A stretch of DNA of 51,596 nucleotides from Myxococcaceae bacterium. GTDB lineage: Bacteria > Myxococcota > Myxococcia > Myxococcales > Myxococcaceae. Where the stretch lies: the NCBI GenBank assembly GCA_019686135.1, contig JADGHL010000022.1, forward strand, positions 1 through 51,596. Direction: 5' to 3'. Shown here one piece after another: positions 1 through 51,596 of this stretch; positions within the stretch are counted from its first letter, which is position 1; the number at the start of each line of letters is the position of its first letter. Below the pieces are notes generated by a model, which saw only the letters and a list, made by a program, of their open reading frames with translations, was not told where the DNA came from and made no database searches. The position numbers and the translations under genes are program-made.

Positions 1-23
1 GCGAACAGACGAGGGAGCTCCCC

Positions 24-482
24 ATGAAGACTGCAATCCAGGCACTCATCTTGATCACCTCCGGCGTCGTTTTCACCGGCTGTGGCAACCCCGCCCTCCG
101 CTACGTGGGGCTGTACTCCGGCACGGGGACGATGACGATGTCGTTCGACTCGTCGTCCGGCCAGCAGAGCGGCACGCGCCAGCTCGCGGGAAACGTGAAC
201 CTCCGCGAGGGGGTATCCAGCGACCTGGTCTACGACGACAGTGAGTGCCAGATCCCCTTCAACATGGATGATGCCGACAGCGCTTCGCTGGTCCCCGGTG
301 CCTCGTGCACCGGAAGCGCTGACGGTGCCACCGCGACCCTCACCTACACCAACGGCTTCATCAGGTTCGACGAGAAAATCGTGACGGTGACCCTGAACGC
401 GACCGTCACCGTCACCAAGAACGGCGCGACCGTCGTCGGCACGATGACGGAGGATCTGACGCTCACCCGGTTGACGAAGTAG
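24..482 (+). CDS. Small hypothetical lipoprotein
   Basis: A 152-residue protein with a short N-terminal signal peptide ending in VFTGC, so Cys20 is a likely lipidation site, although Phe at -3 is not the usual lipobox residue. The mature part is Thr/Ser-rich with alternating hydrophobic and polar residues and two cysteines, which suggests a small beta-rich domain. I do not recognise a family. A purine-rich GAGGGAG ribosome-binding site lies just before the ATG, and a strong hairpin terminator follows the stop codon, so it is probably transcribed separately from the peptidase gene downstream. The function is unknown; lipidation and export are inferred from the signal only. Confidence 0.7.
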   Translation: MKTAIQALILITSGVVFTGCGNPALRYVGLYSGTGTMTMSFDSSSGQQSGTRQLAGNVNLREGVSSDLVYDDSECQIPFNMDDADSASLVPGASCTGSADGATATLTYTNGFIRFDEKIVTVTLNATVTVTKNGATVVGTMTEDLTLTRLTK

Positions 483-503
483 GCCGGGCTCCAGCCGGCC
501 GAT

Positions 504-539
504 GCCCCGGTGCTCACCGAGCGCCGGGGCTTTTCTCTT
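504..539 (+). terminator. Rho-independent terminator after the small lipoprotein gene
   Basis: A 12-bp stem (GCCCCGGTGCTC pairing with GAGCGCCGGGGC, one G-T wobble) with a 3-nt loop is followed by TTTTCTCTT. This is a classic intrinsic terminator for the gene ending at 482. It ends about 33 bases before the ATG of the next gene, so that gene needs its own promoter within or after this stretch. Confidence 0.8.
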
Positions 540-572
540 GCGGCGCTCGCGATCGGCGGCATTGTGCGCCGG

Positions 573-2864
573 ATGAAGAACCTGCTCATCGTTCCGCTCG
601 TGGTGATGTGCGGCTGCGCCGCTCAGAACGAGGCGAAGCGTTCGGACGGGCCTCCCGAGGGGGCCACGGCCGATGCTCCCGCAGGTTCCGCGCAGGCGGC
701 GGTGACGCCGGCAGCGCCGAAGAAGACCACGCTCTACCCGGAGACGCGCGTCGAGGACCTGGTCGACACCGTCCACGGGAAGAAGGTCCGGGATCCCTAC
801 CGCTGGCTGGAGAATGAGAAGTCGCCCGAGGTCCAGGCGTGGATGAAGGCGCAGGACGCGTTCGCGCGCCAGCGGCTGCACGCGCTCCCGGAGCGCGAGG
901 CGCTCGCGAAGCGGTTCCACGAGCTCTTCTACGTGGATTCGGTGAACGTCCCCGTGCTGCGGCTCGTGCCGGGGAAGAAGGGCCAGGCGCCCACGCGGCG
1001 GTTCTTCTACACGCGCACGCTCGCCACGAAGGAGAAGGCGATCCTCTACGTGAAGGACGGCGACGATGGGCAGGAGCGCGTACTGCTGGAGCCGAACACC
1101 TGGAGCGCGGACAACACCATCTCGCTGGGCGGCTGGTATCCGTCGTGGGACGGCCGGAAGGTCGCCTTCAAGAAGAAGCCGAACGCGGCGGACGAGGCGA
1201 CGATCCACGTCATCGACGTGGAGTCCATGCAGGTCAGCGACGTGGACGTCATCCCCGGCGGCAAGTACGCCGAACCGTCCTGGTCGCCGGACTCGAAGGG
1301 CTTCTATTACGAGTGGCTGCCCACCGACCCAGGCATCCCGGTCGACGCGCGGCCGGGGTACACCGAGATCCGCTACCACGCGCTGGGGACGGATCCGGAG
1401 ACGGACGTGCCGATCCACCCGCGGACCGGCGACCCGAAGACCTTCCTCGCACAGTCGCTCTCGCGCGACGGCAGGTACCTCTTCGTCTACGTGCTGCGCG
1501 GCTGGAGCGAGAACGACGTCTACGTCAAACGGTTGAAGCCGGGCGTGGTCCCGCCCGCCGCCGAGAGCGGAAAGAACTTCACGCTGATCGCCCGGGGGCA
1601 GGATGTCCGCTACCTGGTCGGCGAGTGGAAGGACCAGCTGTACATCGCCACCGACGAGGGTGCGCCGAAGCAGCGCATCTTCAAGGTGAGCGCGGCGAAG
1701 CCGGAGCGGAAGAACTGGAAGGAGATCGTCCCCGAGGACTCGGAGGCGTCGCTGCAGAGCTTCAACATCGTAGGGAACGCGCTGGTGCTGCAGTACCTGC
1801 ACAACGCCTCCAGCGAGCTGCGCGTGCACGGGCTGGACGGCAGGCTGCTCCGGAAGCTGGAGCTGCCCGCGATCGGCAGCGCCACCAATGCGTACGGGCT
1901 GGAGGACGTGGACGACGCCTACTTCCAGTTCTCGTCCTTCACCGTGCCCAAGCAGGTCTACCGGACGTCCATCCGGAGCGGGAAGACGGAGCTGTGGGCG
2001 AAGGTGGAGCTGCCCATCGATCCTTCCCCGTACGTCGTGGAGCAGGTCTGGTACCCGTCAAAGGACGGGACGAAGATCTCGATGTTCCTCGTCCACCGCA
2101 GGGACGCGAAGCGCGATGGGCAGAACCCGGTGCTGCTCTACGGGTACGGCGGCTTCGACATCTCGCTCACGCCGTCGTTCATGTCGTCGCTCTATCCCTG
2201 GCTGGAGGCCGGCGGGATCTACGCGATGCCGAACCTGCGCGGCGGCGGCGAGTACGGCAAGGCGTGGCACGACGCGGGCCGCCTGGACAAGAAGCAGAAC
2301 GTGTTCGACGACTTCATCGCCGCGGCGGACTACCTGGCGAAGGAGGGGTGGTCGCGGCCTTCGAAGATCGCCATCTGGGGCGGTTCCAACGGCGGCCTGC
2401 TGGTGGGCGCGGCGATGGTGCAGGCCCCTGAGAAGTTCGGCGCGGTGGTGTGCGCGGTACCGCTGCTCGACATGGTGCGCTACCACCTCTTCGGCAGTGG
2501 CCGGACGTGGATCCCGGAATACGGCAGCGCCGAGGACCCGAAGCAGTTCGAGTATTTACTCGCGTACTCGCCGTACCACGGGATCAAGCAGGGCACCAAA
2601 TACCCGGCCCTTCTGATGGAGAGCGCAGATCACGACGACCGCGTCGACCCGATGCACGCGCGCAAGTTCGTGGCGGCGATCCAGGCGGCCTCCGCCGGCG
2701 ACGCGCCCGCGTTGATCCGGATCGAACGCAACGCCGGCCACGGGGGCGCGGATCAGGTCCGTCAGACGATTGACCTCTACGCCGATCAGTTCGCGTTTCT
2801 GATGCACCAGTTCGGTATGACGCCGGCGGCGCCTCGTGCCGCCAGCCAGGGGAGCGCGCACTGA
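573..2864 (+). CDS. Prolyl oligopeptidase family S9A serine peptidase, probable lipoprotein
   Basis: A 763-residue prolyl oligopeptidase, the usual size of the family. The N-terminal hallmark ([18 protein letters not shown], then DPYRWLE) and a beta-propeller region precede an alpha/beta-hydrolase domain with the nucleophile motif GGSNGG (Ser605), the acid loop ADHDDRV and the histidine motif NAGHGG. These enzymes cut short peptides after proline. I chose the ATG at 573 because it starts a compact signal sequence ([15 protein letters not shown]) whose Cys15 could be lipidated; an upstream in-frame ATG at 510 lies inside the preceding terminator and would bury this signal. An Ala/Pro-rich linker of about 40 residues follows. 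Attachment to a membrane facing the periplasm or outside is inferred. Confidence 0.9.
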
Positions 2865-2988
2865 TTCCGCCCGCCGCGGAATCGGGGCGGCGGGGAACAC
2901 GGGTAGCAGGAAACCTTGTTGTAGGATCGCTCGCGGGCATCTGGGTCCGTGGCGTGACTAACGTTGTCCCGGAAGGGGAATCCAAAGC

Positions 2989-5433
<2,445 letters not shown>

Positions 5434-5520
5434 CGGGCGGCCGGGCCGCGGTCCAGCCCGCGTACGCAGATGCGGCCACGGGGCCTTGAGCGGGATAGCA
5501 TCCCCGCCGAGGCTTCACGA

Positions 5521-5691
5521 GTGACGCTCAAACACTTCGTGCTCATCGCGGCGCTGACCCCGGCGGCGGGCTTTCTCGCCGCGCGGAGCGGGGCGGAGGA
5601 GGATGAGGTGCTCTCGCTCGCGCTGGTGGCATCGCTCGCCGGCGCCGCGGGGCTGCTCATCCGCGAGCTCGAGGCGAGCGGAGATGACTGA
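5521..5691 (+). CDS. Small membrane protein, hypothetical
   Basis: A very short protein (56 residues from the GTG at 5521; 73 from an upstream ATG at 5470) with two hydrophobic stretches, HFVLIAALTPAAGFLAA and LALVASLAGAAGLLI, separated by an acidic turn. That pattern suggests a hairpin-like inner-membrane miniprotein. Its stop codon overlaps the ATG of the peptide-binding lipoprotein gene (ATG at 5684, TGA at 5689-5691), so it may be translated as the first gene of the ABC importer operon. I do not recognise a family. The gene is supported by the overlap and the hydrophobic pattern only. Confidence 0.45.
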   Translation: MTLKHFVLIAALTPAAGFLAARSGAEEDEVLSLALVASLAGAAGLLIRELEASGDD

Positions 5692-7357
5692 GGCCGCCGT
5701 GGTCACGCGCGCCCGACTGATACCGCTGTTGCTGCTCCTTTCCGCGTGCGGGCGGTGCGGGTTCCAGGAGGACGGCGGCGTCAAGATCGTCGTCCCCGCG
5801 ATGCCCACCACCCTGGACTGGAACACGTCCGATCCGACGAGCTGGGTGAACTACCCGGTGATGCTGGCCACCATGCGCGGGCTCACGTCGCTCGGGCCGG
5901 ACAACACCATCCGACCGGGCCTGGCGTCGTCGTGGACGCGCGAGCGCACGCCCGAAGGTCACGAGGCTTACACCTTCCAGTTGCGCCGCGACGTGCGCTG
6001 GTCGGACGGCGCGCCGCTGGTGGCGCAGGACTTCGTCCTGGGGTGGCGGCGCGCGGCGGTGGGCAAGGAGCGTGGCGAGGTGGCGGACGTGCTCGGCGCG
6101 GAGCCAGTGCTGGCGGCGATCGCCCGCGGCGCGCCGAAGGAGGAGGTCGACGCGCTCCTCGAGGGGCTCGAGGTCCGGGCCCTCGACGCCCACACGCTGC
6201 GGATCGTGCTCACGCGTCCGCGCAGCTACTTTCTGGCGCGGATGGCGAACGTCTACCTCTTCTTCCCCGCGCCCTCCGCCCAGCTCGCGGGCAAGAGCGA
6301 GGAGGAGATCCGCGCGTACTTCGAGCGGCCACAGGACGGGCACCCGGTGTCGCTGGGGCCGTGGCGCGTGGAGGCCTGGGACCGCGCCGGCGAGCGCATC
6401 CGGCTGGTGCGGAACCCGGTTTCCGCCTTCGCTCCCGCGCCGATCGACGGCTTCGTTCCGCCGGAGCGGGTGACGCTGTTGCGTTCGGAGATCGGCCCCG
6501 CGCTGTTCGAGCGCAACCGCGTGGGGTTCGTCTTCGTCGACAGCGCGATCGCGCTGCAACAGGCGCCGACGGCCGACCTTCAGCGCCGCGAGCTGCTGTC
6601 GACGTACTTTCTGGGCTTCAACACCGAAAGGCCGCCGATGGACCGCGCCGAGGTCCGCCGGGCGATCGCCCAGGCGCTGGATCGGGACGCTCTTCTCCAG
6701 GGGCTGCTCCCGGCGGCGCGACCCACGCGCACGCTCCTGCCGCCGGACCTCCCCGGGGCGATGAGCGCCGAGGACGAACGGCGGCTCGTGACGTACGACC
6801 CCGAGGCGGCGAGGCCGGTGCTCCGCGCGGTGGACCGCCCCTTGAGGCTGGTATTCAAAGCGGGCGAGTCCTTCATCCCCGAGGTGGCGATCGCCGAACG
6901 GATCCGCGCGCAGTTGGCGAAGGTGGGCGTGAAGGTGGAGCTGGACGCGCGGTACGACTTCTCCGCGGAGCTGGCGCGCCGCGGCCCGGATGCGCGGCGC
7001 ACGTTCGATCTCTACCTGCGGCGGATCGGCGCGGACTACGCGCACCCCAAGACGTTCTTCACGCTGTTCGAGCGCAACGGGAACCACCAGACCGGCTGGG
7101 AGACGTGCGATGGCGGAACGTCCATCCGCCGCTTCGAGGCGCTGCTCGCGCAGGGCGATGCCGCGGCCGATCCGGAGACCGCGCGCCGGGCGTACACGGC
7201 GGCCCAGCTGCTCCTGCTCCGCGAGGAGGCGGTGATCGTCCCGCTGTACCACCCGGACCGTTACTACCGGCGCCAGAGCGGGCTGCGCGGCGTGGAGGTG
7301 GATCCGTTCAACTTCATCTCGCTGGGTGACCTGCAGGTCCGAAAGGACGCCCGATGA
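5684..7357 (+). CDS. Oligopeptide-type ABC transporter substrate-binding lipoprotein (SBP family 5)
   Basis: A 557-residue family 5 extracellular solute-binding protein (OppA/DppA-like). The signal peptide ends in LLLSAC, making Cys22 a lipidation site. Typical family features are the start of the mature part (VPAMPTTLDWNTSD), RGLTSLGPDN, LASSW, the motif RDVRWSDGAPLVAQDFV and the later stretch FNTERPPMDRAEVRRAIAQA. The ATG at 5684 was chosen because it starts a clean lipoprotein signal and overlaps the preceding small gene; a longer frame from 5603 adds an arginine-rich stretch that is not a signal. It would capture oligopeptides in the periplasm and deliver them to the two permeases encoded directly downstream, which overlap each other. 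The exact substrate is not predictable. Confidence 0.88.
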   Translation: MTEAAVVTRARLIPLLLLLSACGRCGFQEDGGVKIVVPAMPTTLDWNTSDPTSWVNYPVMLATMRGLTSLGPDNTIRPGLASSWTRERTPEGHEAYTFQLRRDVRWSDGAPLVAQDFVLGWRRAAVGKERGEVADVLGAEPVLAAIARGAPKEEVDALLEGLEVRALDAHTLRIVLTRPRSYFLARMANVYLFFPAPSAQLAGKSEEEIRAYFERPQDGHPVSLGPWRVEAWDRAGERIRLVRNPVSAFAPAPIDGFVPPERVTLLRSEIGPALFERNRVGFVFVDSAIALQQAPTADLQRRELLSTYFLGFNTERPPMDRAEVRRAIAQALDRDALLQGLLPAARPTRTLLPPDLPGAMSAEDERRLVTYDPEAARPVLRAVDRPLRLVFKAGESFIPEVAIAERIRAQLAKVGVKVELDARYDFSAELARRGPDARRTFDLYLRRIGADYAHPKTFFTLFERNGNHQTGWETCDGGTSIRRFEALLAQGDAAADPETARRAYTAAQLLLLREEAVIVPLYHPDRYYRRQSGLRGVEVDPFNFISLGDLQVRKDAR

Positions 7358-8244
7358 TCCGCGCCGTGGCCCTCCGCGCGCTGCGGCAGCTGGCGATCGT
7401 CCCGATCGTGGCGGTGGCCTCGTACTTCCTGATGGCGGCGCTGCCTCTGCAGATCGACGACGAGAGCAAGCGGGCGCTGCCGGCGGATCTGGTCGCCTCC
7501 TACCGGAAGGATCTCGGCCTCGGCGAGCCGCTGGGCGTGTTGCGGCCGTGGGAGAAGCTCTTCGCCGGCGAACGGCTGGGCACCAGCGCCCAGGGCGTCA
7601 CCGGAGCGGAGATGCTGGAGAAGCTCGCGGGCAGCGTCGGCGTGGGCCTGATGGCGCTGGCGCTCGCGCTCGTCTGGGCGTTCGCGTGGGCGCTCGTCCG
7701 GGTTCTCGTGGTCGAACCGCGTTCTCCCGGCGCGTCCGACGTCGTGCCGGCGATCGCCTTCGGCACGCCGGTGTTCATCCCGGCGCTTCTGCTCGTTCCG
7801 GCGGTGGCGGAGGCGGGGTACCTGTTGCCGGAGCTGGCCGCGGCGCTGGTGATCTCCATCTGGCCGGGCGTGTTCCTCGGGTCCCTTCTGGCGGATGGCC
7901 TGGGCGACGAGCTCCGCCGGGATTACGTGCGCACCGCGAAGGGCAAGGGGCTGGCCGCCCATGAGGTGCTTCGTCGGCACGTTCTACCGAACGTCCTGCC
8001 GGTGTTGCTGGATGCGCTCGGACCCGTGGCCACCGCGCTCCTTGCGGGATCGTTCGCGGCGGAGCGCGTGCTCGGGCTGCCGTACTTCGGCCAGCTCTAC
8101 GTGGTGGCGGTGCTCCAGAAGCAACTGGCGGTCGTGGTGGTGGCGACGACCCTCTTCGCGTCGGTGCTGGTGGTGGTGACCGTGGCGGTGGAGCTGGTGC
8201 GGGCGTTCGTCGATCCCCGGTCGCGCGAGGAGCGGACGGCGTGA
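7354..8244 (+). CDS. ABC transporter permease, DppB/OppB-like
   Basis: A 296-residue inner-membrane permease with an N-terminal membrane segment, several further hydrophobic segments and the cytoplasmic EAA-type loop (RRDYVRTAKGKGLAAHEVLRRH) that docks on the ATPase. It is somewhat shorter than classical DppB, but the layout, a first TM followed by a periplasmic stretch containing YRKDLGLGEPL, is typical. The ATG overlaps the stop of the binding-protein gene (ATGA), which indicates translational coupling. It would form the channel as a heterodimer with the next gene product. Confidence 0.87.
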   Translation: MIRAVALRALRQLAIVPIVAVASYFLMAALPLQIDDESKRALPADLVASYRKDLGLGEPLGVLRPWEKLFAGERLGTSAQGVTGAEMLEKLAGSVGVGLMALALALVWAFAWALVRVLVVEPRSPGASDVVPAIAFGTPVFIPALLLVPAVAEAGYLLPELAAALVISIWPGVFLGSLLADGLGDELRRDYVRTAKGKGLAAHEVLRRHVLPNVLPVLLDALGPVATALLAGSFAAERVLGLPYFGQLYVVAVLQKQLAVVVVATTLFASVLVVVTVAVELVRAFVDPRSREERTA

Positions 8245-9044
8245 AGCGGCGCGTGGCGTTCGTCGGCCTGGGCCTCCTCGCTCTTCTGTGGGGGACGTCG
8301 TTCGTCTTCGGGCGGCTCGCGCCCGGTGTGCTGGCCGCGCACTGTCCGTTCGGCCGCGACGTGCTCCGGCCGGATCAGACTGTGTGCGAGCTCTCGTTCG
8401 GCGGGCTGTGGGTGTCGCTCGGCATCGGGCTCTCGGCCGGGGCGATCGCGACGATTTTGGGCCTTGTCATCGCCGCCAGTGCGCGCGGGGCCGGCGGCGG
8501 CGCCGAGCGGTGGATCCTCCGCTTCGCTGATTCGTTCTTCGCGCTCCCTGACGTGCTGGTGCTGATGGTGATCCAGCTCGCGGGGCAGCTGTTGGGCGAC
8601 GTCGACCCGGCGCTGAAGGCCTCGCCGCCGGTGTTGATGGTGATCTCCCTGGCGCTCGTCGGCTGGGCGGGGCCCACGCGGATGTTCCGCAACCGGCTCG
8701 CGTCGCTGGAGGCGCAGGAGTTCATCGCCGCGGCGCGCGCGCTCGGCAGCTCGCGGGGGCACCTGCTCCGGCGGCACCTGTGGCCCGGCCTCCGGGGCTT
8801 CGCGCTCACCGTCTTCCTCAGCCGCGTGCCCGCGGCGATCCTGGCCGAGTCCACCGTCTCCTTCTTCGGGATCGCCCGCATGGAGCCCATGTCGCTCGGT
8901 CGCTACCTGGGCACGAGCTACTCGGCGCTCATCTACGAAGACGGCGGGCGCATCGTCCTGCCTGCGTGGGGGTTGCTCATCGCCGTGGTCCTCGCGTCGA
9001 CGCTCGCCTCGCGCGGCCTTTCCGTCCCCGAGCGTGCCCGGTAG
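8241..9044 (+). CDS. ABC transporter permease, DppC/OppC-like
   Basis: A 267-residue permease starting at a GTG that overlaps the stop of the preceding permease gene (GTGA). It has an N-terminal TM segment, a further set of TM segments, and the EAA loop EFIAAARALGSSRGHLLRRH followed by the family signature AESTVSFFGI. It should pair with the DppB-like protein. No Opp/Dpp-type ATPase gene follows: the next gene is a response regulator. The transporter therefore needs ATPases encoded elsewhere. Confidence 0.87.
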   Translation: MKRRVAFVGLGLLALLWGTSFVFGRLAPGVLAAHCPFGRDVLRPDQTVCELSFGGLWVSLGIGLSAGAIATILGLVIAASARGAGGGAERWILRFADSFFALPDVLVLMVIQLAGQLLGDVDPALKASPPVLMVISLALVGWAGPTRMFRNRLASLEAQEFIAAARALGSSRGHLLRRHLWPGLRGFALTVFLSRVPAAILAESTVSFFGIARMEPMSLGRYLGTSYSALIYEDGGRIVLPAWGLLIAVVLASTLASRGLSVPERAR

Positions 9045-9128
9045 CAAACCAGCCGGGCGGGCAGGGCGCGCGCGCCGGGGATGAGGCCCGAGCGTTCCAC
9101 GGGTTGCATCAGGGCCGAGGGTGAACGC

Positions 9129-9566
9129 ATGCAGGACACCGAGACCACTTCCAGCACGGAGACGCTTCGCAACGACGACGAGCTCCAGCGTCAGCAGGTC
9201 CGCCGCACGGTGCTCCTCGTCGAAGACGATCCGGCGAACCGCGAGTCGCTGGGGGAGATCCTCCAGCTGTGGGGGTACGAGGTGCTCCCGGTCAGCTCCG
9301 CCGAGGAGGCGGAGTACGCGGTCCGCCGGCGGCAGCCGGACGTCGCGTTGATCGACGTGTACCTGCCGGGAAAGAGCGGCGCGAGCCTGATGACCCGCCT
9401 GCGCGACCGCTTCCCGGACGTGGTGCTGATAGGCATGAGTGGCCTGGGCGATTCGGCGATGGCGCGCACGGTCAAGGGCGTCGGCGCGGACATCTTCATC
9501 GGCAAGCCGATCGATCTCGACGCGCTGGCCAGGGCCCTCAAGGCATCCCACACCAGCTGGCACTGA
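9129..9566 (+). CDS. Single-domain response regulator (receiver only)
   Basis: A 145-residue protein made of a receiver domain with a short N-terminal extension of about 25 acidic/polar residues. The acidic pair is in VLLVEDDPANRESL (Asp33/Asp34), the phosphoacceptor is Asp76 in ALIDVYLPG, the switch Ser is in IGMSG, and the conserved Lys is in GKPIDLDAL. There is no output domain, so it works by protein-protein contact like CheY or Spo0F. The ATG at 9129 gives a compact protein; a longer frame from 9081 is possible but adds an unlike, arginine-containing leader. No sensor kinase is nearby, so it is an orphan. Confidence 0.88.
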   Translation: MQDTETTSSTETLRNDDELQRQQVRRTVLLVEDDPANRESLGEILQLWGYEVLPVSSAEEAEYAVRRRQPDVALIDVYLPGKSGASLMTRLRDRFPDVVLIGMSGLGDSAMARTVKGVGADIFIGKPIDLDALARALKASHTSWH

Positions 9567-9614
9567 AGGCCACAGGAGGTTGGCGGCCGCGGCCGGATTT
9601 GAGACCGTCAGGGC

Positions 9615-11294
9615 GTGGTCCGTTGCCTGCTGATCGCGATCGTGTGCGCATGCGCGTGGGGCTGCGTGCCCGGCGCGCCGGGTGTCCCCGCCACGCCCAC
9701 CGGACATCCGGAGCCCGAAGAAACCGCGCCCGATCCCTGCGAGGGCATCGAGGACGTTCCGCCCACCCAGCTATCGCGGCTGACGCCGATCCAGTACGCG
9801 AATTCGCTCGTCGATCTGTCGGAGGGAGCGATCGCCCCGCCCCAGCTCCCCGCGCAGATTTCGTCCTACATCACCGAGCTCGAGGTGGAGGCGATCTCCC
9901 AGACCTCCCACGACCTGGTCGCCAGGGGGCTGCACCGCGCGTTCATCCCGTGCGATCCCGCGGCCGTCGACACAGCCTCGCAGGACGCGTGCGCGGCCGG
10001 CTTCATCGACGCGTTCGGCCTGCGCCTGTTCCGCCGGCCCGTCGCGCCTGACGAGCGGGAGACGCTCCTCGGGTACTACCAGCGGATCGGCACGGACCCG
10101 GACATCTCCCCGCCGCCGTCGTTCGACGAGCGGATCGCCGCGGTGGCGGAGGTGATGCTCGCCTCACCCCAGTTCCTCTACGTGCACGACGAAGGGCTCC
10201 CTTCGGACGGGCCGCTCCGGCGCACCACTGGCTACGAGCGCGCGGCGAAGCTGTCGTTGTTCCTGTTCGACCGCGCGCCGGATGAAGCGTTGCTCGCGCT
10301 CGCGGCCGAAGGCGCGCTCGACGACGACGAGGGCCTGAGGGCCCAGGCCGAGAAGATGGTCCTCGACCCCAGGGCCCGTCCGGTGCTGCGCCGCTTCGCC
10401 GCCGCGTGGCTGGGGCTGGAAGCCTCCGGCAGCAGCCCTTCGCTGGAGGACCGCGCGAAGTCGGCGGCCTCGTTCCCGTTCGACTCGCCGGAGCTGCGCT
10501 GGGCGATGCGCGAAGAGGTCGAGTCGCTCTACGAGCGCGTGGTGGCCGACGGCGACGCGCGCTTCGAATCGCTCTTCACGACCGCCGACGCGAAGGTGAC
10601 GCCCGCGCTGGCGGAGCTGTACGGTACAGGCTGGGCGAACGGGTGGACCACGCTCGATGGCCGCCGACGCGCCGGCATCCTCACCCGCGCTGCTTTCCTC
10701 GCGCAGTTCGCTGGGCCGGAGGTGACCTCGCCCATCCGCCGCGGCGCGCACCTGTACCGCAACGTGCTCGGGCTGCCGCTGGGGGATCCGCCGCCCGGCG
10801 CGAACCTCACGCCGCCTCGTCCGGGCGGCGAAGAGATCCTCACCACGCGCGAGGCGGCCGAGGCTCGGACCTCCAACCCTGCCTGCCAGGCGTGCCACGG
10901 GTTCTTCAATCCGCTCGGCTTCGCCTTCGAGCACTACGACGCGATGGGCCGCTGGCGTGACGTGGAGCTCGTGCCCACTGCGGATGGGGACGTGGTGGAA
11001 CTGCCCGTGAGCTCCCGCACGGAGCAGCGGGCGCCCGGGCTGGAAGGGACGGACGAGGACGCGGTGGCGCTGTCCGCGCGCATCGGTCAGAGCGCGGTGG
11101 CGCACGACGCCCACGCCACGCGCTGGTTCAAAACCCTGGTGGGCCGGCCGATCGCCGCCGAGGACGCGTGCACGTTGAAGCGCATCAGGTCCCGCTTTCT
11201 CGACACGGGCGATCTCCGCGCGCTCCTGGTCGACGTGGCCACGAGCCCGCCGACCCGCTGGGTGCGCCCGCAACCGGAGGAGGAGTCGCCATGA
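9615..11294 (+). CDS. DUF1592/DUF1588/DUF1595-type exported protein
   Basis: A 559-residue protein starting at GTG with a hydrophobic signal (CLLIAIVCACAWGC) that may be lipidated at Cys17. It has the DUF1595-like segment LRLFRRPVAPDERETLLGYY, a DUF1592 core and a C-terminal DUF1588/1585 part containing CQACH (Cys424-His428) within PACQACHGFFNPLGFAFEHYD. CXXCH can attach a haem covalently, which would make this a cytochrome-like exported protein; whether haem is bound is not shown. Families of this kind are common in Planctomycetes and Myxococcota, usually beside a DUF1552 gene, as here (ATGA overlap with the next gene). The biochemical role is not established. Confidence 0.85.
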   Translation: MVRCLLIAIVCACAWGCVPGAPGVPATPTGHPEPEETAPDPCEGIEDVPPTQLSRLTPIQYANSLVDLSEGAIAPPQLPAQISSYITELEVEAISQTSHDLVARGLHRAFIPCDPAAVDTASQDACAAGFIDAFGLRLFRRPVAPDERETLLGYYQRIGTDPDISPPPSFDERIAAVAEVMLASPQFLYVHDEGLPSDGPLRRTTGYERAAKLSLFLFDRAPDEALLALAAEGALDDDEGLRAQAEKMVLDPRARPVLRRFAAAWLGLEASGSSPSLEDRAKSAASFPFDSPELRWAMREEVESLYERVVADGDARFESLFTTADAKVTPALAELYGTGWANGWTTLDGRRRAGILTRAAFLAQFAGPEVTSPIRRGAHLYRNVLGLPLGDPPPGANLTPPRPGGEEILTTREAAEARTSNPACQACHGFFNPLGFAFEHYDAMGRWRDVELVPTADGDVVELPVSSRTEQRAPGLEGTDEDAVALSARIGQSAVAHDAHATRWFKTLVGRPIAAEDACTLKRIRSRFLDTGDLRALLVDVATSPPTRWVRPQPEEESP

Positions 11295-12751
11295 GACGAA
11301 GGATCTTCGGCCGGCGGATCGTCCTCAAGGGCTTCGCCGGCGCGGCGATCGGCCTGCCGCTTCTGGAGCTCACCCACGGCGAGGCCTGGGCGAACGACAA
11401 CCCGCCGCCGCAGCGGTTCGTCGTCTTCTTCGACCACGGCGGCACGCTCGCCCCCACCGCCAAGGACGGACACAGGTTCGACGGCACAGGCGCCGAAGTG
11501 GGCGTGGACGCCTGGTCGCCGCTGGCCACCTCCGAACCGCTGGTGCTGGGGCCGATCCAAGAACCGCTGAAGGGCCTCGAGCCGTACCTGATGGTGCTGC
11601 GCGGAATCGACAACCGCGCCGGGCGGAAGGCCACGCCGCTGGATGGAGACCACGGCTTCGACGAGGTCACCGCGCTCACCTGCGCGGATGCGATCCAGTA
11701 CGGCGGCGGCAGCGAAGCGGCGAAGACCGCGTTCGGGCCGTCCATCGAGACCGTGCTGGCGGAGCGGCTGGCTCAGCGGTCCCCGGTCCCGTTCCCGGCG
11801 ATCTACCTGCGGGTGGATGGCACCAACTACGGCACGCCCTTCTTCAAGGCGTCGCAGCAGCCGATCGTCGGACAGACCGATCCGGTGGCCGCGTTCGACA
11901 CGCTCTTCTCCGGTGTGAAGGAGGTGGGCGCCAGCGAAGAGCCGGCGGCGGTGCGGGCGCGCGCGCTGAAGAAGAGCATCCTCGACGGCACCGCGGAGAT
12001 GCTCACGACCTTCAAGCGTCGGTTGGGCGCGCGCGATCGCCAGACGATCGACGCGCACTTCGAGCACATCCGCGCGCTGGAGGTCCGCGTGGCGCAGCTG
12101 GCCGGCCCCATGCTGCCCGGGTGCGAGAAGCCGTCCATGGCGGCGCCGCCGGTGACGCCCGAGGACATCGCGTACGCGCACGCGGACATCGCGGTGGCGG
12201 CGCTGCGCTGCGGGCTCACGCACGTGGTGGGCTACGACCTCTGCGACCTGGAGACGCTGTGGTTGAACCCGCCCTACAGAGATCCGAGCGGTTCGCCGCA
12301 CGGGCTCGGCCACACCGGCGGGACCTGCGGCCCGGACGGGCCGGATCACGCGGTGATGCAGGCGTGGATCGACACGATGATCCAGAACCGGCGCTGGCGG
12401 ATGACCATCCTGCGCCGGGTGATGGACGCGCTGGCGGCGATCCCCGAAGGCACCGGAACGCTGCTCGACCATTCGCTGATGCTGTGGACCAGCGAGTTCT
12501 CCAGCCCCTTCGCGCACAGCGCGAGCGACGTCCCGGTGCTCCTCGCCGGTGGGACCAGCGGACGGTTCCGGATGGGCCGCCACCTCAACTTCAACCAGAA
12601 GGCGCTGACCGATCCGCTCACCCGCGAGTACGAGACCAAAACCTCGCTCCACAACCTCTACACGTCGATCCTCAACGCCTTCGACTACCCGGACGAACAC
12701 TTCGGAAACGACCAAGCGTACGTCCCCGGGCCGCTGAGCGGGCTGAGCTGA
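11291..12751 (+). CDS. DUF1552 family protein with twin-arginine signal
   Basis: A 486-residue DUF1552 protein. The N-terminus has a twin-arginine-like export signal: two basic runs (MRRR, then GRRIVLKG), a hydrophobic region AGAAIGLPLLEL and a probable AWA cleavage site. The mature part has RFVVFFDHGG near its start and the late motif LMLWTSEF. The family is distantly related to the sulfatase/alkaline-phosphatase-like DUF1501 group and is typically encoded after a DUF1592 gene. The ATG at 11291 overlaps the stop of that gene, and this start places the twin-arginine signal at the extreme N-terminus; an upstream in-frame ATG at 11168 lies inside the previous gene. The pair is probably co-exported and works together, but the function is unknown. 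Confidence 0.86.
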   Translation: MRRRIFGRRIVLKGFAGAAIGLPLLELTHGEAWANDNPPPQRFVVFFDHGGTLAPTAKDGHRFDGTGAEVGVDAWSPLATSEPLVLGPIQEPLKGLEPYLMVLRGIDNRAGRKATPLDGDHGFDEVTALTCADAIQYGGGSEAAKTAFGPSIETVLAERLAQRSPVPFPAIYLRVDGTNYGTPFFKASQQPIVGQTDPVAAFDTLFSGVKEVGASEEPAAVRARALKKSILDGTAEMLTTFKRRLGARDRQTIDAHFEHIRALEVRVAQLAGPMLPGCEKPSMAAPPVTPEDIAYAHADIAVAALRCGLTHVVGYDLCDLETLWLNPPYRDPSGSPHGLGHTGGTCGPDGPDHAVMQAWIDTMIQNRRWRMTILRRVMDALAAIPEGTGTLLDHSLMLWTSEFSSPFAHSASDVPVLLAGGTSGRFRMGRHLNFNQKALTDPLTREYETKTSLHNLYTSILNAFDYPDEHFGNDQAYVPGPLSGLS

Positions 12752-12761
12752 GATCCGCGGG

Positions 12762-13787
12762 TCACCGCGTGCAGTCGAACAGCACCTTGCCGACGTTCCG
12801 GCGCTCCTGCAGGTAGCGGTACGCGTCCGCGCCCTGCGAGAGCGGGAACACCTTGTCCACCCGCGGGGCGATCTTCCCTGCCGCGTAGAGATCCAGCAGC
12901 CGGTTCAGGTGGCCGCGGAGCAGCGCGGTCTCTCCCCACAGGTGGCCCATGTTCACGCCGGACATGGTGCGGTTGTGGTCCATCAGGCCCAGCGGCGTGA
13001 ACGGGCGGACCTGCAGGAGCTGCGAGCCCACCCGGAGCAGGTTCCGCCGCTCGCCCGACACCATGTTGGACCAGCCGTAGGCGATGAGCTGGCCCGCGGG
13101 CGCGAGCAGCTGGTAGCCCTTCGCCCAGTCGCCACCGCCGAGCGGATCCAGCACGAGGTCCACCCCGCGGCCATGGGTGAGCCGCCGGACCACAGCGGCG
13201 TAGTCCTCAGTGCGGTAGTCGATGGGGTGCTGGACGCCGAGATCCCGCAGAAGCGGATGCTTGGCTGCGGACGCGGTGCCGAAGATCTCCACGCCCTCCA
13301 CCAGGCGGCACAGCTGAATGACCGCGATCCCGACGCCGCCGCCCGCGCCGTGCAGGAGCACCTTCTCGCGCGGCTTGAGGACGTGGACGTGGAACAGCAT
13401 GTGGTACGCGGTCAGGTAGTTCACCGGCAGCGCCGCCGCGTCGTCGAAGGACATCTGTGGGGGAATCGCCGCGACCTGGGCCTCGGGCAGCACCAGGGTG
13501 TCGGCCTGTCCGCCGAAGCGGGGCACGCCCAGCACGCGGTCGCCCGGCCGGACCGAGGTCACCTTCGGGCCCACCGCGTCCACCACCCCGGCCACTTCGT
13601 AGCCGACCACCATCGGCGGCTTCGGCGCGTCGGGGTACAAGCCCACGCGCGCGGAGAGGTCCGCGAAGTTGAGCCCGGCGCGCTCCACGCGGATCCGCAC
13701 CTCGCCTTCACCCGGCGATGGATCGTCCTTCGTCTGAAGCTCCAGCACCTCCGGCCCGCCGAAGCGGGTGATGACCAACGCCTTCAT
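12762..13787 (-). CDS. Zinc-independent quinone oxidoreductase-like MDR protein (VAT1-like)
   Basis: A 341-residue medium-chain dehydrogenase/reductase. The N-terminal GroES-like domain begins MKALVITRFGGPEVLE, and a Rossmann domain follows with the nucleotide-binding motif GAGGGVGIAVIQL. The zinc ligands of classical alcohol dehydrogenases are not evident, which fits the quinone oxidoreductase (QOR/VAT1) branch that reduces quinones or enones with NADPH. The ATG at 13787 is preceded by a good GGGAGG ribosome-binding site; an upstream GTG at 13811 lacks one. The gene is monocistronic, convergent with the DUF1552 gene (10-nt gap) and divergent from the YqgE gene. Confidence 0.88.
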   Translation of the reverse strand: MKALVITRFGGPEVLELQTKDDPSPGEGEVRIRVERAGLNFADLSARVGLYPDAPKPPMVVGYEVAGVVDAVGPKVTSVRPGDRVLGVPRFGGQADTLVLPEAQVAAIPPQMSFDDAAALPVNYLTAYHMLFHVHVLKPREKVLLHGAGGGVGIAVIQLCRLVEGVEIFGTASAAKHPLLRDLGVQHPIDYRTEDYAAVVRRLTHGRGVDLVLDPLGGGDWAKGYQLLAPAGQLIAYGWSNMVSGERRNLLRVGSQLLQVRPFTPLGLMDHNRTMSGVNMGHLWGETALLRGHLNRLLDLYAAGKIAPRVDKVFPLSQGADAYRYLQERRNVGKVLFDCTR

Positions 13788-13885
13788 CGATCCTCCCTGC
13801 GAATGCACCAATGGGGGGCTTTCTTACTCACATGCGAGCGCATGTGCGGGTTGCGTGTCGGTGCGTCTCACGGAATGCTTCGGAC

Positions 13886-14437
13886 GTGAATGGTCTGGCT
13901 CCCGGCTTTTTGATCGCCATGCCCCAGCTCGGCGACCCGAACTTCTCCAAAGCGGTCGTGCTGATGATCCAGCACGGCGAGATGGGGGCGATGGGCCTTG
14001 TTCTGAATCGAACCGCTCCTCTGACGCTGCGCGACCTCGCCCGCGGACAGTCCATCACCGTCTCGCCCTCCTTCGAGGACGAGAATGTCTACGTGGGCGG
14101 ACCGGTGGAGCCGCAGCGGGGCTTCATCCTCCACGACTCGGAGCTGGTGGAGGAGAAGCACGAGGTCCTGCCCGGGCTCTACCTGAGCGTGACCATGGAT
14201 GCGCTCGGCCCCCTGCTCGCCTCGGACACGAAGGGCCACCGGATCCGCTTCTGCCTGGGCTACGCGGGCTGGGGACCCAAGCAGCTCGAGCGGGAAATCT
14301 CGCAGGGCGCCTGGTTGTTCACCGAGGCGTCGAAGCACCAGGTACTGGAAGGCGACCCCGACGGGCTGTGGGACGCCACGGTGCGCGGCATGGGCGTGGA
14401 CCCCGCCATGTTGCTCCCGGCGAAGGGCGTGAACTGA
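13886..14437 (+). CDS. YqgE/AlgH family protein (DUF179)
   Basis: A protein of about 183 residues with the family signature near the N-terminus (GFLIAMPQLGDPNFSKAVV), then GAMGLVLNR, VYVGGPVEPQRGF and the C-terminal GYAGWGPKQLEREI. The GTG at 13886 gives the normal length and N-terminus of the family; in-frame ATGs at 13811 and 13832 would add a Cys/Arg-rich leader not seen in the family. The role of YqgE proteins is not settled; Pseudomonas AlgH was first reported as affecting alginate regulation. The stop overlaps the ATG of the BolA gene, so this is the first gene of a coupled operon with bolA and a CGFS glutaredoxin. Confidence 0.88.
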   Translation: MNGLAPGFLIAMPQLGDPNFSKAVVLMIQHGEMGAMGLVLNRTAPLTLRDLARGQSITVSPSFEDENVYVGGPVEPQRGFILHDSELVEEKHEVLPGLYLSVTMDALGPLLASDTKGHRIRFCLGYAGWGPKQLEREISQGAWLFTEASKHQVLEGDPDGLWDATVRGMGVDPAMLLPAKGVN

Positions 14438-14709
14438 TGCTGAACCCGGAGACGTTGATCGCGCGGATCCGCTCCGCGATGCCGGAGGCGCAGGTCGAGG
14501 TGGTGGATACCACCGGCACCGGCGATCACTTCGAGGCGCGGATCGTCAGCACCCGCTTCGAAGGGAAGTCGATGGTCGAACAGCACCAGCTCGTCTACGC
14601 GCCCCTGAAGGACCTGCTCGCCACCGGCGAGCTCCACGCTCTGGCGCTCAGGACGTACACGCCCGCGCAGTGGGAGAAGGCTTCGAAGACGTCCGGAGGA
14701 CAACGATGA
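14437..14709 (+). CDS. BolA family protein
   Basis: A 90-residue BolA-like protein, the normal size. It begins MLNPETLIARIRSAMPEAQVE, continues through DHFEARIVS and RFEGKSMVEQHQLVY, and ends with the helical region LATGELHALALRTYTPAQW. BolA proteins bind monothiol CGFS glutaredoxins and share an Fe-S cluster through a conserved histidine. The gene overlaps the YqgE gene at its start (TGATG) and the glutaredoxin gene at its end (ATGA), which strongly supports joint function with that glutaredoxin in Fe-S cluster handling. Confidence 0.92.
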   Translation: MLNPETLIARIRSAMPEAQVEVVDTTGTGDHFEARIVSTRFEGKSMVEQHQLVYAPLKDLLATGELHALALRTYTPAQWEKASKTSGGQR

Positions 14710-15020
14710 CCGAACAGCTCAGGGCGCGGCTGGAGCAGGAGACGAAGTCGGCGCCGATCGTGCTGTACATGAAGGGCAACGCGCTGTTCCCCCGCTGCGG
14801 GTTCTCGGCGACGGCGCTGCAGGTGCTGCAGAAGCACGGGCAGGTGCGAACGATCGACGTGCTCGCGGAACCCGAGGTGCGCGAGGCGATCAAGGAATTC
14901 ACCCAGTGGCCGACGATCCCCCAGGTGTTCATCCACGGGAAGTTCGTGGGCGGCTGCGACATCATCCGCGAGATGGACGAACGCGGAGAGCTCGCGGAGC
15001 TGGTGGCGAAGGGCGCCTGA
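14706..15020 (+). CDS. grxD: Monothiol glutaredoxin, Grx4/GrxD type
   Basis: A 104-residue monothiol glutaredoxin. The active-site motif is CGFS (Cys31 to Ser34, in FPRCGFS), followed by the TIPQVFIHGKFVGGCDII stretch that holds the glutathione-binding residues. Such proteins carry a [2Fe-2S] cluster with glutathione and deliver it to apoproteins or BolA. The ATG at 14706 overlaps the BolA stop; an in-frame ATG at 14670 would add a tail read from inside the BolA gene. The coupled BolA-Grx order is itself strong evidence for function. Confidence 0.94.
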   Translation: MTEQLRARLEQETKSAPIVLYMKGNALFPRCGFSATALQVLQKHGQVRTIDVLAEPEVREAIKEFTQWPTIPQVFIHGKFVGGCDIIREMDERGELAELVAKGA

Positions 15021-15036
15021 GGCGCCGCGCGAACGC

Positions 15037-16191
15037 ATGGACGCGCAAGGGCCCGCGCCGGCGACCGAGGCCGGTCACCAGAGCCTCACCACCTCCACGC
15101 TGAACCGGATCGCCGCCTTCCGCGAACGGCACGCGAAGGCGGAGATTGCGCTGTTCTTCACCGCAGGCTTCGTCTTCGACGTCGTCACCCTCGACCGGAT
15201 CGACAACTGGAAGAACCTGCTGCAGCAGGGACTCTACCTGGTGGTCCTGGGCGGGCTCCTGCTGTTCGAACAGCGCTATCGGCTGACCGGCGACCGCCCA
15301 CCGCGGGCGCTCGGGCTGTTGTGGCGCTTCCACGAGGACGCGAGCCACTTCCTCATCGGCAGCCTCCTGTCCTCGTTCGCGCTGTTCTTCTTCAAGAGCG
15401 CGTCCGGGATCAGCGCCTTCATCTTCTTCGTGGTGATCTTCGGGCTGCTGGTGGCCAACGAGCTTCCGCGCTTCCGCAGCCTGGGGCCGGTGATCCGCTA
15501 CGGCCTGTACGCGCTCTCGCTCACCTCGTTCTTCTCGTACCTGTTGCCGGTGGTGTTCGGCCGGATCGGGTGGTGGCTGTTCGTGCTCGCGGTGGCGGTC
15601 TCGGTAGCGCCGTTCGTGCTGCTGTACCGCAAGGCGGTGGCGTGGGCGGAGGACCGTAAGGTGGCGCTGCGGCAGGTGGCCGCTCCGGCGGCGGCGGTGC
15701 AGCTGCTTCTGCTCGTCCTCTACTTCGTGGGGGCGATCCCGCCGGTGCCGCTGTCTTTGCAGTACATCGGCGTCTTCCACGACGTGAAGAACGTGGCCGG
15801 CCAGTTCGAGCTCAGCCACGAGACGCCGTCGTGGAAGTTCTGGGAGCGCGGCGACCAGACGTTCCGCGCCCGCCCGGGGGACAAGGTCTTCATCTTCGCC
15901 CGGGTGTTCGCGCCGATGACGGTGGGCAAGGGCAACCTGCCGATCGAGTTCCGCTGGTTCTACGACCACCCGAAGCACGGCTGGCAGCCGGCGGGATCGT
16001 GGACGTACACCGGGCTGGTGGGCGGCCGCGCCGAAGGCTTCCGGGTGTTCGCGACGCGGAGCGACCCGAAGCCGGGAGACTACCGGGTCGAGATCACCGC
16101 GCCGGACGGCCGGGAGATCGGCCGCATCGGCTTCACCGTGGTGGAGGACCACAGCGACGAGCCCCGGGTCTTCGTGGTGGACCGGGGCTGA
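15037..16191 (+). CDS. DUF2914 domain membrane protein
   Basis: A 384-residue protein. The N-terminal half has about six or seven hydrophobic segments (for example IALFFTAGFVFDVV, LYLVVLGGLLLF, FLIGSLLSSFALFFF and LLLLVLYFVGAIPP). The C-terminal half is a soluble, probably periplasmic DUF2914 domain starting near HDVKNVAGQFELSHE and running through GKGNLPIEFRWFYDH, WTYTGLVGGRAEGF and GDYRVEI. DUF2914 has no settled function. The gene lies 16 bases after the glutaredoxin stop and may be cotranscribed, but no functional link is evident. Confidence 0.82.
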   Translation: MDAQGPAPATEAGHQSLTTSTLNRIAAFRERHAKAEIALFFTAGFVFDVVTLDRIDNWKNLLQQGLYLVVLGGLLLFEQRYRLTGDRPPRALGLLWRFHEDASHFLIGSLLSSFALFFFKSASGISAFIFFVVIFGLLVANELPRFRSLGPVIRYGLYALSLTSFFSYLLPVVFGRIGWWLFVLAVAVSVAPFVLLYRKAVAWAEDRKVALRQVAAPAAAVQLLLLVLYFVGAIPPVPLSLQYIGVFHDVKNVAGQFELSHETPSWKFWERGDQTFRARPGDKVFIFARVFAPMTVGKGNLPIEFRWFYDHPKHGWQPAGSWTYTGLVGGRAEGFRVFATRSDPKPGDYRVEITAPDGREIGRIGFTVVEDHSDEPRVFVVDRG

Positions 16192-16206
16192 GCCGCGCGT
16201 CGTGCT

Positions 16207-17730
16207 TCAGCGGCGGCGCGCCTTCGTGCTCTTCGCCGCGGCCCGCTTCGTCGCCTTCTTCTTCGGCTGGCCCCACAAATCGGCCATCCAGGCCTCGACC
16301 TCGTCGGGGTCGCTGGGGATGTCGGCGGAGAGGTTGCGCATGCCCTTTTCGGTCACCAGCACGTCGTCTTCGATCCGGACGCCGATCCCCCGGTAGCGCT
16401 TCGGCACGGTGAGGTCGTCCAGCTGGAAGTACAGGCCGGGCTCCACGGTGAGCACCATCCCGGGCCGGAGCTTGCCGAACTTGTAGGCCTCCTGCCGCGC
16501 CTGGGCGCAGTCGTGCACGTCGAGGCCGAGCATGTGGCTGACGTTGTGGAGGGAGTAGCGCTTGTAGAACTGGTGCTCCTCCCGGAGCGCCTCCTTTGGC
16601 GAGGTCCGGAGGATCCCCATCCGGTGCAGGCCCTCGGCGAGGACCTTCATCGCCTGCCGGTTCGGCTCCATGAAGTCGTTGCCGGGCTTCACCGCGGCGA
16701 ACGCGGCGGCCTGAGCGGCGCGCACCAGCTCGTAGACCTCGCGCTGTTCCTTCGAGAAGCGACCGCTGATCGGCAGGGTGCGGGTGATGTCCGCGGTGTA
16801 GAGCGAGTTCCCCTCCACGCCGGCGTCGAGCAGCAGCAGATCTCCCTCCCGGAGCGGCCCGTCGTTGCGCGTCCAGTGCAGGATGCACGCGTGGTGGCCG
16901 GACGCGGCGATGGTCCCGTAGCCCACGTCGTTGCCCTCCACGCGCGCGCGCAGGCCGAAGTGGCCTTCGACGTGGCGTTCGGTGCCGCTGTGGGGGAGCG
17001 CGCGGATCACGTCCTCGAAGCCGCGCTTCGTGGAGGCGATGACTGCTTCCAGCTCCTTCACCTCCTGCGCGTCTTTGATCAACCGGAGCTCGGAGAGGAA
17101 CGCAGCGAGCGCCTTGTCCTCATTGTTCGGCTCGCGAGCCAGCAGCCGCTCGGTCCGGTCGCTCATCCCGCGCAGCACGCGGTACGGCTTGCCGCTCTGG
17201 GCCAGAGCGCCCAACGCGGCGTCCAGCTCCGGCAAACCCCGCGCCTCGTCGACGCCGTAGCGCTCCTGGCTCTCCCGCACGCCGAGCCGCGGGCCCACCC
17301 ACAGCTCGCCCTTCACCCGGTCGGTGAAGAAGGTGGCGGAGCTGCGCCCGGGGTTCGGCTCCACGTAGAGCACCGCGCGGTGACCTCCGGAGGTCGGCTC
17401 CATCACCAGCACGCAGTCCGGCTCGGTGTTGCCGGTGAGGTAGTAGAAGTCGCTGCCCGGCCGGAACCGGTAGTAGGTGTCGTTCGCGCGCACCTTCTCG
17501 TGGCCGGTGGGGATGATCAGCGTCTCGCCGGGAAACTGCTTCGAGAGCGCCTCGCGCCGAGCCTTGAACGCCTGCCAGCCCTTGATCCGCGGCGGCAGCT
17601 TGCCGCTCGGCGCCTTCCAATCCTTCATCATGAAGTCGATGAGCGCCGGGGGATTGGCGCTGTCGTGGCTGGCGAGCGCGGCCTGCGGTTCGGAGGTGAC
17701 GGGGGCGGGGGTCTCTTTGTTGAACGTCAT
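16207..17730 (-). CDS. pepP: Xaa-Pro aminopeptidase (M24B, PepP-like)
   Basis: A 507-residue aminopeptidase P with an N-terminal creatinase-type domain (FRPGSDFYYLTGNTEPDCVL) and a C-terminal 'pita-bread' M24 domain. The metal ligands are visible: two Asp in LLLLDAGVEGNSLYTADITR, His in NVSHMLGLDVHD, Glu in TVEPGLYF and Glu in GVRIEDDVL. It removes N-terminal residues before proline using two metal ions. A short Ala/Pro-rich N-terminal extension and a Lys/Arg-rich C-terminal tail (KKKATKRAAAKSTKARRR) are extra to the core. A GAGG ribosome-binding site precedes the ATG. It is the last gene of a run with the SRAP and RsmE genes. Confidence 0.92.
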   Translation of the reverse strand: MTFNKETPAPVTSEPQAALASHDSANPPALIDFMMKDWKAPSGKLPPRIKGWQAFKARREALSKQFPGETLIIPTGHEKVRANDTYYRFRPGSDFYYLTGNTEPDCVLVMEPTSGGHRAVLYVEPNPGRSSATFFTDRVKGELWVGPRLGVRESQERYGVDEARGLPELDAALGALAQSGKPYRVLRGMSDRTERLLAREPNNEDKALAAFLSELRLIKDAQEVKELEAVIASTKRGFEDVIRALPHSGTERHVEGHFGLRARVEGNDVGYGTIAASGHHACILHWTRNDGPLREGDLLLLDAGVEGNSLYTADITRTLPISGRFSKEQREVYELVRAAQAAAFAAVKPGNDFMEPNRQAMKVLAEGLHRMGILRTSPKEALREEHQFYKRYSLHNVSHMLGLDVHDCAQARQEAYKFGKLRPGMVLTVEPGLYFQLDDLTVPKRYRGIGVRIEDDVLVTEKGMRNLSADIPSDPDEVEAWMADLWGQPKKKATKRAAAKSTKARRR

Positions 17731-17766
17731 GGCGACCTCGCAATCTGGACCACGGATGCGAGGGGT

Positions 17767-18510
17767 TCAAGCGCTGAGCTGCCGGTAGAGCGCCGCCTGT
17801 CCCACCAGCAACGGGACGGCGGTCTCCACCCGGAGAATGCGCGGCCCGAGGCTGAAGGTGCGGAAACCCTGCGCCTCGAGCAGTTGGACTTCGAAGGGCA
17901 CCCAACCTCCTTCGGGGCCGATGGCCAGAAGAATCCGTTCGGTGGGGCCGGGGCGGGGGAGCGCAGGCAGCGGCTTTTCTCCGACCGGGTGCGCCAGCCA
18001 TCTGTGGGCGACGTCGCCGAACACGCCGGCGAGCTCGTCCTCCACGAAGGGCCGGAAGCGTTCGCGCACGAACACCTTCGGGGGCACCGTGTCCCGCGCC
18101 TGCTCCAGCCCGAGCGCGAGGAGCTCCTCGATGAACGCGGGCGCGAGCACCTTCGAGTCGAAGTAGCTCTTCTCCACGCGCGCGGCGTTGACCAGGACGA
18201 GGCGATCCACACCGAGCGACGCGACGGCGGGGAGCACCTTCTTGAGCGCCTTGGGCCGGGGGATCGCCAGCAGAAGATCGATGTGCGCGCGGTCGGGCGG
18301 CGCCGTGTCCAGCGTGGGGCGCAGGTGCACCTCGCCGCCGCCGATGGAGAGCACCTCCGCGGTGCCGACCTGTCCGCCCCACAGGCCCACCCGGAGCACG
18401 TCTTTGGCCTGGGCCCGCAGCACCTCTTTGGCGTGGACGGCGCGCCGGCCGCGGAGCCGCGCGGTGCCGTCCGGCAGAAAGTCCTCCGCGCGCAATAGCA
18501 GCAGGTTCAT
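17767..18510 (-). CDS. rsmE: 16S rRNA (uracil1498-N3)-methyltransferase RsmE
   Basis: A 247-residue RsmE of the SPOUT class. An N-terminal PUA-like segment (MNLLLLRAEDF through VLRVGLWGG) is followed by the knotted SAM-binding domain with LLAIGPEGGWVPFE and the C-terminal SLGPRILRVETAV, both diagnostic for the family. It methylates U1498 in the decoding centre of 16S rRNA. Its ATG lies one base after the stop of the SRAP gene, so the two are an operon. Confidence 0.95.
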   Translation of the reverse strand: MNLLLLRAEDFLPDGTARLRGRRAVHAKEVLRAQAKDVLRVGLWGGQVGTAEVLSIGGGEVHLRPTLDTAPPDRAHIDLLLAIPRPKALKKVLPAVASLGVDRLVLVNAARVEKSYFDSKVLAPAFIEELLALGLEQARDTVPPKVFVRERFRPFVEDELAGVFGDVAHRWLAHPVGEKPLPALPRPGPTERILLAIGPEGGWVPFEVQLLEAQGFRTFSLGPRILRVETAVPLLVGQAALYRQLSA

Positions 18511-18511
18511 C

Positions 18512-19207
18512 TCACGAGGCGAGCGAGGCCTGCTCCGGCGCCGGCTGCGCGCACTCCGGCCCCTCGTTCGACGGCGAGTTGACCAGCGGGGAGACCGGGT
18601 ACGCCTCGAGATCGTCGCCCGCCCACGGCTGCAACAGCGGCAAGAGGTCCTGCACCTCCTTCGGATCGGGCGCGAGCCACTCGTTCAGCCGGTCCTTCGG
18701 GATGATCACCGGCATCCGATCATGGATGCGCGACATGAAGTCGTTCGCCCCGGTCGTGATGATCGTGCAGGACGGAACGAGCTCGCCGTTGGGGTCCTTC
18801 CAGATCTCCCACAGCCCGGCCATCGCGAAGGGCTTCTGCGACTTGAGCCGGATGTGGAGCGGGAGCTTCTTCTTCCCCTCGGCGCGCCACTCGTAGAAGC
18901 CGTCGGCGAGGATGACACAGCGGCGCTTTTTCAGCGCGGTGCGGTAGCTGGGCTTCTCCACCAGCGTCTCGGCGCGCGCATTGATCATCCGGTTGCCGAT
19001 CTTCGGGTCCTTCGCCCAGGAGGGGATGAGGCCCCATTTGAAGAGCTCGACCTTGCGCTCGCCGGTGTTCGCCGCAGTGTTGGTGACCACCGCGATGCGC
19101 TGGGATGGGGCGATGTTGAAGCGGGGCGCCAGCTCGCTGGGCACGAGGATGCCCAGCTCCTCCTGGAGCGCCTTCGGAGAGGTCTTGAGGGTGAAGCGTC
19201 CGCACAT
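18512..19207 (-). CDS. SRAP domain protein (YedK/HMCES-like abasic-site sensor)
   Basis: A 231-residue SOS response-associated peptidase. It has the invariant catalytic Cys2 (MCGRFTL), RFNIAPSQ, the WGLIPSW stretch, NARAET, the active-site GFYEW glutamate and the conserved His in RIHDRMPVI. SRAP proteins crosslink covalently through Cys2 to abasic sites in single-stranded DNA and protect them. The last 30 residues or so are Ser/Pro/Ala-rich and probably disordered. It is the first gene of the run ending with pepP. No LexA box was identified upstream. Confidence 0.95.
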   Translation of the reverse strand: MCGRFTLKTSPKALQEELGILVPSELAPRFNIAPSQRIAVVTNTAANTGERKVELFKWGLIPSWAKDPKIGNRMINARAETLVEKPSYRTALKKRRCVILADGFYEWRAEGKKKLPLHIRLKSQKPFAMAGLWEIWKDPNGELVPSCTIITTGANDFMSRIHDRMPVIIPKDRLNEWLAPDPKEVQDLLPLLQPWAGDDLEAYPVSPLVNSPSNEGPECAQPAPEQASLAS

Positions 19208-19269
19208 GGCGCGCGGAGACTATGCCGCCGCGCGCGCCGGCGCACTTGAAGGTGTGTTCGCCCGGCTGC

Positions 19270-21081
19270 CTACTGGAGGTCGATCCGGACCGTCCCGTTG
19301 ACGACCATTGCCGCGGACGCGGGGGCGGAGAGGTCGAGCACGACGCGGGTGCCGCCCGCTCGCGCCCCCACCCGGACGCCTTCGACGATGGGCGCGGTCG
19401 AGGGCCGTTTCACGCTGCTTCTCGGAGAGGGGCCGCGCAGGTCGATCACCGCACGCGATGGGCCGGAGAGCACGAACGTGCGCTCGATCTCCGCTCCCGG
19501 CGCGAGGTCGAGGCGCGCGATCAGGACGCGGCCGGACCGGGAGATCGACACGGCTTCCGCCCCGCCCGCTTTGAGGTCGATGTGGGTGGAGGTGACGCCA
19601 TGCGCCGGTGCGACGGATCCACGCGCTGCCAGGGCGTCGCGATCCGCGGCCGAAGGCTTCGCCCCGTGCGCGGGAGGGGAGCCGACGGCGTGCGCCGCAG
19701 TGGCCGATCCGCGCGTGGGCTGCACGTTGGGACCCGCGGGCAGCGCCTCGTGCGCGGAGGCAGAGGCGACGGCATGTACCGCTGCGGGCGATCCACGCGC
19801 CGTCAGGGCGTTGGGATTTGCGGGTACCGCGTCGTGCTCGGGAGCAGCGGCTGCGGCGCGCGCCGTTGCGGGCGAACCGCGCGCCGCCGGCGAGTCGGGA
19901 TCTGCAGGTGCCGCGTGGTGCCCGGGAGCGATGGCTGCGGCGCGTGCCGTTGCGAGCGATCTGCGCGTCGCCGCCGAATCGGGATCCGCGAGTGCCGCAT
20001 CGTGCTCGGGAGCGACGGTGGCGGCGCGTGCCCTTGCGGGCGATCCACGCGTCGCCGGCGAATCGCGATCCGCGGATGGCGCGTCGTGTTCGGGAGCATC
20101 GGCGACGGCAGGTACCCCTGCGGCCGATCCCCGCGCGGCTGGGGAGTCGGGATCCGCAGGAAGCACCTCGTTCGCCGGAGCAGAGGTGACGGCACGTGCC
20201 GCTGCAGCCGATCCGCGCGCTGTCACGGAGTTGGGACCCTCGCGTACCGCCTCGTGCGCGGGGGCTGCTGCGGAGTCGGAATCCGCAAACACCGCACCCG
20301 ATCCGGGCGCGGGCGGAACGATTTCATGCGTTCCCGCCTCCGCGACCTCGGCCGTGCGATGCGGCGCCCGCGCATCCGGAGTCGCGTCGCGGCGGATCAC
20401 CCACAACAGGCCCACCGCGACGATCACGAGGAACGCCACCAGCACCACCGCCGTTCCCACCCGCGCCCCGGAATCCGCGGCCTCGAGCGCGGAGGCAGGT
20501 GCCGATTCCGGTGTCGGCAGCCGGGTTTCGCGATCCTCGTCCGGGTTCGATGCCCGGGGCTCGAGGTCGAGCGTCCATGTCGGTGAGGAGGCGTGCCCGG
20601 CGGCGCCGAGCTCGTTGAGGGTCGTCTGCATGAAGTCCTCGGGCGGCCTGGCTTGGGGAGCGGAACCGGCGGCCGTGGCCGGTGCGCCCGGGTCCGTCGT
20701 GGGCGCGCTCTGAATCGCGTGGGAGAGATCTTCGGGTGCTGGCGCCGCGGGGCGACGGACGAGGAAGTCGAGCAGGGCGGGGGCGCGCGGGTGGAGGAAG
20801 CGGAGGAAGCGCAGGCCGAACCCGGGGAGCCGGCCCGGCGGCGTGGGCTGGGACGGATCCGAGCTCCAGATGACCTCCGCCTCGGCGAACGGGAGCGCGC
20901 GGCCGCGGGCTTCGAGCGCCACGGACAGCTTCGTCCCCGGCGCCACCGCGACGTTGCTGCGGACGAACATTCCGCCCAGCGAGAGGTTGCCGGCGAGCAT
21001 CCGCCGCGCACGCGAGGCCGCCCCCGCCCACTGGACGTGGACCGGACGCGTGAACGGTACCCGCTGCAGTCGGTCCTTCAT
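19270..21081 (-). CDS. PilZ domain - TM - tandem-repeat linker - AMIN domain fusion
   Basis: A 603-residue multidomain protein. Residues about 1-110 are a PilZ domain with the NLSLGG motif (fits [D/N]xSxxG) and GFGLRFLRFL; a clean RxxxR motif is not seen, so c-di-GMP binding is uncertain. After a polar stretch comes one TM helix (VGTAVVLVAFLVIVAVGLLWVI). It is followed by about 7 tandem 28-residue Ala/Pro-rich repeats and finally an AMIN-like domain (FVLSGPSRAVIDLRGP, GTRVVLDLS, NGTVRIDLQ). AMIN domains bind cell-envelope material in PilQ secretins and amidases. The arrangement puts PilZ in the cytoplasm and AMIN in the periplasm. The ATG at 21081 has a GAGGTGA ribosome-binding site; a GTG at 21087 lies inside it. 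Confidence 0.82.
   Translation of the reverse strand: MKDRLQRVPFTRPVHVQWAGAASRARRMLAGNLSLGGMFVRSNVAVAPGTKLSVALEARGRALPFAEAEVIWSSDPSQPTPPGRLPGFGLRFLRFLHPRAPALLDFLVRRPAAPAPEDLSHAIQSAPTTDPGAPATAAGSAPQARPPEDFMQTTLNELGAAGHASSPTWTLDLEPRASNPDEDRETRLPTPESAPASALEAADSGARVGTAVVLVAFLVIVAVGLLWVIRRDATPDARAPHRTAEVAEAGTHEIVPPAPGSGAVFADSDSAAAPAHEAVREGPNSVTARGSAAAARAVTSAPANEVLPADPDSPAARGSAAGVPAVADAPEHDAPSADRDSPATRGSPARARAATVAPEHDAALADPDSAATRRSLATARAAAIAPGHHAAPADPDSPAARGSPATARAAAAAPEHDAVPANPNALTARGSPAAVHAVASASAHEALPAGPNVQPTRGSATAAHAVGSPPAHGAKPSAADRDALAARGSVAPAHGVTSTHIDLKAGGAEAVSISRSGRVLIARLDLAPGAEIERTFVLSGPSRAVIDLRGPSPRSSVKRPSTAPIVEGVRVGARAGGTRVVLDLSAPASAAMVVNGTVRIDLQ
19590..20220 (-). repeat. In-frame tandem repeats of 84 bp (28 residues)
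   Basis: About seven units plus a partial one, most exactly 84 bp and one 90 bp, each beginning (A/T)RGS and containing APEHDA-like and ADPDSPA-like segments. They form the periplasmic linker between the TM helix and the AMIN domain. The DNA copies are clearly related but diverged, and the reading frame is kept throughout. All length changes seen are multiples of three. Confidence 0.85.
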
Positions 21082-21163
21082 GGTCACCTCGCGCAGGACG
21101 CGATGGTGAGGCCAGAGTGGGCGGCCCGCAATTTTCCCGCTACGGCTGGCTACACCCCTGTCG

Positions 21164-21937
21164 TCACGCCCGCGCCGTGGGCGCCTCGAGCACGGGCGGC
21201 GCAGCGGGCTCGAGCGCCGCGCGGACGCGCTGCTCCTCCGCGAGATCCCTCGGTACGGACTGCAGCACCGGAGCGAGCGCCGGGTCCACGTACCTTCCCA
21301 CGCCCACCAGCACGAGGCTCACGCCCTCGAAGTCCAGAAGCGGCAGCTTGAGCGGCGCGAATCGTTTGTCCTGATACGGCGCCCTGAGGTGTTCGGGGAT
21401 CCGGTGCCACACGCGAGCGCCGCGCTCCCCCGGCCAGGGCCGCATCCCCAGCAGGAGGTAGCTGGCCACGGCGCACATGCCGAGATCGTCGTGGATGGGC
21501 CCCACGGTCTCCGGTGCGTCGAGGGCATAGGAGAAGTGGGTGTGATCGCCGTGCTCGGCGATGACGTACGAGCCCTGGGTCAGAACGCGCGCCGCCGGCT
21601 GGAATCGGAGCCCGCGCGTCCGGGTCATGTAGGTGGACGCGCCCAGGTCGTGCGAGACGTGCGAGAGCTTGCCTGCGCGATCGACATAGGACCAGAACCG
21701 CTCGCGGCGCCGCCAGCCGCCACCGCCGGGATCGGGGAGTCGCTTGTGACCCAGGAGGATCCGCCGAAAGCGGTCCCTGCCGTCGGGGTGCAGCACCAGG
21801 AACGTGCGCTGGACGTCGGCGATGCCTTCGGGGAACGGCGTCTCCACCCGAGGCTGGAACACGACGTACATCCGCCCGCGCTCGAGAAGGTCGTACGGCG
21901 GCGTGCACCCGAGGGACTCTGGCTGCATCCGGGCCAT
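21164..21937 (-). CDS. Conserved-looking hypothetical protein
   Basis: A protein of about 257 residues that I do not recognise. It has no signal peptide or TM segment. It is rich in aromatic and charged residues, with notable patches GRMYVVFQPRVETPFP, DVQRTFLVLHPDG, HGDHTHFSYAL and DLGMCAVASYLLLGMRP. The balanced composition and codon pattern argue that it is a real, folded cytoplasmic protein. The ATG at 21937 was chosen over a TTG directly before it; a third start at 21928 is possible. It lies on the same strand 82 bases upstream of the PilZ-AMIN gene and is divergent from the efflux operon, so it may be cotranscribed with the PilZ gene. Confidence 0.6.
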   Translation of the reverse strand: MARMQPESLGCTPPYDLLERGRMYVVFQPRVETPFPEGIADVQRTFLVLHPDGRDRFRRILLGHKRLPDPGGGGWRRRERFWSYVDRAGKLSHVSHDLGASTYMTRTRGLRFQPAARVLTQGSYVIAEHGDHTHFSYALDAPETVGPIHDDLGMCAVASYLLLGMRPWPGERGARVWHRIPEHLRAPYQDKRFAPLKLPLLDFEGVSLVLVGVGRYVDPALAPVLQSVPRDLAEEQRVRAALEPAAPPVLEAPTARA

Positions 21938-22096
21938 CAACCGGACAACGCCCCGTGAGGACGCCGCATTCGCGGCTGCCTGCCTGGCCGGCGCAACACT
22001 TCTTCACGATCTGCGAACGGACGCGAAACGGCTCCCCCTGGAATTTCGGTGGCGCAGATTCGTCTGGAGTGGCGTCATCACTTGTTGAGGCAACCA

Positions 22097-22567
22097 TTGT
22101 CGAAGCAAGAACCCATCGGTCTCCTCGTCGCCGCCGTCCGCCGCCGGCTCAAGCAGCTGGTGGTCCGGGGGGTGGCGCCCTGGGGCCTGAGCTCGCAGCA
22201 GTTCTGGCTGTTGATCGCAGTCCACGCCCACCCCGGGCTCTCGGCGCGTGAGATCGCCGCGTTGCAGCGGATGGATGAGCCCACCGCCTCGCGCGTGCTG
22301 GCGGCGCTGGCACGGATGGACCTCGTCCGCGCCACGGTCGATCCCGACGACCGGCGGCGCTCGAGGCTGGCGCTCACCGCCAAAGGCCGGCGGCTGGCCA
22401 CGAAGCTGGCGCCGTTCGCTGCGCAGGTTCGCGCGGCGGCGGATGCGGCGTTGACGCCGCCGGAGCGGGTCGAGCTGCGGCGGCTTCTGCACAAGGTGCT
22501 GGATGGGGTGGCGGCGCTCGAGGCGCAAAGCGCCATCCGGCAGACGTCCACGGAGGCCTGGAGATGA
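22097..22567 (+). CDS. MarR family transcriptional regulator of the efflux operon
   Basis: A protein of about 156 residues with a winged-helix MarR fold: helix LSSQQFWLLIAVHAHPG, the HTH LSAREIAALQRMDEPTASRVLAALARMDLV and the wing DPDDRRRSRLALT. The start is probably the TTG at 22097 because TTGAGG lies 7 bases upstream; an ATG at 22049 would give 172 residues. Its stop overlaps the ATG of the adaptor gene (ATGA), so it heads the whole MacA/MacB/TolC-like operon. By family precedent it probably represses that operon and its own synthesis until a ligand binds. Confidence 0.87.
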   Translation: MSKQEPIGLLVAAVRRRLKQLVVRGVAPWGLSSQQFWLLIAVHAHPGLSAREIAALQRMDEPTASRVLAALARMDLVRATVDPDDRRRSRLALTAKGRRLATKLAPFAAQVRAAADAALTPPERVELRRLLHKVLDGVAALEAQSAIRQTSTEAWR

Positions 22568-23817
22568 AGAAGCGGGGAACGGTGGTGCTGGCCCTTGTGG
22601 CTGGGGTGGCGCTGGTCGTGGGCGGCGCGCTGTGGCTCAAGAACCGGAGCAGCGAACCGGAGCTGCGCTTCGAGACCGCGACGGTCGACCGCGGCCGGGT
22701 AGTGGCGCGAGTGTCCGCGACCGGAACGCTCTCCGCGCTGGTGACCGTCCAGGTCGGCAGCCAGGTCTCCGGACGGATCGCCTCGCTGCACGCGGACTTC
22801 AACTCCCAGGTGAAGAAGGGCGACGTGCTGGCGACCATCGACCCGCAGCTCTTTGAAGCGGCGCTGGAGCAGGCGCGCGCGAACGCCGCCGCTGCGCAGG
22901 GGAACCTGACCCGCGCGAAGGTGCAGGCGCAGGACGCCCAGCGCGTCCTTCAGCGGACCCGGGCGCTCGCGGAGCAGAAGCTGATCTCCGCGGCGGACCT
23001 CGACACGGCATTGGCGAACGCGCAGGCGGCCGAGGCCCAGGTGGAGGTCGCGCAGAGCGCGGTGTCGCAGGCGAAAGCGTCGCTGCACCAGGCGGAGGTC
23101 AACCTCCAGTACACGACCATCCACTCGCCGATCGACGGCGTGGTGATCTCCCGCAACGTCGACGTGGGCCAGACGGTGGCCGCGTCGCTCCAGGCGCCCA
23201 CGCTGTTCGTCATCGCCGAGGACCTGCGCAAGATGCAGGTGGACACCAGCGTCTCCGAGGCGGACGTCGGCAAGCTCACGCCGGGGATGAAGGCGATCTT
23301 CACCGTGGACGCGTACCCGGAGCTGCGCTTCGAGGGCACGGTGCGGCAGATCCGCAACGCGCCCACCACGGTGCAGAATGTCGTCACCTACGACGCGGTC
23401 ATCGACGTGGAGAACCCCGAGCTCAGGCTCAAGCCGGGGATGACCGCCAACGTCACCTTCATCTACGCCGAGCGCAAGGACGTGCTGCGCGTGCCCAACG
23501 CCGCGCTGAGGTTCCGCCCGCCGCCGGAGCTGTCGGCGAAGGCGGGGCCGGTGCGGCCCGCGAACGCCCAGGGCTCGTCGTCGCCGGAGCGGAGCTCCCG
23601 GCGTGCGCCGGACCAGAAGACGCTGTGGGTGCTGCGTGCGGATGGCCGGCCCGAGCCGGTCACCGTCACCACCGGCACCACCGACGGGTCGCAGACGGAG
23701 ATCGTGGCGGGCGACGTGAAGGAGGGCGATCGGGTCATCACCGATGTGGTGGGTGGCACCGAGCCTGCGTCTGCTTCGCCGGGCCGGCCGCCGCGCGGGA
23801 TGAGGAGGATGTTCTAG
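22564..23817 (+). CDS. MacA-like periplasmic adaptor of a tripartite efflux pump
   Basis: A 417-residue HlyD/MacA-type membrane fusion protein. It has an N-terminal membrane anchor (VVLALVAGVALVVGGALWL), split lipoyl halves (QVGSQVSGRIASLHADFN and TTIHSPIDGVVISRNVDVGQTV) around a long alpha-helical hairpin, then beta-barrel (PGMKAIFTVDAYPELRFEG) and membrane-proximal domains. It links the inner-membrane MacB-like transporter to the outer-membrane TolC-like channel. A Pro/Ser/Arg-rich insert of about 30 residues follows ALRFRPPPE. It starts inside the MarR stop codon, and its own stop directly abuts the ATPase ATG. Confidence 0.92.
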   Translation: MKKRGTVVLALVAGVALVVGGALWLKNRSSEPELRFETATVDRGRVVARVSATGTLSALVTVQVGSQVSGRIASLHADFNSQVKKGDVLATIDPQLFEAALEQARANAAAAQGNLTRAKVQAQDAQRVLQRTRALAEQKLISAADLDTALANAQAAEAQVEVAQSAVSQAKASLHQAEVNLQYTTIHSPIDGVVISRNVDVGQTVAASLQAPTLFVIAEDLRKMQVDTSVSEADVGKLTPGMKAIFTVDAYPELRFEGTVRQIRNAPTTVQNVVTYDAVIDVENPELRLKPGMTANVTFIYAERKDVLRVPNAALRFRPPPELSAKAGPVRPANAQGSSSPERSSRRAPDQKTLWVLRADGRPEPVTVTTGTTDGSQTEIVAGDVKEGDRVITDVVGGTEPASASPGRPPRGMRRMF

Positions 23818-24570
23818 ATGGCGCTCCTCGAGCTTTGCGACGTCGTGAAGACGTACCAGATGGGCGACGTGTCGGTGCGCGCACTCCGCGGCGTGTCGCT
23901 TTCGGTGGAGGAGGGCGAGTTTGTCGCCATCATGGGCTCCTCCGGTTCCGGCAAGTCCACGCTGATGAACATCATCGGCTGCCTCGACAAGCCGACCAGC
24001 GGGACGTACATCCTGGCGGGGCAGGACATCTCGAAGGCCAGCCGGAACGAACTGGCGGAGATTCGCAACCGGACGCTCGGGTTCGTCTTCCAGAGCTTCA
24101 ACCTCCTCTCCCGCACCAGCGCGCTGGAGAACGTGGAGCTGCCCATGCTGTACGCGGGCGTGCCCACCTCGGAGCGCGTGGCCCGGGCGAAGCGGGCGCT
24201 GGAGCGCGTCGGCCTGGGCCAGAGGCTGGATCACCACCCCAACCAGCTCTCCGGTGGACAGCAGCAGCGCGTGGCGATCGCCCGGGCGCTGGTGAGTGAG
24301 CCGAAGGTGATCCTCGCGGACGAGCCGACCGGCGCGCTGGATTCGCGCACCAGCATCGAGGTGATGGCGCTGTTCCAGGAGCTCCACCGCGCCGGGATGA
24401 CGCTGGTGCTGGTCACCCACGAACCCGACATCGCCTCCTACGCCTCCCGGCTGGTGGTAGTGCGCGACGGCCAGATCCTATCGGACCGGCGCCAGACGCC
24501 GGTGCCGGCGGTGGTGCCGCCGCTTCCACCTGAAGACATCGCCCTCGAGGCGGCGGAGGCACGTGGATGA
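23818..24570 (+). CDS. MacB-like ABC transporter ATPase
   Basis: A 250-residue ATP-binding subunit of the LolD/MacB family. It has Walker [11 protein letters not shown]-loop VFQSFNLL, signature [15 protein letters not shown], Walker [13 protein letters not shown] and the H-loop VTHEPD. It starts immediately after the adaptor stop codon and overlaps the permease gene by ATGA. In E. coli MacB the ATPase and permease are one chain; here they are two proteins. Confidence 0.95.
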
Positions 24571-25796
24571 ACCCGCTCCAGACCTTCCGGATCGCGCTTC
24601 GTGCGCTTCAGCGGAACAAGATGCGGTCGTTCCTCACCACGCTGGGGATCATGATCGGTGTGGCGGCGGTGATCGCGATGGTGGCGATCGGCGAGGGCGC
24701 GAAGAAGCGGGTCGAGGACGCCTTCTCGTCGATGGGCACGAGCCTGTTGATCGTGATGCCGGGCAGCTCGCAGTCCGGCGGCGCGCGGGGCGGGTTCGGG
24801 TCACAGCCGACGCTGACCTGGGACGACCTCCACGCCATCCAGACCGAGCTGAGCGCGGTGAAGTACGCCGCGGCGGTGCTGCGGACCAACGCGCAGCTGC
24901 TCGCGGACGACCAGAACTGGGCCACGACGGTCTACGGCACTTCGGGCGAGTACTTCGAAATTCGAAGCTGGCGCGCGGCCTCTGGAACGCTGCTCACCTC
25001 TTCTGACGTGGAGGGCGGCGCCAAGGTGGTCGTCATGGGGGCGACCGTGGTGGACAAGCTGTTCGGCCCCGGAGCCGATCCGATCGGCCGGACGATCCGG
25101 ATCCGGAACATCCCGTTCCAGGTGGTGGGCGTGCTGGAGAAGAAGGGCCAGTCGCCCATGGGGCAGGACTACGACGACGCGGTCTACATCCCGCAGACGA
25201 CGTTCGCCTCGAAGATCCAGGGCGGGTTGCAGAAGTACGTCAGCGGCACGCTCTACGTCAGCGCCGTCGACGCGGAGTCCACTGCGCGCGCGCAGCGGCA
25301 GATCGAGAGCCTTCTGCGCGATCGCCACCACCTCTCCGACCGCGACGAGGAGGACTTCTCGGTGCGCAACCTCTCGGAGATCGCCTCGGCGCAACAGGAG
25401 GGCACCGAGACCTTGACGACGCTTCTGGCCAGCATCGCCGCGGTGTCGTTGCTGGTGGGCGGGATCGGGATCATGAACATCATGCTGGTCAGCGTCACCG
25501 AACGGACGCGGGAGATCGGCATCCGGATGGCGGTGGGCGCCAAACCCCGCAACATCCTCGCGCAGTTCCTGGTGGAGGCCCTCACGCTCTCGCTCCTGGG
25601 CGGGGTGATCGGCGTGGGCCTGGGCATCCTCACCGCCTCACAGCTCGCCAGCCGCTTCGGCTGGCCGATGCTGGTGCGCCCGGACATCGTGCTGATCGCC
25701 GTGGGCTTCAGCGCGGCCGTGGGCGTGGCGTTCGGGATGTACCCCGCGCGCAAGGCCTCCCAGCTCGATCCCATCGAAGCGCTGAGGTTCGAATGA
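24567..25796 (+). CDS. MacB-like ABC transporter permease (FtsX family)
   Basis: A 409-residue permease with the MacB topology. There is one N-terminal TM helix ([21 protein letters not shown]), a large periplasmic domain of about 230 residues (MacB-PCD, including [13 protein letters not shown] and [14 protein letters not shown]), then three C-terminal TM helices of the FtsX domain, including [17 protein letters not shown] and the motif [12 protein letters not shown]. It drives export mechanically together with the adaptor and the outer-membrane channel. The start overlaps the ATPase stop and the end overlaps the TolC-like gene. Confidence 0.94.
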
Positions 25797-27076
25797 TTCG
25801 CACCGTCTCCATCTGCTCCATGGCGTTGGCGCTGCTCCCGGCGGTGGCGCTGGGTCAGCAGTCTGGGCGCACGCTCACGCTGGAGGAGGCGCTCCGCACC
25901 GCAGAACAGAACCAGCCGCAGCTCCGCCGCGCGCGCGCCAGCGTGGATGTCTCCGCGGCGCGCGTGGACGAGGCGCGCAGCCAGTACCTGCCCCAGGTGA
26001 ACGGCCGCGCCGGCGTGTCGGTGGGCGCGGGCGCATCCGTCAGCGGTGGCGTGGGCGCGCCCTTGTCCACCACGCGCGGCTACAACGTCGGCGTCAGCGC
26101 CAACCAGCTCATCTGGGACTTCGGTCAGACGACCTCGCGGATCGACGCCGCCCGCGCAACGCTCGCGGCCTCGAACGAGTCCCAGCGCGCCACCTTGCAG
26201 GACGTGCAGCTCGCGGTCCGCACCGCGTACTTCGACGCACTGGCCGCGCGCGCTCTCGTGGATGTGGCGAAGGAGGCTCTGGCCAACCAGGACCGGCACC
26301 TCGAGCAGATTCAGGCCTTCGTGGAGGTGGGGACGCGGCCGGAGATCGACCTCGCGCAGGTCCGCACCGACCGCGCCAACGCACGGGTGCAGCTCATCAA
26401 CGCGGAGAACGCATACGAGACCGCGAAGGCGGCGTTGAACCAGGCGATGGGCGTGGAGGGTCCGACCGATTACGAGCTGGCGGACGTCCCGCCGGCTCCG
26501 GTGGAGGGCGAGGGGCAGGAGCTGGAGGACCTTCTCGCGGAGGCGATCCGCAACCGCCCCGAGCTCGCCGCGCTGGAGTACCAGGCGCGCGCGGAGGAGC
26601 TGAACCTCGAGGTCGCGAGCGCCGGTTACTGGCCGTCGATCGGCGCCTCGGTGAGCGCGGACGACTCCGGGCGCGATCTGGAGAACCGGGGCTTCAGCGC
26701 GTCCGGTGGCCTGTCGCTGACGTGGAACCTGTTCAACGGCTTCGAGACCCGCGCCCGCGTGCAGGAGTCGCGCGCCCAGCTCCAGTCCATCGAAGCGGAG
26801 CGCGATCTGCTCCGGCAGCAGGTGCGGCTGGAGCTGGAACGGGCGCGCCTGGCGGTGCGCGCGGCGCTCGCTTCGCTGGAGGCGTCGCAGGAGGCGGAGA
26901 GCAACGCGCGCACGCGGCTGAAGCTCGCGGAGGGGCGCTATCGGGCGGGCGTGGGCAACATCATCGAGTTGGGCGACGCACAGGTGGCGCTGACCCAGGC
27001 CGAAGCGCAGCGCGTCCAGGCGACCTACGACGTCTCGGTGGCGCGGGCGCAGTTGCTGCGCGCGCTGGGGCGCTGA
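25793..27076 (+). CDS. TolC-like outer membrane efflux protein
   Basis: A 427-residue outer membrane efflux protein. A signal peptide (VSICSMALALLPAVALG) is followed by two OEP repeats of long heptad-rich helices, for example LTLEEALRTAEQNQPQLRRARASV and LEDLLAEAIRNRPELAALEYQ. Strand segments such as SAGYWPSIGASVSA and LSLTWNLFNGF would build the barrel. It is the exit duct of the pump whose other parts are encoded directly upstream in overlapping genes, and the last gene of that operon. Confidence 0.94.
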   Translation: MIRTVSICSMALALLPAVALGQQSGRTLTLEEALRTAEQNQPQLRRARASVDVSAARVDEARSQYLPQVNGRAGVSVGAGASVSGGVGAPLSTTRGYNVGVSANQLIWDFGQTTSRIDAARATLAASNESQRATLQDVQLAVRTAYFDALAARALVDVAKEALANQDRHLEQIQAFVEVGTRPEIDLAQVRTDRANARVQLINAENAYETAKAALNQAMGVEGPTDYELADVPPAPVEGEGQELEDLLAEAIRNRPELAALEYQARAEELNLEVASAGYWPSIGASVSADDSGRDLENRGFSASGGLSLTWNLFNGFETRARVQESRAQLQSIEAERDLLRQQVRLELERARLAVRAALASLEASQEAESNARTRLKLAEGRYRAGVGNIIELGDAQVALTQAEAQRVQATYDVSVARAQLLRALGR

Positions 27077-27095
27077 GGTCCGGGTCAACGCGACC

Positions 27096-27136
27096 GAAAA
27101 CAAAGGCCCGGGACCGCTCGTCGCGATCCCGGGCCC
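27096..27136 (-). terminator. Rho-independent terminator of the tRNA transcript
   Basis: Read on the reverse strand, a 9-bp perfect stem (GGCCCGGGA with TCCCGGGCC) and a 13-nt loop are followed by TTTGTTTTC. It lies 8 bases past the 3' end of the tRNA-Asp gene and should end the tRNA transcript. The same hairpin could also hinder forward readthrough from the efflux operon, although no T-run follows in that direction. Confidence 0.8.
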
Positions 27137-27144
27137 TCGTGCAG

Positions 27145-27218
27145 CGAGGAGTAGGGGACTTGAACCCCTGACCTCCGGCGTGACAGGCCGGCGTTCTAAC
27201 CAGCTGAACTAACTCCCC
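27145..27218 (-). tRNA. tRNA-Asp (anticodon GTC)
   Basis: A complete 74-nt cloverleaf. The acceptor GGGGAGT pairs with ACTCCTC (one G-T), the D-stem is GTTC/GAAC, the anticodon stem CCGGC/GCCGG has loop CTGTCAC, and the T-arm AGGGG/CCCCT has loop TTCAAGT. The discriminator is G. CCA is not encoded. Confidence 0.96.
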
Positions 27219-27237
27219 ACACTGCGGTGCTGCTGCT

Positions 27238-27309
27238 TGGGCGGAACAGGTTTCGAACCTGTGACCCTCGCCTTGTAAGGGCGACGCTCTACCGCTGAGC
27301 TATCCGCCC
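27238..27309 (-). tRNA. tRNA-Val (anticodon TAC)
   Basis: A complete 72-nt cloverleaf. The acceptor GGGCGGA pairs with TCCGCCC, the D-arm is GCTCAGCGGTAGAGC, the anticodon stem TCGCC/GGCGA has loop CTTACAA, and the T-arm ACAGG/CCTGT has loop TTCGAAA. The discriminator is A. CCA is not encoded. It lies 19 bases upstream of tRNA-Asp on the same strand, so the two are probably one transcript. Confidence 0.96.
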
Positions 27310-27370
27310 TGAAACCCACGTCGCCCCAACGATGGCGCGCCTTCTACCGATGCACACGGGGGAGTGTCAA

Positions 27371-29790
27371 TCACGGAGTCACGGTCGCCTGCCCGATGTT
27401 CGTCATGCCGCTGAAGCCCCCGATCGACGAACCATCGAGATCGCCGAAACACCACTTCGTCCCCGATGCCAACCGGAACCTGAACGCGTAGCTATACATT
27501 CCGGGGGGCACGCCCGGCGGGAACGAGGCCTGGTACTCGTTGTTGTTCCCGAAGAAGACGTTGAAGGTGGCGGGCACCCAGGTCCAGGCGACGCCCGGAT
27601 CCTCGGACTCCGCGCCGTAGCCGAGCTCGGCGACGAATGCGTTCTCCGACCCCATGGTGTTGGACAATCCCGGCTCGTAGACCTGCCCGTAGACCGTGGT
27701 CGGCATCGTGGTGCCGGTCTGCTGCGTCAGCGTCGACGGGAACTGAAGGTTGCACCAGTCGAGCTCGGTGTGCGGGTTCACTGTCAGATCCGCCTGCTGG
27801 CTCACCGAGTAGCCGCCGGTCGCGTTGCCGTCGAGGTCGCAGTACGACCAGGTGGTGCCGTTGTCGGCGCTGAAGCGGAAGCTCACGGCGCGGCTGCCCG
27901 TGTACGCCGGGTGCACGGTGACCGCCCAGACGTCCTCTCCGCTGACCGTGTCGTCCATGCTGAACGTGGCGTCCGCCCACCCCCAGCCGGTGCCCTGGGT
28001 CGCGTCGGTGCCGGCGGTGCCCACGCCCACCTGCGCGCGGACATTGGGCGCGGCGCCCGGTTGCGAGGTGACGCCGGGGATCATCAGCCGCGCGGTCACC
28101 TCGATCGGATCGCCGCTGTCCATGGAGGTGACCGGGGTCGTGCCACCCGGCGTCGAGACCAGCGAGAGCTGGCAGGCCGGGACGAGGCTCAGCGTGGGCG
28201 CTTGCGGCTCGCTCCAGCCGTTCGCGCTCCCATCCAGGTCGCAGTAGACCGGCGCGCCACCCTGATAGCGGAAGCGGTAGGCCACCTTCCAGGTGCCGAG
28301 CGCCGCCGGGCTGATCGTCGCGGTGTACTCGTCGGTCTGGTTCATGTCCGCGTCCGCGGCGTAGGTGGCGGTGACCCAGGTCCAGCCGCTCGCATCCGGC
28401 GTGGTGCCGGGCGGCCCATACCCGAGCTCCGCGGTCACGCCCGCGCCTTGACCCACGCCGTCGGTGACCGTGAGCGCGGCGACGCGCGCGGCGATGGGCG
28501 GCGAGCTCTGGCCCGCCACGACCTGGTAGGTACCCGGCCCCACCAGCGTGCACTCGTCGATGCCCACCGCCTTCGAGGTGAGCTTGCCCGCCTGCGACGA
28601 GGAGAAGCCGCCCACGTCACTGCCGTCGAGATCGCAGTAGGTCTTCGGTCCGCCGGCGATCGAGAACCGGTAGGCGTAGTCGTACGAGCCCGGCGCGGGA
28701 CCGGTGATCGTGGCCTGGTACTCATCCGCCTGGCCGTTGTCCTTGTCCTCGTTGTACGTCGTGGGCGTCCACTGCCACGCGGGATCGGTGGGAGGCGTAC
28801 CCGCCGGGCCGAAGCCGACCTCCGCCTGCACGTTGGGGCCCGGCCCTGCCGAGTCGGTGATCCCCGCCTCCCAGATCCAGCCGTAGATTGCGGCGCTGGT
28901 CACGCCGGTGCGCGTCTCCAGCGTGGGCGGGAACTGGAGCTTGCACTTGTCCACCGTCGCCGCGCCGACCTGCAGCGTGCCCGCCTGATCGATCTCGAAC
29001 CCGGTGGCGCCGACGCCGGAGCCGTCCGCGTCGCAATACCGCCAAGGGCCCCCGGCGATTCGCGCGCGGTACGCGAACGCGTATGTGCCCTCGCCGGGGT
29101 TGGGGAGCACGGCCTGGTACTCATCGTTGGCGCCGCCTCCGGTGTCCACGTTGTACGCCGCGTTCACCCAGGTCCACGACGACGGATCGTCCGCCGGATC
29201 GCCGTACCCGAGCTGCGCCTCGATGCCTGCGCCCGGGCCGCTCTTGTCGGTGACCCCGGCCTCGTAGAACTGCGCGTAGATGGTGGGTCCCGCCTGGCCG
29301 ACCTCGAGCGTCACGTTCGGCGGCGCGGTCACCTGCTGCCCGCCCAGCTTGCACCAGTCCACGCGGTTGCTGTCGACCCGGAGCTTCTGCAGCTCTGCGA
29401 TGCTCGTGCCGTTCGCCGAACCGTCGAGATCGGCGATCACCCAGGCGCTTCCGTTGGTGGAGAAGCGGAACGCCACCGCGTACTCCCGGGGCGGTCCCGA
29501 TCCGACGCCCGGTACGGGCACCGCGGCCACGTAGCGATCGCGCGCGGCATTGCCCGGCGTGTCCGCCTCCCAGGTGGCCGCGCTCCAGGTGAACTGGTCG
29601 AGCATCAGGCCGCTGGACCACGGGGCCACGCCGACCTCGGCGAGCACGCCCTCGCCCTGGCCGGTGCCGTCGGTCACCGTGGGCACCTCGACGTCTGCGC
29701 GCACCATGAACGTCACCGGATCCGCGCCGGACTCGTCCGTGAGCACTGCGGGGCCCACCATCTTCGCCTCGGTCACCATGGCCGCCGGCG
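27371..29790 (-). repeat. Six protein-level repeats of about 130 residues
   Basis: Six diverged modules within the lipoprotein can be aligned on the shared landmarks LGYG/VGFG, W.W, EY.A, YRF/FRF and CDLDGS. The first module is the most divergent and lacks the leading cysteine motif, and the fifth has a longer N-terminal part. DNA similarity is low, so the duplication is old. Confidence 0.75.
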
Positions 29791-30175
29791 GAGCGGCGTA
29801 CGTGAAGGCGCGTTCGAGTGTGGCGGATGCGCCGTCCGGGTTGGTGACGGTGACGTCGACCGGCCCCGGCGTTGCGCCGGCGGGCGCCTTCGCCGAGATG
29901 CGCCGCGCGCTGGTGACGGTGACCTCGGTGGCGGGCGCATCGCCGAAGCGGACGGTGGCGCCGTCGACGAAGTCGTCCCCGGTGATGAACACGGAGGTGC
30001 CGCCCTCCAGCGGGCCTTCGGTCGGCACGAGGCCGATGATCTGCGGCGGCCCGCTTTGTGTCCCGGCGTCGTCTTCGCCACCCGCATCCGGCGCCACCGG
30101 TTCCGGGGTGGGGCAGGCGCACAGCGCGCAGGCAGAGATGGCGGCCCAGAGCGCGATCTTCGAGGGGGAGCGCAT
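27371..30175 (-). CDS. Large lipoprotein with IPT/TIG domain and six repeated modules
   Basis: A 934-residue exported protein. The signal peptide ends in CALCAC, giving a probable lipid-modified Cys. A short Asp/Pro/Gly linker leads into an IPT/TIG immunoglobulin-like domain (IIGLVPTEGPLEGGTSVFITG through DVTVTNPDG). From about residue 130 to the end there are six related modules of about 130 residues, most with a start like WCKL/CNLQFP, a central AELGYG..W.W..ATYN, a DEYQA..P segment, YAFRFR.AGG and a closing YCDLDGS..GG. The DxDGS loop resembles a calcium-binding turn. The gene follows malG by 27 bases on the same strand. I infer a surface glycan-binding role like SusE/SusF by position; the modules are not a family I can name. 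Confidence 0.8.
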   Translation of the reverse strand: MRSPSKIALWAAISACALCACPTPEPVAPDAGGEDDAGTQSGPPQIIGLVPTEGPLEGGTSVFITGDDFVDGATVRFGDAPATEVTVTSARRISAKAPAGATPGPVDVTVTNPDGASATLERAFTYAAPPAAMVTEAKMVGPAVLTDESGADPVTFMVRADVEVPTVTDGTGQGEGVLAEVGVAPWSSGLMLDQFTWSAATWEADTPGNAARDRYVAAVPVPGVGSGPPREYAVAFRFSTNGSAWVIADLDGSANGTSIAELQKLRVDSNRVDWCKLGGQQVTAPPNVTLEVGQAGPTIYAQFYEAGVTDKSGPGAGIEAQLGYGDPADDPSSWTWVNAAYNVDTGGGANDEYQAVLPNPGEGTYAFAYRARIAGGPWRYCDADGSGVGATGFEIDQAGTLQVGAATVDKCKLQFPPTLETRTGVTSAAIYGWIWEAGITDSAGPGPNVQAEVGFGPAGTPPTDPAWQWTPTTYNEDKDNGQADEYQATITGPAPGSYDYAYRFSIAGGPKTYCDLDGSDVGGFSSSQAGKLTSKAVGIDECTLVGPGTYQVVAGQSSPPIAARVAALTVTDGVGQGAGVTAELGYGPPGTTPDASGWTWVTATYAADADMNQTDEYTATISPAALGTWKVAYRFRYQGGAPVYCDLDGSANGWSEPQAPTLSLVPACQLSLVSTPGGTTPVTSMDSGDPIEVTARLMIPGVTSQPGAAPNVRAQVGVGTAGTDATQGTGWGWADATFSMDDTVSGEDVWAVTVHPAYTGSRAVSFRFSADNGTTWSYCDLDGNATGGYSVSQQADLTVNPHTELDWCNLQFPSTLTQQTGTTMPTTVYGQVYEPGLSNTMGSENAFVAELGYGAESEDPGVAWTWVPATFNVFFGNNNEYQASFPPGVPPGMYSYAFRFRLASGTKWCFGDLDGSSIGGFSGMTNIGQATVTP

Positions 30176-30202
30176 AGGGCCGGTGATGATACGCAGCGGC
30201 GC

Positions 30203-31126
30203 CTAACCTTTCACGCCCCCCGCGGTGAGCCCGCCGACGAGGTGCTTCTGCAGCGCGAAGAAGAGCGCCATGACGGGGACGGAGACGATCAGCGCGCCCG
30301 CGCCGAACTTGCCCCACTCCACGGTGTACTCGCCCATGTAGCGCTTGAGCGCCACCGGGAGGGTGAACGACGCCTCGTCGTTGAGCAGCGTCGCGGCGAG
30401 GATGTACTCGTTCCACGCGTTGAGGAACGAGAACAGCGCGGTCACCGCCAGCGCCGGCCGCGCGAGCGGGAGCACCACCCGCACGAACGTCTGCAGCGAC
30501 GAGGCGCCGTCCATGGTGGCCGCCTCCTCCAGCTCGCGCGGGATGGTGTCAAAGTAGCCCTTGAGCATCCACACGCAGAACGGAAGGCTCGTCGTGGCGT
30601 AGACGAGGACCAGGCCGGTCAGCGTGTCCAGGAGCCTGAGCCGCTCGAGGATTGCGTAGAGCGACACCAGCATCAGCGTGCCGGGAAACATCTGCGTCAC
30701 CAGCAGCGACTGCATCCCGAGCTGCTTTCCGGGGAACCTGAAGCGCGAGAGCGCGTACGCCGCGGTGACGGCGAGGACGAGGCCGATCAGCGTGGAGACC
30801 GTGGAGACCACCAGGCTGTTGAGGAGCTGCCGGCCGAAGAGCCAGGTGCCCTGCGAGGTCGTCGTGGTGGTGACCTCGGCGAAGTGGCGCAACGCGCAGG
30901 ACAGGCGGGGCCACGCGCTGTGGGGTGAGGCGGCGGCGCATGCGTCGATCGCCTGGAGATCCGGTAGCGGGTTGGCGGAGGCGGACATTTGCTCCGCCGG
31001 CGAGACCGCCAGCTTCACCACCCACAGCACGGGATAGAGCGTGACCAGGCAGGTGACGATCAACGCAAGGTGGATCGCCAGCGTCCGCCACAATGGGCGC
31101 GTCCGGGTCGACGCGGTCGCGCTCAC
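30203..31126 (-). CDS. malG: Maltose-type ABC transporter permease, MalG-like
   Basis: A 307-residue CUT1-family permease. It has an N-terminal TM segment (LAIHLALIVTCLVTLYPVLWVV), several more TM segments and the EAA loop LEEAATMDGASSLQTFVRVVLPLARPAL. A long periplasmic segment after the first TM, containing two Cys, fits MalG. It starts at a GTG that overlaps the stop of the binding-protein/permease fusion (GTGA), so synthesis is coupled. It forms the translocation pore with the MalF-like half of that fusion. Confidence 0.9.
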   Translation of the reverse strand: MSATASTRTRPLWRTLAIHLALIVTCLVTLYPVLWVVKLAVSPAEQMSASANPLPDLQAIDACAAASPHSAWPRLSCALRHFAEVTTTTTSQGTWLFGRQLLNSLVVSTVSTLIGLVLAVTAAYALSRFRFPGKQLGMQSLLVTQMFPGTLMLVSLYAILERLRLLDTLTGLVLVYATTSLPFCVWMLKGYFDTIPRELEEAATMDGASSLQTFVRVVLPLARPALAVTALFSFLNAWNEYILAATLLNDEASFTLPVALKRYMGEYTVEWGKFGAGALIVSVPVMALFFALQKHLVGGLTAGGVKG

Positions 31127-33372
31127 GCGTACACCTCCTCGGACGCGCGGGTGAGCCGCCGCGTGAACGCGGAGTACCCCAGCAGCACCAGGAAGATCAG
31201 CACCGAGTACGCGGCGGCGAAGCCGTACTGCTGGTTGCGTTCGAAGGCCCAGCGGTACGCGTCGGAGACGAGGATGTCGGTGGCGCCGCCCGGCTCACCG
31301 CCGGAGACGATGTAGATGACGTTGAACATGTTGAACGTCCACACCGTGCCGAGGATCACCGCGGGCAGAAGCGCCGGCCGCAAAAGGGGGAGGGTGATCC
31401 GCCGGAACTGCGTCCACTTCGAGGCGCCGTCCACCTCTGCGGCCTCGTAAAGGTCGTGGGGAATCGACTGCAGCGCGCCGAGCGCCACCACCATCATGAA
31501 CGGGAACCCCAGCCAGGTGTTGGTGGCCACGTTCGCCGCGAACGCGGTGGACCAGTGCGTGAACCAGCTCACCGGTTCGATCCCCAGGGCATCGAGGAGC
31601 GCGTTCACCGCGCCGAACTGCCTGTGGAACATGCCCTTCCACATCATCGCGGTGATGTAGTTGGGCACGGCCCAGGGGACGATCAGCAGCACTCGGTAGA
31701 CGCCGCGGAAGCGCAGGAGCGGATCCTTGAGCAACAGCGCCAGCGCCAGCCCGATGCTCACGTGGAGGGACACGTTGACCGTGGCCCACAGCACCGTGAC
31801 CGCCAGCGTGAAGTAGAAGGAGAGCGGTTCGGTGATCCGGTAGCCACGCGAGGCGACGATGTCCACGAAGTTGGCGCTGCCCACGAAGGTGTACTGCCCG
31901 CCCTCGTAGTGGAACACCGACAGGCCGATGCCGATCGCCAGCGGGACCACCACCAGCACCAGAATTCCCGCGGCCGCCGGGGCGAGATAGGCGAGCGCCC
32001 GCACGGTGTCCGGGTAGCGCTTCTGGAAGCTCTGCTTCGGTCGCGGCCGGCGAACGGCCCAGACAACCGCGCCTACCACCAGCAGGACGCCGCCGGCGAT
32101 CCACGGCCACGGCGAAGCATCCGGCGGCCGCTCGCGGTTGAGCGCGCGGTAGCGGCGCTCCGCGAGTAGTCCCGCCTCCCCGGGCGAGACGCCGCCCTGC
32201 AGAACGCCGCGGAGCGCCAGCTTCATCGGCTCCCAGACGCGGGACATCTCCAGGGTGTTGGGCATCGGCATCGCGTGCTGCGCGGTCTCGCGGAAGGAAG
32301 CGACCAGGGGATCGCCCCGGACCTGTTCCGTCTCGTAGGCCGCCACGTTGGCGGGGATCTGCCGGCCCAGCTTCACTCTCAGAAGCGCCGCGTCCCCCAC
32401 CGAGAGGAAGCGCGCGAGCGCCTGCGCCTGTTCGGGCTGCTTCGAGTTGGGCGACACGTACGCCGCCTCCACGCCGAGGAACGGCCGCATCGGTAGACCG
32501 GTCTCGGACACGACCGGCAGCGGCGCCACCGCATAGCGGATCCGCATCGTGTCGATCTCCCCGGCGAACCAGGGGCCGGAGATCACCATCGCCGCCTTGC
32601 CGTCGTTGAACAGGCTCTTCACCAGCGCGCCAGATGCTTCGCTGGGGATGTAATGGCGGTCCTGCAGCCCCTTCACGAACGCGAGCGACCGCGCCATCGG
32701 CCCGGTGTCGAACTGCGCGCGGCCGGTGTCCGGATCGAAGAGCGCTCCGCCGAAGCCGAAGAGGAACGGCGCGTGGAGGTAGAAGTCGCCGGACTCGTAG
32801 GCCAGGCCGAAGCGGTCCTTCCCGTTCGAGAGTCGGGTGAGCTGCTGCTCCCACTCCTGTGTGGTCCGCGGCGCCTTTGGCACGAGGTCCCGGTTGACGT
32901 AGAGCGCGAGGTTCTTGAGCGACAGCGGGTAACCCCAGGTGCGCCCCTCGAGCCTGAGCGCCGCGAGTGCGTTGGGCAGGTAGTCGCCGGGGGTGATGAA
33001 GTCGTCGGTGCCCGCGACGATGCCCATCTGCCGGAAGCTTCGCAGGCGCTCGTGGTTGAAGATGAAGACGTCCGGGCCCACGCCATGGGGGATGGCGGAC
33101 TGGAGCTTCGAGCTGAACGCGTCGTATGGCACGCCGAGCAGCTGGACCTCGATCCCGGTCTGCTGGGTGAACAGCCGCGCCGACTGTTCCAGCGCTTCTT
33201 CCTCGCCGCCGCGGTAGGCGTGCCAGAGCCGGAGCGGCGCCGGGCGCTCATCGGCCGCGAACGCCGGGCCGCTGAACGCGACCAGCATTGCGAACGCGAC
33301 GAGCCACCCGGACCGACGCCGCCGACCCGAAGCCTCCGGAGAGCGCGCGGCCTCATGGCGCGCACCGCTCAC
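31123..33372 (-). CDS. Maltose-type binding protein fused to MalF-like permease
   Basis: A 749-residue chain. Residues 1-40 are a basic leader plus signal/TM (WLVAFAMLVAFSGPAFA). About 45-415 are a family 1 solute-binding protein (PLRLWHAYRGGEEEALEQSA, SGPWFAGEID, FLGVEAAYVS). A TM (WPWIAGGVLLVVGAVVWAV) at about 424-445 joins it to a MalF permease, about 450-749, with multiple TMs and the EAA loop YEAAEVDGASKWTQFRRITLP. The GTG at 33372 overlaps the malK stop (GTGA) and gives a proper signal; the frame stays open further upstream only as a shadow of malK. There is no stop, frameshift or start signal between the two halves, so this is a true tethered receptor. Confidence 0.88.
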   Translation of the reverse strand: MSGARHEAARSPEASGRRRRSGWLVAFAMLVAFSGPAFAADERPAPLRLWHAYRGGEEEALEQSARLFTQQTGIEVQLLGVPYDAFSSKLQSAIPHGVGPDVFIFNHERLRSFRQMGIVAGTDDFITPGDYLPNALAALRLEGRTWGYPLSLKNLALYVNRDLVPKAPRTTQEWEQQLTRLSNGKDRFGLAYESGDFYLHAPFLFGFGGALFDPDTGRAQFDTGPMARSLAFVKGLQDRHYIPSEASGALVKSLFNDGKAAMVISGPWFAGEIDTMRIRYAVAPLPVVSETGLPMRPFLGVEAAYVSPNSKQPEQAQALARFLSVGDAALLRVKLGRQIPANVAAYETEQVRGDPLVASFRETAQHAMPMPNTLEMSRVWEPMKLALRGVLQGGVSPGEAGLLAERRYRALNRERPPDASPWPWIAGGVLLVVGAVVWAVRRPRPKQSFQKRYPDTVRALAYLAPAAAGILVLVVVPLAIGIGLSVFHYEGGQYTFVGSANFVDIVASRGYRITEPLSFYFTLAVTVLWATVNVSLHVSIGLALALLLKDPLLRFRGVYRVLLIVPWAVPNYITAMMWKGMFHRQFGAVNALLDALGIEPVSWFTHWSTAFAANVATNTWLGFPFMMVVALGALQSIPHDLYEAAEVDGASKWTQFRRITLPLLRPALLPAVILGTVWTFNMFNVIYIVSGGEPGGATDILVSDAYRWAFERNQQYGFAAAYSVLIFLVLLGYSAFTRRLTRASEEVYA

Positions 33373-34469
33373 GAGGCCATCTCCACGGTGGTGGGCGCAG
33401 AGGGCAGCGAAGGGTGACGCAGCGCCTTTGTCCCATCCGCGGTGAAGACGTGGACGGCATCGCCCACCGGCGCCACCGCCACGCGGTCGCCGACCTTGAC
33501 GTCCACGCCCTTGTCGAAGCGCGCGGCGATCGACCCGGCTTCGGTCCGGATGAACGCGAACCCGTCGAAGCCGAGCCGCTCCACCGCCTCCACTTCGCCG
33601 CGGAACACCCCGTCCGGGGCGATGCGCAGATCCTGCGGGCGCAGCCCGAGGAGGAGGTCTCCGCGGACCTCCGCGTCGAGGTCCGCCGGCGCTGGCAACG
33701 AGAAACCCTGCCCGCTGAGGGTCGCGCCCGTCCTCGATGCGGCGACGAAGTTCATCGACGGCGATCCGAGGAAGCCGCCCACGAACCGGTTCGCCGGGCG
33801 GTGGTAGAGTTCCAGCGGTTCGCCGCACTGTTGGAGGAGGCCGCCGTTGAACACCGCCACCCGGGTGGCGAGCGTCATCGCCTCCACCTGATCGTGCGTG
33901 ACGTAGATCATCGTCGCCTTCAGGCGGCGGTGCAGCCGCGCCAGCTCGCCGCGCATCTGCACGCGCAGGGCGGTGTCCAGGTTCGAGAGCGGCTCGTCGA
34001 AGAGGAAGATCGACGGCTGCCGCACGATGGCCCGCCCCATCGCCACGCGCTGGCGCTGTCCGCCGGAGAGCTGCTTCGGCTTGCGGTCCAGAAGATCGGA
34101 GAGCTCGAGAAGCTGTGCCGCCTCCTGGACGCGCCGGGCGATCTCCGCCTTGTCCATCTTCCGCAGCGTGAGCCCGAAGGCCATGTTCTCCCGCACCGTC
34201 ATGTGTGGGTAGAGCGCGTAGGACTGGAACACCATCGCCACATCGCGGTCGCGGGGAGGGACCTCGTTCATCCGCCGGCCGTTGATCCGCAGCTCGCCCT
34301 CGTCGATCTGCTCGAGCCCGGCGATCAACCGCAGCAGCGTCGTCTTGCCGCAGCCGGAGGGCCCCAGCATCACCAGGAACTCTCCGGAGCGGATCTGCAG
34401 GTCCACGCCCTTGACGATGAGGTTGTCGCCGAACGCTTTCTGGATGCCGCTCAGGATGACTTCGGACAA
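33369..34469 (-). CDS. malK: Maltose/sugar ABC transporter ATPase, MalK/UgpC-like
   Basis: A 366-residue ATPase with Walker A GPSGCGKTT, Q-loop VFQSYALYPHMTV, signature LSGGQRQRVAMGRA, Walker B IFLFDEPLSNLD and H-loop YVTHDQVEAMTLA. A C-terminal OB-fold regulatory region of about 120 residues follows (LLLGLRPQDLRIAP is typical). It powers the MalEF/MalG importer encoded in the two overlapping genes downstream. The apparent start is TTG at 34469, with a GAGG ribosome-binding sequence located in the 3' arm of a hairpin just upstream. A longer N-terminus cannot be excluded, but MSEVILSGIQKAFG is a normal family start. Confidence 0.93.
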   Translation of the reverse strand: MSEVILSGIQKAFGDNLIVKGVDLQIRSGEFLVMLGPSGCGKTTLLRLIAGLEQIDEGELRINGRRMNEVPPRDRDVAMVFQSYALYPHMTVRENMAFGLTLRKMDKAEIARRVQEAAQLLELSDLLDRKPKQLSGGQRQRVAMGRAIVRQPSIFLFDEPLSNLDTALRVQMRGELARLHRRLKATMIYVTHDQVEAMTLATRVAVFNGGLLQQCGEPLELYHRPANRFVGGFLGSPSMNFVAASRTGATLSGQGFSLPAPADLDAEVRGDLLLGLRPQDLRIAPDGVFRGEVEAVERLGFDGFAFIRTEAGSIAARFDKGVDVKVGDRVAVAPVGDAVHVFTADGTKALRHPSLPSAPTTVEMAS

Positions 34470-34475
34470 ATCGGA

Positions 34476-34496
34476 GCGCCTCGCGAAGGGAGGCGC
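34476..34496 (-). promoter_or_regulatory. Hairpin covering the likely malK ribosome-binding site
   Basis: A perfect 7-bp inverted repeat (GCGCCTC and GAGGCGC, 7-nt loop) sits 7-27 bases upstream of the malK TTG start. On the malK mRNA the 3' arm contains GAGG, the only good ribosome-binding sequence there. It could limit malK translation or serve as a weak terminator between the FecR-like gene and malK; no T-run follows. Confidence 0.45.
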
Positions 34497-34541
34497 GCAC
34501 GATAGTCCGCCGCGTTCAGCCCCCTCAACGGACCGGCGTCC

Positions 34542-35915
34542 TCAGTCACCGAGCGCTTTGTGCGCTTCGGCGGCGAAGCGGCCGTTGGGGAAGCGCTCGA
34601 GGTATTTGCGGTACTCCCGGAGCGCGGCGGCCGGCTCGAGCTGGTCGTCGAAGCAGCGCGCGCGGAGGATCTGCGCGATCTCCCGCGCGTTCCGGTCCTC
34701 GGAGCCCTCCACCACGTCTTGCAACCCGAGCTGGTAGTTCTGGCACCGGCCGGTCTTCAGCGCTGCCTGCGCACGCGCGAGGAAAAGCGCTTCGGCGGTG
34801 GTTGGCACGGCGTCGGTTGCAGCGGAGGCCGTGGCGGCCGCGGGCGCCGGTTCGGGCGGTGCCGGCGCGGTGTCGGGCACGGGCGGCGTCGCGGGGATGT
34901 CCGGAGTCGTCAGCGCCGCGGCCGGAGGCTGGTCGGACGCAGGCCGCGCCGGCGGAACGTGCGGGCGTTCGCGCCGCGGCGGCTCTGCGATGGCCACCGC
35001 CGGCGTCGCGTCCTTCGGCTCCGGCACCGCGCGCGCCAGCGCCACGCCAAGCGCGTCGAAGTCCGAGGTGTCGTCCCACTGCGCATCCAGCGCGTCCTGA
35101 GCCCAGGTGCCGTCCGAGGTGATGGCCACGGTGTGTCCCGCGTCGATCAACCGGCCCGGCCCGTCCTTCGGCTCGACGAGCACGCGGCCTTCGGCCACGG
35201 TGACGATGACGCGATCCGGATCGCGCCGGACGCGGAACGCCGTGCCGACGACCCGGACCTGCGCCGCCTCGGCGTCGACGAGGAACTCCTTGCGCGGAAC
35301 GTGCGCAGCTTTCACCGTGACCGTCCCCGACTGTAGCCGCAGCGCGATCTCCTCCTTCGTGGCGCGGAGAATCGACGCGCTGCTTTGGGGCGCGAGCCGC
35401 GCGCGGCTCTGCTCCGGCAGACGGAGGACGGTGGGCGCGGTCGCGGCGGTGGACAGCGTGGCGCCACCGGGCACGCCGGCGCCTTCGACCAGGGCCAGCG
35501 GTTCGTTGGTGGCGCTGCGGAGCGTGGAGCCGCCGCCGAGGGATTCGACCACCGCACCGGAGAGGACCGGCGCGTCCGGGGAGACGGGATGCGTGGCCCA
35601 CGGCGCCCAGACCATCAGGGCCACACCGGCGGCGACGAGCGCGGCCGTCAGACCCCACACAGGCACGCGCCACCTGGCCGAACGCGCGAATCGGACAGTC
35701 GCCGCGCCCGGCACGGCTTCGTCAGCCCTGCGCCAGTCCACCTCCACCGGGACGGCGCCCGCACCGCGCAGCACCGCGCGCGTCGCCTGGACCCGCTGCA
35801 GCGACGCCTGGCACGCCGGACACCCGGAGAGGTGATCGTCGATCGCCGCGCGGTCGGCGGCGTCGAGGCCGCCTTCGAGGAAGGACCAGAGGGTGGCGTC
35901 GTTGGGACAGCTCAC
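34542..35915 (-). CDS. FecR-like transmembrane anti-sigma/sensor protein
   Basis: A 457-residue protein. A cytoplasmic zinc-binding anti-sigma motif comes first (Cys3, then His28, Cys32, Cys35 in DHLSGCPACQ), then a TM helix (VWGLTAALVAAGVALMVWAP). A periplasmic FecR domain follows (KEFLVDAEAAQVRVVGTAFRV and VTVAEGRVLVEP), then an Ala/Pro-rich linker and a C-terminal TPR-like region (AALREYRKYLERFPNGRFAAEAHKAL). The GTG at 35915 overlaps the sigma-factor stop, and this start puts the zinc motif at the N-terminus as in other ZAS proteins. It presumably holds the ECF sigma factor until an envelope signal arrives. It lies 72 bases upstream of malK on the same strand. Confidence 0.86.
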   Translation of the reverse strand: MSCPNDATLWSFLEGGLDAADRAAIDDHLSGCPACQASLQRVQATRAVLRGAGAVPVEVDWRRADEAVPGAATVRFARSARWRVPVWGLTAALVAAGVALMVWAPWATHPVSPDAPVLSGAVVESLGGGSTLRSATNEPLALVEGAGVPGGATLSTAATAPTVLRLPEQSRARLAPQSSASILRATKEEIALRLQSGTVTVKAAHVPRKEFLVDAEAAQVRVVGTAFRVRRDPDRVIVTVAEGRVLVEPKDGPGRLIDAGHTVAITSDGTWAQDALDAQWDDTSDFDALGVALARAVPEPKDATPAVAIAEPPRRERPHVPPARPASDQPPAAALTTPDIPATPPVPDTAPAPPEPAPAAATASAATDAVPTTAEALFLARAQAALKTGRCQNYQLGLQDVVEGSEDRNAREIAQILRARCFDDQLEPAAALREYRKYLERFPNGRFAAEAHKALGD

Positions 35916-36556
35916 TTCGCGCCTCCTTTGGCCTGCGGTGCCGCGAGCAGCGACTGCATGGCGGCGTGGAACTCCAGCCGCGCGTGGTGCAGCCGGGAAC
36001 GGACGGTGTTGGGCGAAGTGCCCACCGCCGCGGCGATCTCCTCGGGGCCCATACCGCACAGCTCATGGTAGACGAAGACGATCCGCTTCTTCGCGGTGAG
36101 TCCCTCGAGCGCGGCCTCCACCAGCCGCGCCGCCTGTCTGCGGAACGCCTCGTCGTCCGGGCCGACCGCGGGCGAGACCTGGTCGGGCATCTCGTCGAGC
36201 ACGTCCTCGGGACGCCGCCGCTTCCAGCGCAGGTGCGACAGCGCCACGTTCGCGCATACCCGGTAGAGGAAGGTCCGAAACCGGCTCTCGCCGCGGAACG
36301 ACCGCACCGACTTGAGGAGCCGCAGGTAGGTTTCCTGCAGAAGGTCCTCCACGTCCGCCCGTCTGCCCACCAGGTGGAACAGCGTGCGGGCAGCGTCCTC
36401 ACGCGTCAGGTGGTAGAGGCGTTCGAAGGCGGTGACGTCGTTCTGGCGAATCCGTTCGACGAGCGAGAGCAGCAGGGCCTCGTCGCGGTCGGCGGGAGAG
36501 GACCGCGGCGGCACCTCGGCCACCGCCAGGTTCTGAGCACCCAGAGGAAACGACAC
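35912..36556 (-). CDS. ECF-family RNA polymerase sigma factor
   Basis: A protein of about 214 residues with sigma region 2 (AFERLYHLTREDAARTLFHLVG, DVEDLLQETYLRLLKSVRSF, RTFLYRVCANVALSHLRWKRR) and region 4 (LTAKKRIVFVYHELCGMGPEEIAAAVGTSPNTVRSRLHHA). There is no region 3. The start is probably the GTG at 36556, with GGAGG 7 bases upstream; the next codon upstream, at 36559, is also GTG and an ATG at 36649 is in frame. It is coupled to the FecR-like anti-sigma gene by a GTGA overlap. Its regulon is unknown; the malK operon directly downstream is the obvious candidate. Confidence 0.92.
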   Translation of the reverse strand: MSFPLGAQNLAVAEVPPRSSPADRDEALLLSLVERIRQNDVTAFERLYHLTREDAARTLFHLVGRRADVEDLLQETYLRLLKSVRSFRGESRFRTFLYRVCANVALSHLRWKRRRPEDVLDEMPDQVSPAVGPDDEAFRRQAARLVEAALEGLTAKKRIVFVYHELCGMGPEEIAAAVGTSPNTVRSRLHHARLEFHAAMQSLLAAPQAKGGAK

Positions 36557-36678
36557 CACACTGCCTCCGCCGCGCACGATCCGACGTTCCCCGGGCCTTG
36601 TCGATTCACTCCGGCGAAAGATGCCGGCTGGCAACGAAGCGGAGACCATCGCGCCCTATTGGTCGCTGCGCGCGGGTG

Positions 36679-36709
36679 AAGCGATCAGACCTTTTTTCGT
36701 TGATCGCTT
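36679..36709. promoter_or_regulatory. Inverted repeat in the divergent intergenic region
   Basis: A perfect 9-bp inverted repeat (AAGCGATCA and TGATCGCTT) around a 13-base loop containing a T6 run is followed by TTC. It lies between the sigma-factor gene and the cysteine-rich lipoprotein gene, about 80 bases before the latter's ATG, and is clearly richer in A/T than its surroundings. It may be an operator for a dimeric regulator or a leader attenuator. Confidence 0.5.
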
Positions 36710-36786
36710 TTCGGGGCGCCGGCGTCCAAGGGCAACGAAGCGCGGCCGTTGAGCCGGACGGCGCGCGCGAATGGAGAGCCCACACC

Positions 36787-37566
36787 ATGAACAACCCGAG
36801 CCGTTTGCGCCTGGCAGTGTTGCTGCCGCTGGTCTTCGCCTCCGCTTGCGTCATCTACAACAATGAAGGCGGAGACCGTCCTCACTCTGGTCAGCCTCCC
36901 GAGGGCGCGGTGGATTGTCCCTGCCTGGACAATTCGAGCTGCGACGAGGGCCTGTACTGCCTGCGCGGCGAGTGTACGCCGAAGCCGCCGGGGAACTCCG
37001 CCTGCGTGGACTCGAGCGACTGTGGCAACCGGAGCTTCTGCATCAACGGCTACTGCACCGAGCTGTGCGCCAAGGACGCGGACTGCTCGTACGCCGCCGT
37101 CTGTCAGGAGGGGTACTGCACCGCGCTCCCCGCCACCGACGGGGGCTCCCCGCACGGCGGCGGCGACACCGGGTCGAAAGATGGCGGCAGCGCGTGCGTC
37201 CAGCACAGCGACTGCGGCGTGGGTGCCTACTGCATCAACGCCGTCTGCTACCTGGGCTGCCAGACCAACGCGGACTGCCCGTCGGCGGAGGAGTGCATCA
37301 GCAACGTCTGCCACCCGAAGCAGACCGACGGTGGCACGCCGGTGAAGTCCTGCACCACCGGCGCGGACTGCGCCACCGGGGAGGATTGCGTGAACGGCGC
37401 CTGTTCGCTGCCGTGCAACACGGTTCACGGCTGCCCGGCAGGACAGACCTGCGTGATCGGCTACTGCACGGTGAGCTCGCCGCCGCAGGGCTCGGGACAG
37501 TCCTGCCTCGCCAACTGCGATTGCCCGTCCGGCGAGGTGTGCAAGAACGGCGTCTGCTCGCTGTAG
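36787..37566 (+). CDS. Cysteine-rich lipoprotein (Dickkopf-like Cys pattern)
   Basis: A 259-residue exported protein. The signal peptide (LAVLLPLVFASAC) gives a lipidated Cys21. The rest is dominated by short disulfide modules of the type DCxxGxxCxNGxC, for example DCGNRSFCINGYC, DCGVGAYCINAVC, DCATGEDCVNGAC and NCDCPSGEVCKNGVC. Gly/Ser/Asp linkers separate them (TDGGSPHGGGDTGSKDGG). This pattern is common in myxobacterial surface lipoproteins annotated as Dickkopf N-terminal-like; no activity is established. The ATG at 36787 was chosen because it starts the signal peptide; the frame is open back to 36598. The gene is divergent from the ECF sigma gene. Confidence 0.83.
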   Translation: MNNPSRLRLAVLLPLVFASACVIYNNEGGDRPHSGQPPEGAVDCPCLDNSSCDEGLYCLRGECTPKPPGNSACVDSSDCGNRSFCINGYCTELCAKDADCSYAAVCQEGYCTALPATDGGSPHGGGDTGSKDGGSACVQHSDCGVGAYCINAVCYLGCQTNADCPSAEECISNVCHPKQTDGGTPVKSCTTGADCATGEDCVNGACSLPCNTVHGCPAGQTCVIGYCTVSSPPQGSGQSCLANCDCPSGEVCKNGVCSL

Positions 37567-37943
37567 CGTTCAGGCGGGGCGGAGCGCTCCCAGGGTGCTC
37601 CGCCTCAGCGGGGTGCGAGCGCCGGCGGATGTTGTCCGTTCACGGTGACGGGACCAGACCCGCCGCATCACGTGCCAGCGCCTCGACAGCCCGGATCGCT
37701 CGACGGCGGGAATCACCTCACTGCCCAGGCCGACGTGACCGTCGGGCGTAACGGCGACGCGGGTCACGCCGGGGAACGACGCCGCGTCCGAGCCTGCATA
37801 CCGCGCCCGGTCTTGTGGGGCGCGGCCGACGCCGGGCTGGCACGGCGAATCGTCCGCGTCCGGTGGCCGCAGCGGGTTGTCAGCAGTGAATGCTGCGGGG
37901 TAGAGACTTTCGGGCCCACCTCCGGCCGGCCGTCCCCGAGCTC
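37567..37943. other. Intergenic stretch without a supported gene
   Basis: About 377 bases between the cysteine-rich lipoprotein and the lipidated GH13 enzyme. It holds a terminator-like hairpin at 37578-37604 directly after the first gene. A reverse-strand frame stays open for about 120 codons across the region (stop at 37570), but it has no start codon before a GTG at 37767 and no ribosome-binding site. I see no family match and treat it as non-coding or a gene remnant. It should also contain the promoter for the downstream gene. Confidence 0.5.
37578..37604 (+). terminator. Terminator-like hairpin after the cysteine-rich lipoprotein gene
   Basis: A perfect 8-bp stem GGCGGAGC/GCTCCGCC with an 11-nt loop begins 12 bases after the stop codon. 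There is no T-run, so efficiency as an intrinsic terminator is uncertain. Confidence 0.45.
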
Positions 37944-40409
37944 ATGATCCGCACCGTCTGCTGGTTGTTCGCGCTGGCCTTCGTCACCTCCAGCTGCAAC
38001 TGCGATCCGCAGGCGTACAGCCACCTCTACAAGACGTCCGATCGCGCTCCCAACATGGAGCCGGAGGACATCGAGAACCTCCGCTACCTCGGGCCCACGT
38101 TCGTCGACGTGGACGGCGTCAAGGGCGTGAACTTCGGGCTGTATTCGGAGAACGCCGAGCGGGTGGAGATCCTCCTCTTCGACGACCCCGAATCGAACCG
38201 GCCGACCCGGCAGTTCGAGATGAAGCGCTTCGGGGACGTGTGGAACCTTTTCATCGAAGGCGTGGGCATCGGCCAGCACTACGGCTTCATCGCGTGGGGG
38301 CCGAACTGGCACTACGACCCGAACTGGCTGCCTGGGAAGATCGACGGCTTCGTGGCGGACGTGGATGCGGCCGGCAACCGCTTCAACCCGAACAAGCTCC
38401 TCATGGACCCCTACGCGAAGGCGGTCCACCGTGATCACGACTGGTCGAAGGGCAGCACCGCGTCGGGGCCGAAGCGGACGGAAGTGACCTGGGGCGCGTC
38501 GGCCAAGTCGGTGGTCGTGGCCAGCCACTACCAGTGGGGCGAGGCGGAGGCGGCCTGGCAAAAGCGGCGCAGGAACGGGACGCTCGCGGGGCATGGACCC
38601 AACGAGCTCGTCATCTACGAGGTCCACCCGAAGGGCTTCACCATGTCGCCCGCCTCCGGCGTGGAGCACCCCGGCACCTTCCGCGGCATCGGCGAGATGG
38701 CCGACTACCTGAAGGACCTGGGCATCAACGCGGTGGAGCTGATGCCGATCCACGAGAAGCCCCTCGATGGCGGCTACTGGGGCTACCAGACGCTGAACTG
38801 GTTCCAGCCGGAGCTCTCGTACGCCTTCGCCAGGCGCCCCGGCGAGCCCATCGACGAGTTCAAGTGGATGGTGGAGGAGCTCCACAAGCGCGACATCGAG
38901 GTGATCCTCGACGTCGTCTACAACCACACCGGCGAAGGCGGGCTGTGGCGCAACAAGATCGAACAGGACGTCTCGCCGGATCCGTCGGTCGACAGCCAGC
39001 TGGTGAACTTCGATCCGAAGGAGGTGGCGGGGCTCTACTCGTACCGGGGGATCGACAACCAGGCGTACTACGCGCTGCAGAGCGATCGCGGGCTGTACGT
39101 CAACAACACCGGCGTGGGGAACGAGACGCGCTGCAACCACCGCCCGATGCGCAAGCTGATCCTCGACTCGTTGCACTACTTCGTCGAGGAGATGCACGTG
39201 GACGGGTTCCGGTTCGACCTCGCGCCGGTGCTCGGGGAGAAGGACGGGTCGTGGCAGTGGGCGGGGGACGACGCCCCCAACACCGTGCTCGAGGACATCA
39301 TCGAGGATCCGGTGCTGCGAGCGAACAACATCCGGGTGATCGCCGAACCGTGGTCGCTGCAGGCCTACGCGATCGGCGGGTTCCCGGTCTCGAGCGACGG
39401 GCAGGTGGGCTGGTACGAGTGGAACGGCCGCTTCCGCGACTGGTGGCGGGAGTTCATCAACTGCGACACGTGGACGCTCAACAGCTCGTCGCGGCACGGG
39501 TGCGGGGACGATCGCGACAAGGGCGTGGAGGACGGCGGCGCGCTGCTCACCGGGTCGCAGTGGTTGTACGGGCGCAACGGCCGCAGGCCCTACCACTCGG
39601 TGAACTTCATCACCGTCCACGACGGCTTCACGCTCTACGACCTGTTCACCTACGCGATGAAGCGGAACAAGTGCGGGCCGCTCAACCCGGTCTGCTGCGA
39701 TCAGCCGAACAGCCCGTTCTGCGATCGCGACTCGGGCGAGTCGAACAACCGCTCGCGCGACTGGGGCGACGAGGCGCTCAAACGCCAGATGATGCGCAAC
39801 GCGTTCGTGGCGCTGATGATCGCCCACGGCACGCCGCTCATCCTCGGCGGGGACGAATGGATGCGCACCCAGCTGGGGAACAACAACGCCTACTCCAACG
39901 GCGCGGACAACGAGTTCAACTGGTTCGACTGGGGTTCGTGGAAGCCGAACGACGAGAAGAACCGGATGCACGACTTCGTCCGGCAGCTCGTCCACTTCCG
40001 CCGCGACAACGCCTGGGCCTTTGCGCCCACCGACTACGCCGAAGGCGCCGCCAGCTTCGAATGGCGGAGCCCGATGAACACGCCGGCCGACGCCAACACC
40101 TGGAACGGCCGGAGCATCATGCTGCACTACGCCCACCCGCCGGCCGGGAAGGCGCAGCTCGTCATCCTCATCAACATGGCGGGCACGCAGGTGGACTTCA
40201 CCCTGCCGCCGGGGAGCTGGGCGCGCGTGCTCGATACGCAGAGCTACTTCGACCGGGACGACGGGTTCTTCGCGTCGCCGGACTTCCCGGGTGAGAAGCC
40301 GGTGCGCAGGTCGTGGAACATCACCACCGACGCGCCTTCGCCCGTCCCCGGCAACAACTACGGCGTGCCGCCGCGTTCGATCGTGATCCTCCAATCCTTT
40401 CAGCCATAA
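37944..40409 (+). CDS. Lipidated GH13 isoamylase/GlgX-like debranching enzyme
   Basis: An 821-residue protein. The signal peptide ends in VTSSC, so Cys17 is a likely lipid anchor. An N-terminal CBM48-like domain (LGPTFVDVDGVKGVNFGLYSENAERVEILLF split by a turn) precedes a GH13 barrel with VVYNHTGEG, the nucleophile Asp425 (DGFRFDLAPV), the general acid Glu468 (VIAEPW) and Asp560 (FITVHDGFTLYDL). The layout matches the GlgX/isoamylase/TreX group that cuts alpha-1,6 branches. Homologues such as GlgX are cytoplasmic, so a lipobox here suggests an extracytoplasmic version acting on imported or surface-bound glucan. The upstream in-frame ATG at 37890 would mask the signal. Exact specificity cannot be told from sequence alone. 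Confidence 0.88.
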   Translation: MIRTVCWLFALAFVTSSCNCDPQAYSHLYKTSDRAPNMEPEDIENLRYLGPTFVDVDGVKGVNFGLYSENAERVEILLFDDPESNRPTRQFEMKRFGDVWNLFIEGVGIGQHYGFIAWGPNWHYDPNWLPGKIDGFVADVDAAGNRFNPNKLLMDPYAKAVHRDHDWSKGSTASGPKRTEVTWGASAKSVVVASHYQWGEAEAAWQKRRRNGTLAGHGPNELVIYEVHPKGFTMSPASGVEHPGTFRGIGEMADYLKDLGINAVELMPIHEKPLDGGYWGYQTLNWFQPELSYAFARRPGEPIDEFKWMVEELHKRDIEVILDVVYNHTGEGGLWRNKIEQDVSPDPSVDSQLVNFDPKEVAGLYSYRGIDNQAYYALQSDRGLYVNNTGVGNETRCNHRPMRKLILDSLHYFVEEMHVDGFRFDLAPVLGEKDGSWQWAGDDAPNTVLEDIIEDPVLRANNIRVIAEPWSLQAYAIGGFPVSSDGQVGWYEWNGRFRDWWREFINCDTWTLNSSSRHGCGDDRDKGVEDGGALLTGSQWLYGRNGRRPYHSVNFITVHDGFTLYDLFTYAMKRNKCGPLNPVCCDQPNSPFCDRDSGESNNRSRDWGDEALKRQMMRNAFVALMIAHGTPLILGGDEWMRTQLGNNNAYSNGADNEFNWFDWGSWKPNDEKNRMHDFVRQLVHFRRDNAWAFAPTDYAEGAASFEWRSPMNTPADANTWNGRSIMLHYAHPPAGKAQLVILINMAGTQVDFTLPPGSWARVLDTQSYFDRDDGFFASPDFPGEKPVRRSWNITTDAPSPVPGNNYGVPPRSIVILQSFQP

Positions 40410-40425
40410 GCCGAGGGAGTGGTTC

Positions 40426-41604
40426 GTGCACGACGACGCCTATGGACTGCCGAATGGGGAAGGGGAGATCGCCCAGGTGGGCGAGCTGATTGCGGAGGCC
40501 TTCGGCTTTCCTCCCTCCTTCTCCGCGTCGTGGTTCGCCTACGCCGGGTTGGAGAACCTCCGGCGGATCCGCGACGGACAGTCGGTCGGCGGCGGGCTCC
40601 TGCTCATCCCCATGGGCCAGTTCTGGGGCGGGCGCGCCGTGAAGCTGTGCGGCTTCGCGGGTGTGGCCACGAAGCCCGAGGCGCGTGGGCGCGGGCTCGG
40701 CACTCGGATGATGGCCGCGGCGCTCGGCGAGCTGCGACATGCGGGCTGGCCGCTTGCGGGCCTGTATCCCGCCACGCAGGCGCTCTACCGGAGGGTGGGC
40801 TTCGAACAGGCCGGGGTCCGCGTCGAACATCGGGGTCCCATCACTGCGCTGCCGGTGTTCTCCCGCGAGCTGGCGATGCGCGCCTTCGTCCCGGGTGACC
40901 TTCCGGCGGTGCAGCGCGTGTACACCAGGGCGGCGCGCCACCGGAACGGCTGGCTGGACCGCGGCCCGTACATCTGGCACCGGGTCCAGCACCCGCGCCA
41001 GCTGCAGGCGCACGGCTATGTCGTGGCGCCGCAGGGCGGCGGCATCGAGGGGTACGTCTTTCTCCAGCGCGTCCAGAAGCCAAACGGGCGGATTGACGTG
41101 AACGTGGTCGACATGGCGGCGGCGACGCCGCGCGCCCTTGAGCGGCTGGTGACCTTTCTGCGAGACCACGAGTCACTCGCCGAGGACGTCGTGTTCTTCG
41201 GCGGTGGGAACGACGGACGGCTGTCGCTCCTTCGGGAACAGCGGCTGGTCTCGCACACGGTCGAGGCGTGGATGATCCGCGTGCTCCACGTCGAGCGCGC
41301 GCTGGTGGACCGCGGCTACCCACGCGGGCTCTCGGCCACGCTGCACCTGGAGATCCACGACGAGCTGTTCCCGGAGAACAGCGGCCGCTTCGTCCTCGAG
41401 GTCTCGGGTGGAGAGGGGCGCGTCCGCCGGGGTGGCGATGGCGCGCTCCGGTGCGACGTCCGCCAGCTCGCGGCGCTGTACTCGGGGTTCCGCAGCGCCA
41501 CCACGCTGAACGAGCTTGGGCTGATCGACGCGACCGAAGAGGCGTGCGAGGTGGCCGATGCGCTCTTCCTGGGCGAACCGCCCTCGACGCCCGACGTGTA
41601 CTGA
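40426..41604 (+). CDS. Eis-like GNAT N-acetyltransferase
   Basis: A 392-residue protein of the Eis type. An N-terminal GNAT domain has the acetyl-CoA loop GVATKPEARGRGLGTRMMAAAL and LYPATQALYRRVGFEQAG. A second degenerate GNAT-like domain follows, then a C-terminal SCP2-like region (LHLEIHDELFPENSGRFVLEV, LRCDVRQLAALYSGF). Eis proteins acetylate amines such as aminoglycosides or protein lysines; the substrate here is unknown. The GTG start has GAGGGAG upstream. The gene starts 16 bases after the debranching enzyme gene and 36 bases before the porin gene, so it may sit in the same transcript although its link to glucan use is unclear. Confidence 0.85.
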   Translation: MHDDAYGLPNGEGEIAQVGELIAEAFGFPPSFSASWFAYAGLENLRRIRDGQSVGGGLLLIPMGQFWGGRAVKLCGFAGVATKPEARGRGLGTRMMAAALGELRHAGWPLAGLYPATQALYRRVGFEQAGVRVEHRGPITALPVFSRELAMRAFVPGDLPAVQRVYTRAARHRNGWLDRGPYIWHRVQHPRQLQAHGYVVAPQGGGIEGYVFLQRVQKPNGRIDVNVVDMAAATPRALERLVTFLRDHESLAEDVVFFGGGNDGRLSLLREQRLVSHTVEAWMIRVLHVERALVDRGYPRGLSATLHLEIHDELFPENSGRFVLEVSGGEGRVRRGGDGALRCDVRQLAALYSGFRSATTLNELGLIDATEEACEVADALFLGEPPSTPDVY

Positions 41605-41640
41605 GGCGCGGCATGCCCTGGGCTATAAGCGCGGCACCGC

Positions 41641-43149
41641 ATGCGTGTCCGGCTCTCGAGGTGGTGGTCCGCGCTGATCGTGACGCTGTGCCTGGGGCCC
41701 GTGGCCGCGTGGGCGGAGGCTGAGCCCGGGCGGTTCAGCGCGGGCGGCTATTTCCGGGTGATGTCGCGCCCGGACCTGCAGGGCGGAAACGGATCGCTCG
41801 GGTTCTGGAACCTCTACGGGCGGCTGTTGAACGAAGGCCCGTACGCCGCGCTGGAGATGCGCCTGGATGTGCTGCGCAACCCGGCCGGGCACCGCGATCC
41901 GTGGGCGGCGGTGCAGGCGCGGATCGAGGGCGGATCGGTGGCGAATGCGGACGCCGGCAACGGCGGCCTCGCCAACTTCCGGCTCAGTCAGCTCTACGTC
42001 CGCGCGGGGAACATCCTGTTGGATCGGGTGACCTGGCAGCTGGGCACGCAGGAGAGCTACTTCGGGGAGCTCGGCCTCTACGACATGCGCCCGGCGCAGC
42101 TCTTCGAGCAGATGCTGGGGCTCTCCGCGCGCTACGAGGTCGACCGGTTCGACCTTCTGCTCGCAGTGGGCGACTCCGGGTACGCCCTCCGTGGCAGCGA
42201 ATACGACCCGATCGCCACGGTGGGCGGTTCGGTCCGGGTCCGGCTCGTCCCCGCTCACCTGGAGCTGGGCACGGGCGGTCAGTACGCGCTCGAGCCGAAG
42301 ACGCCGGGCGACCGGTTCGCGCCGTACGACACGCCGGACATCACCTGGGAGCAGGTGGTCCGTCGCGAGGTGGTCCGTGATTTTCTCGCCGCGCACCCAG
42401 GCGAGGAGGACTTCTTCCCCAGGCCGATCGCCACGCAGGCCTCCTCCTGGAAGGTGGTGGGCTACCTCGGCTTCGGCGGCTTCGGCCCGGTGACCTGGAA
42501 CAACTTCTTCATCCACTACGCGAAGCGGCACCCGGACCGCTCATACGTCGAACATTTCAACGGTCGAGACTTCACCATCTACATCACTTCACTCACCGAT
42601 CAGCGCTACGAGCTGACCGCGGGAGACGAGGTCCAGCTCCGCCTCGTCCCCGGCCGGCTGGAAGCGGTGTGGGCCGGGCTGTACGGGCGCGACGTCAACC
42701 TCGACAACACCGTCCAGGCGGGCGAGGACAATCGCGAGTACCTCTCCACGGTGCTCCGGCTGCAGCTGTACCTCACCCAGACCACGCACCTCCTTCTCGA
42801 GAACGCGCTGGCGAAGGAGGTCTCGCTGAACGGGAACCTCTACCGGAACCACGTGGACTCGGTGTTCGAGAACGACGACGGTTTCCCCGATTCGCGCGGG
42901 CTCCAGTTCGGGGACTCGGACACTCGGATCACCTGGCAGTTCAAGACCGGCATCGTGCTGAACCCGACCGGGCCGGGGATCTACACGCGTCCTTCGCTGC
43001 GGCTGCTCTACGGGTTGCAGTACTCGACCCAGCAGCAGGCATTCGGGAGCGGCTACGTGAGCAGCCTCGACCAGTACAACGTCTTCGGCACCGGCCCCGA
43101 ACAGCACTGGCACTCGCTGGTCGCGATCGAGGCGGAGGGGTGGTTCTGA
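41641..43149 (+). CDS. Outer membrane porin-like protein
   Basis: A 502-residue exported protein. It has a classical Sec signal peptide (WWSALIVTLCLGPVAAWA), then many alternating amphipathic strands rich in Tyr, Trp and Gly (for example FSAGGYFRVMSR, LRLQLYLTQTTHLLLENALA, LRLLYGLQYS) and a C-terminal aromatic Phe after EGW, as expected for an outer-membrane beta-barrel. It resembles carbohydrate porins in size and style but I cannot assign it to LamB with certainty. Its stop codon overlaps the ATG of the GH13-CBM20 amylase gene (TGATG), which suggests it passes the amylase products across the outer membrane. Confidence 0.75.
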   Translation: MRVRLSRWWSALIVTLCLGPVAAWAEAEPGRFSAGGYFRVMSRPDLQGGNGSLGFWNLYGRLLNEGPYAALEMRLDVLRNPAGHRDPWAAVQARIEGGSVANADAGNGGLANFRLSQLYVRAGNILLDRVTWQLGTQESYFGELGLYDMRPAQLFEQMLGLSARYEVDRFDLLLAVGDSGYALRGSEYDPIATVGGSVRVRLVPAHLELGTGGQYALEPKTPGDRFAPYDTPDITWEQVVRREVVRDFLAAHPGEEDFFPRPIATQASSWKVVGYLGFGGFGPVTWNNFFIHYAKRHPDRSYVEHFNGRDFTIYITSLTDQRYELTAGDEVQLRLVPGRLEAVWAGLYGRDVNLDNTVQAGEDNREYLSTVLRLQLYLTQTTHLLLENALAKEVSLNGNLYRNHVDSVFENDDGFPDSRGLQFGDSDTRITWQFKTGIVLNPTGPGIYTRPSLRLLYGLQYSTQQQAFGSGYVSSLDQYNVFGTGPEQHWHSLVAIEAEGWF

Positions 43150-46100
43150 TGCGTCCGTCGATTCGCCACACCCTGTGGCTCGGGCCGCTGTCGCTCGTCG
43201 TGGGTCTCTTCGGCTGCATCCACCGCACCGAACCCATCCGGCTGTCCACTCCGCAGGCGGTGGCGATCGCCTTCGTGCAGGACGACGAGAACGGCGCGGA
43301 GGTGATGGACGCGCCCGAGGCGGTGAAGGAGGCCGTCCTCTCCGCGCTCGCCGCACGGAACCTCCGCGCCGAGCCGGTGGATCCGCAGCAGGTCCGTCAG
43401 GTCTTCAAAGCGGTGCGCGCGAGCGAGCGGCGGCTGGCCTGGCTGAAGGAGTCCACCGACGCGCCGTGGGCGCTGCTGGTTGAGACCCGCGCGCGCTTCT
43501 TCTCGCAGCTCGGCGGCCGGTATCGCTGGGTGGCGCTGGCCAGGCTCACTGCGCAGGACCGCGCATCCGGGGCTGCGCCCATCACCCGCGACTTCGAAGA
43601 AGGCGTGGTGCTGCAGTTCGACCACCAGCGCGCTCCCGAGGCACTGGAGATCGCCGCCCCGCGGATCGGCGATGCGGCCGGGGCGCTGTTCGACGATCTG
43701 CTCGTCGTCCCGTCGCACGCGTCGCACCGGCTTCCTCAGCCGGGGGCGATCTACTTCGTGATGGTCGACCGCTTCGCGAACGGAGATCCGTCCAACGACG
43801 GCGCCGTCGACCCGGCGGATCCGGCCGCGTTCCACGGCGGCGATCTGCAGGGCGTCATCGATCACCTCGATTCGCTCCAGGCGCTCGGCGTCCAGACCGT
43901 GTGGCTCTCGCCCATCTTCAAGACGAGGACCACGAAGTTCTTCGGCTTCGGTGCTTTTCACGGCTACTGGGTCTACGACCTCACCGAGGTCGAGCCCCGG
44001 TTCGGCGATCGGAGGTTGCTTCGACGTCTCTCTGACGAGCTCCACCGCCGGGGGATGAAGCTGTTGCTGGACGTGGTGCTGAACCACGTCGGGCCGGACG
44101 CGCCGCTGGTGAAGGAGAAGCCGGCGTGGTTCCACCACCGGGGGCCGCTGGAGCATTGGGACGATCCGGATGAGGTCCAGATGCACGACGTGTTCGGCCT
44201 GCCCGACCTCGCGCAGGAGAACCCCGAGGTCTACGCGTACCTGTTGGACGCCTCCCTGAAGTGGATCCGCGACGTGGAGCCGGACGGCTTCCGCCTGGAC
44301 GCGGTGAAGCACGTGCCGGTGTCGTTCTGGCGCCGGTACACGGCGGACGTGCGGAGGGCGGCCGGCGACGGCTTTCTGCTGTTGGGCGAGATGCTGGACG
44401 GAAACGTGGAGGTCGTCGCGCGCACCTGGCGGGAGGGCGGCTTCGACGCCGTGTTCGACTTCCCGCTCAAGTACGCCGTGGAGGAGGCGATCTGCAGGAG
44501 CGGGCCGCTGACGCACCTTTCGGCGACGCTGTCGCTGGATCGGCTCTACGCGGATCCGTCGGCGCTGGTGACGCTGGCGGACAACCATGATTTCCCGCGG
44601 ATCGTCACCGCGTGCGGCGGCGATCTGGAGAAGGTGAAGCAAGTGCTGACGGTCCTGTTCACCGCCCGCGGCACGCCCAGCCTGACGTGGGGCACCGAGG
44701 CGGCGCTGACGGGCGCGAAGGAGCCGGAGAACCGCGGCGACATGCGGTTCGATTCACAGCCGCTCGCCGGGCACCTGACGCAGTTGCTGAAGCTTCGCCG
44801 GACGCATCCGGCGCTGGTGCACGGCGCCCCGTATCAGGTCGAGGTCGATCAGGACCTCTGGGTCGAGGCGCGGATCCTTCCCGACGAGGCGGCGCTGATT
44901 CTGGTCAATCGGACGGATCGCCCCATCGAGTTGCACCCGAACGACGCCGGGCTGCGACGGCAAGCCGGCACCATCGGATACCCGGTGTCCGCGACGGACC
45001 GGGGTGCTGTGCCCGGTCCAGCGGGCGCTTACGAACGTGCCCGAGATACGCAGCAGGGCGCCGCGCCCGAACGCGCGGACGCTTACGAGCCTACGCGGGC
45101 AACGGAGCGAAGCGCTGCGCCCGATCCCGCGGACGGTTACGAAGCTCCGCGAGCCACCGATCGGGGCGCTGCACCCGAGCTCGGGGACGCTCACCGACAT
45201 GTGCGAGATACGGAGTGGGGCGCTGCACCCGTACTCGCAGACGCATACCAACCTGTCCGGGCCGCGGAGTGGGGCGCTGCACCCGTACTCGCAGACGCAA
45301 ACCAACCTGTGCGGGCCGCGGAGCGGGACGCCGCACCGGAACTCGGGGACGCATACCAACCTGTCCGGGCCGCGGAGTGGGGCGCTGCACCGGAATTCGG
45401 GGACGCAAACCAACCTGTGCGGGCCGCGGAGCGGGACGCCGCACCGGAATTCGGGGACGCAAACCAACCTGTGCGGGCCGCGGAGCGGGACGCCGCACCG
45501 GAACTCGGGGACGCAAACCAACCTGTGCGGGCCGCGGAGTGGGACGCTGCACCCGTGCTCGCAGACGCATACCAACCTGTCCGGGCCGCCGAGTGGGGCG
45601 CTGCACCGGAATTCGGGGACGCATACCAACCTGTCCGGGCCGCGGAGCGGGGCGCTGCACCGGAACTCGGGGACGCAAACCAACCCGTGCGGGCTACGGA
45701 GCGGGGCGCTGCACCCGTACTCGCAGACGCTTACGAACATGCGCGCGCTCCCGACCGGCGTGCCGCGCCCGAATTTGCGGACGCACACGACCCTGCGCGA
45801 GCTACCGATCGCGGCGCCGCGCCCCCACACACGGACGCTTACGAACCTGCGCGAGTCAGGGCGTGGGGCGCTATGCCCGAACTCGCGGACGCACGCGAAC
45901 ATGTGCGGGCGACGCACCGGAGCGCTGCGCCCGAACGCGCGGACGCCCACGAATCGGCGCACGAGATTGGGGCGCTCCCGGGCGCGCTGGCGTCGGCCCG
46001 GTGGATTCCTGCGCTCGGTGCGCACCTTGCTCCCGGCGGGGCGGTGCGGATTCCGCCGTACTCGGCAGCGGTCTGCTTCGCCAGGGCGCCCACACCCGGC

Positions 46101-46607
46101 GCCTTCGCCGCGCTACATGAGCAGGCCGAGCGGATCTGGCGTGGCACTGCGACGTCGGTGGACGTGCTGTTCCACCTGGGTAACGGTGCGTCTCCGGAAG
46201 GCGAGTTGCGGCTCATCGGCAGCGCGCCGGAGCTGGGCGGTTGGGATCCGAAGGTGGCGCCGTCATTCCACGTCATAAAGTCGGCGCAGAGCGACCTCCG
46301 CGGACCGCAAGACAGAGCGCGAACCAGCGACGGCACGCACCGCCCCGAGGTCGAGCGCGCGCTCGCTGCCGATGCAGGCTTGCGCGGGGACGCTGCGCCT
46401 TCCGGCCGCGTTGTCCGGCTGCAGCTTCCACCCGGAACCTACGAGTACAAGCTGGTCTCCACGCGCCCGGCCGCGGAGCCGGTCTGGGAGTCCGGCGCGA
46501 ACCGCGTGCTCGTGGTGCCGCCCGGGCCCGGGGGCGGACGCCTGCTCGTCGACGTCTCGCTGGACTGGGAACAACCGGCGGTCGTGGCGCGGCGCCCGAT
46601 GGACTAG
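43149..46607 (+). CDS. Lipidated GH13 alpha-amylase with repeat linker and CBM20
   Basis: A 1152-residue protein. The signal ends in GLFGC (Cys23 lipidation). Residues about 24-195 are an N-terminal domain I do not recognise. The GH13 barrel follows (AIYFVMVDRFANGD, VVLNHVGPDAP, nucleophile Asp384 in DGFRLDAVKH, acid/base Glu414 in LLGEM, and His480-Asp481 in ADNHDF). After the catalytic C-domain come 18 tandem 18-residue repeats, and then a CBM20 starch-binding domain (LIGSAPELGGWDP, LPPGTYEYKLVS, WESGANRVLVVPPG) interrupted by an insert of about 45 residues. It probably hydrolyses starch at the cell surface. The ATG overlaps the porin stop; the frame continues upstream only as a porin shadow. 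Confidence 0.88.
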   Translation: MRPSIRHTLWLGPLSLVVGLFGCIHRTEPIRLSTPQAVAIAFVQDDENGAEVMDAPEAVKEAVLSALAARNLRAEPVDPQQVRQVFKAVRASERRLAWLKESTDAPWALLVETRARFFSQLGGRYRWVALARLTAQDRASGAAPITRDFEEGVVLQFDHQRAPEALEIAAPRIGDAAGALFDDLLVVPSHASHRLPQPGAIYFVMVDRFANGDPSNDGAVDPADPAAFHGGDLQGVIDHLDSLQALGVQTVWLSPIFKTRTTKFFGFGAFHGYWVYDLTEVEPRFGDRRLLRRLSDELHRRGMKLLLDVVLNHVGPDAPLVKEKPAWFHHRGPLEHWDDPDEVQMHDVFGLPDLAQENPEVYAYLLDASLKWIRDVEPDGFRLDAVKHVPVSFWRRYTADVRRAAGDGFLLLGEMLDGNVEVVARTWREGGFDAVFDFPLKYAVEEAICRSGPLTHLSATLSLDRLYADPSALVTLADNHDFPRIVTACGGDLEKVKQVLTVLFTARGTPSLTWGTEAALTGAKEPENRGDMRFDSQPLAGHLTQLLKLRRTHPALVHGAPYQVEVDQDLWVEARILPDEAALILVNRTDRPIELHPNDAGLRRQAGTIGYPVSATDRGAVPGPAGAYERARDTQQGAAPERADAYEPTRATERSAAPDPADGYEAPRATDRGAAPELGDAHRHVRDTEWGAAPVLADAYQPVRAAEWGAAPVLADANQPVRAAERDAAPELGDAYQPVRAAEWGAAPEFGDANQPVRAAERDAAPEFGDANQPVRAAERDAAPELGDANQPVRAAEWDAAPVLADAYQPVRAAEWGAAPEFGDAYQPVRAAERGAAPELGDANQPVRATERGAAPVLADAYEHARAPDRRAAPEFADAHDPARATDRGAAPPHTDAYEPARVRAWGAMPELADAREHVRATHRSAAPERADAHESAHEIGALPGALASARWIPALGAHLAPGGAVRIPPYSAAVCFARAPTPGAFAALHEQAERIWRGTATSVDVLFHLGNGASPEGELRLIGSAPELGGWDPKVAPSFHVIKSAQSDLRGPQDRARTSDGTHRPEVERALAADAGLRGDAAPSGRVVRLQLPPGTYEYKLVSTRPAAEPVWESGANRVLVVPPGPGGGRLLVDVSLDWEQPAVVARRPMD
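44988..45959 (+). repeat. 18 in-frame tandem repeats of 54 bp (18 residues)
   Basis: Eighteen units of exactly 54 bp, consensus RAAERGAAPELGDANQPV, together 972 bp with no frame change. Central units 5-13 are nearly identical at DNA level (alternating W/R at position 5, EL/EF/VL, AY/AN), and the outer units are more diverged. The array encodes an Ala/Pro/charged linker between the amylase and its starch-binding domain. Long open frames on other strands and frames here are by-products of the repeat. Confidence 0.97.
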
Positions 46608-46616
46608 AGAGGGCGC

Positions 46617-47657
46617 GTGAACGATCGAATCCTCCGAGCCGCCCGCCGCCAGAGCACCGACACCACGCCGATCTGGATCATGCGCCAGGCCGGGCGCTAT
46701 CTGCCCGAGTACCGCGAGATCCGCGGGAAGGTCTCGTTCCTCGAGCTGTGCAAGACGCCCGACCTTGCGGCGGAGGTGACCGTCCAGCCGGTGCGCCGGC
46801 TCGGCGTGGACGCGGCGATCATCTTCTCCGACATCCTGATCCCCGTGGAGCCGATGGGGATGACTCTGGAACTGGGCGACCACGGGCCGCACCTGCCGCA
46901 GCCCATCCGCACCGCGGCCGACGTGGCGAAGCTGCACGGGTTCGACCCGGAGACGTGCTGCGGCTTTCTCGCGGAGGCGATCCGACGGACGCGTGCGGCG
47001 CTGAACGACTCGGTGCCGGTGATCGGCTTCTCCGGCGCGCCGTTCACGCTCGCCGCGTACATGGTGGAGGGGGGCGGCTCGAAGAACTTCATGACCATCA
47101 AGCGGCTGGTGTTCGAGCAGCCGAAGGTGGCGCATGCGCTGTTCGAGACAATCACCAGCGCGCTCATCCCGTACCTGAAAATGCAGGTCGCCGCGGGAGC
47201 GAAGCTGGTCCAGATTTTCGACTCCTGGGGCGGCGAGCTCTCCCCGAGGGACCTGCGCGAGTTCAGTCTCCCGTACCTGCAGCGGATCGTCTCCGAGCTG
47301 AAGGCCACCGGCGTGCCGGTCATCTTCTTCGGCACCGGGATGTCGGGCGCGCTGCCCGTGCTCAAGGAGATCGGCGCCGACGTCATCGGGTGCGACTGGC
47401 GGATCGAGATCGACCGGGCGCGCGAGGTCCTCGGCCCCGACGTGGCCGTGCAGGGGAACCTCGATCCGCTGGCGCTCTTCCTTCCCCGCGAGGCGCTCGC
47501 GGAGCGCGCGGAGGAGATCGTCCGCCGTGCCGGCCCGGTGGGGCACATCTTCAATCTCGGCCACGGGATTCTCCCGCCCACCGATCCGGACGCGGCGCGG
47601 GCGCTGGTGGACGCCGTCCACGCGGCCGGAACCCGGCTCCGCGCATCCCGGAGCTGA
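46617..47657 (+). CDS. hemE: Uroporphyrinogen decarboxylase HemE
   Basis: A 346-residue HemE of normal length. It has the N-terminal signature PIWIMRQAGRYLPEYRE, the catalytic-site Asp in IIFSDIL, GFSGAPFTLAAYMVEGGGSK, and the C-terminal GHIFNLGHGILPPTDPD. It decarboxylates the four acetate side chains of uroporphyrinogen III to give coproporphyrinogen III in cytoplasmic haem synthesis. The GTG start at 46617 has GAGAGGG just upstream. It follows the amylase by only 9 bases, probably by chance of packing rather than function. It is convergent with the MarR gene. Confidence 0.97.
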   Translation: MNDRILRAARRQSTDTTPIWIMRQAGRYLPEYREIRGKVSFLELCKTPDLAAEVTVQPVRRLGVDAAIIFSDILIPVEPMGMTLELGDHGPHLPQPIRTAADVAKLHGFDPETCCGFLAEAIRRTRAALNDSVPVIGFSGAPFTLAAYMVEGGGSKNFMTIKRLVFEQPKVAHALFETITSALIPYLKMQVAAGAKLVQIFDSWGGELSPRDLREFSLPYLQRIVSELKATGVPVIFFGTGMSGALPVLKEIGADVIGCDWRIEIDRAREVLGPDVAVQGNLDPLALFLPREALAERAEEIVRRAGPVGHIFNLGHGILPPTDPDAARALVDAVHAAGTRLRASRS

Positions 47658-47665
47658 AGAGCGCC

Positions 47666-48148
47666 TCAGTCGCCGCCGCGCGAGCGGAGCCGCTCGAGCT
47701 GAGCCTGCGACAGCTCGTGGAGCCGGTCGAAGAGATCGAGGAACGTCCGCAGCTCCGCGTCTGTGTAGCCGGAGAGCACCTCCGCGAACCCCTGGGACAT
47801 CCCGCGGTAGGCGCGCTCCAGCTCCAGAGCGCGTGAGGGTTCGACCCGGACGATGACGCGTCGCCGATCCGCGGTGTCGTGCTCGCGGCGGATGAACCCC
47901 GCAGACTCGAGCCGGTCCAGCATCCGGGTCACCGCGCCCGTCGACAATCCGGTGTGGCGGGCCAGGTCCCCGGCCGTGCCCTCGCCGATCCGCCGGAGCA
48001 CGCTCAGGCACCTGAGGTCGGTGACGTGCAGCCCCAGCCCGTCGGCCACTGCCTGGTGGAAGAGGATCCCATCCGCCGAGCTGCGCTCCGCCGCCTCGGC
48101 CAGGCGGCGCAGAAGCTCCTTGCGGTCCCCGCTCGGTCTTCTTGACAT
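47666..48148 (-). CDS. MarR family transcriptional regulator
   Basis: A 160-residue MarR regulator. It has a dimerisation helix LLRRLAEAAERSSADGILFHQAVADGLGLHVTDLR (one continuous stretch of N-terminal helices), the HTH TAGDLARHTGLSTGAVTRMLDRLESAGFI, and the wing REHDTADRRRVIVRV. The start at 48148 has a GGAG ribosome-binding site; the frame is open to 48223, but that part overlaps the divergent gene and its operator. It is closely similar in its DNA-binding half to the MarR domain of the regulator at 50248-51348. It is divergent from the DUF998 gene, which it probably controls. Confidence 0.9.
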   Translation of the reverse strand: MSRRPSGDRKELLRRLAEAAERSSADGILFHQAVADGLGLHVTDLRCLSVLRRIGEGTAGDLARHTGLSTGAVTRMLDRLESAGFIRREHDTADRRRVIVRVEPSRALELERAYRGMSQGFAEVLSGYTDAELRTFLDLFDRLHELSQAQLERLRSRGGD

Positions 48149-48162
48149 GACGCTCCTGTTGT

Positions 48163-48206
48163 CTGCATCATGCAGATATTGATTGAGTAAGCAGATGCCT
48201 GATGCA
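48163..48206. promoter_or_regulatory. Probable MarR operator in the divergent promoter
   Basis: A perfect palindrome CTGCATCATGCAG lies at 48163-48175, and the same half-site returns inverted as TGATGCA at 48200-48206; GCAGAT is also repeated at 48172 and 48191. The sites fall in the short A/T-richer gap between the MarR gene and the DUF998 gene. This is a typical arrangement for autoregulation. Confidence 0.55.
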
Positions 48207-48871
48207 GAGAATCGCACATTCAAGACGAGAGTGCGCGTGGCCGCTGCGGTCAGCGGGATCGGCGCCCTCGCGTTTTCGGTCTGGGTGCTGGTGGAGGGAG
48301 CGCTCCGCCCCGGCTACCACCCGCTCCGGCATCCGGTGAGCCTGATGAGCCTCGGTCCGCACGGGTGGATGAACGTCGCGGCCATCGCGCTGATGGCCCT
48401 CACCCTGCTGTGCGCGGCGGTGCTGCTGCGGCGCGGGCTGCCGGCGCAGGGTCCCGGGCGGACCGCCTGGGTCTGGATGGTGGTGGCGGCGGACGCCTTC
48501 GGGCTGCTCGCCATCTTCCCCATCGACCCCGGGCTGGACTATCCGCCGGACGTGGCGCCCCGGCGGACCATCCCCGGGTTGATCCACGGGCTGGCAGGGA
48601 CGATCGCCTTCATCGCTCTGGCCGTCAGCGCCTTCGCGAGCGCGCGGCGGTTCGCCGCGGATTCCTACGGCGGCTGGGCGCGGATCGGGCGGTGGCTCGG
48701 CGCGGTCATCCTCCTTGGCTATCTGGCCGCGGGCACGCTGACCGGGCTGGACCAGGCCGGCGTCGTGACCAGCGCTCCCGGCGGGCTCGCGCAGCGCATC
48801 GCGCTGGCGGCGGCTGTGCGTGGGTCGTTCTGGTAGCGCGCGGGCTCCCGGCGCCGGGAGAACGGCGATGA
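48195..48871 (+). pseudogene. DUF998 family membrane protein, apparently frameshifted near its end
   Basis: The in-frame product (MPDAENRTFKTRV onward; stop at 48836) has about six TM helices, including VAAAVSGIGALAFSVWVLVEGAL, and the DUF998 motifs HPVSLMSLGPHGWM and FPIDPG. It ends abruptly in AAAVRGSFW. The frame one base back (stop 48871) reads AWVVLVARGLPAPGERR, which looks like the missing last helix, and its TGA overlaps the next gene's ATG. One missing base near 48815-48820 would restore a continuous protein and an ATGA junction. This may be a real mutation or a sequencing error. A TTG at 48183 is an alternative start. Confidence 0.65.
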
Positions 48872-49362
48872 GCGCAGCGCGCCTGCCGAAGCGGCTGTGG
48901 ACGCACGCGGTGGAGACGGCGGTCTCTCCAGAGTGGGCGTGGCGCCGGCTCTCGGACATCCGGGCCGGGCGGTGGGCGCCCGACGACGCGCCGCTGGCGT
49001 TGCATTCGGGCGAGACGCTCACCGGTGCCGAGGCGGTGGAGCTGGTGGGTGGGCCCGGGCGTTTTGCGGTCACCGTCACCAGGAAGAGCGGGGAAGTGGG
49101 GCGGTGCACGCTGGAGGTGAATGCCCCGGTGCGCTCGGTGGCGGTGCAGGGCGAGTGGTGGTTTCGGGGCGAGCTGCGCGTGGAGCCCGCCGCGCTCGAC
49201 CGTTCGCGCCTGGTTCTGGAGGTGTTCAATGTCGCCCCCGGTTGGGGCCGCCACCTGGCGCCGTTGGTCGCCCGCGGCGTTCGGGCCCGCACGCGCGCGG
49301 ACCTGGAGGCCATTGCCGCGCGCCTTCAGGCCGAAGGGACGGTCACCGCGTCGGCTTCATGA
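48868..49362 (+). CDS. SRPBCC (START-like) superfamily protein
   Basis: A 164-residue protein with the pattern of a polyketide cyclase/START-like helix-grip fold. An N-terminal strand and helix (LWTHAVETAVSPEWAWRRLSDI) are followed by a series of beta strands (FAVTVTRKSGEVGRCTLEV, GEWWFRGELRVEP, RLVLEVFNVAP) and a long C-terminal helix (RTRADLEAIAARLQAEG). Such proteins bind small hydrophobic ligands; none can be named here. The ATG at 48868 has GGGAG upstream and overlaps the TGA of the restored DUF998 frame, so the pair was probably a coupled operon. The 3' end overlaps the convergent gene by 20 bases. Confidence 0.72.
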   Translation: MSAARLPKRLWTHAVETAVSPEWAWRRLSDIRAGRWAPDDAPLALHSGETLTGAEAVELVGGPGRFAVTVTRKSGEVGRCTLEVNAPVRSVAVQGEWWFRGELRVEPAALDRSRLVLEVFNVAPGWGRHLAPLVARGVRARTRADLEAIAARLQAEGTVTASAS

Positions 49363-50119
49363 ACTTGAGGCAGAAGCGGTCGCTGGTGCCGCGCCGGGCC
49401 CCAGCCGCGCCGGGGGCGGCGTTCCAGTCGCGCGCATCTGCCGGGTTGCGCAGAAAGTCGCCCTCGGCCACCAGGGTGAAGCCCGCCTTCGTCACCTCGT
49501 TGCGCACCAGCTGCTCGTCGATCCGGTGGAGGGTCTGGGCATCCTGCGCCCCGGTGCCCGGCTTCGCGCTGGAGTCACACACCGCGTAGATGCCACCGGA
49601 CCGGAGCGCTTGGAACACCGCCCGGTTCATCTTCTCTCGGTCGACGTTCAGCCACACGGTGTCATGGTAGATGGCGTTGCTCACCACCAGGTCGAGCCCC
49701 GTCGCCTCCGGGGGCAGCGGATCGTCCAGCTCGCGATCCACGCGGACCACGTTCTTCATCACCGGTCTGGACAATCGCTCGCTCCACGGCTTCTCGGCGA
49801 AGCGCTCCAGGACCCACCGCGAGTTCTGGCCGTACACCACGCCGTCCGGCGCCACCGCGCGCGCGAGCAGCTCGGTGGTGTAGCCGCCGCCGGCGAAGAG
49901 CTCGGCCACCTTCATCCCCGGCGCGACCTCCAGGAAGGAGAGGAACTCGACCGGTTTGCGCCCCGGGTCGAGCGCGCGGTCCGCCTCGGTGCGGTCGGAA
50001 GCGGCGACGAGCGCCTGCAGGCGATCGCTCGAACCGGAGGGAGCAGACGTTTCGGCCGGCGCGTGCGCGCAGGCGGAGAGGGCCAGGGGGACAAGGGCGA
50101 TGAGGAGAGTCGGTCGCAT
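49343..50119 (-). CDS. Class I SAM-methyltransferase-like lipoprotein (COG4798-like)
   Basis: A 258-residue protein with a signal peptide ending in LALSAC (Cys17) followed by a short Ala/Ser/Pro linker. The body resembles the predicted methyltransferases of COG4798. It has GRKPVEFLSFLEVAPGMKV, the Gly-rich motif I AELFAGGGYTTELLARAV, an acidic loop, DLVVSNAIYHDTVW, and late strands GFTLVAEGDFL. Despite the fold, an exported protein would not meet S-adenosylmethionine, so either the signal is misleading or the protein has another ligand. It is monocistronic and convergent with the SRPBCC gene. Confidence 0.78.
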   Translation of the reverse strand: MRPTLLIALVPLALSACAHAPAETSAPSGSSDRLQALVAASDRTEADRALDPGRKPVEFLSFLEVAPGMKVAELFAGGGYTTELLARAVAPDGVVYGQNSRWVLERFAEKPWSERLSRPVMKNVVRVDRELDDPLPPEATGLDLVVSNAIYHDTVWLNVDREKMNRAVFQALRSGGIYAVCDSSAKPGTGAQDAQTLHRIDEQLVRNEVTKAGFTLVAEGDFLRNPADARDWNAAPGAAGARRGTSDRFCLKFMKPTR

Positions 50120-50247
50120 GAAGTGGTGTTCTAACGGGGCGCGGCGGCGTGGGCGAGCGGTGGAGGTGTGGCGATTCTTCTACCGTCTGCCGTTGGCTGT
50201 GGCGCCGCTTCGGAGCGCGGTGGTCTTTCCTGTGGCGGTGGCCCGGG

Positions 50248-51348
50248 TCAGCCGGTCACCACTTCGACGTGGCTGACGCCTCCAGAGACCTCGATGTCGT
50301 AGAAGTCCTTCGCGTCCTGTGCGCCGGGGGTGGAGAGCCGAAGCAGCCCGCCCACGCTGGCGAACTGCTGCTCGTCGAGCACCAGGGAGCTGGCTCCGCC
50401 GGTGAGGACGACCCGCGCTGCCACCTTCGCCGGACGCCTCAGCGTCACGCTGCTCGCGCCGCCGGTGATGCGGATTCCCACTCTGCCCTTTGGCCGGGGC
50501 AGCCGCGTCTCCACCTGGCTCACGCCGCCCGTGAGGTCCAGGCCGCCCAGCTGGATGCGGGAGAGGTCTGCGTGCAGCCGGGAGACACCGCCGCGCAGCT
50601 CGATGTGCCACGGGATGGCCTCGTTCAGCGATAGGTCCGCGCCCGCCTTGCGCCAGTCGAAGGGACTGAAGCGGCCGTACTGCACGGTGACCGTCCCATC
50701 GTCCACCTTCACCGTCGGCATCCGCCCTTCGAAGGTGGCGGAGATGAGCTCGTCGTCCGGAGCGCCGCCGTGCAGCTTCACCACCGCCGCGCCGGAGGAG
50801 AAGCGCAGCAGCCCCCGCTGGACGTTGCCGAGCGGCACGGTCGCGCGCCCGTCGCCGATATGCGCTTCCCTGGGGCGGGTGGGGCGCAATCGCTCGGCCT
50901 CGGACCGCATCACCTCGGAGACGCGCTGCACGAAGATGAGCGCCAGCTCCAGCTCGGTGGCGCTGAACTGGCTCCACGACGCGGCCATCCGTTGGCCGAT
51001 CTCCGACTGGAGGGCGACCAGCGCCGAGAGCTGGTCGGCCACCGGTTCGAGCACCACCACGCGGCGGTCGGTGGGGTGCCGCGCGCGGCGGACGAACCCG
51101 GCGCGCTCGAGGCGGTCCACCACTGCGGTCACGGCGCCGGAGGTCAGCCCGGTCTGATCCGCCAGCTTGCCCGCGGTGACCGGTTCCTTCTGCCACCGCA
51201 GAAAGCTGAGCGCCTTGAGGTCGGTGAGGTGCACCCCGAGCCGGTCCGCCATGGCCTGGCTGAGCAACAGGTCGTGGTCGCTCATCGTCCGGAGCGCGGC
51301 GATGAGGTCCTGGATCACCCCCGCCCGGGGGCTGCGGTCACTTGACAT
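50248..51348 (-). CDS. MarR DNA-binding domain fused to a beta-rich DUF4097-like domain
   Basis: A 366-residue protein. Residues about 1-150 are a complete MarR domain (MSDHDLLLSQAMADRLGVH, HTH TAGKLADQTGLTSGAVTAVVDRLERAGFV, wing RHPTDRRVVVLEP, C-terminal helices). Residues about 165-366 are a Gly/Val/Ser-rich repeat-like beta structure with recurring ELRGGVSRLHADLSRI-, LTGGVSQVETRLP-, ITGGASSVTLRRP- and LTGGASSLVLD-type rungs, resembling DUF4097/DUF2807 beta-solenoids. Those domains are normally found in exported or envelope proteins. There is no TM segment, so the whole protein is cytoplasmic. A palindrome lies just upstream, before a divergent gene. Confidence 0.85.
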   Translation of the reverse strand: MSSDRSPRAGVIQDLIAALRTMSDHDLLLSQAMADRLGVHLTDLKALSFLRWQKEPVTAGKLADQTGLTSGAVTAVVDRLERAGFVRRARHPTDRRVVVLEPVADQLSALVALQSEIGQRMAASWSQFSATELELALIFVQRVSEVMRSEAERLRPTRPREAHIGDGRATVPLGNVQRGLLRFSSGAAVVKLHGGAPDDELISATFEGRMPTVKVDDGTVTVQYGRFSPFDWRKAGADLSLNEAIPWHIELRGGVSRLHADLSRIQLGGLDLTGGVSQVETRLPRPKGRVGIRITGGASSVTLRRPAKVAARVVLTGGASSLVLDEQQFASVGGLLRLSTPGAQDAKDFYDIEVSGGVSHVEVVTG

Positions 51349-51375
51349 GCCTGGGCTATCCTCTTAACTTGCAGG

Positions 51376-51394
51376 TATCTCAATCATCAAGATA
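51376..51394. promoter_or_regulatory. Probable operator of the MarR-DUF4097 regulator
   Basis: TATCT and AGATA form an inverted repeat around 9 bases (CAATCATCA), with extra imperfect symmetry inside, close to ATCTTGAT/ATCAAGAT-type MarR operators. It sits in an A/T-richer gap between the divergent MarR fusion gene and the partial gene at 51435. Confidence 0.55.
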
Positions 51395-51434
51395 ATCGTC
51401 TGTCGAAATGATGGTCGATCGGGAGACAAGATAG

Positions 51435-51596
51435 ATGAAGCCCCGGCGCCGCACAGCGGAAAGGCCTCCCCCTCTTCGGGGAACCGCGATCCGGATCGGC
51501 AGCGCGGCGCTGTTGCCGGCCTGGTTCCCCTGGGCCGGGTCGGGGGGGGGGGCGGGGGCCGGGGGCGGGGCCCCCCCCGCGCGGGGAGGGGGGGGG
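51435..51596 (+). CDS. Partial gene at window end, product unknown
   Basis: An ATG with GGGAG 9 bases upstream opens a frame (MKPRRRTAERPPPLRGTA, then RIGSAALLPAWFPWAG) that runs off the window. Only about 35 residues are trustworthy; the rest is translated from a G/C homopolymer tract that is probably artefact. By position it is the likely target of the divergent MarR fusion regulator, and the basic start followed by hydrophobic residues would fit a membrane protein, but no family can be named. Confidence 0.4.
   Translation, partial: MKPRRRTAERPPPLRGTAIRIGSAALLPAWFPWAGSGGGAGAGGGAPPARGGGG

Follow-up and report, generated by a model that had tools for sequence, protein, structure and literature searches.

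PilZ and AMIN domains in one predicted inner-membrane protein: a family from uncultured relatives of Myxococcus that may link cell-wall landmarks to a signalling-type domain

To our knowledge, the sites of action of PilZ effectors are the cytoplasm and polymer-export machines, and AMIN proteins operate in the periplasm. The polar hubs FimV and HubP carry a peptidoglycan-binding domain outside, one transmembrane (TM) helix, and a protein-binding region inside. They are unlike the protein considered here in having LysM for AMIN, no PilZ, cytoplasmic repeats, and the opposite orientation (a Pfam scan of our protein found no LysM domain). Alg44 of Pseudomonas likewise crosses the membrane by one TM helix, and its periplasmic part is a membrane-fusion-type domain rather than AMIN. 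Alg44 resembles our protein in its N-terminal PilZ of similar fold (Z about 11) and in its place in the inner membrane, where it belongs to a complex spanning the envelope (PMC4443731), but it keeps the RxxxR motif and binds c-di-GMP (PMC3131395). The Pfam scan of our protein found no membrane-fusion-type domain, and AMIN alone was found after the TM helix.

Two other comparisons concern AMIN. In M. xanthus, the AMIN domains of PilQ are needed for its recruitment to the septum and poles, and binding to the peptidoglycan of those two places is the mechanism that the authors propose (PMC10653833). PilQ is like our protein in its AMIN fold (Z 8.3), in offering the closest AMIN profile match (E 1.4e-8), and in possessing a periplasmic AMIN proposed to read peptidoglycan, but it is a secretin of the outer membrane that lacks both PilZ and any cytoplasmic part (the Pfam scan found no secretin domain in our protein). 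FliO proteins with AMIN or LysM come close in another way, having a periplasmic AMIN, one TM helix, and a cytoplasmic beta-rich core (PMC12403147). The AMIN of FliO is a lineage-specific acquisition, seen also in Myxococcota, and it matters for flagellation pattern and for the stability of FlhB, making it a tested precedent for the gain of AMIN (PMC12403147). There, however, AMIN is N-terminal, the core is FliO rather than PilZ, and the context is flagellar; the Pfam scan found no match to FliO in our protein.

The window, by which we mean the whole stretch of 51,596 nucleotides that was analysed, carries a gene whose product has PilZ at one end and AMIN at the other (Table 1). An alternative ATG at 21081, the start chosen in the preliminary description, would give 603 aa. 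Both domains exceed their Pfam gathering cut-offs (26.2 bits against 22.5 for PF07238, 27.7 against 20.5 for PF11741), as they do in the two relatives scanned (46.1 and 46.5 bits for PilZ), and no other family matched the protein with E up to 1. Beyond the PilZ domain a helix runs to about residue 111, and some 100 extra residues then separate PilZ from the TM helix, as is also the case in the closest relative (from genome G036). Hydropathy gives no second TM segment. The preliminary description had posited PilZ and AMIN in one chain with a single TM helix, and Pfam, hydropathy, and homologues of the same order all bear this out, including the C-terminal AMIN, which a domain search finds above cut-off.

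Table 1. The PilZ–AMIN gene of the window and the parts of its product
Feature	Coordinates	Strand	Residues	Details
PilZ-TM-repeat linker-AMIN gene	19270..21087	-		GTG start at 21087, 605 aa
PilZ domain	20797..21063	-	9-97	Pfam PF07238, E 1e-5
Single transmembrane helix	20395..20451	-	213-231	hydropathy, mean Kyte-Doolittle 3.18
Linker	19588..20394	-	~270 residues	Ala/Pro/Ser rich; ~seven 28-residue repeats from residue 282 (20244 downwards)
C-terminal AMIN domain	19273..19590	-	525-590 (Pfam core)	PF11741, E 2.9e-6

Relatives were sought in 60 related genomes with the window protein and in 195 genomes of one phylum, Myxococcota, with a profile of PilZ and AMIN. In 18 of the 195, at least 23 intact homologues were found that begin with PilZ and end with AMIN in a single reading frame, and it is this recurrence of the order PilZ-TM-linker-AMIN that excludes a chance origin. 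The carriers span nine genera and two families: eight genera in the host's family and one (G036) in a second family of the order. Two further genomes have the AMIN half alone, and in G031 one copy is split between contigs. A search with the PilZ profile gave 12 loci, in metagenome assemblies labelled Myxococcaceae, Archangiaceae, Archangium, Myxococcus, or Myxococcales. Within the host's family, the 195-genome search found no such protein in the genera with large complete genomes (g8, g12, g16, g24, and g26), which are probably the cultured genera of Myxococcus/Archangium type, and no plasmid-borne relatives were found. The homologues range from about 310 to 605 aa, the segments between PilZ, TM helix, and AMIN varying freely in length and composition. 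Trees of the PilZ and AMIN domains, made from short alignments and partly resolved, give the same clades (the window copy with G036; group B; g17 group A; and g5 group A), which is consistent with a single old fusion followed by descent. In the short proteins of group B (L006/L071, L027/L072, L028), the TM helix is weak, and a conserved cysteine lies about 10-15 residues past it (DPSLxC or PGLAC) that could form an intermolecular disulphide.

Close pairs show which parts of the protein are held in place. Among five g5-type sequences (L063-L067), dN spans 0.01-0.19 for PilZ and 0.02-0.26 for AMIN (dS 0.2-1.1), while the linker reaches a dN of 0.17-0.63. Both domains are thus under purifying selection in these pairs and the linker drifts, as expected for a tether between constrained ends. 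The more distant pair L068/L069 departs from this, its AMIN being much less constrained (dN 0.66, against 0.29 for PilZ). PilZ is the best conserved part of the protein, with 26 invariant positions that include R26 and R29 besides the residues of the motif.

The linker of the window copy is repetitive, with a self-identity of 0.448 at period 28, compared with a maximum of 0.254 over all periods in 1000 shuffles; TRF reports the same array as periods of 84 and 168 bp. The 28-residue tandem repeat of the preliminary description therefore holds for this copy. It does not hold as a trait of the family, since the linkers of relatives are unrelated in sequence, mostly rich in Pro and Ala, and about 65-260 residues long. 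One of them (L063:7935-9542) also has period 28 (self-identity 0.46), in a sequence unrelated to that of the window repeat.

Lysine and arginine are more numerous on the N-terminal side of the TM helix in 15 of 15 relatives, and the family topology suggested by this bias is N-in/C-out, with PilZ cytoplasmic and AMIN periplasmic. The window copy has one such residue before the helix and four after, the reverse of the family bias. We nonetheless take it to be probably N-in/C-out as well, because of the topology of its relatives and because no signal peptide precedes its PilZ. The earlier placement of PilZ inside and AMIN outside is in this way supported by the relatives, against the charge balance of the very copy for which it was proposed.

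The AlphaFold2 model of AMIN (mean pLDDT 92.7) shows the beta-sandwich of that domain, and its five best structural matches are all AMIN proteins: AmiC (Z 9.2), PilQ of M. xanthus (8.3), PilQ of N. meningitidis (8.0 and 7.8), and Slr0280 (7.5). The next Z falls to 5.8. Compared with PDB, the AMIN family profile lies closest to M. xanthus PilQ, then to other PilQ, AmiC, and Slr0280. The model of the window PilZ, built with 12 relatives (mean pLDDT 83.6), has the PilZ beta-barrel and likewise finds PilZ structures as its top matches by Foldseek and VIA. The highest VIA scores go to MotI/DgrA (Z 12.3), MapZ (11.8), PP4397 (11.7), and the PilZ of Alg44 (about 11), and the predicted fold is thus of the c-di-GMP-receptor type rather than that of the type IV pilus. 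The latter assignment was considered and rejected: the Xanthomonas PilZ of the PilB complex reaches a Z of just 5.3 where receptor PilZ domains reach 10-12, and its profile match is weak (E 0.04-0.07). In NCBIfam, the sole match to the PilZ part is TIGR02266, a paralogous PilZ-like domain of M. xanthus, and at 43.1 bits it falls short of that model's cut-off of 68.7. A TIGR02266 domain was also seen in another setting, joined to DnaK through a Pro-rich linker (L014, in G045); PilZ-DnaK chaperones have already been described in M. xanthus (PMC10313047).

The canonical receptors of c-di-GMP have RxxxR together with D/NxSxxG (PMC3131395). The window PilZ has D-RLQR in place of the former, i.e., RxxR (residues 6-9), and it keeps the latter as NLSLGG (residues 34-39), of which S36 and G39 are invariant in the family. 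That the protein lacks a clear RxxxR had been noticed from the window alone, and the lack turns out to be family-wide: RxxR is present in 21 of 21 members and the first arginine of RxxxR in 0 of 21. Position -4 is occupied by D, Q, H, E, T, V, P, or K (K in 4 of the 21) and never by R, whereas all 17 of the strongest PilZ domains in the host genome, examined as a control, keep R there. Because the first arginine is missing throughout the family, control by c-di-GMP may be weakened, altered, or indirect. It is plausible that the PilZ is of a protein-binding type, as the preliminary description proposed. Or perhaps c-di-GMP could still be bound, its register shifted, by D/NxSxxG together with the invariant R6 and R9. 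Nor does having the whole motif ensure binding: the available part of a study describing a set of 24 M. xanthus PilZ proteins reports that PlpA has the motif and does not bind (PMC8316039). That same part makes no mention of AMIN in those proteins.

Neighbouring genes offer little guidance. The window copy lies 62 bp before genes for SRAP and RsmE, and 76 bp upstream of it is a 258-aa ORF (21164-21940, minus strand) that matches no Pfam or NCBIfam family above cut-off. With homologues in just two of 59 other genomes searched, this upstream gene is not tied to the family. Most members adjoin MoxR/VWA and 2OG oxygenase genes. In the locus common to group A, genes for a cNMP-binding protein, VWA-CoxE, MoxR, a membrane protein, and the 2OG oxygenase lie on one side, and further on come an ATP-grasp gene, an alpha/beta hydrolase gene, and one for a permease of the TauE type. 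We set this locus aside as a clue to function, as the window copy, G036, and group B are found without it. Nor, in the MoxR regions examined, was a PilZ–AMIN gene found within about 10 kb on that side in the fusion-less genomes G007, G010, G021, G023, G028, G123, G129, and G139, or in the host. No pilus or division genes were found beside members of the family, and the context indicates no pathway.

What might such a protein do? The preliminary description proposed that it would connect second-messenger or polarity cues to the binding of peptidoglycan or secretins; a link to secretins, polarity, or a second messenger is at present speculative. The likeliest reading, to which we give an even chance, is an inner-membrane adaptor: its AMIN would recognise the peptidoglycan of poles or septum, and its PilZ would hold a cytoplasmic partner at that spot. 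The protein would cross the inner membrane once. AMIN, given reach by its long disordered tether, would bind peptidoglycan, probably of the septal or polar type that is thought to serve as a landmark for the AMIN domains of PilQ. PilZ would thereby be concentrated on the cytoplasmic face of the sites where AMIN is bound, and a partner from the cytoplasm or the inner membrane would dock on it. Peptidoglycan binding, the polar or septal location, and the docking role of PilZ are all inferred. Against the adaptor stand the reversed charges around the TM helix of the window copy, the want of linkage to pilus or division genes, the looser constraint on AMIN in L068/L069, and the chance that R6 and R9 serve in c-di-GMP binding after all. 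A tentative variant, which we consider possible at a lower level of belief, is a landmark-reading signalling protein: AMIN would place within the cell a PilZ that docks partners or responds to c-di-GMP, making the protein a polar hub analogous to FimV/HubP.

Perhaps information flows the other way. In an inside-out effector resembling Alg44, PilZ would bind c-di-GMP, and its state would pass through the TM helix to alter how AMIN engages the wall or some partner in the periplasm. The closeness of the PilZ model to c-di-GMP receptors speaks for this, as do the retained D/NxSxxG, two invariant arginines in the N-terminal loop, the 21 GGDEF matches in the host, and the precedent of Alg44, whose PilZ binds c-di-GMP within an inner-membrane component of a complex that spans the envelope (PMC4443731). 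It is hard to reconcile with position -4, never R in 21 members and always R in the 17 strong PilZ domains of the host, and a long disordered linker would transmit a conformational change poorly; we regard it as rather doubtful. A role related to type IV pili is unlikely. The AMIN is closest in sequence to PilQ of M. xanthus, PilZ has its weak profile match to the PilB-complex protein of Xanthomonas, and the host has both PilQ (a separate gene on contig C190, with three AMIN domains) and seven matches to ATPases of the T2SSE type. The structural scores of PilZ go against it, however, as do the lack of pilus genes nearby and the five genera in which the family was not found. We think it very unlikely that the protein is a constitutive envelope tether without signalling, its PilZ a mere folded anchor in the cytoplasm. 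The degenerate RxxxR and the long, drifting linker would fit a tether, but conservation is greatest in PilZ, where dN is low, and its invariant positions, R26 and R29 among them, suggest a binding role. As for a spurious ORF or misassembly, a thought prompted by the high G+C of the DNA and by long ORFs that overlap the gene on the other strand, we reject it as having a negligible chance of being right, given the same order in 18 genomes, the high G+C of third codon positions (0.93 over PilZ, 0.90 over AMIN), and purifying selection.

The family is probably a means by which cell-wall landmarks (poles, division site) place a cytoplasmic signalling module in uncultured relatives of Myxococcus. 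It would then constitute a direct physical link between those landmarks and a signalling-type domain, and a testable candidate for how information on polarity or the division site gets across the inner membrane. With its RxxR throughout, the family also provides a natural set of PilZ domains for probing the role of the first arginine. The parts are of known kinds; their combination, their order, and the family-wide RxxR appear to be undescribed, within the open-access literature and the one phylum covered. In the literature searched, no description of the PilZ–AMIN architecture was found, the two terms co-occurring just in unrelated entries of a single paper's reference list, in keeping with the earlier remark that the architecture was not known to its author as a described family.

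The host genome has 29 PilZ matches in all, and besides PilQ it has a second AMIN protein, of 568 aa (G000:C21, L109:1608-3314, minus strand), which has an AMIN domain near either end, two in all. No amidase domain was found in it, and its long middle, rich in Glu, Arg, and Ala, is probably helical. The window itself contains a second long repeat linker, an in-frame tandem repeat of 18 residues (54 bp) in about 16.6 copies at 45052-45946 (plus strand). The surrounding ORF (42669-46607) looks by eye like a lipoprotein alpha-amylase, in which GH13-type motifs precede the repeat and another domain follows.
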